A DNA stretch of 40,344 nucleotides from Victivallaceae bacterium (GTDB lineage: Bacteria > Verrucomicrobiota > Lentisphaeria > Victivallales > Victivallaceae): positions 1 to 40,344 of the forward strand of contig JAQUTL010000025.1 of assembly GCA_028709805.1 (NCBI GenBank), read 5' to 3'. Shown here piece after piece: positions 1 to 40,344 of the stretch; positions within the stretch are counted from its first letter, which is position 1; every line of letters starts with the position of its first letter. The translations under genes and the position numbers were made by a program. The notes under the pieces are model-generated. The model saw only the letters and a program-made list of their open reading frames with translations, searched no databases and was not told the origin of the DNA.

Positions 1-89
1 GACAACCGAAGTATTGAACCATTGTGAGCCTCAGGGCCGCAGACCGAAAAAAGCAATCCCCATACCCCGCGTCCCAGTTCAAGAAAGCA

Positions 90-130
90 GATTACGCGGC
101 AAGCGCGTAATCAATCCTGATTCCTTTTTT
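90..130 (+). terminator. Hairpin followed by T-run, possible terminator
   Basis: A perfect 9-bp inverted repeat (GATTACGCG at 90-98, CGCGTAATC at 104-112, 5-nt loop) is followed after about 12 nt by a run of T (124-130). It could end a transcript entering from the left of the window. The gap between stem and T-run is longer than in a classical intrinsic terminator, so this is tentative. The rest of 1-379 holds no credible gene. Confidence 0.4.
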
Positions 131-379
131 CTATCCATTCTTCATCACGCTTTTCTCGTTTTTCATCACGTTCAGAACAGTTGTTTTGGCAATGACAAGA
201 GACCTCGCAAGCCGGATTGTCAACAACAAAATATTGCTGTTTCCTATATTACAATGTAACGTTTCATATAAATATAATACATCATCGGGCCGATCCCGTC
301 AAGCAGAGAATCTCCGGGAATAATAATTTTTTGCAATTATTTCAGGCCGGATCAGGCGAAAAACGTTTTGGCTGGAAGG

Positions 380-1312
380 TCAGACGAGCGGCGGCCGGCG
401 GCTGACGCCGTCGACACGCTTGCTCAACTGCGACGGAGTGCAGCCGAAGCGCCGCCGGAATATTCTGGCGAAATAGGCGGCGTCCTGAAACCCGCAGGCC
501 GCCGCCACCTCGGAGGCGTTCAGCCGGCCGCTCAACAGCATTGTCTGCGCGTTTTCAAGCCGGTTGCGGATCAGGAACTCCTTCAGCGTAACACCGTAAC
601 TTTTATGAAACACACTGGACAGATAGTTCGGAGAACAGAGCAGTTCTTCGGCCAGCATGGTCACGGTATACCATTGGTCGGCGCGGCTGTTGTCGATCAT
701 CGCCTTCGCCCGGCCGGCCAGATGGTGGGGAGACGGCGCAAACCGGTCGCCGGCGACTCCGACGTCAAGTTCCATCCGTCGGAACAACGCCTCCAGCAGC
801 AACCCGGAAACTGCCGGATCGTCGGCGTTCTGGACCGCCTGCGACGCCCCGCGGTAAAACTGCACCCCCGGCATTCTGAGCATGCGGTAAACGTCCGGCA
901 CTGCCGGATCGCTCGCGGACGGCTGTGCAAGGTGAAGCGTCGCGGAATTCTCGCCGATCACCAGAACCAGATTGACGAAATTCCCGTCGGCATCGCGTCC
1001 GGCGGTCTCCCGGTGCGGAACACCGCGCGGAACCAGCAGCGTGTCGCCGGCGACAACCGTCAGGCGTTCATCCGGCGAAAACTCGAACCGGCACCGGCCG
1101 CGCAGCTGAAAAAACCATTCGTCAAAGAACGCATGCACATGACCGGTGATCTGCGGGCGTTCGCTCCAGCGCTCCCGCGAGTCGCCGATCAGACAGCGCA
1201 ATTCACGCCGGCCGGCCGCCGCCGCCAGCAGACGGACTGCGGCGCGGATGGCGGCGTCAGCCGCCGCCGGGTCGCCGCTGTTCCAGTCGAAATCCGGTAT
1301 TGAAAATTCCAT
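380..1312 (-). CDS. AraC-family transcriptional regulator with cupin-like sensor domain
   Basis: This is a predicted DNA-binding transcription factor of 310 residues. The N-terminal two thirds resembles the AraC-type cupin ligand-binding fold: it has the [19 protein letters not shown] strand pattern and the turn [11 protein letters not shown]. The last 100 residues carry two helix-turn-helix motifs, with the first near [20 protein letters not shown] and the second near [21 protein letters not shown] followed by [11 protein letters not shown], the AraC signature. I chose the ATG at 1312; a TTG four codons upstream is possible, and the ribosome site is weak either way. It is divergent from the ThuA-like gene, which it most likely controls in response to a sugar. 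The family assignment is firm; the ligand is unknown. Confidence 0.9.
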
Positions 1313-1382
1313 GCTGCCCGCCAAAAATCCGATTATCGTAGCTTTTTCACATTAATGATACGATATTACAGCATATCTGAAA

Positions 1383-1410
1383 TTGCAAATATTCTTATGA
1401 AAAATATATT
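1383..1410 (+). promoter_or_regulatory. Sigma70-like promoter of the ThuA-like gene
   Basis: TTGCAA (1383-1388) and TATATT (1405-1410) are separated by 16 nt in AT-rich DNA between the divergent AraC and ThuA genes. The predicted start lies about 45 nt upstream of the ThuA-like start codon. Assignment is by pattern only. Confidence 0.5.
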
Positions 1411-1462
1411 ATCTCCGACAGCGAAATCTCTTACCGGACAATATCAACAAGGAGTCGGTGAA

Positions 1463-2248
1463 ATGGAAAAAATTAAGCTTACTATCTGGAACGAAGGTCG
1501 TCACGAAAAAGAAAACGCCTACATTGCGAAACTGTATCCGCAGGGCATTCACGGCGCACTGGCCAAGGGGCTTGCCGCCGAAGACATTGAAATCCGCACC
1601 GCAACACTGGACGACCCCGATCAGGGAATGCCGGACGCGCTGCTCAACGACACCGACGTGCTGATCTGGTGGGGACATTGCGCCCACGGCGAAGTCTCCG
1701 ACGAACTGGTCCGCAAAATACACACGCGGGTTCTGCAGGGCATGGGCCTGATCGTGCTTCACTCCGGCCACTTTTCAAAGATATTCAAGGCGGTAACCGG
1801 CTGCAACTGTTCGCTGTGCTGGCGCGAGGTCGGCGAGAAGGAACGGCTGTGGAACGTTGCCCCCGCCCATCCGGTCACCCAAGGCATCGGCGACTATTTC
1901 GAGCTTGAACACGAAGAGATGTACGGCGAGCGGTTTGACATCCCGGATGACGCCCATTTGCTTTTCATCAGCTGGTTCGAGGGCGGCAACGTGTTCCGCA
2001 GCGGATTCACGCTCAACCGCGGCTACGGCAAAGTGTTCTACTTTCAGCCCGGCCATGAAACCTACGGCACCTATTACAATCCGGACATTCTCAAGGTCAT
2101 CGGCAACGCGGTGCGCTGGATGAAGCCGGCGTTTTTCCGTGAAATGTTCGCTCCGTGCGTGGAGCCGCTGGAGCCGATCCGCTCGGTCAATCCGAGCGCC
2201 GGAGCCAGCGCCGGCCTGATCCAGAATCTCGACGGAACCAATAAATAG
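1463..2248 (+). CDS. ThuA-like domain protein (trehalose-utilisation family)
   Basis: The protein has 261 residues and the ThuA glutamine-amidotransferase-like fold. Visible family marks are the start [12 protein letters not shown], the segment [16 protein letters not shown], the turn [15 protein letters not shown], the basic stretch AHPVTQGI, and the late segment [14 protein letters not shown]. Members occur in sugar-utilisation loci, often in Lentisphaerae, Planctomycetes and rhizobia. The exact reaction is not established for most, and a role in sugar or sugar-derivative modification is inferred. The start is fixed by AAGGAG at 1449-1454, 8 nt before the ATG; the reading frame runs further upstream but without a ribosome site. 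There is no signal peptide, so it is probably cytoplasmic. It is monocistronic and ends at a terminator shared with the convergent pump operon. Confidence 0.88.
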
Positions 2249-2307
2249 TCCCACCGTTCCGGCGCGGTCCGCATATTGAATGAAAAACACACATGCGGTC
2301 CGACAGC

Positions 2308-2346
2308 AAAAAAAAGGCGCGATCCGCATGGACCGCGCCCTTTTTT
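2308..2346. terminator. Bidirectional intrinsic terminator
   Basis: A 10-bp stem with one mismatch (2316-2325 pairing with 2330-2339, 4-nt loop) is flanked by eight A on the left (2308-2315) and six T on the right (2341-2346). It can therefore end transcripts in both directions. It lies between the convergent ThuA-like gene and the RND pump gene, 6 nt beyond the pump stop codon. Confidence 0.85.
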
Positions 2347-2352
2347 CGTCTG

Positions 2353-5300
2353 TTACTTTTTGCCGTAAAGGCGGCCTTTAACCGCCTCGCGCAGCCGCTG
2401 GAACAGCGCGAACAGCGCCGGTACGAAGAAGATGCCGACGCAGGTCGCCGCCATCATACCCCAGAAGGTGCTCTGACCGATCGCCACCCGGCTGCCCGCT
2501 CCCGCTCCGGTGGCCACCACCATCGGGAACACGCCGATCACAAAGCTGAGCGCCGTCATCAGCACCGCGCGGTAGCGCACCCGTCCGCCGGACAGCGCGG
2601 CCTCCTCAATGCTTTTGCCGCTCTCGCGTTCGACCGATGCGAATTCCACAATCAGAATCGCGTTTTTAGCCGAAAGCCCGATCAGCATCACCAATCCCAA
2701 CTGGGCATAGATGCTCAGGTCCATATCACGGAAATAGAGTCCGCACAACGCGCCGCCGATCGCCACCGCCACGGAAAGAATGACCGAAGTCGGCATCGTC
2801 CAGCTCTCGTATTGACCGACCAGAAACAGATAGGCGAACACCAGCGAAAGCGCCAGAAGGTAGACGATTTTGCCCTCGTTGCCCCGTTCCTGATAACTCA
2901 TATCCACCCATGCCACCTGATAGTCCTTCGGCAGCTTGGTGCTGACAATCTCCTGAATCCGGTTCATCAGCTCTCCGGTGGCCACGCCCGGCTTGGTCGA
3001 AGCGTTGACCTTGGCGGAAACGAACTGGTCGAAACGGGTCAGCACGCGCGGGCCTACCACACGCTTTACCTCGGCCAGCGAACTGAGCGGAACCATCACG
3101 CCGGAGTTGTTCTGCACATAAAGCTGACCGATGTCGTCGGCGGAGCTGCGGAACTGGCTTTTCGCCTGCATCTTCACCTTGAAGTTGTAACCGAACAGAT
3201 TGAAGTCGTTGATGTAACTCGACGCCAGTTTGCTCTGAAGCATGGTGAATATCCGCGAGATCGGCACGCCCATGGCCTCGGCCTTGGCGCGGTCGAGGTC
3301 AAGATAAAGCATCGGGGTGGACGCGTCGTATGAGCTGAACGCGTACTGGCACTCCGGCGTAGACATGTTCAACTCCACCAGAAGCGCGCGGAGCGCCGCC
3401 GCGAGATCCTGCGCGGTCTGCTTTCCGGTGGCCTGAAGCATGAAGGTGACGTCATTGGAAACGCCCAGTCCCATGATGGCCGGCGGCTGGAAAAAGTTCA
3501 CAGTGGCCGACGGAATCGCCGCACAGCGTTTCATCGCCTCCATCTGGATTGCGTCAATCGACTTTTCCGGCGTCTGACGCAAATCCCACGGATCAAGCGC
3601 CACAATGCCGACGCCGAGGTTCTCGCCGTTGCCGCCGAAGAAGCTGAACCCGGCCACCGCCAGAATCTGCCGCACGCCGGGGACCGTTCCCACCTTTTCC
3701 GTAACCTCCTTGGCGACCTTGTCGGTACGGCTCAGCGTGGCTCCGGACGGCAGCTGGATGGCGCACATGATCGCGCCCTTATCCTCCGCCGGAAGGAATG
3801 CGCCGGGCAGTTTCCGGTAATAGTGATAGTCCAGAAACAGCACGCCGCCGAACAGCAGTACGGTAAGCAGCGCGCGGCGGACCAATATTCTGGATACCGA
3901 GATAAAACCGTTGCGGGTGAAGTTCAGGCCGACATTGAACCAGCTGAACAGCCGTCCCGGTTTTCCGGCCTTGCGCAGCAGCCGCGAACACAGCGCCGGA
4001 CTGAGGGTAAGCGCGTTCACCGTTGAGAGGCACAGCGCAATGCACATCGTTACCGCGAACTGCTTGTAGATGGTGCCGACCATGCCGCCGTAAAACGCCA
4101 GCGGCACATAAACGGCCAGCGTCACCAGCGTGGTGGCGATCACCGGTCCGGTGATCTGGCGCATACTCTTCTTCGCCGCGGCGACGCTGTCCAGATTTTC
4201 CTCTTCAATCAGCCGGGTGGTGTTTTCCACCACCACGATCGCGTCGTCCACCACCGAGCCGATCACCAGAATCAGCGCGAACATGGTCAGCACGTTGATC
4301 GAATATCCCATCGCCGCCATAAAGACGAAGGTGCCGATGATGGAGACCGGAATCGTCAGGGTGGGAATCAGAGTGGCGCGCCAGTCCTGCAAAAACAGAT
4401 AGGTGATCGCCACCACCAGAATGAAAGTCAGCACCAGCGTGGTGGCGATTTCGCTCATGGTGGCGCGGATGAAATCGGTCGGGTCATAGCTCATAATATA
4501 GGAGACGCCGTCCGGGAAGCTCTTGGACTTTTCGTCCAGGAATGCGTTCACCGCGTTGACTACTTCGATGGCGTTGGCGTCGGAATCCTTGTAGACGGCA
4601 AGCCCCACGCACGGACGGCCGTTCATAAAGGCCTCCATGTCATAATTCTCGGCGCCGAGCTCAACCGTGGCCACGTCGCGCAGCCGGATCTGTCCGCCGT
4701 TGGAGCCGACCTTGACAATGATGTTGCCGAACTCCTCGGCCGTGGTAAGCCGGCCGAGCGTGTTGACCTTGTACTGCACCTGATTGCTGCTGTGCTCAAT
4801 GCCGACCGAACCGGTGGCGGCCTGAACGTTCTGACTTTCAACCGCGGAAGCGATGTCGGTCGGCGTAACGTTGAGCGCCGTCATCTTGAGCGGGTCGAGC
4901 CAGATGCGCATGGAGTAGTCCTGTCCGCCCATCACTTCGGCCTGGGCGACGCCGGAGATTCGGGCGACCGCGTCGGAAACATTCATGTTGACATAATTTC
5001 CGAGATCAAGCACGTTCATTTTGGCCGGATCGGCGCTGAATGAATAGAATGCGAGAATGTCGCTGCTGCGCTGTGTGACGTCCACGCCCAGCGCCACCGC
5101 CTCCTGCGGCAGGCTCGACTTGGCGCGCTCGACCGCGTTCTGGACGTTGACCTGCGCGATGTTGCGGTCGGTTCCCGACTTGAAGGTCAGCGTCAGCGAA
5201 TAACTGCCGTTGTTGTTCGAGTCGCTGGAGAAATAGATGCAGTCCTCCACGCCGTTCACCTTCGACTCGATCGGCGCCGCAATGGTCGCCGCGATCACCT

Positions 5301-5466
5301 CGCTTGAAGCGCCGGGATAGAGGGCCGTGACCATGATCGTCGGCGGCGTGATCTCCGGATATTCCGCCACCGGAAGTCCGAGCATGCAGATCAATCCGGC
5401 CAGAACCGTAATCAGGCTGATGACTATGGCCAAACGCGGCCGTTCAATAAAAATATCCGAAAACAT
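2353..5466 (-). CDS. RND efflux pump inner-membrane transporter (AcrB/HAE1 family)
   Basis: This is a proton-driven exporter subunit of 1037 residues, the usual AcrB length. It has two blocks of six membrane helices, each led by a large periplasmic loop. The start MFSDIFIERPRLAIVI is the classic RND opening. The proton-relay aspartates fall at D407 and D408 (VVDDAIVVVEN), exactly as in E. coli AcrB, and the conserved lysine is K934 in SAKNAILIVEF. The ATG at 5466 is preceded by GGAG (5477-5480) inside the end of the upstream gene; a longer frame exists but would overlap that gene. It follows the membrane-fusion gene by 4 nt in a marR-MFP-RND operon, so drug or toxin efflux under MarR control is likely. 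Substrate unknown. No outer-membrane channel gene follows. Confidence 0.96.
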   Translation of the reverse strand: MFSDIFIERPRLAIVISLITVLAGLICMLGLPVAEYPEITPPTIMVTALYPGASSEVIAATIAAPIESKVNGVEDCIYFSSDSNNNGSYSLTLTFKSGTDRNIAQVNVQNAVERAKSSLPQEAVALGVDVTQRSSDILAFYSFSADPAKMNVLDLGNYVNMNVSDAVARISGVAQAEVMGGQDYSMRIWLDPLKMTALNVTPTDIASAVESQNVQAATGSVGIEHSSNQVQYKVNTLGRLTTAEEFGNIIVKVGSNGGQIRLRDVATVELGAENYDMEAFMNGRPCVGLAVYKDSDANAIEVVNAVNAFLDEKSKSFPDGVSYIMSYDPTDFIRATMSEIATTLVLTFILVVAITYLFLQDWRATLIPTLTIPVSIIGTFVFMAAMGYSINVLTMFALILVIGSVVDDAIVVVENTTRLIEEENLDSVAAAKKSMRQITGPVIATTLVTLAVYVPLAFYGGMVGTIYKQFAVTMCIALCLSTVNALTLSPALCSRLLRKAGKPGRLFSWFNVGLNFTRNGFISVSRILVRRALLTVLLFGGVLFLDYHYYRKLPGAFLPAEDKGAIMCAIQLPSGATLSRTDKVAKEVTEKVGTVPGVRQILAVAGFSFFGGNGENLGVGIVALDPWDLRQTPEKSIDAIQMEAMKRCAAIPSATVNFFQPPAIMGLGVSNDVTFMLQATGKQTAQDLAAALRALLVELNMSTPECQYAFSSYDASTPMLYLDLDRAKAEAMGVPISRIFTMLQSKLASSYINDFNLFGYNFKVKMQAKSQFRSSADDIGQLYVQNNSGVMVPLSSLAEVKRVVGPRVLTRFDQFVSAKVNASTKPGVATGELMNRIQEIVSTKLPKDYQVAWVDMSYQERGNEGKIVYLLALSLVFAYLFLVGQYESWTMPTSVILSVAVAIGGALCGLYFRDMDLSIYAQLGLVMLIGLSAKNAILIVEFASVERESGKSIEEAALSGGRVRYRAVLMTALSFVIGVFPMVVATGAGAGSRVAIGQSTFWGMMAATCVGIFFVPALFALFQRLREAVKGRLYGKK

Positions 5467-5470
5467 AGTG

Positions 5471-6595
5471 TTACTTCTCCGCGCCGGCATCGTCCGCCGC
5501 CAGCGGAGCGACGACCATATTGGGACGGTTGATCTTATGGATGCCGTCGGTAACAACCCGTTCGTCCTTCTTGAGTCCGGCGACAACCTCTATCCGGGCT
5601 CCGGCGGTGTGGCCGACCTTGATATTGCGCCGGATCGCCTGATTTTTATCATCCAGCACAAAAACATACGGACTCTTCGCGTCATTCATTACCGCGCCCA
5701 CCGGCACGGCCAGAGAGTCGGCGGCGGCTTTCTGAATCATCGCAATCCGCACATAACCGCCGGGCATCAGCCGGTGGTCCGGGTTGGCGAAACTGATCCA
5801 CACGTCGATCGTGTCGCTGGTGCGGTCGATCTCGTTGTTCACCACCTTGACCGTCCAGGGAGCCTTGTACTCGCTGCCGTCGCTGAGATACAGTTTGAAC
5901 GCCAGTTGTTCGTCCGGATTGAAATCCTTGGCGCTGATGCGCAGGAAGTCCCGGCTGGACAAGGAAATGCGCACATAAATCGGGTCAAGCTGCACGATCT
6001 TGTTCAAGTCGCCGCTCGCCGGAGTCACATAGTTGCCGACCTTCACCCGGTTCTTGCCCAGAATTCCGGAGACCGGCGTGGATATTTTGGTGTAGGAAAA
6101 ATTGTTTTCCGCGTCGATCAGACTGGCCTTGGCGGCGTCAACGTTGGCTTTGGCCAGCTCCAGCAGCCGGGTGGCTTCGTCTTTGTCCGCCACGCTGCCG
6201 GCGCGCTGGGTGGCTAAAGTCGATTTGCGCGCGTAGTTGTCTTCGGCGTAACGCAGTTCCGCCTCGTTCTTGGCCAGAGCCGCCTTGGCGGAAAGCACCG
6301 CGGCGTGATATGTGGTGTCTTCAATTTCAAAAAGAGTTTCACCGGCCTCGACCATGCCGCCCTCTTTATCGGACACCTTCTTGATCACACCGGAAACACG
6401 CGCCGGAAACGACACTTCGGAAATCGCCTCGACATAGCCGACATAGCGCTCCTCGCTGCCCTGCGTCAGCGGCTCGACCAGCGAGAACAGCACCGTGGGA
6501 GCCGGAGCCGCGCCGCCGCCCTGTCCGAATGCCGCCGGGCATCCGACCGCCGCCAGCAGCAGCAGACCGATCGTCTTGATTTTCATTTTGCTCAT
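5471..6595 (-). CDS. RND efflux periplasmic adaptor (membrane fusion protein)
   Basis: This 374-residue AcrA-like adaptor links the inner-membrane pump to an outer-membrane channel. It has an N-terminal signal (MKIKTIGLLLLAAVGC) with a possible lipid-attachment cysteine, though signal peptidase I cleavage after AAFG is an alternative. Then come the first half of the lipoyl domain (SFPARVSGVIKKVSDKEG), a helical hairpin (about residues 95-165), the second lipoyl half (YTKISTPVSGILGKNRVKVG), a beta-barrel, and the membrane-proximal domain (about 290-360). GGAAGG lies 12 nt before the chosen ATG. The gene starts 8 nt after the marR stop and ends 4 nt before the pump start, so the three genes are co-transcribed. 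Confidence 0.95.
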   Translation of the reverse strand: MSKMKIKTIGLLLLAAVGCPAAFGQGGGAAPAPTVLFSLVEPLTQGSEERYVGYVEAISEVSFPARVSGVIKKVSDKEGGMVEAGETLFEIEDTTYHAAVLSAKAALAKNEAELRYAEDNYARKSTLATQRAGSVADKDEATRLLELAKANVDAAKASLIDAENNFSYTKISTPVSGILGKNRVKVGNYVTPASGDLNKIVQLDPIYVRISLSSRDFLRISAKDFNPDEQLAFKLYLSDGSEYKAPWTVKVVNNEIDRTSDTIDVWISFANPDHRLMPGGYVRIAMIQKAAADSLAVPVGAVMNDAKSPYVFVLDDKNQAIRRNIKVGHTAGARIEVVAGLKKDERVVTDGIHKINRPNMVVAPLAADDAGAEK

Positions 6596-6603
6596 TTTAA
6601 AAA

Positions 6604-7080
6604 TTATCCTTCCTTTTCATTAAAATTCGGCATTGTCCTGTTGATTTTTTCCGACACGAGGCCGCAGGTCTTCAGACAGGCGGCGAGTTCGCGCTTGGAA
6701 AGCTGGCCCGCGATCTCGGCAAAGTCGTCGTCAAAACCGTCAATCAGCTTTTCGCACAGCCGGCGCAGCCGCGCCGACAAGGTGATGTTGACCGCCCGGC
6801 GGTCATCCGGATTGACGTGCCGGTCCAGCAGATCGCGCTTGACCAGCAGGTCAACCGAGGTGCTTGCCGCGCCGGGCGTAATCCCCAGCGTTCCGGCCAG
6901 TTCGCGCAGGGAGATGCCGTCCTGCCGGTCGCGGGTGAGCCGGTCCACCGTCCGCACGATCCTCTTTTGCGCAACCGTGAAATTCTGGCCGCAATCGCCA
7001 AACTCCGCGACAAACGCCTCGGAAGCCTTGAATTGCAGATAGTCGGTCAGATCCAGCATTGTAATCCACAGCAAACTCAT
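6604..7080 (-). CDS. MarR-family transcriptional regulator
   Basis: This winged-helix regulator of 158 residues heads the efflux operon. The core is ISLRELAGTLGITPGAASTSV (helix-turn-helix, about residues 56-76), LLVKRDLLDRHVNPDDRRAVNITL (wing with the DxR signature DDRR), and terminal dimerisation helices. The ATG at 7080 has AAGGTG 5 nt upstream; a second methionine seven codons in lacks a ribosome site. MarR proteins usually repress their own operon and are released by small phenolic or other toxic compounds. An imperfect palindrome overlapping the -35 box supports autoregulation. The specific inducer cannot be read from sequence. Confidence 0.93.
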   Translation of the reverse strand: MSLLWITMLDLTDYLQFKASEAFVAEFGDCGQNFTVAQKRIVRTVDRLTRDRQDGISLRELAGTLGITPGAASTSVDLLVKRDLLDRHVNPDDRRAVNITLSARLRRLCEKLIDGFDDDFAEIAGQLSKRELAACLKTCGLVSEKINRTMPNFNEKEG

Positions 7081-7113
7081 TTCAGCACCTTAATTTAAAA
7101 TTTAACGGACAAT

Positions 7114-7146
7114 ACTATACATCTGAAAAATTAGTTTGCAAGTTAA
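7114..7146 (-). promoter_or_regulatory. Promoter and candidate MarR operator of the efflux operon
   Basis: Read on the minus strand, TTGCAA (7136-7141) and TATAGT (7114-7119) are separated by 16 nt and lie about 35 nt upstream of marR. The -35 box sits at the centre of an imperfect palindrome, TTAGTTTGCAAGTTAA (7131-7146, six of eight arm positions matching), the size and placement expected of a MarR dimer site. Confidence 0.65.
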
Positions 7147-7200
7147 AACTATTTTATGATTGAAACTTTTTTTGCATCTTCCGTCATGACCGCTAAAATA

Positions 7201-7242
7201 AATCCCTCCGGCAGTCAGGAATTTACGACCGCCGGAGGGATT
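7201..7242 (-). terminator. Intrinsic terminator of the nfeD-flotillin operon
   Basis: A perfect 12-bp inverted repeat (7201-7212 with 7231-7242, 18-nt loop) lies 26 nt beyond the flotillin stop codon. On the minus strand the stem is followed by TATTTTAGC, a modest T-rich tail. Confidence 0.75.
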
Positions 7243-7267
7243 GCCGGAAAATCTTGAATTTTTCGGA

Positions 7268-8695
7268 CTATTTTTCGCCGGTTTTTTCCTCCGCCACCTT
7301 ACCGAGATAATCCGGCAGTTCGAGGCCGGCCATCTTGGCCACGTCGTGCAGCGGTGGAAGGCTCTGCACCATTCCGCTGAGGAAATTGGCGGTGGCGGTT
7401 TTCCCGTCGGCGGACTTGGCGCCGCCGTCCCACACGGTGACTTTGTCGATCTTGATGTTCTTGACGGCTTCGGCTTGAAGCGCAACGATGTCCTGAAGTT
7501 TTTCGATCAGGAGCATGCGTCCGGCAACGTCGCCGTCGCCGGTGCAGGCGGTGATGATTTCGCGGTAGCCGTCGCCCTTGGCTTTGAGTATCTGGAAGTT
7601 GCCGCGCGCCTCGGCGTCGAGTTTTGCGAAGATGGCGTCGGCCGCGCCCTTGGCCTCGCGGCGGAGCTTCTCGGCTTCGGCCTCGGCCTGGATTTCGACC
7701 TGCCGCTTGCGGATCTCGGCGGAAACGATGACTTCGGCGTTCTGTTTTTCAAGCTCCATGGCGGCGCGGGAGACCTGCACCGCTTTCTCGGCGTCGAACT
7801 GCGCCTGTTCGACCTGCGCGGCGGCGATGCGGCGGGCGGCCTCGCCGCGCCGGTATGCCTCGGCCTCCTGCTCGGTTCTTGACGCGTTGGACTTGGCGAT
7901 TTCGATCAGCGAAAGGTTTTCGCCCTGAGTGGCGATGGAGTCGGCCTGCTTGACGGCGATGCGTTTGTGCTGGTCGGCGGCGGCTTCGCCGGAAACGGCG
8001 GTGGCCTCGGCCTCGGCCACGGCGACGCGCTCCTGCTTGCGGGCGTCGGCTTCACCGGTAGAACCTTTGCGAACCTCTTCGGCCACGTCGATTTTGGCGC
8101 GGTTGATCGCCTCGCTGGCGGCGCGTTTTCCGATGGCGTCGATGTAGCCGGACTCGTCGGTGATGTCGGTGATGTTGACGTTCAGCAGTTCAAGGCCGAT
8201 TTTGTTAAGCTCCTCGGCCACGTTGGTTTCGACGGCGCGCAGGAACGTCTCGCGGTCGGCGTTGATCTCCTCAATGGTCATCGAGGCGATCACCAGACGC
8301 AGCTGGCCGAAGATGATGTCCTTGCTCAGCTCCTGGATCGCCTCGGGGGTCTGCCCGAAAATACGCTCGGCGGCGTTACCCATGATCTCCGGACGGGTGC
8401 TGACGCCGACGGTGAACACGCTCGGCACGTTGATGCGGATGTTCTGTTTGCACAAGGCGTTGTTGAGCTGCACGTCAATCTGAAGCGGACGAAGTGAGAT
8501 GTACCCGTAGTCCTGAATCAGCGGAATGATGAACTTCGCGCCGCCGTGAATGCAGCGCGACGCCTGATTGCCGCCGGTCTTGCCGTAGATCACCATGATC
8601 CGGTCGGACGGACATTTCCGGTAGCGCGAAGCGAGCATGGCAAAAAACGCCACCAGCACCAGCGCGGCCATTACAATATAGATTGGAATCTCCAT
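7268..8695 (-). CDS. Flotillin-like SPFH/band-7 membrane scaffold protein
   Basis: This 475-residue protein resembles bacterial FloT/YuaG, which organises membrane microdomains. One N-terminal membrane helix (residues 3-21) is followed by the SPFH/band-7 domain (about 25-190, with HGGAKFIIPLIQDYGYISLRPL). A long alanine- and glutamate-rich coiled coil follows (about 195-390, with many repeats such as EAEAEKLRREAKGAADAIFA), then a short C-terminal assembly segment. The ATG at 8695 has only a weak purine-rich leader. It lies 48 nt downstream of an NfeD-like gene, and the pairing of NfeD-family proteins with flotillins is well known. It is likely a membrane-associated oligomer; clients are unknown. 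Confidence 0.93.
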   Translation of the reverse strand: MEIPIYIVMAALVLVAFFAMLASRYRKCPSDRIMVIYGKTGGNQASRCIHGGAKFIIPLIQDYGYISLRPLQIDVQLNNALCKQNIRINVPSVFTVGVSTRPEIMGNAAERIFGQTPEAIQELSKDIIFGQLRLVIASMTIEEINADRETFLRAVETNVAEELNKIGLELLNVNITDITDESGYIDAIGKRAASEAINRAKIDVAEEVRKGSTGEADARKQERVAVAEAEATAVSGEAAADQHKRIAVKQADSIATQGENLSLIEIAKSNASRTEQEAEAYRRGEAARRIAAAQVEQAQFDAEKAVQVSRAAMELEKQNAEVIVSAEIRKRQVEIQAEAEAEKLRREAKGAADAIFAKLDAEARGNFQILKAKGDGYREIITACTGDGDVAGRMLLIEKLQDIVALQAEAVKNIKIDKVTVWDGGAKSADGKTATANFLSGMVQSLPPLHDVAKMAGLELPDYLGKVAEEKTGEK

Positions 8696-8743
8696 TTTTC
8701 TCGGTTGCCTTTCGTCGGTTGTTTTATATGATGCGATTGCTTA

Positions 8744-9325
8744 TTATTGCGCGTTGATTTTTTCCACCCGGAAGTAGTCCGTTCCGACCACTCCGACCAC
8801 CCGCACCGGAGTTCCGGCGGTCAGCGGTTCTCCGGCGAACGCTTTGATCTGGCGCGTGCAGTTCGGCAGTTGAACCGTAACCACGCCGGAGGCTTCGTCG
8901 CCGCCGGGAATGCCGAGATAAACCACGCCGGTTTTGTCCACAAACGCCTCGTCGCAGATGTTGCCCGACTGCTGCATGCGCAGGAAAAACCAGACGATCA
9001 GCGTGGTCATCGCCATCATGCCGACGCCGCAGAGCAGCGAAATCGCCAGCCCGGTGACGTCACGCCCCCAAAAATACCCCGCCCACCCGAAAAATGTGAT
9101 GAAAGCCACCAGTCCGCGGAGCGAGAAAAAGCTTACCAGCGACAGGTCGCCGCCGCCGGTCATGTCAACATTGGTCGGGTCGAAATCGTCGGCATCCAGG
9201 CTGTCTCCGCCCATTCCGGTCAGAATAAGAAACAACTGAATGACGAATACCGCGCTGCCGCCCAGCGCCAGATAGAAATAGAACTCCCTGGAATCCGCCA
9301 GCAGTTCGTTGATCTCCTGTACCAT
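8744..9325 (-). CDS. NfeD-like membrane protein
   Basis: This 193-residue partner of the downstream flotillin has three hydrophobic segments (about residues 15-36, 60-85 and 92-114). They are followed by a small soluble beta-barrel of the NfeD OB-fold type (about 125-193: DKTGVVYLGIPGGDEASGVV ... AGTPVRVVGVVGTDYFRVEKI). The frame stays open far upstream, but the start is set by AAGGAGG just before the ATG at 9325. The acidic linker between helices one and two (SLDADDFDPTNVDMTGGGD) is typical of the short NfeD forms lacking the protease domain. It forms an operon with the flotillin gene. Confidence 0.85.
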   Translation of the reverse strand: MVQEINELLADSREFYFYLALGGSAVFVIQLFLILTGMGGDSLDADDFDPTNVDMTGGGDLSLVSFFSLRGLVAFITFFGWAGYFWGRDVTGLAISLLCGVGMMAMTTLIVWFFLRMQQSGNICDEAFVDKTGVVYLGIPGGDEASGVVTVQLPNCTRQIKAFAGEPLTAGTPVRVVGVVGTDYFRVEKINAQ

Positions 9326-9392
9326 TTGCGCCTCCTTGATTTGAGTATACAGGGTAATATTTACCGTTTTTGCGGAAATACAAGTTTTTTCG

Positions 9393-9432
9393 GCGGGTTG
9401 ACAATAAAAATATTGGACAACCATCAACCCGC
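9393..9432 (+). promoter_or_regulatory. Inverted repeat abutting the ribosome site of the portal-like gene
   Basis: GCGGGTTG (9393-9400) and CAACCCGC (9425-9432) are perfect complements separated by an AT-rich 24-nt loop. The right arm touches the AAGGAG ribosome site (9433-9438). A TTGACA (9398-9403) lies in the left arm but has no convincing -10 box at normal spacing. It could be a protein-binding operator or an RNA hairpin controlling translation. Confidence 0.45.
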
Positions 9433-9445
9433 AAGGAGATAGATC

Positions 9446-10861
9446 ATGGACTATGGCTACATTTTCCGCCGAGAACATCCGCTGTGCCGCCGCAACCGCG
9501 CAGTGTGGGAACGCTGCCGCGCCGCCTATTCCGGAGGCTCGGAATACATCCGGCAGGCGCTGGTCCGGCATGTGTCGGAAATCGAAATCGAGTTTGAGGA
9601 GCGCCTCGCCCGCGCCTGCTACTTCAATTATCCGCGCAAGATAGCGCGGCTCATCACGCAGTTCGCGCTGTCGTCGCCGCCGGAGCGCCGCGGCGCCGAC
9701 CGCGACATTGAGGAGGACTTTTCGCGTACCGGTCTCCGGGCCAGTGAGGTGATGTGTCAGTTTTCGACGCTGCTCAACGTCTACGGCACGGCGTTTCTGG
9801 CGGTGGAAATGCCGGCGTTCTCCGGCGCGGTGACGCTTGAACGCCGGGAGAAGGAGAAACTGCGCCCCTACGCCCGGGCTTTGTCGCCGCTGGCGGTTCC
9901 GGATTACGCCGTCGGCGAGGACGGCCGGCTGCTCTGGGCGATAGTGGAGGAAAACACGCTGAGCAGCGCCGACCCGTTTTTGCCGCCGCGCGAACTGCGC
10001 CGCCGCCGGCTCTGGACCAGAAAGGACTGGCAGCTGTTTGAACTTGAGTCCGCATCCGGACAGGTCCGACTGGTCGCCGCCGCCGACCACAAGCTCGGTG
10101 CGGTCCCGATTGTCCGCGCTCAGGAGCCGGACGGCTTCGGACTGGCGGCCAACCACTGGTTCGAGGATGTGGTGCGCATATCCGACGCGATTCTGAACAA
10201 CGAGTCGGAGGCGCAGATGAACATCATCAAACAGATGTTCGGTCTGCTGGTGATTTCCGAGAGTTTTGCCCGCCGCGCCGACAACCGCAAGGACGAACGC
10301 GCCTCCGGCGGTGAAAAATTCAGTCACGTCCTCGCCCGCTCCGCCGCGTTGTGGGAGTCCAACGACGAAAAGGGGGTCAGCCGCTACATCGCCCCCACCG
10401 GAGTCGAAACCGCCCAGATCCGCGAGGAAAACGCCATGCTCAAGCGGGAGATGTTCGATGTTGTCGGTCTGGCCATCCAGAAGGAGAACGCCGTGGCGCA
10501 GACCGCCGAAAGCAAGGCGTGGGACTATCAGAACGTCCGTCAGTTTCTCGCCTGCCGGGTGGAGCTGCTCGAACAGCTTGAAACGGCGTGCTGGAAAATG
10601 ATGCGGCTGTACGATCCGTCGCTTCAGGTGCCGGAAATCGCCTACAACCGCGATTTCGCGGTGGTTGACCTCCGCGGTTCGATCGACGGCCTGCTGGCGC
10701 TCGGTCAGCTCTCCGACATTCCCGCCTATCGCGGTCTGGTGACGCGGGCCGCCGTGGGGTTGCTCGACAAATATCAGAAAATCCCGCCGGAAACCCGCGA
10801 CGCGGTCATTGCCGAGCTTGGGAAAGGAGGAGTGAACGATGCGACATTCCGCACTGAATGA
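9446..10861 (+). CDS. Phage portal-like protein (chromosomal, stand-alone)
   Basis: This 471-residue protein has the layout of tailed-phage portal proteins of the DUF4055-like type. It has a charged N-terminus ending in an aromatic segment (ARACYFNYPRKIARLITQFA, about residues 56-75) and an alpha/beta core (about 95-245). Next come the asparagine-rich helix NNESEAQMNIIKQMFGLLV (about 250) and a long C-terminal helix (EENAMLKREMFDVVGLAIQK to LLEQLETACWKMMRLYD). There is no signal peptide. AAGGAG lies 7 nt before the ATG. A portal is the dodecameric DNA gate of a phage head, but no terminase, capsid or tail gene is in the window. It is followed, with a 23-bp overlap, by a small gene and then a strong terminator. 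The remote homology is by eye, and identity as a true portal is probable rather than certain. Confidence 0.6.
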   Translation: MDYGYIFRREHPLCRRNRAVWERCRAAYSGGSEYIRQALVRHVSEIEIEFEERLARACYFNYPRKIARLITQFALSSPPERRGADRDIEEDFSRTGLRASEVMCQFSTLLNVYGTAFLAVEMPAFSGAVTLERREKEKLRPYARALSPLAVPDYAVGEDGRLLWAIVEENTLSSADPFLPPRELRRRRLWTRKDWQLFELESASGQVRLVAAADHKLGAVPIVRAQEPDGFGLAANHWFEDVVRISDAILNNESEAQMNIIKQMFGLLVISESFARRADNRKDERASGGEKFSHVLARSAALWESNDEKGVSRYIAPTGVETAQIREENAMLKREMFDVVGLAIQKENAVAQTAESKAWDYQNVRQFLACRVELLEQLETACWKMMRLYDPSLQVPEIAYNRDFAVVDLRGSIDGLLALGQLSDIPAYRGLVTRAAVGLLDKYQKIPPETRDAVIAELGKGGVNDATFRTE

Positions 10862-11108
10862 ACCGCTGACAGTCATGATCCCGGTTCCGGACGCCGGAAC
10901 CGGCGCCGCCGTCGTGCAGCCGGACACCGCCGTCGCCGCCGACGGCACGCTGGACGACCGGTCGGTGATGCTGATTTCCGCCGGTTTTGAGGTGATTCCC
11001 GGAATGATCGCGGTAACCGCCGACGGAAAAAAACGCGAAATCACCGCGGTTCGCGTCTGCCGGACGCTTAACGGCCGGCGCACGATATACCGCTGCACAT
11101 TTGAGTGA
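10839..11108 (+). CDS. Small protein paired with the portal-like gene, possible head-tail connector
   Basis: This 89-residue, mostly beta-strand protein overlaps the end of the portal-like gene by 23 bp and has a near-perfect ribosome site (GGAAAGGAGG at 10821-10830, 8 nt before the ATG), which indicates translational coupling. The C-terminal half (GMIAVTADGKKREITAVRVC ... RRTIYRCTFE) resembles the small barrel of phage head-closure or adaptor proteins, but it is too short for a secure assignment. The N-terminus is rich in alanine, valine and proline with no hydrophobic helix. It ends 9 nt before a strong terminator, so the unit has just two genes. Confidence 0.6.
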   Translation: MRHSALNEPLTVMIPVPDAGTGAAVVQPDTAVAADGTLDDRSVMLISAGFEVIPGMIAVTADGKKREITAVRVCRTLNGRRTIYRCTFE

Positions 11109-11117
11109 CGCCACCCG

Positions 11118-11164
11118 ACCGGCGTCCGGCGCCCCCACCGGGTCCGGACGCCGGTTTTTTATTT
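11118..11164 (+). terminator. Strong intrinsic terminator of the portal-like operon
   Basis: A perfect 12-bp GC-rich stem (11118-11129 with 11144-11155) is followed directly by TTTTTTATTTT. It begins 9 nt after the stop codon of the small partner gene. Confidence 0.92.
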
Positions 11165-11253
11165 TGCGGAGCCCCCCGAACCGGCGTCTTCCGCCGCCCC
11201 GACCGAGAAATGGTTTCTCTCCCCGTCCCGGAGCGTGAATCCCGCTCCTCCGG

Positions 11254-12948
11254 CTACAAATCGGTTTCAATGTTCAAGGTCAGCGTTTCACCGCTGCGCC
11301 GCCAGCGCACGGACTCAAAACGATTCTTCAGCATCATTATGGCCAGATCCAGTTCGTCCGGCATCCCGTGTCCGCCAAGCGACACGGAAGCCAGCTTCGG
11401 ATGTCCGGCGGTAAGTTTGATCTTCACCTGCATCCGGTCATAGGAGAGAGCCACTCCCAGCTGGTTGTCCACCCCCTTGACGCACAGGCCTTCACAAACC
11501 GCGTCCAGTCCGAAGATCAGACTCTGCGACAGGTTTTTTGAAACACACCACCGGCGGCACACATCCCGAAGTTTCGTGTTCAGAAGCTGAACCGCCGCCG
11601 CGTCAACCGCTGAAGAAAACTGGATATGCCGCCGCGTTCCCAAACTGGTCAAAACCGTCATCACCAGCAGGATCACCGTTCCCATGACCACCGGCGACAG
11701 GATGACCACTCCGATGTTCTGCGGCACAAACGTCCAAAGTCCGGGGATCATCGACGCCACCGCGAAGATGATTGAGATGAAAATGACAAATATCCTCCGG
11801 TCGTCCAGTTCGACCGCCGAGAGCGCGGAGAACCCGCCGGCCATAATGTAGGCAATGCTGAAAATCAGCACCGCTCCGAGTACCGGCTCCGGAATAAGCA
11901 TCAAAATTCCCATGGCGCGCGGAAAAAACGCCAGGGCAATCAGAATGCCGCCGGCGATGTAGCCGACCACCCGGCTGGTCACCCCGGTGGCGCCGGCAAT
12001 GCCGATATTGGCGGTAGCGGTCGACTGGATCACTCCGCCGGTAAGTCCGGCGAGCATCGAGCCGAGTCCGGACGCCCGTATGCCGTTCTCAATGCGCCGC
12101 CAGTCGGGGCGCTTGAATGCCGGATCGCTGATTTTCTGGACGGCCGTGTAATCGCCGATATTGTCCACGATCGCGGCAATGGTGACGATCATAAACGGAA
12201 TCGCCACCCGCCAGTCAAAAGCAAAATCAAACTTTTCGGGATATGGAATCCGGAAGACCGGCGTTGCCGAAAGCTCGGAGACCGCGCCACAGTCGAAAAT
12301 CCCCACCGCGAAAGACAGCAGAAATCCCGCGACGATGCCGAATAGCACCGCATAGTTTTTCAGTACGCTGCTGAAGATTGTGCAACTCAGCATTACCAGC
12401 AGCGAACAGATGGCCACAAACAGATGAAGCGTGGAAAAATCTCCGGTCCGCATATAATATCCGGTTCCGAGAAAATACTTCAGACCGGTTGGAACGATGC
12501 TGATGCCCAGAATGAAAATCATGCAGCCGGTGACCTCCGGCGGGAAGAGTTTGCGGAAAAAGTAGGTGAACGATCCGAGTATACCCTTGAACAGCCCGGA
12601 AAGAACGGTCATTCCATAAACCAGCGGCATGCCGCCGAGCTGCGCGGCCAGAGTGCATGCCGACAACGCCGCGGAATCCGACACGGAAAGGTCCATGCAT
12701 CCGTTGCCGAAATACCGGCTTGGCAGCGTCTGAAGAATGCCGGTGACGCCGATGGTCAGCAGTGCCAGCGAAAGGAAGATGCCGGATTCGCCGGGCGTCA
12801 GTCCGGCCGTCCGCGCGATCGTTACCGGCAGCGCCAAGCCCAGTGACAGCACCAGCAGCATATGTTGAAGAGCGGAAAAGACAGTCAACATCAACGGCGG
12901 CCGATCCGCCGGACGGTAGAAAACCTGCTTGGGGGATTGGGTACTCAT
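11254..12948 (-). CDS. NCS2-family nucleobase permease with C-terminal HATPase-like tail
   Basis: This 564-residue protein has a uracil/xanthine permease core with about 14 membrane segments (residues 15-450). Family features are the start MLTVFSALQHMLLVLSLGLALP, the QSTATANIGIAGATGVTSR segment that lines the substrate site in NCS2 proteins, and the LIPEPVLGAVLIFSIAYIMA helix. It differs from typical members in a cytoplasmic extension of about 115 residues. That extension reads like a degenerate RsbW-type ATPase domain: LIFGLDAVCEGLCVKGVDNQ at the N-box position, and a terminal LAIMMLKNRFESVRWRRSGE followed by TLTLNIETDL. The N-box asparagine is missing. GAAGGA lies just before the ATG. The transported base is not predictable; the tail may regulate transport. 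Confidence 0.85.
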   Translation of the reverse strand: MSTQSPKQVFYRPADRPPLMLTVFSALQHMLLVLSLGLALPVTIARTAGLTPGESGIFLSLALLTIGVTGILQTLPSRYFGNGCMDLSVSDSAALSACTLAAQLGGMPLVYGMTVLSGLFKGILGSFTYFFRKLFPPEVTGCMIFILGISIVPTGLKYFLGTGYYMRTGDFSTLHLFVAICSLLVMLSCTIFSSVLKNYAVLFGIVAGFLLSFAVGIFDCGAVSELSATPVFRIPYPEKFDFAFDWRVAIPFMIVTIAAIVDNIGDYTAVQKISDPAFKRPDWRRIENGIRASGLGSMLAGLTGGVIQSTATANIGIAGATGVTSRVVGYIAGGILIALAFFPRAMGILMLIPEPVLGAVLIFSIAYIMAGGFSALSAVELDDRRIFVIFISIIFAVASMIPGLWTFVPQNIGVVILSPVVMGTVILLVMTVLTSLGTRRHIQFSSAVDAAAVQLLNTKLRDVCRRWCVSKNLSQSLIFGLDAVCEGLCVKGVDNQLGVALSYDRMQVKIKLTAGHPKLASVSLGGHGMPDELDLAIMMLKNRFESVRWRRSGETLTLNIETDL

Positions 12949-13198
12949 TTTTCCTTCTGTACTTTTTTTAGTTTAAGAATAGACAATACCGCGCATAATC
13001 ATTATTATAATCTATAATAAAACACAAGAGAAGTGCGTTTACAAGCGCGTACAAAAATATTCCGTCTTTCAGCCGCCTGTCTCTGCGCGGGAACCGCCCG
13101 GAAAGCCTGTTGTTTCCCGGACGGCACAATCCGGACAACGGGTAGCCGCAACACGCCACGCCGTCAAATTCATCTCCGGCTATCCGGCCGCCGCGTCG

Positions 13199-15325
13199 TT
13201 ATAATACCGGGCGGACATCGGCCGCAATGTCAACGGCCCGAAATCCGGCCAGCCCGGTGTCTACCATTATTCCGGCGCCGCCGCAGGTCAATTCCCCGTC
13301 GTCCGCCGTCAGCAGCGTCACCGAATCGACCGCGGCGCTCAGCGCCGTGCCGCAAATCTTGAAGTCAACCCGATACAACCGGTTAGGCTCGGTGGGGAAC
13401 GGACGCTCGGCCAGTACGGTCTCACCGTAGAAATTGCGGATCAACTGCATCCGGTCGCGCAGAAAAAGCAGCGCATAATAACGGCGCATGCCCTGATAAC
13501 GCAGCAGCACGCCGGCGCGGTCGGCGCAATGTATACGGAGTTCGCAGGAGAAGGCGCAGTCCGTCCACGAACGGTTGCCGGTAACCATCACGCCGGGAGC
13601 GTCGTCTTTGCCGACATACAGGATGCGGTCGGACACATCATTGGAAAAACCGGTGCGGAGCCAGTCGGCGTTGGTGATCCACCCCGGCACATCGTCCTGA
13701 CCGAGACCGATGCACACACCGGACTCAAGCGGCAGCGGACAGTCGGGATAATGCAGTTGAACCCGGCCGCCGATCCGCACACTGTCGATCAGCACGCCGC
13801 AGCCGGCGGCGGACTCCAGTTCAAACCCGAAGTCGGTAATCGCGCGTTCGCCCGTATTCAGGCGCCACTCAATCTCGAATTTCTCACCGGAGCGCAACCG
13901 CCGCCACGGAGCCGTCACGGTTTCACGGTCGGCCGCGCTCAGACCGGCGGCGACTTTCACCGCCGGGCGGAACGTCATTCCGGTTCCTGAATCGTCGCAG
14001 CAGACGCCGGACACAATCACGGTCATCCCGTTGTAAAGCCACGGCGCGGCGATGGCGGCATAAGGACTGTTGTCTTTGCGCGCGTCGAATCCGCAGGGCG
14101 TGAAAACCCGCGCCGCGCCGGCTCCGGCGCGAATGCGCAACTGCGACCGGTAATTGTCCACTGCCGCGCCGCCGGACTCCGCCATATACCCGTGCAGACT
14201 GCCGGGCATGGAAAAATGATGATACGCCCCGCCTTTGGGCGGCTCCGCCTCCGGCATGCCCATGATCTTCCGGCCGATCGCGGAAATCTCCGCCGCCACC
14301 TGCAGACAGTCGGTAACCGCGCCGCTGCCGGAGGCGTTGGGCAGGAATATCCGGTCGGCAAACGGAGAGCGGAAATCGAAACCGTCATTGAGGTGCTCAA
14401 GCCCGGCGACCAGCGCCGAAACCGAGCCGACGTTGGCGGCGTTGCAGTCGGTGTCCCATCCGGCCGACGCAACAATGCTCATGGTCTTGAAAAAATCTCC
14501 GCCGCCGTGCGCCCACGCCATGACCATGACCGCATGATTGGGAACCACATGACAGTTGCCGCCAAAAATATGGTATCCGTATTTTTCACGGATGCGGTCA
14601 TAGGTTGTCTCCCACGAGCCGTCGGCCGCCGACCATTCGCGGACTTCGCGGTGAAGCCGCGCAATCAGCGAGTCGGCCGGGATCACCGACACGCCGGCGT
14701 CCATCACCTTGAAAATATCCTTTTCCACAAACGCGGCGCTGACCATGGCCGCCACCGCCATTGCCGCGTAAACCGCCTCGCCGTCATGCGAAACGGAGGC
14801 GGCCATTTTCGCCAGCTTCGCCGCCAGCTCCGGCCGCCCCGGAGCGACCATGCCGAACGCGTCGATGAATATCTGCGCGCCGATCTGCTCGGCCACCTCG
14901 CGGCTGTTCAGTTCGATCGAGCCGGAACGCGGCGACTTCACGCCGTGCTTCAACCGGAGATACGCCGTGTGCTCGGTGGAATTGCCCATGCCGCCCCACC
15001 ACAGGATCGTCCGCTTTTCCCAAAGATAATTCAGCCAGGTGTCGCCGAAGAAGTCCGCCGGCGTGTGCGCGAACTTTCCGGAGTCGGACAGGGCGCGAAT
15101 GAAGATGAACGTACCGGAAATATCATCGTCCGGCACGATCAGCGGCACGCCGCAGTCCGCGTGAACGTAACGCACAATCGGTCCCGGCGCTCCGGCCGGA
15201 GCCGTTTTCCCCCAGCGCTCCGCAATCTTCTCCTTGCTCCATCCTTCAAACGGCCGCCCGAGATAAACGCCGATCACCTTGCCGGTGACCGCGGCGTAAA
15301 CCTGCTCTTCGTATTTTTTTATCAT
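13199..15325 (-). CDS. ADP-ribosylglycohydrolase-fold protein with lectin-like C-terminal domain
   Basis: This 708-residue protein starts with an ADP-ribosylglycohydrolase-like domain (about residues 1-355). It shows two metal-binding signatures, PDDDISGTFIF near residue 65 and AGWDTDCNAANVGSV near residue 290, plus GNCHVVPNHAVMVMAWAHGG. The remaining half is beta-rich. Its last 160 residues (NRSWTDCAFSCELRIHCADR, AGVLLRYQGMRRYYALLFLR, ending GLAGFRAVDIAADV) look like a concanavalin/laminin-G-type fold common in carbohydrate-active proteins. No signal peptide is visible. It is divergent from an AraC regulator. In such loci the ARH fold may act on a glycoside rather than on ADP-ribosylated protein, which is an inference. 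The start ATG has a weak GGAA leader. Confidence 0.82.
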   Translation of the reverse strand: MIKKYEEQVYAAVTGKVIGVYLGRPFEGWSKEKIAERWGKTAPAGAPGPIVRYVHADCGVPLIVPDDDISGTFIFIRALSDSGKFAHTPADFFGDTWLNYLWEKRTILWWGGMGNSTEHTAYLRLKHGVKSPRSGSIELNSREVAEQIGAQIFIDAFGMVAPGRPELAAKLAKMAASVSHDGEAVYAAMAVAAMVSAAFVEKDIFKVMDAGVSVIPADSLIARLHREVREWSAADGSWETTYDRIREKYGYHIFGGNCHVVPNHAVMVMAWAHGGGDFFKTMSIVASAGWDTDCNAANVGSVSALVAGLEHLNDGFDFRSPFADRIFLPNASGSGAVTDCLQVAAEISAIGRKIMGMPEAEPPKGGAYHHFSMPGSLHGYMAESGGAAVDNYRSQLRIRAGAGAARVFTPCGFDARKDNSPYAAIAAPWLYNGMTVIVSGVCCDDSGTGMTFRPAVKVAAGLSAADRETVTAPWRRLRSGEKFEIEWRLNTGERAITDFGFELESAAGCGVLIDSVRIGGRVQLHYPDCPLPLESGVCIGLGQDDVPGWITNADWLRTGFSNDVSDRILYVGKDDAPGVMVTGNRSWTDCAFSCELRIHCADRAGVLLRYQGMRRYYALLFLRDRMQLIRNFYGETVLAERPFPTEPNRLYRVDFKICGTALSAAVDSVTLLTADDGELTCGGAGIMVDTGLAGFRAVDIAADVRPVL

Positions 15326-15348
15326 TTTTATTCCAATGCTGTTGCTTG

Positions 15349-15372
15349 ATTATCATGCTCTCTGATGATAAT
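15349..15372. promoter_or_regulatory. Inverted repeat in the divergent ARH/AraC promoter region
   Basis: ATTATCAT (15349-15356) and ATGATAAT (15365-15372) are perfect complements with an 8-nt spacer, centred between the divergent start codons at 15325 and 15416. A TTGACA (15376-15381) lies next to it on the plus strand. This is a candidate operator for the adjacent AraC protein or another regulator. Confidence 0.45.
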
Positions 15373-15415
15373 ATATTGACAAAACGCCATAAGTCCACTG
15401 CGGAGAATTGTAAAA

Positions 15416-16288
15416 ATGTTGCAGAATCATTCAAATTATGAATATGCGCCGATAAAGCTTTCCGAAACCAATCCCATCGCGTTTGAATTTTACAAGGTTC
15501 CGTTTGAAGAGGAAAAAAATCTGCACATCCACGACCACCTTGAAATCGGCTACTGCCGAAAGGGGAAAGGCATATTCATCATCGAGGACAAAGTGCTGCC
15601 ATTCCAGACCGGCGACATCTGCGTGCTGAACGAATTTGAATTTCACCGCGCCCACAGCACCGGCGACGAGCTTTCCGAATGGTACTTCATGTACTTTTCA
15701 CCGCTTGCCCTGTTCGACGGACTGAGCGACCACGACCGCTATCTGGACAGTTCCCTGCTCGGCGGCGGCTCGTACCGCAACATCCGAGACGGCGCAAAAT
15801 ATCCGTTTTTAAGAGCGCTGGTCGAGGTGCTGATCGACGAACTCAGATGCCGTAAGGAGGGGTGGCGGTTCAGCTGCAACAGTCTTCTGCGCTCAATCAT
15901 GGTGATGCTCTGCCGCGACCGCGAAAACCGGGAAACGCCCGCCGTGAACATCGAGCCGCACCGTCATGATGTTCAGCGGCTCGCTCCGGCGCTTCAGCGC
16001 ATCAGCGCAGGATACGCCGGCAAACTCACCGTGTCCGAACTGGCCAGACTGTGCTGCATGAGCAACTGCACCTTCTACCGGATATTCAGCAAAACATTCA
16101 ACAAATCGCCGCAACGCTATCTCATCCAGTACCGGATGCAGATGGGAGCCTATCTGCTGCGCCACCGGAACATCGGAGTTCAGGAGGCGGCGCTGGCGGT
16201 CGGCTACGACAGCACGTCAAGTTTCCACCGCCACTTCCGCGGCATTTACGGCGTCTCCCCGCACGCCTATAAACTCGGCGTGGAATAA
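15416..16288 (+). CDS. AraC-family transcriptional regulator
   Basis: This 290-residue regulator has an N-terminal AraC cupin domain (LHIHDHLEIGYCRKGKGIFI and LPFQTGDICVLNEFEFHRAH, about residues 35-85). Its C-terminal double helix-turn-helix reads LTVSELARLCCMSNCTFYRI, then GVQEAALAVGYDSTSSFHRH and FRGIYGVSPHAY. The histidine-rich cupin strands are typical of sugar-sensing AraC proteins. It lies divergent from the ADP-ribosylglycohydrolase-like gene with a 90-nt spacer and probably controls it. The ribosome site is weak (GGAG 15 nt upstream). The gene is followed by a 9-bp GC-rich hairpin. Confidence 0.92.
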   Translation: MLQNHSNYEYAPIKLSETNPIAFEFYKVPFEEEKNLHIHDHLEIGYCRKGKGIFIIEDKVLPFQTGDICVLNEFEFHRAHSTGDELSEWYFMYFSPLALFDGLSDHDRYLDSSLLGGGSYRNIRDGAKYPFLRALVEVLIDELRCRKEGWRFSCNSLLRSIMVMLCRDRENRETPAVNIEPHRHDVQRLAPALQRISAGYAGKLTVSELARLCCMSNCTFYRIFSKTFNKSPQRYLIQYRMQMGAYLLRHRNIGVQEAALAVGYDSTSSFHRHFRGIYGVSPHAYKLGVE

Positions 16289-16290
16289 AA

Positions 16291-16318
16291 ACAAATCGCG
16301 CCCGGCTGTCGGGCGCGA
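16291..16318. terminator. GC-rich hairpin between convergent genes
   Basis: A perfect 9-bp stem (TCGCGCCCG 16296-16304, CGGGCGCGA 16310-16318, 5-nt loop) lies 7 nt after the AraC stop codon. The T-rich tail (TTTGTTTTT) is on the minus-strand side, so it looks best as a terminator for leftward transcripts from the beta-galactosidase gene, while possibly blunting the AraC transcript. The stretch 16319-16498 holds nothing recognisable. Confidence 0.55.
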
Positions 16319-16498
16319 CAAAATGTAACCGCGCAGACTTCTATTTATCCTTATCATCCCTGCTCTTGTCACATAGTTCTACCCGAGTATAGATGTGGCG
16401 CACCCTTGAGACCACGGCCGGAATTTATAAAAAGATTGCACAATCGTTCATTTTTCACAAACACGGAACATGCGGTTCGGCGGATCATGCGACTGACG

Positions 16499-19400
16499 CT
16501 ACCTCACCTCCCGGATCAAAGAAGTCATCCAATTCCGTCCACGCCGGTAGAAATAAAGATTTAGAATAAACCTGAATTTTCCGCCGGGAAGCCGGTGCGC
16601 CGTCCCGGTGTCCGGTCCGCAGCTGCCGGAGCCGACGCCGCGCTGAAAGAAATCCAGCGACAGGTAAAGCCGGTCGGCCGGTTCAAGTTCATAGTCGTGC
16701 ATTGTGCGATAAAGCGTAGCCGCGTCGTAACGCGAAAGCGTGAACTCCATGCCGTCCGGCGCCGATGCCGCCAGACCGCGACCGCACGCGTCCTCCGCCA
16801 TGACAAAACGCACGTCGGAACGGTTGCCGCTCTGCTGGGGCATGATGTACGGCACATGAATATCTTCCGCCGCAACGTCGTAGAGACCGGTCAAGGCGGC
16901 GGCGGCGCGGTCGCGGTGATTCTCCAGCGGACCGCGGCCGAAATAACGTACCCGATTCAGATCGGCCGGCAGTTCGAACCGCAGTCCGAGCCGGGGCAGA
17001 TCGTCCAGTTCCGGCGGAACGGTGAAATCGCTGATCAGATGAAGCACGCCGCGCCGGTCGAGCCGGTACTCGGTACGCCGGAGAACGGACGGTCCGCCGG
17101 ACGGCGCATGGCTTGAGGCCTCCTCCACCCGGCGGAATCCGCCGTCCGGTGCGCATCCGGACTCCAGCGTCCGAACTTCTTCGACAAACGAGAAAATCCG
17201 GCGTTCCTCCCACCGGTAAAGCGCCTTCCATCGCTCCCGGTTTCCGACGGTGAACGCCTTGATGCCGTCATTGTCGGTGGGTCCGCGCAGAATGTCGAGA
17301 ACCGGGGCGGAGAGCACGAGCGGCCGGCCGCCGAACCCGATAAACGGCGCACCGGCGGAAAAGTCCAGTGTCAGCTCGCCCATGCGCGCAGTCATGCCGT
17401 CCGCCGAAACGCTGGGCACGGACTGTCGCGGAAGCTTTTTCCGCTCCGCCGTTCCACGCCACGGCATGGCGAACTGCTCACAGGCGACTTCAAATCCGGC
17501 GTCCGCCCACCGCGCCGCCCGGCGCAGAACGAAACGCAGCGTCAGGAAACACTCCTCGCCCTCGCGCAGTTCCGGACGTTTCAACGGCAGCACAAACTCG
17601 CGGCGCGGCCGCTCCGCCGTTGCGGATGACGGCGCGGGACATCCCGGCACCGCCGGCGCGCGCGGCGGAACCTCAAGCCGGGTCAGCCGGCCGCGCTGCA
17701 CGGTGCGGCCGTCCACCTCCAGCGTCCACCGGCACTCCAGATCGGTCAAAGAACTGAAACTGCGCCGGTTGACAACGGCGATCCGTCCGCGTGCAAGGTC
17801 GCAGGGTTCGACCTTCAGCGGCTGCGCCAGTTTTTTCAGCTCAAACAGTCCGGGATGCGGCGTCCGGTCCGGCCAGACCAGCCCGTCGGCGACAAAGTTG
17901 GAGTCATGAACCGTCTCGCCGAAGTCGCCGCCGTAGAGATAACCGCGCCGTCCGGCGGCGTCAACCGTCTCGATCCCGTGGTCGAGCCACTCCCAGATAT
18001 AGCCGCCGGCCAGCGCGTCATAGTGATCGAACAGCGAGAAATAGTCGCTCAATCCGCCGTTGCTGTTGCCCATGGCGTGGGAAAATTCGCACATAATCAG
18101 CGGGCGCGGATCGTCGGTGGCCATCTCCGCCCAATTCGCCAGCGCCGCCGGCGGTGGATACATCGGGCAGATCACGTCGGTCAAATCACGGTTCGCCCCC
18201 GGCGCCCAGCTCTGACAGGCGCCTTCGTAATGGAGCAGCCGCGACGGGTCGTAGCGGCGTATCCAGCCGGCCATCGCCGCGTGATTGGGGCCGCAGCCGG
18301 ACTCGTTGCCCAGCGACCAGAACAGCACGCAGGGATGATTTTTATCCCGCATGACCAGATTTGCGGCGCGGCCGACAAAAGCCGGAGCCCATGACGGATT
18401 GCATGCGAGATCGTGATAAAAAGCATGACACTCCAGATTTGCCTCGGCGGTCACATAGAAGCCGTATTCGTCGGCCAGGTCGAAAAATTCCGGCGCCGGC
18501 GGATAGTGACTGGTCCGGATCGCGTTGATGTTGAAGCGCTTCATCATTTTCAAATCAAGTTCAGTCAATTCGGTCGGCACGCTGCGGCCGTTGCGCATGT
18601 CATGCTCGTGCCGGTTGACACCGCAGATACGCACCGGCCGGCCGTTGACCAGCAGCCGGCGACCGGCGACCGCCACCGTGCGGAACCCGACGCGCACCGG
18701 CACCGCGTCGCAAACCGCGCCGTCGTCTGAGACCAGCTCGCAAACCAGCGTGTAAAGCACCGGAGACTCGGCGCTCCATGGCGAAATCCGGGGAATGCGC
18801 ACATGGGACGCGGTAGCGATCCGGCGTGTAATATCGCCGTCGCCGCCAGTCCGGTCGGGAAAAATATCGCCGCGCCACACCCGGCGGCCGGCCGCGCTGT
18901 AAAGCGACGCGGATATCCGCCACTTTTCCGGCTCGCCGCCCATAAATCCGGCGACAACCGCCACCGTGAGGTCGCCGTCCGTCATATCGGCGCACAATCC
19001 CGCGGTCGCATGAAGGTCGAATATATGGGCGGACGGCATTGATCGGAGATATACCTTTCTCACAATACCGCCATGCCACCATTGGTCCTGATCCTCGATG
19101 AAACAGCCGTCCGACCACTTCACCACCATCACCGCCAGCACGTTCACGCCGGGAACCAGCAGCGCGGTGATGTCAAATTCAGTCGCGGCGCGGGAGTCCT
19201 TGGCGAATCCGGCGAAACGGCCGTTAACCGCAACGGCGAAAAAACTTTCAACTCCGTCGAAATGCAGCACCGTCCGGCGGTTGCGCCACGCTTCCGGCAA
19301 CTCGAAACGCCGCCGGTACACGCCGGCAGGGTTGTCCGCTTCGGGAACCGACGGCGGCATTTCCGGCCACGGCATGCGGATATTGGTATAGATGGGATGA

Positions 19401-19681
19401 TCGTATCCGTGCATATCCCAGCAGCCGGGCACGTCGATTTCCGGCCAGGCGGAATCGTCAAAATCCGGCGCGTCGCATTCCGGGGCAACCGCCGCCGGAC
19501 AGGGATGGAAGCCGAATTTCCACGGTCCGTCGAGCGGCATCCGGTACGGCCCGTTTTTTTTCCCGGCGGCCAGCGCCTCGGCGCCGCCGGCAAACGAATT
19601 CAACGGCGAACGCACCGGCAGCACTCCGGAATTAAGCGTTCCCGGACTCTGCCACAACTTTTCGGAAATATTGAACGACAT
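16499..19681 (-). CDS. Beta-galactosidase, glycoside hydrolase family 2 (LacZ-like)
   Basis: This 1060-residue, LacZ-sized enzyme is predicted to hydrolyse terminal beta-D-galactosides. Domains in order are a jelly-roll sugar-binding domain (about 50-215), an Ig-like domain, the TIM barrel (about 320-610), a second Ig-like domain, and the C-terminal beta-sandwich. The acid/base is E460 in WSLGNESGCGPNHAAM and the nucleophile E532 in LIMCEFSHAMGNSNGG, close to E. coli E461 and E537. ICGVNRHEHD and IRTSHYPPAPEF are further GH2 marks. I chose the ATG at 19681 with GGAG 10 nt upstream; an upstream TTG at 19714 is less likely. No signal peptide is evident. It is divergent from an AraC gene, its likely regulator. 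Confidence 0.95.
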   Translation of the reverse strand: MSFNISEKLWQSPGTLNSGVLPVRSPLNSFAGGAEALAAGKKNGPYRMPLDGPWKFGFHPCPAAVAPECDAPDFDDSAWPEIDVPGCWDMHGYDHPIYTNIRMPWPEMPPSVPEADNPAGVYRRRFELPEAWRNRRTVLHFDGVESFFAVAVNGRFAGFAKDSRAATEFDITALLVPGVNVLAVMVVKWSDGCFIEDQDQWWHGGIVRKVYLRSMPSAHIFDLHATAGLCADMTDGDLTVAVVAGFMGGEPEKWRISASLYSAAGRRVWRGDIFPDRTGGDGDITRRIATASHVRIPRISPWSAESPVLYTLVCELVSDDGAVCDAVPVRVGFRTVAVAGRRLLVNGRPVRICGVNRHEHDMRNGRSVPTELTELDLKMMKRFNINAIRTSHYPPAPEFFDLADEYGFYVTAEANLECHAFYHDLACNPSWAPAFVGRAANLVMRDKNHPCVLFWSLGNESGCGPNHAAMAGWIRRYDPSRLLHYEGACQSWAPGANRDLTDVICPMYPPPAALANWAEMATDDPRPLIMCEFSHAMGNSNGGLSDYFSLFDHYDALAGGYIWEWLDHGIETVDAAGRRGYLYGGDFGETVHDSNFVADGLVWPDRTPHPGLFELKKLAQPLKVEPCDLARGRIAVVNRRSFSSLTDLECRWTLEVDGRTVQRGRLTRLEVPPRAPAVPGCPAPSSATAERPRREFVLPLKRPELREGEECFLTLRFVLRRAARWADAGFEVACEQFAMPWRGTAERKKLPRQSVPSVSADGMTARMGELTLDFSAGAPFIGFGGRPLVLSAPVLDILRGPTDNDGIKAFTVGNRERWKALYRWEERRIFSFVEEVRTLESGCAPDGGFRRVEEASSHAPSGGPSVLRRTEYRLDRRGVLHLISDFTVPPELDDLPRLGLRFELPADLNRVRYFGRGPLENHRDRAAAALTGLYDVAAEDIHVPYIMPQQSGNRSDVRFVMAEDACGRGLAASAPDGMEFTLSRYDAATLYRTMHDYELEPADRLYLSLDFFQRGVGSGSCGPDTGTAHRLPGGKFRFILNLYFYRRGRNWMTSLIREVR

Positions 19682-19715
19682 CGACCGGCAACTCCATGTA
19701 AAAAAAATTTTCAAG

Positions 19716-19744
19716 TTGAAATAATATTCTTAACGGAATATAAT
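19716..19744 (+). promoter_or_regulatory. Sigma70-type promoter of the AraC gene
   Basis: TTGAAA (19716-19721) and a consensus TATAAT (19739-19744) are separated by 17 nt. The expected start is near 19751, leaving a leader of about 40 nt before the AraC start codon. The box lies in the divergent spacer with the beta-galactosidase gene. Confidence 0.75.
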
Positions 19745-19791
19745 ATATGGACGGCCACGGAAAATAAAATCGCCTTACTGGTATTTAAAAT

Positions 19792-20670
19792 ATGCAAAAT
19801 GGTATTAATGTAAAACATCGCTATCCGCAGCGCATCGTCTGGCGGACAATCGGACCGACCGGCGCACCGTCACGCCTCGGCGCCGGCTTCATGCACAAAA
19901 CCCGCGCGGTTGACTTTGTCGACTTCGACTCGCCCCGCTATGTGCTGGTTGCGGTGCTTGCCGGCGCCGGCCGCTATGTGGACGACAGCGGAGCGGAATA
20001 CCGGCTTGAGCCGGGAATGCTGTTTCAGCGCATACCCGGAAGGCGGCAGAGCAATTATATCGCGCCGGAGTCCGGCTGGTACGAATGCTATCTTGAAACC
20101 GGCATGGACTTCGCCGCCGCGCTGAACCAGATGGGGGTGATCGACTGGTCGCATCCGGTTCGCCGGCTCGACCGGCCGGCCGAATTTGCCGACTTGGTCC
20201 ACGCCTTTATGACCGGACTCGCCGTTGCCAGAGAGGAGACGCTGCCCGCTTTCGCCGTACAACTGGCCGAGCTGTTCCGGCTGGCTTTTTTTCCGTCCGC
20301 CCGGACGGAGAGCGGCCCGGAGCCGCCGGACGGCAACCACGCGATCGATGCGGCGCGACGACGCCTGGAGTCCGGGTTCGACCGTCCGTTCGACCTTCAT
20401 TCATTCTGCCGCGAACACAACTGCGGCTATGAATATTTCCGGAAAAAGTTCAAAGCGGTCGTCGGCCTTCCCCCGCTGCAGTACCGGATCAAGCGCCGGC
20501 TCGACACGGCGGCGGAACTTCTCACCGCCCGGACGCTGCCGGTTTCCGAAATCGCGGCACTGCTCGGCTACTCCTCGCCTTACGAATTTTCCGCACAGTT
20601 CAAACGCGCGTTCGGCCGTTCGCCAAAATATTTTCGGGCGGGAGCGGAGGGTAAGACAAAAAAGTCTTGA
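19792..20670 (+). CDS. AraC-family transcriptional regulator
   Basis: This 292-residue protein has an N-terminal AraC cupin-like domain (VLVAVLAGAGRYVDDSGAEY and LEPGMLFQRIPGRRQSNYI, about residues 50-95). A C-terminal double helix-turn-helix follows (PFDLHSFCREHNCGYEYFRK, then LPVSEIAALLGYSSPYEFSA and QFKRAFGRSPKYF). It sits head-to-head with the beta-galactosidase gene, with a consensus promoter in front, so control of that gene is the simplest reading. No clear ribosome site precedes the ATG. The 230 bp after it contain no convincing gene or terminator. Confidence 0.92.
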   Translation: MQNGINVKHRYPQRIVWRTIGPTGAPSRLGAGFMHKTRAVDFVDFDSPRYVLVAVLAGAGRYVDDSGAEYRLEPGMLFQRIPGRRQSNYIAPESGWYECYLETGMDFAAALNQMGVIDWSHPVRRLDRPAEFADLVHAFMTGLAVAREETLPAFAVQLAELFRLAFFPSARTESGPEPPDGNHAIDAARRRLESGFDRPFDLHSFCREHNCGYEYFRKKFKAVVGLPPLQYRIKRRLDTAAELLTARTLPVSEIAALLGYSSPYEFSAQFKRAFGRSPKYFRAGAEGKTKKS

Positions 20671-20901
20671 TTTCCTGAAAGGAAGAGCTATAGTAGTGGC
20701 TGAAAGGGACACTTTTTAATAAAAACGAAAAGTTGAGCGCACCGCCTGTTCCGCCGTCGACCGCAACCTTCGCGGAATACGCCATTCGGTAAGTGCCGCC
20801 GATTCCGAATTCGTCGCCGCGCGTGATCGCGGCGGTGTGTCTGACGGCGAAGCACGCCGCAGTCTGCAAAACCTGAACCAATGTCATGGAGGAAAACGGG
20901 A

Positions 20902-21732
20902 ATGTACCACTGGAACAATGTGGAGATCGACGGCGGCAGAACCACGCTCGGAAAGTTCTATCAGGCCATCGCCGCCGGCAGCTCGGTGTTTGACATCGGC
21001 TGCGCCTGCGGCGACTTCGGCAAAACCCTGTATGAACAGAAACAGTGCCGGATGACCGGAGTGGAATTCGACCGCCAGCAGGCGGATATCGCGCGGGGCA
21101 CCGGAGCCTACGGACAGGTGATCGACTTCGACCTCAACCGCCTGAGCGCGCATGAATGGCCGGAACTGGAAGGCAGGTTCGACTATATCGTCTGCGCCGA
21201 CGTGCTTGAGCATCTGATCTCACCCGCCGATACGCTGGCCGCGTTCAAGACCTATTTGAAACCGGACGGTAAATTCCTGATTTCGCTGCCGAACATCGCC
21301 CACGCCAGCATCAAGGCCGATCTGCTGAACGACGTTTTCAACTATACTCCGCACGGGATACTGGACAACACACATCTGCGGTTCTTTACATGGAAGAGCA
21401 TCGGCTCCATGCTGGCGCTGGCCGGAATCAAAATAATCAAGGCTGACGCCACGTTCGTCGACATCAACGCCTTCAGTTCCCCGCCGCCGAAATTCGACGC
21501 CATGCCGCCACAGGTGCTGTTCGTCATATTCCGCGACCTCCACTCCTACATCTGTCAATACACGATGGAGGCGGTTCCGGACGGCGGTGAGGCCAACGCA
21601 TTGGCGCAGCAGAATGTCGACCGCCTGAACTTCCGGTTCGAGCAGTTTCCGCCCGAGGTAAAAAAGTACGCGCTGGACCTGCTGGCCGCCTGCGGATTTC
21701 ATCAGGCTCCGGCCTCGCCCCAGCAGAAATAA
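20902..21732 (+). CDS. Class I SAM-dependent methyltransferase
   Basis: This 276-residue protein has the Rossmann methyltransferase fold. Motif I is VFDIGCACGDFGK (about residues 29-41), the acidic residue ending strand two is E55 in MTGVEFDRQQ, motif post-II is FDYIVCADVLEHL, and the substrate-side segment is YLKPDGKFLISLPNIAHASI. This pattern is that of the Methyltransf_23 type often found with glycan or lipid modification genes. The ATG at 20902 has GGAGG 9 nt upstream, whereas an in-frame ATG seven codons earlier has no ribosome site. It lies 80 nt before a secreted glycoside-hydrolase-like gene. The acceptor molecule is unknown. Confidence 0.88.
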   Translation: MYHWNNVEIDGGRTTLGKFYQAIAAGSSVFDIGCACGDFGKTLYEQKQCRMTGVEFDRQQADIARGTGAYGQVIDFDLNRLSAHEWPELEGRFDYIVCADVLEHLISPADTLAAFKTYLKPDGKFLISLPNIAHASIKADLLNDVFNYTPHGILDNTHLRFFTWKSIGSMLALAGIKIIKADATFVDINAFSSPPPKFDAMPPQVLFVIFRDLHSYICQYTMEAVPDGGEANALAQQNVDRLNFRFEQFPPEVKKYALDLLAACGFHQAPASPQQK

Positions 21733-21812
21733 CGGTGCAAAGCCGCGAAGCACCGCCGCGCCATGTCCGCGCCGGCGACGGCTATAAACGATCATGCCGG
21801 AGGAAGACAATC

Positions 21813-24800
21813 GTGAAAATATTCGTATCGGCAGCCATTTTTGTCGCCAGCCTGATATCCGCGGGTTACGCCGCACCGCCGGACTGGCGGCCGACCGGAG
21901 AGGCCGCGATAAACCGAAACGGCGAAACCATTGTTGTGAATTTCGGCCGCCGGCTTGACGGAATCGCCGCCGCCGTGAACGTCGAGCCGCGACAGCGCCA
22001 TACACTCCGCTGCGAAGCGCGCGGCGAAGGCCGCATTCAGCTCGGCGGACACGGGGCGCTCGGCTGGAGCTATGCTCCGCCCGTAACCTTGTCGTCCGTC
22101 TGGCAGCCATGCGAGATAAGCTATGCCGACGCCGCCGGCACCATTGAGTTCAGTATTTATTCGGCGCAGGACGGTTCGGGATATTTTGAACTGAGAAACC
22201 CGGCTGTCACTCCGGACCCTGAACCGGAGCTGGCGGACGCTGAAATCGCTGCGCGATTTTTCGATCCGATTGATTTTCCCGGCGACAACGGCAGCATCGC
22301 GCCGGTCGCCGACGCCTGGCGCGGCGAAGCCGTCCGGGGAAAACGCTGGTACCGCGTCTGCCGTCTGCCGGTTCCGCACACCAGTTGCGACCTGTACTAT
22401 TACATTCATCTGCGCAAGGATTCCGACAAGTCGGCGGCGGCATTTCTGCTCCGGGTTCCCGGCGGACAGGCAGTCTCAAACCGCGTTCCGATCACCGCCG
22501 CCGACCGCTGGCAGTGGGTGAAGATCGGACCGGTCGCCGCCGGATGCGCACTGCCGGAAGTCGCGCTGAGCTTTGACGGCGAGCCGGACGTCGAAATCCT
22601 GACCGACCGCATCGCACTTTCCACTTCCGCCGACCTCGATCCGGCCGCGATTGACAATGGATTTACGCCCGGCTCCGCGAAAGATTCCGGCGGCGAAAGC
22701 TCGTCATTTCCGCTCCGCCCCGATGACAGTCTGATCGCCGTCGGACACGGCACCCCCGCAATTGATGGCATTCCGGACGACGCGGCATGGCGAAGAAGCA
22801 TTGCCGCCACTCCTTTTCTGCTTGCGGAGAAAAATATTTTCGCCCGGGAGCAGACCGCCGTCCGCTTTCTGCGGGACGAGGAAAACCTGTATGTCCTCTT
22901 TCAGTGTCACGAACGTGCGCTTGAACCGAGCGAAAACCGGCTTCACGAGCTGAAAACCAACGCGTCGGAGCCGGACTCCGACGCGGTTTACGCCGACGAC
23001 TGCGTCACTCTTCTGCTTCAGAACCCGAAGTCACCCGATTCGGTTTTCGATATAACGGTAAGCGCCTCCGGCCAACTGGCCGACAGCGCCGGTTCCGCCG
23101 GGGATTTATGGAGTCGCCGCGACCGGTCGTGGAATTCCGCCGCCGCCGTCGCAGTAAAACTCAACACGGTCGACGATGACGGATTTTGGACAACTGAAAT
23201 GGCGATCCCGTGGAAAAATCTGGGCGGCCCGCCCGCTTCCGGCGCCTGCTGGCGGATGCTGGCGGCCCGTTCCGAAAGAAGCCGGAACGAAACCAGCTCG
23301 TTTCAGGCGGCCGCCCAAGCCGACCCGCGCCGCGTTGAAAATATGGGCGGATTGAGCTTTATCGACAATGTTCCCGCCATCGTGCCGGAGGAGTTGCCGC
23401 AGTTCACGCCGGGCGCCAATCACCTGAAACTAAACTGCAACGCCCAAACTCCGCTGCTCGCCAGCTCGCTGATCCGCTTCGGCGCGGCCGGCAAACGGTT
23501 CAATGCGGAAATACCCGCCGGACAGCCGACCGCCGACCTTGCCTTCGATCTGGCCGACAACGGAGACTTCGACTTCACATGGAGCATCTTCAGACAAACC
23601 GATATGCAGACCTGCTTCCGCTCGCCGCGCTGCCGTTTTGCCACCGCCGCCGCTCAACTGACCGCCGAACTGAGGAATGCAACGCTGCTGGTCAACGGCG
23701 CAGCGGCCGACGGCTCCGCCATGCTCTCCGCCGGAGTCAATGAACTGACCGTCAGGGCCGGAGAAAACGGCGAAGTCAAGTTGCGTTCCGGCGGCTTCGC
23801 CGTTCCGTTCCCGGCCGGCTGGAAATATGACGCGGAGCAGCAGACGCACCACCTGAAACTGCTGGCCGGCGATTCGGTGATCTGGCCGAACTGGAATTGG
23901 GAGGGAGTGTTCGTCAATCGCGGCGGCGTTCAACAGCTGCTGTTCGCGCCGCGCGGCGTTCCCGGCGCAACGCCCGATGATTACAGCATTTATCTTGATC
24001 TGCCGGAGAATTTCACGCTGCTCGGCGCATCGGGCTGCTACCGGCGCTACCGGATTGTGACCGCGCAGCCGGAGGAGATCGAGCTTGCCGGGCAACGCTT
24101 CACCCGCCACCGCATCACCGTTGCCCAACCGTTGCCGTTCAGGGAGCAGCCGGACGACTATGAATACATCGCCGCGCTCATCGGCGTTTCGCCGGAGACA
24201 AAACTCGGTCCGGCCAGAATTTTCTATCATGCCGAAAGCCGGAAAGCCGGCACGCTTGAACTGCCCAATCAACTGCCGGTCACCGTTCTGGACCGGGCGG
24301 TCGGGCGGCAGCCGTCAAAATTCATCGTGCAGCTCTGGACCGGCTGGCTCGGCGAACTGGACGACAAGACGCTGTATCAGCATTACGGCCGTTATTTCTC
24401 CGCCGCCGGCGTCACCGAAGTCAACGGCCTTAACCACAGCTGCGCCAAATTGAAACACTTTGCGCTGATCAACTTCGAGCCGTGGAACCTCGACTGCTCC
24501 CCCTATATTGAACATCACCCGGAACAGGCGCTGACCGATCCCGCCGGTGTCCGGTCCAGAAAGTTCATCTGCCCCAAAGAGCTGCTCAACAATCCCGACT
24601 GCGCGGACTTTCTGGCCGCCGCGCTGACGCAGTGGTATGAGCGGCACCACCGCCCGGAACATATAAATCTTGACTATGAATACGATGTGCTGGAAAGCTG
24701 TCTTGCCTGTTTCTGCCCGGCTTGCCGGAACGATTTTGCCGCGCAATACACGCTGCCGGAAACACCGTCCGCCGCCGAGATAAAGACGAAGCTCCTCCGT

Positions 24801-25499
24801 CAGTGGACCGGATATATGAACCGGCGCATGGCGGACGTAACCACCATGCTGCGCCGCGCCGTCAGCCGGAAGTTTCCGAACGTGCGGTTTTCGGTCTATT
24901 CCGGTTATCAAAGCGCCGAAACCATGCGCGTCTACGGCGTTGACTGGTCGCGGCTTGACGGAAAAATCGATCTGGCCATGACCGGGTACGGCCGCCCCAT
25001 CCGCGAACTGGAGGCCACCCGCCACGCGCTGCCGTCAACGCCGCTCATGACCGGCTTGCTCGCCAGTCCGCACCGGCACACCGACCGCGGCGCGCCGCAG
25101 TACATCTCTCCGGCGCAACTGCTCCGCCGCGCCTGCGACGCCACCGCCGGCGTCCTGATCTACTGCTACCCGACGCTTGACGGACGAAGCTTTGCCGCAA
25201 TCGCCGAAGTCAGCAGCATCATTGCCGCCAACGAACCGTTCTTTCTGCGCGGCGACCGCCACGGCGACCTCTTGAAAATCAACGGATTCGACCCGGCCGA
25301 CTATGAAGTTCTCTCCGACGGCGGCGGAAACTGGCTTGTCGCCCTGATGAATCCGGGCAATGCGAAACGCGACTTCACCTTCGACCTCCCCGCCGCCGCC
25401 GGACACGTCCTGCGCGACTTCCAAACCGGCGAACGGTTGCGTCCTCCGGTGTCCGGCACGATCGCCCCGCACGGCGTCATTGTATATGTGAGCGAATAA
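21813..25499 (+). CDS. Large secreted glycoside-hydrolase-like protein with CBM9-type domain
   Basis: This 1228-residue exported protein begins at a GTG with GGAGGA 8 nt upstream. Residues 1-21 are a signal peptide ending AGYAA. Residues 25-300 hold two beta-sandwich, carbohydrate-binding-like regions. Residues about 310-525 match the family-9 carbohydrate-binding-like fold (PAIDGIPDDAAWRRSI, DEENLYVLFQC, DDDGFWTTEMAIPWKNLGG). Residues about 820-1150 look like a TIM-barrel hydrolase with INLDYEYDVLESC followed by a cysteine cluster, ACFCPACRNDF, as seen in several uncharacterised glycosidase-like families. The terminal 70 residues form a small beta domain. Acidic residues in LDYEYD are candidate catalytic residues. 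It probably attacks a host or algal glycan; the substrate is unknown. Confidence 0.75.
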   Translation: MKIFVSAAIFVASLISAGYAAPPDWRPTGEAAINRNGETIVVNFGRRLDGIAAAVNVEPRQRHTLRCEARGEGRIQLGGHGALGWSYAPPVTLSSVWQPCEISYADAAGTIEFSIYSAQDGSGYFELRNPAVTPDPEPELADAEIAARFFDPIDFPGDNGSIAPVADAWRGEAVRGKRWYRVCRLPVPHTSCDLYYYIHLRKDSDKSAAAFLLRVPGGQAVSNRVPITAADRWQWVKIGPVAAGCALPEVALSFDGEPDVEILTDRIALSTSADLDPAAIDNGFTPGSAKDSGGESSSFPLRPDDSLIAVGHGTPAIDGIPDDAAWRRSIAATPFLLAEKNIFAREQTAVRFLRDEENLYVLFQCHERALEPSENRLHELKTNASEPDSDAVYADDCVTLLLQNPKSPDSVFDITVSASGQLADSAGSAGDLWSRRDRSWNSAAAVAVKLNTVDDDGFWTTEMAIPWKNLGGPPASGACWRMLAARSERSRNETSSFQAAAQADPRRVENMGGLSFIDNVPAIVPEELPQFTPGANHLKLNCNAQTPLLASSLIRFGAAGKRFNAEIPAGQPTADLAFDLADNGDFDFTWSIFRQTDMQTCFRSPRCRFATAAAQLTAELRNATLLVNGAAADGSAMLSAGVNELTVRAGENGEVKLRSGGFAVPFPAGWKYDAEQQTHHLKLLAGDSVIWPNWNWEGVFVNRGGVQQLLFAPRGVPGATPDDYSIYLDLPENFTLLGASGCYRRYRIVTAQPEEIELAGQRFTRHRITVAQPLPFREQPDDYEYIAALIGVSPETKLGPARIFYHAESRKAGTLELPNQLPVTVLDRAVGRQPSKFIVQLWTGWLGELDDKTLYQHYGRYFSAAGVTEVNGLNHSCAKLKHFALINFEPWNLDCSPYIEHHPEQALTDPAGVRSRKFICPKELLNNPDCADFLAAALTQWYERHHRPEHINLDYEYDVLESCLACFCPACRNDFAAQYTLPETPSAAEIKTKLLRQWTGYMNRRMADVTTMLRRAVSRKFPNVRFSVYSGYQSAETMRVYGVDWSRLDGKIDLAMTGYGRPIRELEATRHALPSTPLMTGLLASPHRHTDRGAPQYISPAQLLRRACDATAGVLIYCYPTLDGRSFAAIAEVSSIIAANEPFFLRGDRHGDLLKINGFDPADYEVLSDGGGNWLVALMNPGNAKRDFTFDLPAAAGHVLRDFQTGERLRPPVSGTIAPHGVIVYVSE

Positions 25500-25549
25500 G
25501 CTCTGTCACTGGAATATTCAAAGCTAAAACCTGGCGTTACGGCAATTCA

Positions 25550-25589
25550 GCCGGCGGCGCGCCACGCCTTGCATGGAACAGCCGCCGGC
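25550..25589. terminator. GC-rich hairpin between convergent genes
   Basis: GCCGGCGGC (25550-25558) pairs perfectly with GCCGCCGGC (25581-25589) across a 22-nt loop, between the convergent glycoside-hydrolase-like and ferritin-like genes. No T-run follows on either side, so it is only a possible terminator. Confidence 0.4.
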
Positions 25590-25600
25590 CGGAGCGCTGT

Positions 25601-25903
25601 CTATTTCACTTTTTCCAGCAGCTCCTCGACTTCCTTTGCTCCGCTGTCATAGAATTTGCTTTCATCCGGTGCCAGTTCACGCAGCAGACGCAGGAATTCA
25701 CCGGCGTGCACGCGCTCTTCGTCCGCGATGTCAGCCAGAACCGCCTTTGCTTTGGCGCAGTCGGTCGAATCCGCCAGCTGAGTATAAAGCCCGATCGCCT
25801 CGTATTCCGCGGCGACCATGAAACGGATGGCCCGGATCAATTCACTTTGCGTGAGTTTCGCTCCGGCCTTCGACGACGGCAGTGAAGAACAGAATTCAGG
25901 CAT
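25601..25903 (-). CDS. Encapsulated-ferritin-type (EncFtn) ferritin-like protein
   Basis: This 100-residue two-helix protein matches the short ferritin-like proteins that load into encapsulin shells and store iron. Metal ligands are visible: E33 in FMVAAEYEAIGLYTQ, then E63 and H66 in ADEERVHAGEF, the same E / ExxH set and spacing as in EncFtn. It also resembles the ferritin-like domain fused to archaeal encapsulins, as I recall it. The C-terminus (VEELLEKVK) has no obvious shell-targeting peptide, and no encapsulin gene is in the window. The ribosome site GGAGGAG lies 6 nt before the ATG. It follows a cysteine hydrolase gene by 64 nt, a gap containing a perfect 7-bp hairpin (25927-25946). 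A general rubrerythrin-like role is the alternative. Confidence 0.8.
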   Translation of the reverse strand: MPEFCSSLPSSKAGAKLTQSELIRAIRFMVAAEYEAIGLYTQLADSTDCAKAKAVLADIADEERVHAGEFLRLLRELAPDESKFYDSGAKEVEELLEKVK

Positions 25904-25967
25904 AATATCTCCTCCTTATTATTACGGCTCCGGGATATTCCGGAGCTGCGTTTCATCGTTCCGTCCG

Positions 25968-26597
25968 TTACAGCATCTTAAGAATGTCGGCCGTGGCGAA
26001 GGAGCCGCAGGAAAGCATGTCAAAATTTATTTCCGCCGCATGATACGCGTCCATCCCCGGCGCGCCGGTGGCGTCCTTCGCAACATAGACCTCAAAGCCC
26101 TGCTCCACCAGATCGCGCATGTGGGACTCCACACAGATGTTGGAGTTCATGCCGCCGAGAATCAGTCTGGAGATGCCATACTTCCGCAGTTGCAGTGTCA
26201 GATCGTTGGTCTGCGGACCGAATATCTTGTGCGGACTCGCCACAATCGTGCGCGGAGAATCAAAAAACGGTTTGAATATTTCACAGAAGTCGGCTCCGCG
26301 TCCGTCCGCGACGCCGCCGGAGGGGGATTCCCGCCGGAACATTCCCATGGAATGCATCATCGCTTCGCCCTTGGTGAAGAACCGCCATTGGTCGTCATGC
26401 GGATAATAGTAATGCGGAGAGATGAAAACCAGATAGTCCTTGTCGCGGCAGGCTGTCAGCAGGGCAAGCAGGTTCTCCACCGTGTGGTTGTGTTCAAGAA
26501 CCTCTTTCACCAGCGGATAGCCGGCTCCGGATTCATGAAGAAATTCATTCTGCGGGTCAGTCAACACCAGCGCCGTTGTCTTTTTATCAAATTTCAT
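25968..26597 (-). CDS. Isochorismatase-like cysteine hydrolase
   Basis: This 209-residue enzyme of the isochorismatase/nicotinamidase superfamily has the catalytic triad visible as D14 (LVLTDPQNEF), K124 (VASPHKIFGPQTNDL) and C155 (GGMNSNICVESHMRDL). A cis-peptide-type GGM precedes the cysteine. The ATG at 26597 has GGAGG about 9 nt upstream; an in-frame ATG six codons earlier lacks a ribosome site. Members hydrolyse small amides, esters or vinyl ethers; the substrate is not predictable. It lies upstream of the ferritin-like gene, probably as one transcript. Confidence 0.9.
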   Translation of the reverse strand: MKFDKKTTALVLTDPQNEFLHESGAGYPLVKEVLEHNHTVENLLALLTACRDKDYLVFISPHYYYPHDDQWRFFTKGEAMMHSMGMFRRESPSGGVADGRGADFCEIFKPFFDSPRTIVASPHKIFGPQTNDLTLQLRKYGISRLILGGMNSNICVESHMRDLVEQGFEVYVAKDATGAPGMDAYHAAEINFDMLSCGSFATADILKML

Positions 26598-26744
26598 AAT
26601 TGCCGCCCTCCTCATTAACGGGTTTTCTCCGCCTCTTGTATTAAGATAGAACAGAGATTGTTGAAAATCAACTCAATCGAATAAAATATTTTCCGGTCGC
26701 TCTCGATCCGACCGACATCGGCGCGACGCCGCCGATAGAACCTT

Positions 26745-26897
26745 GAGACAAGAATCCCAACCGCTGAAACGCCGGAACCGCAGAGACAAACATCACGAAA
26801 GACAAACTATTGATTATATGACTGTTGCCGGTATTATAACTTTTGCGGCCGCTGACGTAAGACCGCGTTTTCAGCGTCAGATGTTTTTGCAACAACG
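26745..26897 (-). repeat. Imperfect palindromic repeat, copy 1
   Basis: This roughly 150-bp element begins 2 nt beyond the stop codon of the rhodanese gene. It aligns along its length with the element at 37051-37206: shared blocks include TTGCAAAAA at the gene-proximal end, a GAAAACGC / TTAAAAC block, and a GAAAGACAA...TATTG block in the centre. The two halves are also partly complementary to each other. It contains no open frame of note. Confidence 0.6.
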
Positions 26898-26898
26898 A

Positions 26899-27273
26899 CT
26901 ATTCCACCACCGGCAGCCCCAGCGTTTCCGCCGCGGCCTGCACCCCTCCCAGATTGCGGACATTGCCGTAACTGAGCGCGGACAGAACCGCGCCGGCGGC
27001 CTCGGCCCGCTTCCCGCTGCGGCAGTAGAGCACGATTTCGGCGTTTTTGTCTGCAACAGCATCGCCGATCATTTCACCGATCCGGTCATACGGCATCAGC
27101 CGCGCGTTCGGAAGATGGCCGGCGGCGTACTCGTCCCGGGTTCTGACATCGATAATCACCATATTTTCTGAATCCCTTCCCGGCGTTGCGCCGTCCGGCC
27201 CGTCGGAACACCCGGTCAACAGGATGGCCAGAACGGTTCCGGACAGAACGCATCGCATTATTGACACAACCAT
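26899..27273 (-). CDS. Rhodanese-domain lipoprotein
   Basis: This 124-residue envelope protein has an N-terminal lipoprotein signal (MRCVLSGTVLAILLTGC, lipobox LLTGC with C22 as the lipidated residue). A single rhodanese domain follows, with VIIDVRTRDEYAAGHLPNAR (about 39-58) and the active loop VLYCRSGKRAEAAG, in which C84 is the sulfur-carrying cysteine. The six-residue CRSGKR loop is the PspE-like sulfurtransferase form. GGAG lies 7 nt before the ATG. It is the last gene of the arsR / beta-lactamase-fold-DUF302 / rhodanese set and ends 2 nt from the palindromic repeat. Periplasmic persulfide or thiosulfate sulfur transfer is likely; the partner is unknown. Confidence 0.9.
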   Translation of the reverse strand: MVVSIMRCVLSGTVLAILLTGCSDGPDGATPGRDSENMVIIDVRTRDEYAAGHLPNARLMPYDRIGEMIGDAVADKNAEIVLYCRSGKRAEAAGAVLSALSYGNVRNLGGVQAAAETLGLPVVE

Positions 27274-27325
27274 TTTTCGACTCCGCCGGCCGCCGCACTT
27301 GCCGGCGGCCTTCAAATTTACCGAC

Positions 27326-28936
27326 TCAGTAGAGATTGGCGGCAGAATAGACCAGCTTTTCCAAAAGCTTCTGCATGCCGCCGACAATCTTTTTGTCAGT
27401 GATGCCGTACTTTTCCGCCGTTTGATCGATCTGCGGCGCAGTCACCCACACGCTGCCGCCGGCGTCCTGCCAGACCGCGATCCGGAGCGGAAGCTCCAGC
27501 GCCATCGCCGGATTCTCCTGCATCAGTTTGGTCCCGATCTCGGGAGAGCCGAAAATCAGCACCGTACTCGGCGCCAGCGTCAGATTGACTTCGCGGGCGT
27601 TGCCGGCATGATCGATTTTGGCAAAGACCGGAATATTCCGCTCTTTCAGCGCGTTTTCAAGCCTGACCACCGTCTGCGGCAGATCGAAAATACTTTCCTG
27701 CGTGTAAAACAGATTGTCGTCCACGCCGGAGGCGAGTTTATTGCCGAACGCCGACGCCACGCGTCTGGCCAGATTGGACAGGTCGACGCCCTCCTTGTTG
27801 CACATCAAGGTCACACAGACCAGTTCATCCGCCGCGGTGAACCGGCTCAAAAACGCGGAATATCCGGGAACCGATCCCTTAATGTCCATCAACCCCTTGT
27901 GGTGCTGGAACTGCCACCCGGCCATGGCCGGAACCACCTTGCCGCTGGCAAGCTTGGTCGGCTGATAAATCAGCGCACGGTTTTCCGGCTTCTGGATGAG
28001 GATGCCGCCGGCAAGTCCGATGTCCCAGGTGCTGACGTCTTCGGCCGAGGCCCAAATGTCGCTGAATCCCTTCAACGTGCCGGAATGCAGCGGCGGAGCA
28101 GCGCTCAGCCCGTCAGGAGTATTCATCGTTCCGACGGCCGGCTCGGCGGGGTCGATGTATTTCCCTTCGCGGGTGAACAGAACGTGACGGGGAGACTCCG
28201 GCGTCAGCTTCTCATTGGCCAACTTGGAGAAATCCTCCTGAAACACGGTGCGGCGCAGACCAAGATATTCGATCTGATTTACGGTCACAAAGTCGTGATA
28301 AGACTGTCCGGAGGTCTTTTCCACAACTTGAGCCAGAAGCAGAAAATTCGTGGCGCTCTGCCGAACATCGGTTCCCGGCTGGAAACTCAGCGGCGCCTCG
28401 GCCGCCAGCGCCACCAGCTCGCCGGGCGTAAAATCCTTTTGAAAGCTGAAGTTCCGATTGTCGCGGTAGTCGGCGATGCCGGACGAATGCTGAAGCAGCT
28501 GGAACACGGTGACGCCGCGCCACGCCTCCGGCAGATTGTCGAGATACTTCGATATCGGCGCGTCAAGCTCCAGCTTCCCGCGCTCGAACAACTGCATGAC
28601 CGCCACAGCATTGTAAGCCTGCGAGATCGGCCCGGCCGGCCAGATGGTTTTTGACGAGGCGAGCTGCCCGGTCTCCGCGTTGGCCACACCGTACCCGACC
28701 ACGCGCGGAATATACGGCGCCTGCACAATGGCCAGCGTCATTCCCGGAATGTCCTCCTTTGCCATGAACTCATAGATCATCCGGTCGATTGATTTGCCGA
28801 GATGTTCGACGCGGGCGTTGCCGCGTCCCTCCGTCGGGATAGTCAGCTTTTTCATTTGCACCTCCTCTGCTTGCGCGTTAAATAGAAAAGCTCCTCCGGC
28901 CACGGCCGCCCCGATCAACATACAGATTGGTCTCAT
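27326..28936 (-). CDS. Exported fusion of an inactive beta-lactamase-fold domain and DUF302
   Basis: This 536-residue protein has a signal peptide (1-23, ending FNAQA). Residues 45-395 follow the class C beta-lactamase/serine hydrolase fold closely (FERGKLELDAPISKYLDNLP, FQLLQHSSGIADY, KGSVPGYSAFL). The SxxK motif is lost: the position reads GPISQ, so Ser is P103 and Lys is Q106. The YxN motif reads QSA (193-195). A hydrolytic role is therefore unlikely; a binding role is inferred. Residues about 405-515 are a DUF302 domain (SPEIGTKLMQENPAMALELP, WQDAGGSVWVTAPQI), often linked to sulfur or redox genes. It stands between an arsR-type gene and a rhodanese lipoprotein gene, probably one operon. 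The ATG at 28936 has AAGGAG 11 nt upstream. Confidence 0.88.
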   Translation of the reverse strand: MRPICMLIGAAVAGGAFLFNAQAEEVQMKKLTIPTEGRGNARVEHLGKSIDRMIYEFMAKEDIPGMTLAIVQAPYIPRVVGYGVANAETGQLASSKTIWPAGPISQAYNAVAVMQLFERGKLELDAPISKYLDNLPEAWRGVTVFQLLQHSSGIADYRDNRNFSFQKDFTPGELVALAAEAPLSFQPGTDVRQSATNFLLLAQVVEKTSGQSYHDFVTVNQIEYLGLRRTVFQEDFSKLANEKLTPESPRHVLFTREGKYIDPAEPAVGTMNTPDGLSAAPPLHSGTLKGFSDIWASAEDVSTWDIGLAGGILIQKPENRALIYQPTKLASGKVVPAMAGWQFQHHKGLMDIKGSVPGYSAFLSRFTAADELVCVTLMCNKEGVDLSNLARRVASAFGNKLASGVDDNLFYTQESIFDLPQTVVRLENALKERNIPVFAKIDHAGNAREVNLTLAPSTVLIFGSPEIGTKLMQENPAMALELPLRIAVWQDAGGSVWVTAPQIDQTAEKYGITDKKIVGGMQKLLEKLVYSAANLY

Positions 28937-28954
28937 CCTGAAAGGTCTCCTTTG

Positions 28955-29290
28955 TCATTTTTGTTCAGACTTGCTACATGGAATATAGTTATGATGCTGC
29001 TCCATCACGGTCAGCAGCGGCCCCAATAAACTCGGCCGACAGATAAAATAGCAGTGTTTCGCCCCCCGGCCGCGACAATCGATCAATCCGGCGTCTTTCA
29101 AAATCCGCAACTGCTTGGAGAGGTTCGACTGCTCCAACCCCAATTTCAGCCCCGCCAGAGAAACACAACTCGGACCGTTATGCAAAAACTTCAGAATTTC
29201 AATCCTGGCCGGATTCGCCAGCGCCTTAAATACGTCAAGCTGATTGACCGCGTCGGTCATATCCAAAACCGCGTTCTCTTTCTCCTTCAT
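28955..29290 (-). CDS. ArsR-family transcriptional repressor
   Basis: This 111-residue winged-helix regulator reads QLDVFKALANPARIEILKFL, then a recognition region (SLAGLKLGLEQSNLSKQLRI) and wing (GLIDCRGRGAKHCYFICRPS). It lacks the ELCVCD metal box of SmtB/ArsR sensors; cysteines at CVSL, DCRG, HCYF, ICRP and near the C-terminus could sense thiols or reactive sulfur, which is an inference. AGGAG lies 9 nt before the ATG. It heads the operon with the beta-lactamase-fold/DUF302 and rhodanese genes, and overlapping palindromes upstream suggest autoregulation. Confidence 0.93.
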   Translation of the reverse strand: MKEKENAVLDMTDAVNQLDVFKALANPARIEILKFLHNGPSCVSLAGLKLGLEQSNLSKQLRILKDAGLIDCRGRGAKHCYFICRPSLLGPLLTVMEQHHNYIPCSKSEQK

Positions 29291-29324
29291 TGCAATATAC
29301 TCCTAAAATCAAAATTTTTCAAAA

Positions 29325-29368
29325 CGGAATATGACATATTAGTCATATTACAATATTAACATATTCCG
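29325..29368 (-). promoter_or_regulatory. Overlapping palindromes, candidate ArsR operator
   Basis: Two perfect inverted repeats share DNA: AATATGAC (29328-29335) with GTCATATT (29342-29349), 6-nt spacer, and CGGAATATG (29325-29333) with CATATTCCG (29360-29368). They lie 35-78 nt upstream of the arsR-type start codon. The inner one has the size and AT-rich symmetry of ArsR/SmtB sites. Confidence 0.65.
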
Positions 29369-29423
29369 CTTTTGGAATATTGCAAACCGTAAAACAGAAA
29401 AAGATCGTTTTTTGCTTTTAAAT

Positions 29424-29452
29424 TTGCAAATTATGGCAAATTAGAGTATAAT
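29424..29452 (+). promoter_or_regulatory. Sigma70-type promoter facing the decayed transposase
   Basis: TTGCAA (29424-29429) and a consensus TATAAT (29447-29452) are spaced by 17 nt, pointing rightward. The only thing downstream is the broken transposase at 29592, so this may be its old promoter or drive a short non-coding transcript. Confidence 0.6.
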
Positions 29453-29591
29453 GCTCACTTTTGTCAATGGCGGCATTACGCAGAAGCGGTCCCTCGTTGT
29501 GTTCCGGCATAAATTGTATTAAGCGGTGAGAAAATGATCTGATTTTCTTGAACAAATCGGTAACACTTTTTCCCAAAAGAAAGGTGTCATC

Positions 29592-29768
29592 ATGAAAGAT
29601 CATCCAATCAACGGGTCGAATCAATTGCAAATTCGCTATTAGGCGGCCGATAAACTCAGAGCTGCTAAGCTCTACCTCGAAGAAGGCTATACCCGCGAAC
29701 AACTGCACCTCCAACTGCATGTCAGCAAAAGCTGGTGAATCACCGGACGCTGGTTCTGTTGACGAATA
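29592..29768 (+). pseudogene. Decayed transposase N-terminal fragment
   Basis: From the ATG at 29592 the frame reads about 16 codons, stops at TAG (29640), then continues AADKLRAAKLYLEEGYTREQ and LHLQLHVSKSW to a TGA (29736), then ITGRWF to another stop. The middle part is the helix-turn-helix of IS3/IS481-type transposases (KLYLEEGY...VSKSW..RW). Three in-frame stops and no recognisable catalytic domain downstream mark it as a remnant. Confidence 0.65.
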
Positions 29769-30386
29769 GCTTCGATCTTGATGCCCAAACCATATTTGCG
29801 ACAATGGTTGGATCAATCATTCACCCAACCACCGGAGCCGTAACGTTTTCCGCTGTAATTTGCTTTTTAGGACAACAGGCTTGAAACAGGGTGGCTACTT
29901 TTGTTAATTGAAACAACGCGGAAGAAAATGAGGTGGCGCAATCAGGCGATTACGCCGTTTAGAAAATTGTTAGAACAGGCGTGTCACGCACCCTGTCCCA
30001 TTCTGGATCAGATGAATCGCTCTACTCATACCCCCCCAACATAGCCTATATAATATAAACTATATTGGGACGGAAGTAAAGCCGCATACTATTAATTATC
30101 GGAATCCTTATCGGACAAACAGCCACAAGAGTGCTAAATTAAGGATTTATTTCAACAATTTGCGAATCGGAAACAATTCGTTTTTGCGATTTTAAGGCAA
30201 CGGCAACCCGTCAGAATGCCGGGACGGGAAAGCCGGAATTGATCTGCAAATCGCGCCGTCCGTCCGGGTGATTTCGGACTTGTCCATGAACTGGAAAAAC
30301 GTTGATGCGCCGCCGTCAGCCGCATTCTGGAGGCAGATGAACGGCGCCAGCGTCCGGCCGTATTTTTTATTATTTATCCGGGAAAA
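29769..30386. other. Gene-free stretch beside the transposase remnant
   Basis: About 620 bp of lower GC than the neighbours, with no open frame supported by start, ribosome site and family. Short AT-rich symmetries (near 30045-30070) were seen, but no tRNA, terminator or insertion-sequence end could be defined. It is probably the worn remainder of the same insertion. Confidence 0.4.
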
Positions 30387-31580
30387 TCAGCGTTCGTCTT
30401 CGCCGCGCATTATCGCATATTCCAGACCGCGAATCTCCGCCAGCCCCTTCATCCGGCCGATCGCGGTATAGCCCGGATTCGCACACGGCGGCTTGGCCAG
30501 ATCGTCCATCATCGTGTGGCCGTGGTCGGGACGGAACGGGATCCGCCAGTCCTCCCGGCCGGCCGCCTGACGGCGCTTCTGCTCCGCGACCGCCAGCTTG
30601 ACCAGCGAGTACATGTCCACCACGCCCTCCAGATGATTGGCCTCGAAAAAGTCGCCGCCGGCCAGATGCTCGGTGCTCCTCAAATGGAGAAACGCCACGC
30701 GCGGAGCGCAGGATTTGAACATCGCGGTCACGTCGTTGTCCAGTCTTCCGGAAAAGCTGCCGGAACAGAAATTTACACAGTTCGCCGGCGAATCGACCGC
30801 CTTCAGCAGCCACTCAATGTCCGTCTTGGTGCTGAATATCCGCGGCAGACCGAGAATCGGCCGCGGCGGATCGTCCGGATGGATCGCCAGCTTCACTCCG
30901 GCCTCCTCCGCAACCGGAACCACCGCTTTCAGAAACAGACGGAGATTCTCCCGCAGTTCGTCGGCCCCGACGCCGGCGTAACGTGCCAGCATGCCGCGCA
31001 CCGCGTCAAGCGTAACGCCCTTGAATCCGGGAAAATTGTCGATGATGTTGCGGCACAGCGCTTCGCTGCCGGCCGCCGGCAATCCGGCAAAGTATTTTTC
31101 CGCCTCCTCGACCACCGCCGGCGGATAATCCGCCGCCGCGCCGTCGCGTTTCAAAATAAACAGCTCGAACACCGCGAATTCAAGCCGGTTGAAATACAGC
31201 GCTTCGCTGCCGTCGGGCAGACGGTAGCGCAGGTCGGTGCGTATCCAGTCAAGCACCGGCATGAAGTTGTAAACCACGGTGCGAATACCGCACGCGCCGA
31301 GATTGCGCAGACTTTCGCGGTAGTTCTCAATATGCCGGAGAAAGTCGCCGGAACGCAGTTTTACATCCTCGTGAACCGGCAGGCTTTCAACCACATTCCA
31401 GAACAGTCCGGCGGCGTCCACTTCGGCCGACCGCTTCTCAATCTCACCGCGACTCCACACTTCGCCGTACGGAATGTGATGAAGACTGGTCACCACCCCC
31501 TCCGCTCCGGCCTGACGGATAAACGACAGCGGAACCCGGTCATCCGGGCCGTACCAGCGCATCGACGGTTCCATAAACAT
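30387..31580 (-). CDS. uxuA: Mannonate dehydratase
   Basis: This 397-residue enzyme converts D-mannonate to 2-keto-3-deoxygluconate in hexuronate breakdown. UxuA marks along the sequence are the start MRWYGPDDRVPLSFIRQAGA, VTSLHHIPYGEVW, TVVYNFMPVLDWIRTDLRY, the metal-site region KLAIHPDDPPRPILGLPRI, VNFCSGSF, FLHLRSTEH, and the C-terminal FRPDHGHTMMDD and GYTAIGRMKGLAEIRGLE. Length and order match the family. It begins 3 nt after the stop of the SDR oxidoreductase gene, with a G-rich ribosome site inside that gene, so the two are translationally linked. Confidence 0.97.
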   Translation of the reverse strand: MFMEPSMRWYGPDDRVPLSFIRQAGAEGVVTSLHHIPYGEVWSRGEIEKRSAEVDAAGLFWNVVESLPVHEDVKLRSGDFLRHIENYRESLRNLGACGIRTVVYNFMPVLDWIRTDLRYRLPDGSEALYFNRLEFAVFELFILKRDGAAADYPPAVVEEAEKYFAGLPAAGSEALCRNIIDNFPGFKGVTLDAVRGMLARYAGVGADELRENLRLFLKAVVPVAEEAGVKLAIHPDDPPRPILGLPRIFSTKTDIEWLLKAVDSPANCVNFCSGSFSGRLDNDVTAMFKSCAPRVAFLHLRSTEHLAGGDFFEANHLEGVVDMYSLVKLAVAEQKRRQAAGREDWRIPFRPDHGHTMMDDLAKPPCANPGYTAIGRMKGLAEIRGLEYAIMRGEDER

Positions 31581-31583
31581 AGT

Positions 31584-32381
31584 CTACACCCCCGAAAAGG
31601 CCGAAAATCCGCCGTCAACCGGAATAATCGTTCCGGTGACGAATTTCGCGGCGTCGCTGACCAGATAGTGAATGCAGCCGAGTATCTCCTCCGGCACCCC
31701 GAACCGGCGCAGCGGAGTCTTGCGGATCACGTCGTTCCCGCGTTCAGTGTAGCCGCCGTCCGGGGTGGTCAGCAGCGCACGGTTCTGGTTGGTCACAAAG
31801 AAGCCGGGAGCGATTGCGTTGACCCGTATTTTTGCTCCGAACTTCACAGCCAGTTCAACCGCCAGAAACCGGGTGAGATTGTCGATTCCGGCCTTGGCGT
31901 TGCCGTATCCCATGACCCGGGTCAGCGGCTGGGTGGCCGCCATACTCGAAAAATTGACGATCGCGCCGCCGGAAACCTGACGGGTCATCGGTTTGGAAAA
32001 CACCAGCGTCGGCAGCAGCGTGCCTTTGAGATTCAGGTCGAGAACCTTTGAATAGTCCTCGAGTTTGATGTCATAAAGCGTCTGGTCCGGCCCGATGGTG
32101 GCGCCCGGCATGTTGCCGCCCGCGCCGTTGAACAGCATGTCCACCCGACCGAATTTTTCCAGCACCGCTGAGCAGACATCGGCAAGGTTTTCTTCGTCCA
32201 GCACATTGCAGCCGAAGCCGGTTATGCCGGAGCCAAGTCCGGTCACCGCCGACTCGCGCAGATCCAGCGCCGCCACATGGCAGCCCTGTTCGGCCAAATA
32301 CTTTGCCACGGTTCCAGCCAGCACGCCGCCGGCGCCGGTGACCACCGCCACTTTTCCGGAAATGTCAAAAAGATTGTTCAT
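31584..32381 (-). CDS. SDR-family D-mannonate oxidoreductase / fructuronate reductase
   Basis: This 265-residue short-chain dehydrogenase has the NAD(P) loop TGAGGVLAG (15-23), LFNGAGGNMPGATI, the catalytic S145 (VNFSSMAA) and Y159/K163 (YGNAKAG), and the closing VDGGFSAF. The insert after the NGAGG motif and the place beside uxuA match the SDR-type mannonate oxidoreductase (Bacillus YjmF type) that interconverts fructuronate and mannonate. The ATG at 32381 has GGAAGG 6 nt upstream; a TTG two codons earlier is unlikely. It is the first gene of the two-gene operon with uxuA, read from a good promoter. Confidence 0.92.
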   Translation of the reverse strand: MNNLFDISGKVAVVTGAGGVLAGTVAKYLAEQGCHVAALDLRESAVTGLGSGITGFGCNVLDEENLADVCSAVLEKFGRVDMLFNGAGGNMPGATIGPDQTLYDIKLEDYSKVLDLNLKGTLLPTLVFSKPMTRQVSGGAIVNFSSMAATQPLTRVMGYGNAKAGIDNLTRFLAVELAVKFGAKIRVNAIAPGFFVTNQNRALLTTPDGGYTERGNDVIRKTPLRRFGVPEEILGCIHYLVSDAAKFVTGTIIPVDGGFSAFSGV

Positions 32382-32410
32382 GTTCAACCTTCCACTTTGT
32401 TAATAAAGTT

Positions 32411-32439
32411 AATATAGATGCAATATGTCGCAGATTCAA
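32411..32439 (-). promoter_or_regulatory. Promoter of the SDR-uxuA operon
   Basis: On the minus strand TTGAAT (32434-32439) and TATATT (32411-32416) are separated by exactly 17 nt, about 30 nt upstream of the SDR start codon. Confidence 0.7.
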
Positions 32440-32479
32440 GCCGGAACGGCAAAAAAAATATGAAAAACTACCGTCGGAC

Positions 32480-32507
32480 TTGCCAAAACTGTAAAATGTT
32501 ATATATT
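32480..32507 (+). promoter_or_regulatory. Promoter of the ROK-nagA operon
   Basis: TTGCCA (32480-32485) and TATATT (32502-32507) are separated by 16 nt, about 48 nt upstream of the ROK-family start codon. It is back-to-back with the SDR-uxuA promoter. Confidence 0.65.
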
Positions 32508-32554
32508 ATTTCCGTGTGGACAGAAATACAATAACCAGCAAGGAGTTTGTGAAA

Positions 32555-33949
32555 ATGAATTTCGCCGTCAACCCCAAAATCCGTCCCGAACTCGACCCCG
32601 AATTCGTGCCGGCAGTGCTTTGGAACCGCGCCTATCGCGCCGAAGTTGCAAAATGTTCCGCCCGTCAGGACATCGTTATCGCGCTGCGCCGCAGCAACGG
32701 CACCGTGTCGACTATGGCAACCACAATTTTCCCGCATGAAGGCGAATACGCCGCCGCCAACATCAAGTATGTTGAGCGTCTGGTCAAGTTCCTGCTCTGG
32801 ATGAAGGGCGGCTACGAAGTGACGATCGCCGGCTGCGAAGCGCTGGCCAACGACCTCGCCAAAATATACAGCGAAGACGGCGAGCGCTCATTCGACCACA
32901 ACATCATGGGCATGGTCATCTACGGCAAGCCGTTCGCCATCAAGAGCTGCACTCTGGCCGACGCGCCGCGCAGCCACGAAATTCAGGTCAAGCTCGGCGG
33001 CCACCTCGACGGCTGCCGCATCGGCTTTGACCTCGGCGGCTCGGACCGCAAATGCGCCGCGGTGATCGACGGCAAGGTGGTTCACACCGAGGAAGTCGAA
33101 TGGAATCCCTATTTTGAGAAGGATCCGGAATATCATCGTCAGGGCATCCGCGACTCAATCAAGCGCGCCGCCGCCAAGCTCCCGCGTGTGGACGCCATCG
33201 GCGGTTCCGCCGCCGGCGTTTATGTGAACAGTCAGCCCCGCCTCGCCTCGCTTTTCCGCGGGATCAGCAAGGACGACTTCGCCAAATACATTGTCAATAT
33301 TTTCGATGAAATTCAGGCCGAATACAATGTTCCGCTGATCGTGGCCAATGACGGCGAAGTGACCGCTCTGGCCGGCGCCATGAGCATGAACGCCACCGGA
33401 GTGCTCGGACTTTCCATGGGCACCAGTCAGGCGGTCGGCTACGTCAACGTCGAGGGCAACATCACCGACTGGCTCAACGAACTGGCTTTCGCCCCGGTCG
33501 ATTACCGTGACAACGCTCCGGTTGACGAGTGGTCAGGCGACATCGGCTGCGGCGCCCAGTATTTCTCCCAGCAGGGCGTGGCTCGTCTGGCGCCGTTCGC
33601 CGGGCTTAACTTCCCGTCTGAGATGAAGTTTCCGGAGCGTCTGGTCAAGGTTCAGGAGCTGATGAAGCAGGGCGACCAGAACGCCGCCGCCATCTACCGC
33701 ACCATCGGCACCTGCTTCGGCTATGCCATCGCCCATTACGCCGATTTCTACGACATCCGCAATCTGCTGATCCTCGGCCGCGTCACCTCCGGCGACGGCG
33801 GACAGATCATTCTTGACGAGGCCCGCAAGGTTCTGGACGTGGAGTTCCCCGAACTCTCCGCCAAGATCACCTTCCGCACTCCGGACGAAAAGTTCAAGCG
33901 GCACGGCCAGGCGGTGATCGCCGCAAGTCTGCCCGAACTTGCCAAATAA
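32555..33949 (+). CDS. ROK-family sugar kinase-like protein with N-terminal extension
   Basis: This 464-residue protein has its ROK fold starting only near residue 155, at IGFDLGGSDRKCAAVI (phosphate-1 loop, normally DLGGTK). AIGGSAAGVYVN, LIVANDGEVTALAGAM (in the catalytic-Asp region) and LGLSMGTSQAVGYV (phosphate-2) follow. The usual ROK zinc signature with its cysteine cluster is not seen; the equivalent region reads EWSGDIGCGAQYF. About 150 extra residues precede the kinase core. The ATG at 32555 has AAGGAG 9 nt upstream. It lies 22 nt before nagA, so a role in GlcNAc or related amino-sugar phosphorylation is likely but not proven. Confidence 0.85.
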   Translation: MNFAVNPKIRPELDPEFVPAVLWNRAYRAEVAKCSARQDIVIALRRSNGTVSTMATTIFPHEGEYAAANIKYVERLVKFLLWMKGGYEVTIAGCEALANDLAKIYSEDGERSFDHNIMGMVIYGKPFAIKSCTLADAPRSHEIQVKLGGHLDGCRIGFDLGGSDRKCAAVIDGKVVHTEEVEWNPYFEKDPEYHRQGIRDSIKRAAAKLPRVDAIGGSAAGVYVNSQPRLASLFRGISKDDFAKYIVNIFDEIQAEYNVPLIVANDGEVTALAGAMSMNATGVLGLSMGTSQAVGYVNVEGNITDWLNELAFAPVDYRDNAPVDEWSGDIGCGAQYFSQQGVARLAPFAGLNFPSEMKFPERLVKVQELMKQGDQNAAAIYRTIGTCFGYAIAHYADFYDIRNLLILGRVTSGDGGQIILDEARKVLDVEFPELSAKITFRTPDEKFKRHGQAVIAASLPELAK

Positions 33950-33971
33950 TACCAGAAAGGCTTTTCCCAAA

Positions 33972-35120
33972 ATGAAAAAAACGCTTCTCACCAACTGCCA
34001 CATCATCTCTCCCGAGTTCGAGGCGTTCGACGCCGCGGTCATGATCGAGGGAGACACGATACGGCGCATATATGTCGACGCCGAGCAACTGCCCGCGGCG
34101 GACGAGGTGATCGACATTGGCGGCGACATGCTGATGCCCGGTTTTATCGACGTGCACTGCCACGGCCGTTCCGGCTCCGATTTCAGCGACGCGTCGCTTG
34201 AAGGACTGACCAGAATCTGCGTCGACAAGCTCTCCGAAGGCGTCACTTCGCTGCTGCCGACCACACTCACGCTGCCGGAGTCTCAGCTGGCCGCCAGTCT
34301 GAAGACCGCCGCCGAGTACGTCGCCGCCGGCTCCAAGGGATGCCGCGTTCCCGGCGTCCACCTCGAAGGCCCTTACATCAACCCGAAGTGCTGCGGCGCT
34401 CAGAACCCCGATTTCGTCCGCAAGCCGGATATTGAAGAGGTCCGTCGGCTGAACCGCATCTTCAAGGTGCTCAAGGTCTCCTACGCGATCGAGACCGAGG
34501 GCGGCCCGAAATTCGCAGAAGAGCTGCTCGCCGAAGGGATCACGCCCTCCTGCGTGCACTCGGCCGCCAACTACAGCCAGTTCCTTGAAGGCAACGCCCA
34601 CGGACTGCGCAGCATGTCGCATTTCTGCAATCAGATGAGTCCGCTGCACCACCGCGACATCGGGCTGGTCGGCGCCGGATTCCTCTGCGAAGACGTCTAC
34701 ATCGAACTGATCTGCGACAAACTCCACGTCTGTCCGGACATGATCAACTTCATCTTCTCATTCAAAAACGTTGAGCGGATTCAGTTGATCTCCGACGCCA
34801 TGCGCGCCGCCGGAATGCCGAACGGCGAGTACGATCTCGGCGGCCTCAATGTGGTCGTTGCGGAAGGAGCCGCCCGACTCAAGTCCAACGGCGCGCTCGC
34901 CGGCAGCACGCTCCAGATTTGCGACGCGCTCCGCAACGTCTGGGAGGTCACCGGGATTGAACTGACCGAACTGGTCAAGTGCACCAGCTACAATCAGGCC
35001 AAACTGATGGGGCTGGAAAAAACCGGCAGGGTCGCTCCCGGATACCTTGCCGACTTCGCGGTGCTCGACGGCGATTTCAAGGTCACAAAGACCTTCGTCG
35101 GCGGCGTCCGAAAGTTCTAA
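33972..35120 (+). CDS. nagA: N-acetylglucosamine-6-phosphate deacetylase
   Basis: This 382-residue amidohydrolase removes the acetyl group of GlcNAc-6-P to give glucosamine-6-P. Motifs in order are the metal-proximal DVHCHGRSGSDF, PGVHLEGPYINPK with the metal-ligand E132, the histidine segments PSCVHSAANY and MSHFCNQMSPLHHRD, the catalytic D275 in LISDAMRAAGMPNG, and GALAGSTLQICDAL near the C-terminus. The length is normal. The ATG at 33972 follows AAAGG; an in-frame upstream start would overlap the ROK gene. It is co-transcribed with that gene and followed by a terminator. Confidence 0.96.
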   Translation: MKKTLLTNCHIISPEFEAFDAAVMIEGDTIRRIYVDAEQLPAADEVIDIGGDMLMPGFIDVHCHGRSGSDFSDASLEGLTRICVDKLSEGVTSLLPTTLTLPESQLAASLKTAAEYVAAGSKGCRVPGVHLEGPYINPKCCGAQNPDFVRKPDIEEVRRLNRIFKVLKVSYAIETEGGPKFAEELLAEGITPSCVHSAANYSQFLEGNAHGLRSMSHFCNQMSPLHHRDIGLVGAGFLCEDVYIELICDKLHVCPDMINFIFSFKNVERIQLISDAMRAAGMPNGEYDLGGLNVVVAEGAARLKSNGALAGSTLQICDALRNVWEVTGIELTELVKCTSYNQAKLMGLEKTGRVAPGYLADFAVLDGDFKVTKTFVGGVRKF

Positions 35121-35130
35121 GTTCACGCAG

Positions 35131-35161
35131 GCCGTCCGCCGTAAAAGGCGGACGGCTTTTT
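35131..35161 (+). terminator. Intrinsic terminator after nagA
   Basis: A perfect 10-bp stem (GCCGTCCGCC 35131-35140, GGCGGACGGC 35147-35156, loop GTAAAA) is followed by five T. It begins 10 nt after the nagA stop, separating nagA from the symporter gene. Confidence 0.93.
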
Positions 35162-35221
35162 CAATTTAAAACTTCTATCTTTATTACCGGAGGGGAACAT
35201 CCGAGACAGGGGACAGGGTTT

Positions 35222-37048
35222 ATGAACATTCATCTTGCAGGGATCGACTGGGCGATAATCATCTCATTTCTTCTTATCACCGTTATTGTCGGCATGGCGG
35301 TCACCCGGCTTTCAAGCCGCAGCAGCGAGGAGTTTTTTCTCGGCGGGCGCAACATGCCGTGGTGGCTGCTGGGATTTTCCATGGTGGCGACCACCTTTTC
35401 GACCGACACGCCGAACCTGGTAACCAACCTGGTGCGCATGAACGGCGTCTTCGGCAACTGGGTGTGGTGGAGCATGCTGCCGACCGGAATGTTGACGGTG
35501 TTTCTTTACGCCAAGCTGTGGCGCCGGTCCGGAACGGTGACCGATCTTGAGTTCTATGAATTGCGCTATTCCGGAAAATTGGCGGCGTTTCTGCGCGGAT
35601 TCCGGGCGATCTACCTGGGGTTGCTGTTCAACGTACTGGTGATGGCCTCGGTGTCGCTGGCGGCGATCAAGATCGGCGGCGCAATGCTCGGTCTTGAGCC
35701 GTGGAAAAGTGTGCTGTTTGCCATGATTGCCACGGTGCTGTTTTCGGCGGCCGGCGGCTTGCGCGGCGTGTTGATAACCGACTTTATCCTGTTCATCGTT
35801 TCGATGGTCGGCTCAATCGGGGCCGCGGTGTTGATTCTCAATCTGCCGGAAGTCGGCGGACTTTCCGCCATGGTCGGCAAACTGTCCTCGGATCCCGGAC
35901 TTTCCGCCCGGATGAACGTTTACAGCTATCTGAGCAACGCCGATCTGGTTGCCATGCTTATTGTGCCGTTTGCGGTCACATGGTGGAGCATCTGGTATCC
36001 GGGCGCCGAGCCAGGCGGCGGCGGTTATCTGGTCCAGCGCATGCTGGCGGCCAAGAATGAAAATCACGCGGTGGCGGCCACGCTGTTCTTCAACGTGGCG
36101 CACTATGCGCTGCGGCCGTGGCCGTGGCTGCTGGTGGCGCTGGCGTCGATGATAGTCTACCCCAATCTGGACAGCATTCGCGACGCGGTCGGCGGCGCTC
36201 TTCCGGCGTCGCAGATCAAGGACGACGTGGCCTATTCATTGATGCTGACCAAACTGCCGGCCGGCTGGATGGGGCTGATGCTGGCGTCGCTGCTGGCGGC
36301 GTACATGTCCACGATCTCCACCCATTTGAACTGGGGCGCGAGTTATCTGGTGAACGACGTGTGGAAACGGTTTTACCGGCCGCAGGCGTCGGCGCGCGAA
36401 CTGGTCTGGATGGGGCGGCTGTTCACCGTGGTGCTGATGGCGCTTGCGGGAGTGCTGGCGCTTCAGCTCTCAAGCGCGATTGACACTTTCTGGATTATGC
36501 TTTCGATCGGCGCGGGAACCGGGCTGCTGTTCATGCTCCGCTGGTTCTGGTGGCGGATAAACGCCGCGGCCGAGCTTACGGCGATGATCGCGTCGTTTGT
36601 CATGGCGATACTGTTCCTTGTGCTGAAGAACAGCGACTGCGGGATTCAGTTCAACGAGTGGCAGGCCATGATTATTTCCGTGGCGACCAGCACGTTCTGC
36701 TGGGTTCTGGCGGCATATATCGGCCCGAAGACGTCGAAAGAGCGGCTGCGGTCGTTTGTCGAAGCGATCAATCCGGGAGGCCCCGGCTGGAAGCGGGTGT
36801 TTGACGACGCCGCAACCGAAGGCCGTCCGCTGAAGACGTCTCATGCGGCGCAAAGCATACCGCTGGGGATTCTTGCGGCGGTGGTTTCGTGTTTTGCGGT
36901 TTATGCCGCACTGTTCGCCACCGGTGAATTTATTTATTCGCGCACGCTGCGCGGCACGATACTCGCAGTTGCGGCAGTGGTTGCGGTATTGGTGGTCGCA
37001 CGCATCTGGAAAAAGATGAACGTAATGGAAAAGGCTGTAAATCAGTAA
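35222..37048 (+). CDS. Sodium:solute symporter (SSS family)
   Basis: This 608-residue membrane protein has about 13-15 hydrophobic helices. SSS marks are the opening IDWAIIISFLLITVIVGMAV, SSEEFFLGGRNMPWWLLGFS, and a helix pair (MVATTFSTDTPNLVTNLVRM) holding sodium-site serines and threonines. Later SLLAAYMSTISTHLNWGASY carries the conserved serines of helix 8. The frame is open upstream, but the ATG at 35222 is set by a G-rich ribosome site and by the nagA terminator ahead of it. It probably imports a sugar, amino sugar or uronate feeding the nag and uxu genes beside it; the substrate is inferred from context only. A palindromic repeat starts 2 nt after the stop. Confidence 0.93.
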   Translation: MNIHLAGIDWAIIISFLLITVIVGMAVTRLSSRSSEEFFLGGRNMPWWLLGFSMVATTFSTDTPNLVTNLVRMNGVFGNWVWWSMLPTGMLTVFLYAKLWRRSGTVTDLEFYELRYSGKLAAFLRGFRAIYLGLLFNVLVMASVSLAAIKIGGAMLGLEPWKSVLFAMIATVLFSAAGGLRGVLITDFILFIVSMVGSIGAAVLILNLPEVGGLSAMVGKLSSDPGLSARMNVYSYLSNADLVAMLIVPFAVTWWSIWYPGAEPGGGGYLVQRMLAAKNENHAVAATLFFNVAHYALRPWPWLLVALASMIVYPNLDSIRDAVGGALPASQIKDDVAYSLMLTKLPAGWMGLMLASLLAAYMSTISTHLNWGASYLVNDVWKRFYRPQASARELVWMGRLFTVVLMALAGVLALQLSSAIDTFWIMLSIGAGTGLLFMLRWFWWRINAAAELTAMIASFVMAILFLVLKNSDCGIQFNEWQAMIISVATSTFCWVLAAYIGPKTSKERLRSFVEAINPGGPGWKRVFDDAATEGRPLKTSHAAQSIPLGILAAVVSCFAVYAALFATGEFIYSRTLRGTILAVAAVVAVLVVARIWKKMNVMEKAVNQ

Positions 37049-37050
37049 GC

Positions 37051-37206
37051 ATCGTTGCAAAAAAAAGGGAACCGTTAAAAACACCGGGATTTCGGATGGA
37101 TATTGCAAAAGACAAGTTATTGTCAATACGAGAATTGGCAATGTTTTTGCTTTTGCAATAGCCGCCGAAAGACCAAGTTTTAACGTTAAATATTTTTACA
37201 ACAATG
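37051..37206 (+). repeat. Imperfect palindromic repeat, copy 2
   Basis: This 156-bp element starts 2 nt after the symporter stop codon. Its halves (about 37051-37120 and 37137-37206) are imperfect inverted copies: each holds GTTG(C/T)AAAAA at the outer end, then a GTTAAAAC block, then TTTCGG, then TATTGCAAAAG nearest the centre. It is related to the element at 26745-26897, which sits in the same position and orientation relative to its own upstream gene. Confidence 0.7.
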
Positions 37207-37236
37207 AAATAGCCGGACCGCTCGAATAGCCGCATG

Positions 37237-37420
37237 CCCTGTTGCCCTCCATACCCTTTACGGGATGTAGGGGCGGAGGGATACAGGGTGGCAGTGGCGG
37301 TGTGCGACAATAACGTTATATATATTGGTTCTGAAAAAAATGAAAGGCTCGGCTGTACCGTTATCCGGCAAGCCGAGCATGGCCACTCACAGCTTGACGC
37401 GACACAGTCGCTGGTGTCGC
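37237..37420. other. Hairpin-rich gene-free region
   Basis: Three compact inverted repeats follow one another: 37237-37250 with 37275-37288 (14-bp arms, two mismatches), GCTCGGCT 37347-37354 with AGCCGAGC 37371-37378, and GCGACAC 37399-37405 with GTGTCGC 37414-37420. No frame here or in the rest of 37207-37884 has a convincing start and family. It may be a structured non-coding RNA or the remains of a mobile element. Confidence 0.4.
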
Positions 37421-37610
37421 GGCCCCGGCCCCCTCAAAGAGCGCGGCGGACAATGTCAAGGGCGTAATTGAAAAAAAGAGAAAAATAGCCACCGACCACC
37501 CGAACCCAGCGGGAAGGACCACCGGCGGAGCGCCGAAAACTTGATGAAAAAGCCCCCTTAGCCCCGCTTGAACACAAAGTGTTTGGCAAATCGCCAAGCA
37601 GTCGGCGGCG

Positions 37611-37643
37611 AATGGTCAAGTAATGGTCAAGTAATGGTCAAGT
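37611..37643. repeat. Three perfect tandem copies of an 11-bp unit
   Basis: AATGGTCAAGT occurs three times without a gap (37611-37621, 37622-37632, 37633-37643). Three copies are too few and too close for a CRISPR. They could be iteron-like binding sites or simple slippage. Confidence 0.85.
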
Positions 37644-37884
37644 AACGCCGTCGGAACGCAACGGCGCGGCGGCGTTTTGCAGAACGCGAACCGTCAAACC
37701 GGGTATCGTCAATGCGGCGATACCTCCCTCGCCGCCGAAAGCGTTTTCCGCCCCCCCGGTGAAATAATACAGCAAGCCCCTTGGTCCCCCCCGGCTCACC
37801 CTCGGAATTTTACTTGATCATTTCTTATAATACGATGCGTTGAGTTTTAACATTTTTTCTTTTTTCCTTTCAGATGGCCTTGTA

Positions 37885-37914
37885 TTGACAATGTAAATAT
37901 GACATATTTACCAT
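37885..37914 (+). promoter_or_regulatory. Promoter and operator of the BrnT/BrnA operon
   Basis: A consensus -35 box TTGACA (37885-37890) is followed after 2 nt by a perfect inverted repeat, GTAAATAT (37893-37900) and ATATTTAC (37904-37911) with a 3-nt spacer. A weak -10 box TACCAT (37909-37914) gives 18-nt spacing. A symmetric site between the boxes is what an autoregulating toxin-antitoxin complex needs. Confidence 0.7.
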
Positions 37915-37928
37915 TGGAGACCATTATC

Positions 37929-38210
37929 ATGTATTTTATTCGGGATGACAATAAGGCCGAATCCAAGCTGATCAAGCACGGAGTTTCATTTTGTGAAGCT
38001 CAGACGGTTTTTGACGATGAAGACGGCTTGGTAATCTATGATCCTGACCATTCACAGGATGAAGATAGTTTTATAATTCCGGGAATGAGCTGTTCGCTGA
38101 GGATTCTTGTAGTCTGTCATTGTTATCGTGAGAATGATGAACAAATCAGAATTATCTCAGCAAGAAAAGCAACACCCGACGAAACCAGACAATACGAGGG
38201 GAGGAGATGA
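37929..38210 (+). CDS. brnT: BrnT-family toxin (ribonuclease)
   Basis: This 93-residue toxin of a type II toxin-antitoxin pair is related to RelE-like ribonucleases. The BrnT pattern is clear: DNKAESKLIKHGVSFCEAQT, VFDDEDGLVIYDPDHSQDED, LRILVVCHCYRENDEQIRII, SARKATPDETRQYE. The ATG at 37929 is preceded by GGAG; an upstream frame start has none. It overlaps the start region of the BrnA gene, as usual for this pair, in which the toxin gene comes first. The base composition is more AT-rich than the core genes, suggesting acquired DNA. It looks intact. Confidence 0.93.
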   Translation: MYFIRDDNKAESKLIKHGVSFCEAQTVFDDEDGLVIYDPDHSQDEDSFIIPGMSCSLRILVVCHCYRENDEQIRIISARKATPDETRQYEGRR

Positions 38211-38212
38211 CC

Positions 38213-38422
38213 ATGAAGAAAGAATATGATTTCACCAATACGGTAAAAAATCCTTATACCGCCAAGGTCAAGTCCACCATTACCATTCGGCTGGACAAAG
38301 AGACGGTTGAATACTTCAAGGAGTTGTCGGCAAAAGTTGATCTGCCGTATCAGACATTGATCAACTCATACCTTACCGACTGTGCCATGAAGAAAATTCA
38401 ACCTAAAATCAACTGGCAATAG
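38213..38422 (+). CDS. brnA: BrnA-family antitoxin
   Basis: This 69-residue antitoxin has a short N-terminal toxin-binding part (MKKEYDFTNTVKNPYTAKVK) and a ribbon-helix-helix DNA-binding part (TITIRLDKETVEYFKELSAK, then LPYQTLINSYLTDC). I chose the ATG at 38213, 6 nt after AGGAG; an ATG at 38207 overlaps the toxin stop codon but sits directly on the ribosome site. BrnA neutralises BrnT and represses the operon; the palindrome at 37893-37911 is its likely target. Confidence 0.92.
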   Translation: MKKEYDFTNTVKNPYTAKVKSTITIRLDKETVEYFKELSAKVDLPYQTLINSYLTDCAMKKIQPKINWQ

Positions 38423-38425
38423 TTT

Positions 38426-39489
38426 TTACACTGCGGCGCGGATGCGTTCAATCGCACGTTTGGCCTGAACGTATTCGCGCCCTTTCTGTTTCCGGGCAAA
38501 CGACGCCTCTTTTACTTTGCGGTTCAGAACCACCGACACATCGTACAGCTGTTTCAAGCTCATCCGCAGCGCTTCGACACTGGCGTTCAGCTCGTCCAGC
38601 GGTTCGACTTCAACATTCTTTTTTTCTTCCATTTTGTTCACCTTTTCGTTTACAGGTCGGGTTGTTGTGTTAAGTTCAGAATTTATTCTGACCGGCATGG
38701 CGATAAATTGCCCCATGCCGCCTTCGGCCATGACCGGTGCAAATCCGTGACCGTTGGCCTTGATCTTGTCGTATCCCTGATTCAAAATGCGGAGCAGGAT
38801 GAATTTGTTCAACGCCGGCACCACCGCAGGCGGCTGACCGATGATTTCCGCCTCGATCTTCAGTGAAAGTTGCGGATTATTGGCGGGAACAAGTTCAACC
38901 GCGTTCCCGACAACTTTCAGCATGACGGCATGAGTCGGCGGCGCATCGGGAACTTTTTGCAGAAATTCGATAATCTGCGGAATGGATGCCGGGTTCAGTC
39001 GGATCTCGTAATCAAAGCTGTCCGCACTTGGAATGACCTGCCGCCAGTTTGGATAAACGCCGGGTATTGCCTTGCTGAGCCAACGGAACGGTCAACAACC
39101 TGCGCCGCTTGAGCCACCGCTTGGGCAAATTTATCAGACAACATCACCGATTGGGATGCTTCCGGCACCTGCTCCAACACCGGCCACGCTTCGGCATTGA
39201 CTTTGACGCCGAACCTGCGGTTCTGCCCCCGAACCGTTTCATACACGCCGAGTTCATCGCCTTCAATCTTGAACTCGACCTCGCCTGACTTGCCGCAGCC
39301 CACCGCCTGACGCAGCGCAAACAGCGACGCCACCGCTTCAAGCGGTTCTTCATCCAGCGGATGAATTTCAAGCGTCACCATTTCCGTGCCGTTGGTGGCC
39401 GACAGACATTTTTCGGTGATTTTGACCAGATCGCCGCACTTCCCCAGAACCTTCAAGGCTCCGGCCAACTCAGATTTCAGAATTTTCAT
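38426..39489 (-). pseudogene. Frameshifted DNA polymerase III beta-clamp-like gene with coiled tail
   Basis: Two minus-strand frames join into one protein of about 350 residues. Part one (39489 down to about 39095) starts MKILKSELAGALKVLGKCGD with a ribosome site GGAGG. The sequence then changes frame near 39085-39095. The other frame continues PFRWLSKAIPGVYPNWRQVI, like the YPNYRxVIP turn of DnaN, then FDYEIRLNPASIPQIIEFLQ, and near the third-domain end FIAMPVRI, which matches the usual C-terminus MPMRL. About 70 charged coiled-coil residues follow. It resembles a phage- or plasmid-type sliding clamp. A single-base loss or a sequencing error would explain the break. Confidence 0.75.
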
Positions 39490-39506
39490 ATTACCTCCGT
39501 TTAGTT

Positions 39507-39549
39507 AAAAAACAACGAACCTCACAGGAGACATTCCCGTGAGGTTCGT
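39507..39549 (-). terminator. Terminator-like hairpin in the clamp gene leader, possible attenuator
   Basis: ACGAACCTCAC (39515-39525) and GTGAGGTTCGT (39539-39549) form a perfect 11-bp stem with a 13-nt loop. On the minus strand it is followed by TGTTTTTTAAC, a proper intrinsic terminator, yet it lies only 26 nt upstream of the clamp-like start codon and no gene precedes it. It therefore fits an attenuator or the end of a short leader RNA. Confidence 0.65.
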
Positions 39550-39578
39550 GAAGGTAATATATTTGTGAAAATTATTGA

Positions 39579-39607
39579 ATGGTAATTTGTAATTAAATAA
39601 ATATCAA
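39579..39607 (-). promoter_or_regulatory. Possible promoter of the clamp-like gene
   Basis: On the minus strand TTGATA (39602-39607) and TACCAT (39579-39584) are 17 nt apart, placing a start about 20 nt before the attenuator-like hairpin. The -10 box is weak, so this is tentative. The stretch 39608-39835 contains nothing else recognisable. Confidence 0.35.
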
Positions 39608-39835
39608 CGATACTACGTTGTGGTACGCCTTACTTCCCTTATATCATTTGCCGTGCCAAAGATATCTTGTGGGGAAGGCATATTGCCGGTCAATTGTTAT
39701 TGGTCAATTTCTGCACATGTTCGGCTGAATTTTTAAGCCATTTGATGGCGATAATTCCGGTAAATTACAGAAAAAATTGTAACGCTGCCGTATTTGGCGC
39801 TGGGTTATAAACGCAAATGAAACCTATTTTGTCAC

Positions 39836-39863
39836 TTGCAATCAACGGAACAAAGGTTATAAT
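39836..39863 (+). promoter_or_regulatory. Sigma70-type promoter of the glycosyltransferase gene
   Basis: TTGCAA (39836-39841) and a consensus TATAAT (39858-39863) are separated by 16 nt, about 90 nt upstream of the glycosyltransferase start codon. Confidence 0.6.
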
Positions 39864-39961
39864 ACAACATTGGTGTTTATACCTATCATTCAATTGATCC
39901 AATTTTCAGGGCCAACCGCAGAATTACAGAAAGTTTGTTACATCAAGAAGGACAAGAAAAT

Positions 39962-40261
39962 ATGTCTGTCACGTTCTCATTGATAGTACCAATATTCAAC
40001 GATAGTAAGCGAATTGAGCGATTGATCCGCTCGCTTCAACCTCAGGTCGGTAATTTTGAAGTGTTATTTGAAGATGATGGCAGTACAGATGACAGCGAGT
40101 CCATTTTTCGCTTGCTCGTTGGCACTGACAGTCGTTTCCATTGGGAGTGCCATACCCATACCGGCCGTCCCGGCGCCATGCGTAACAGCGGAATGCGTCA
40201 GGCCATAAACGATTATCTTATCCCTGAGTCCGTGAAAGAAATGAATAAAAAAGGGGCGTAA
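39962..40261 (+). pseudogene. Truncated family-2 glycosyltransferase
   Basis: The 99-residue product opens like a GT2 nucleotide-sugar transferase: VTFSLIVPIFNDSKRIERLI, the first aspartate motif EVLFEDDGSTDDSESIF, then GRPGAMRNSGMRQAINDYLI. Here the family should read on to the DxD metal motif (FLDSDD-like). Instead the frame runs PESVKEMNKKGA and stops. The catalytic DxD and acceptor half are missing, so the product should be inactive. The break at about 40222 suggests inserted DNA to the right. GAAGGAC lies upstream of the ATG. Confidence 0.75.
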
Positions 40262-40271
40262 AAATAGAAAA

Positions 40272-40335
40272 ACCTGTTGATAAACAGTATATTATGATTA
40301 CTTAATTCAACCATATAAAGTTTAACCCAACAGGT
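40272..40335. other. Inverted repeat in the probable inserted DNA at the window end
   Basis: ACCTGTTG (40272-40279) and CAACAGGT (40328-40335) are perfect complements with a 48-nt AT-rich spacer. They lie beyond the point where the glycosyltransferase is interrupted. They may belong to the end or control region of an insertion sequence that continues outside the window. Confidence 0.4.
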
Positions 40336-40344
40336 GAATAGTGA

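Follow-up and report, generated by a model that had tools for sequence, protein, structure and literature searches.

Dispersed Phage-Type Genes, Including a Portal and Stopper Pair, Probably Encode a Gene-Transfer-Agent-Type Particle in Victivallaceae

The window, i.e., the whole stretch of 40,344 nucleotides that was analysed, carries a gene for a phage portal protein and a gene for a predicted head-closure (stopper) protein. This pair is probably one of eight loci that jointly encode a particle of the gene transfer agent (GTA) type, kept vertically in the Victivallaceae. The other parts lie scattered over the window genome (G000), seven of the eight loci have an upstream element in common, the genes occur together across the family, and the dispersed type has descended with its hosts. 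We infer the particle, its packaging and its delivery from genes alone. An earlier note on this DNA had taken the pair for a stand-alone unit. The common element and the presence of the capsid gene, both terminase genes and tail-type genes elsewhere in G000 contradict that view, and with capsid and terminase located there a stand-alone domesticated portal is ruled out.

The Portal and Stopper Genes

The two open reading frames of the pair are intact, as the earlier note had described. They lie on the forward strand at 9446..10861 (471 residues) and 10839..11108 (89 residues), overlap by 23 bp and both begin with ATG, the start codons being our own calls. The predicted ribosome site was also present, as AAGGAG at 9433..9438 (+, read from the sequence), and upstream of it lies GGTTGAC at 9396..9402 (+), a promoter-like element common to other structural loci. 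The terminator that had been proposed behind the second gene is a predicted intrinsic hairpin at 11117..11156 (+), which starts 8 nt past the second stop codon and is followed by a T-run to 11165. Its folding energy is -34.2 kcal/mol (z -4.4), a stability equalled by none of 200 shuffles; the simple terminator scan, the rule of which admits loops of 3–8 nt, did not report it. No sigma-70 promoter-like site was found by the promoter scan in 9200–11300, and neither the Rfam nor the tRNA scan gave a match in the window. An antisense frame of 784 residues overlies the portal gene; it was taken as a gene by longest-ORF calling and was dropped when a codon-scored gene caller was used.

The portal homology, formerly judged by eye, is far beyond chance. 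In a PHROG profile search, phrog_145 matched residues 9–461 with an E-value of 2e-39. The protein matched 31 phage records, with 22–26% identity over 81–98% of the length among the 20 listed, and it shares 47% identity with a second portal in the genome, which belongs to a long phage-like cluster on contig C40; Pfam gave no match to any portal family. The 89-residue partner (family F1) has a predicted small all-beta fold as in phage stoppers, and its best structural match is a chain of the virion of RcGTA. It appears to fit the stopper family and resembles a part of the head-to-tail connector.

The five flanking genes searched encode a HlyD-type protein, a Band_7 protein (E 1e-27), an NfeD-like protein (a weak match, E 0.02, under the Pfam cut-off), an NCS2 permease and an ADP-ribosylglycohydrolase. 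None is phage-like, which agrees with the earlier note, and within these flanks the portal gene is not embedded in a contiguous cluster of head, tail or further phage genes as it would be in an intact prophage. The earlier note had proposed to look in relatives for the pair between nfeD and an NCS2 gene. The NfeD/SPFH side was recovered in the other genome of the genus, but the NCS2 side was not. When 40 portal contexts were read, 20 were dispersed, 14 belonged to a cassette of genus g15 and six were longer phage-like clusters; the pair is thus not confined to complete prophages; had it been so, the reading of the earlier note would have been refuted. Among the 20 dispersed contexts, 17 consist of portal and partner only, two also include the large terminase gene (TerL), and in one a T180-type gene replaces the partner.

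Further Loci of the Window Genome

Besides the pair on C25, seven separate loci were found in G000. A scaffold–capsid–adaptor operon lies on C27, TerL on C41, the small terminase gene (TerS) on C35 and a gene for a tube-type protein of 281 residues on C36. C38 holds two loci, T486–T180–154 aa and CYS6, which encodes a Cys-rich helix-turn-helix (HTH) protein; a fibre–133–380–72 aa operon lies on C39. The neighbours of the dispersed loci are host-like by eye, as judged from the starts of their sequences.

Portal, capsid, TerL and TerS are identified by sequence profiles, the first, third and fourth through G000's own proteins and the SU10-type capsid through a family representative. The other identities are supported, though more weakly. 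The scaffold profile fell just below the cut-off, and the adaptor and stopper are assigned from predicted folds. The tail, with tube, terminator and fibre, is the weakest part of the set. No clear PHROG or PDB match was obtained for the tube family, which was detected in 23 of 81 genomes, and a PDB sequence search with portal, capsid and tube gave nothing useful. Tube proteins of about 290 residues at six loci outside G000 carry a terminator half, with E-values of 5e-11 to 4e-23 from a prophage-only profile, which are independent, while those of an earlier profile were partly self-matches. The G000 tube protein is of similar length; its second half was not matched by the terminator profile, and a tube–terminator fusion in G000 was accordingly dropped. 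T180 of G000 reached an E-value of 5e-3 only and is assigned from its adjacency to T486. The genes of 154, 133, 380 and 72 residues are assigned solely from operon position, and the 72-residue membrane protein looks holin-like by eye. The fibre protein has an alanine-rich stretch and weak tail matches (phrog_1419, E 2.8e-4); its 750-residue counterpart in G010 matches tail-fibre families at 1e-48, a score inflated by collagen-like repeats. A tail-less, head-only particle had been considered and was dropped after the diverged tube, terminator and fibre-type genes turned up.

The dispersal can be read on a single contig in G010 (strain zth2, CP071032, 3.2 Mb). The portal lies at 1.786 Mb, the capsid at 1.774, TerS–TerL at 1.604, CYS6 at 1.974, two tube–terminator fusions at 0.740 and 1.276, and T486 at 2.605, so that the loci spread over 0.74–2.60 Mb.

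Two other features of G000 and its relatives were seen in passing. The C40 cluster of G000 (L003–L005) is long and phage-like, and many parts have homologues in it. Short peptides encoded at L192 (G000:C33:89564) and L138 (11382–12671) have PPDPGCFLPGLE near the end; one of them adjoins a gene that by eye resembles a radical-SAM enzyme, and the peptides are perhaps precursors of modified peptides.

A Common Upstream Element

GGTTGAC was first seen by reading upstream regions, where it precedes all six of the structural loci inspected in G000 and all four in G001; it was not seen before CYS6. Of 107 first genes of structural units, 88 have the shorter GTTGAC in the 160 nt before them, as opposed to 52 of 1195 other genes of the same loci; GTTGAC includes the core of a sigma-70 -35 box, and some of the control genes lie inside operons. 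It is the 6-mer with the largest excess of all. Non-first genes of the units have it in eight of 178 cases and the opposite strand of first genes in four of 107; for GGTTGAC the figures are 63 of 107 first genes and 21 of 1195 others. With the discovery genomes G000 and G001 left out, 78 of 97 first genes still have GTTGAC. All tested structural units carry it in G000 (6/6), G001 (4/4), G010 (5/5) and G019 (4/4). Exceptions were found in G036 (one of four units), among TerL first genes (6/11) and in g15 (14/19), and CYS6 has the motif in three of nine cases.

The element also led to further genes, namely the T486 gene of G010 and the fibre operon of G000. In G010, a pattern scan yielded 14 matches, compared with five for the reversed control; six lay at structural units, and T486 was newly found in this way. 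A stricter scan of G000 gave six matches and none in the control. Three of the six lie at units already known and one at the fibre operon; the other two have no phage-like gene behind them.

Eight of the 11 scanned stretches, from prophage-type or f2 loci, have GTTGAC before one or more labelled structural genes, as do three of five closely related IMG/VR contigs. Because related prophages carry it, the element probably is a late promoter of phage origin, retained by each unit. An initial reading as a regulon invented by the host was replaced, since the related prophages have the motif before late genes too.

Joint Presence and Purifying Selection

With any match at E 1e-5 scored as presence, in genomes that vary in completeness and are not independent of one another, the 78 family genomes include 65 with portal, 66 with TerL and 64 with capsid; all three are present in 64 and none in 12. 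G049 is without capsid and G068 has a TerL fragment only. As the genes of g15 are linked, this genus was left out of a second count. The 44 remaining genomes include 35 with portal, 35 with TerL and 34 with capsid; 34 have all three, nine have none, and the remaining one has portal and TerL without capsid. The nine absences fall in six genera, and one of them is G039 of g7, a genus whose other members have portal and TerL. G024 was scored as a capsid carrier although the close match in this genome is fragmentary and the long one has 44% identity. Among the family genomes within G000–G048, TerS was found in 39 of 40 carriers, CYS6 in 36 and T486 in 30, and each of the three in none of nine non-carriers. 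T486 is absent from all seven g15 genomes searched, from both g9 genomes and from G031.

In G004, G021 and G032 (genus g4), 12, seven and 21 TerS-like HTH matches were counted, often as tandem pairs within longer open frames; these may belong to another HTH family. TerL of the same three genomes lies in several pieces across contigs. Capsids 50–52% identical, of family f4 of the order, were found in G112:C2 (L120), G115 and G133, one of them in a short gene context, and may represent a further relative of the system.

The ratio dN/dS (NG86), rough here as many dS values exceed 1, is 0.06–0.19 for portal (18 pairs), 0.02–0.16 for capsid (16 pairs), 0.07–0.23 for TerL (14 of 16 pairs, two being saturated) and 0.02–0.13 for the host protein LeuRS (11 pairs). 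Selection on portal, capsid and TerL is purifying, and the portal values uphold the maintained function proposed in the earlier note. Portal and TerL evolve faster than LeuRS.

These results bear on an alternative, namely that the loci are remnants of old prophages, broken up, which persist by chance or for roles of single proteins and make no particle. Damaged units do exist: the portal frame has stop codons in G006, G043 and G049, the portal is shortened to 294 residues in G026, and in Victivallis vadensis DSM 14823 the capsid gene is called only as an 84-residue piece beside a serine recombinase gene. The set is also missing from nine of the 44 genomes outside g15. Decay of this kind would not be expected to leave dN/dS at 0.06–0.19, nor the promoter motif before all tested units of G000, G001, G010 and G019, nor unlinked genes that are present or absent together, and remnants are considered unlikely. 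In the V. vadensis strain (NZ_QEKH01000031, L268, 77–2424), the adaptor gene beside the capsid piece is intact; the set may be decaying in this type species.

The Packaging Proteins

TerL has kept each residue of the Walker A motif GGSRSGK and ten acidic residues past position 150 in at least 34 of 35 sequences. TerS of G000 has 94 residues and lacks the N-terminal HTH region, with an in-frame stop 12 codons upstream. The region is missing from 11 of 28 non-prophage rows, i.e., from G000, five g7 genomes (100 residues) and five g15 genomes (77–83 residues), and is kept in the other 17, G001, G010 and G019 included. In prophage-type TerS, it is present in five of five rows. Known GTAs are described in excerpts of PMC11841831 and PMC7947584 as having a TerS without the DNA-binding domain. 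The loss in G000 is the best hint in the sequences of a packaging that may be unspecific.

The packaging genes also bear on the idea that the particle was domesticated for another use, e.g., the killing of kin, as a decoy or in defence against related phages. Killing particles derived from phages exist. The family or its vicinity also has related prophages and viral contigs, whose capsids reach 70% identity, and interference with them is conceivable. Against such a use stands the packaging motor that has been kept (TerL with intact motifs, TerS and portal) together with a capsid, all of which would be superfluous for an empty killer tail. Another use is likewise rated improbable.

Descent and the g15 Cassette

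Distances between genomes were compared with those of one host marker, LeuRS. Without g15, r is 0.77 for portal (19 genomes), 0.77 for capsid (15) and 0.86 for TerL (16); with g15, the values are 0.57 (26), 0.47 (21) and 0.67 (23). None of 5000 permutations reached any of these correlations. In the trees of portal and TerL, each genus represented more than once is a clade, the exception being TerL of g15, which is unresolved relative to a prophage. That the loci are a phage satellite or the parts of a split prophage, assembled by a helper phage, is scarcely credible: the C40 cluster does hold homologues of many parts, but members of a genus have the same flanks, divergence follows LeuRS once g15 is left out, and the set is also carried by genomes, such as G010 and G019, in which portal, TerL and capsid each have one match only.

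The g15 cassette conflicts with the host tree. It clusters with a prophage of G001 (portal 100/98, TerL 100/99), while by LeuRS g17 falls within g15 and both stand beside g7. Because support at the deep forks is modest (portal 85/88, TerL 84/54), a second domestication is likely, not certain. F1 had been thought absent from g15, a view that was dropped because two g15 genomes have an F1–tube pair at a different locus.

Beside the g15 cassette lies a divergently oriented gene of family F8 (L053, L060–L063, L067, L070–L074), which encodes a repressor-like HTH with Peptidase_S24. Its catalytic-type serine motif appears altered in L053 and L074. A g15-type cassette with an S24-type regulator was also seen in UViG_3300022661_003906 (IMG/VR, L272), which is filed as viral and may be a piece of a bacterial chromosome.

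The Proposed Particle

A particle of the GTA type, the preferred reading, would work as follows. A regulator, for which CYS6 is a candidate, would turn on the GTTGAC units in some cells. Scaffold and capsid would assemble the head around the portal. TerL, paired with a TerS devoid of the sequence-reading region, would fill it with host DNA by the headful and without choice of site, and its closure would fall to adaptor and stopper. A tail of tube and fibre proteins would complete the particle, which would carry bacterial DNA to kin. CYS6 is a guess at the activator: its C-terminal part is HTH-like, it adjoins TerS in phage-like clusters, and GTTGAC is usually missing upstream of it. A late promoter of its own before several late units of the ancestral phage would have allowed the units to be dispersed. 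The balance tips towards a fuller account, in which a Victivallaceae GTA occupies eight or more loci of one or a few genes, its late-promoter regulon came from the phage ancestor, the DNA-reading region of TerS was lost more than once, tube–terminator fusions occur in several genera and a seven-gene cassette was domesticated independently in a sister genus.

Excerpts of PMC9662315 characterise GTAs by proteins similar to those of tailed phages, and such similarity was found for portal, TerL and TerS of G000 and, via a family representative, for the capsid. They further name full endogenization, often over multiple loci, which is seen in the eight loci of G000 and in the chromosomal spread in G010, and mostly vertical inheritance with co-diversification with the host, to which the genus clades and the r of 0.77–0.86 with one host gene correspond for the dispersed type. 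The same source adds that mostly random host DNA is packaged, that the GTA's own genome cannot be fully packaged and that DNA is delivered to cells. Given the chromosomal spread, the whole gene set is unlikely to fit in one particle.

Lentisphaerota bacterium zth2 is a cultured carrier from the deep sea that released phage-like particles when fed polysaccharides, according to passages in PMC11361711; with laminarin or starch, filamentous, hexagonal and icosahedral phage-like particles were reported, from which an inovirus and a 40.4-kb Caudoviricetes genome were sequenced. A search of this Caudoviricetes genome, phage zth2-2 (OL791268), over 40,000 of its 40,470 bases showed none of the families, which rules it out as the source of the genes. 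Since zth2 is cultured and reported to release such particles, the idea can be tested now.

Comparison with Known Systems

No description of a GTA in Lentisphaerota was found in the literature, as covered by open-licence full texts. If the proposal holds, the particle would be the first GTA in this phylum and the most fragmented virus-derived particle known to us, and it would show how far a virus can dissolve into a host genome under selection. Co-occurrence together with a common late promoter could serve as a rule in the search for similar systems.

Intact clusters of tailed phages and prophages contain the same protein families (portal of phrog_145, SU10_MCP capsid, terminase of phrog_979), but there the genes are contiguous and TerS has its N-terminal region. 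RcGTA and its relatives in alphaproteobacteria (Rhodogtaviriformidae) likewise have head, packaging and tail genes derived from tailed phages, inherited vertically and placed at several loci, five for RcGTA in an excerpt of PMC9662315. RcGTA also has a TerS without DNA-binding domain, as passages of PMC11841831 and PMC7947584 state, and the window stopper finds its best structural match in the RcGTA virion. The Victivallaceae set differs in its phylum, in the lack of a single head–tail cluster in window-type genomes, where TerL or TerS stands alone at a locus, and, compared by description, in the SU10-type capsid (family representative) and the common GTTGAC element. In the Brachyspira GTA (BhGTA/VSH-1, Brachygtaviriformidae), an identifiable terL likewise lies outside the delineated cluster, but the structural genes form a cluster of 16.3 kb (excerpts of PMC9662315), whereas here the head and tail-type genes are split as well. 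GTAs are described in a passage of PMC11841831 as a core structural cluster with accessory genes elsewhere. GTA genes at several loci are thus already known; the new aspect would be their near-complete unlinking, in another phylum.
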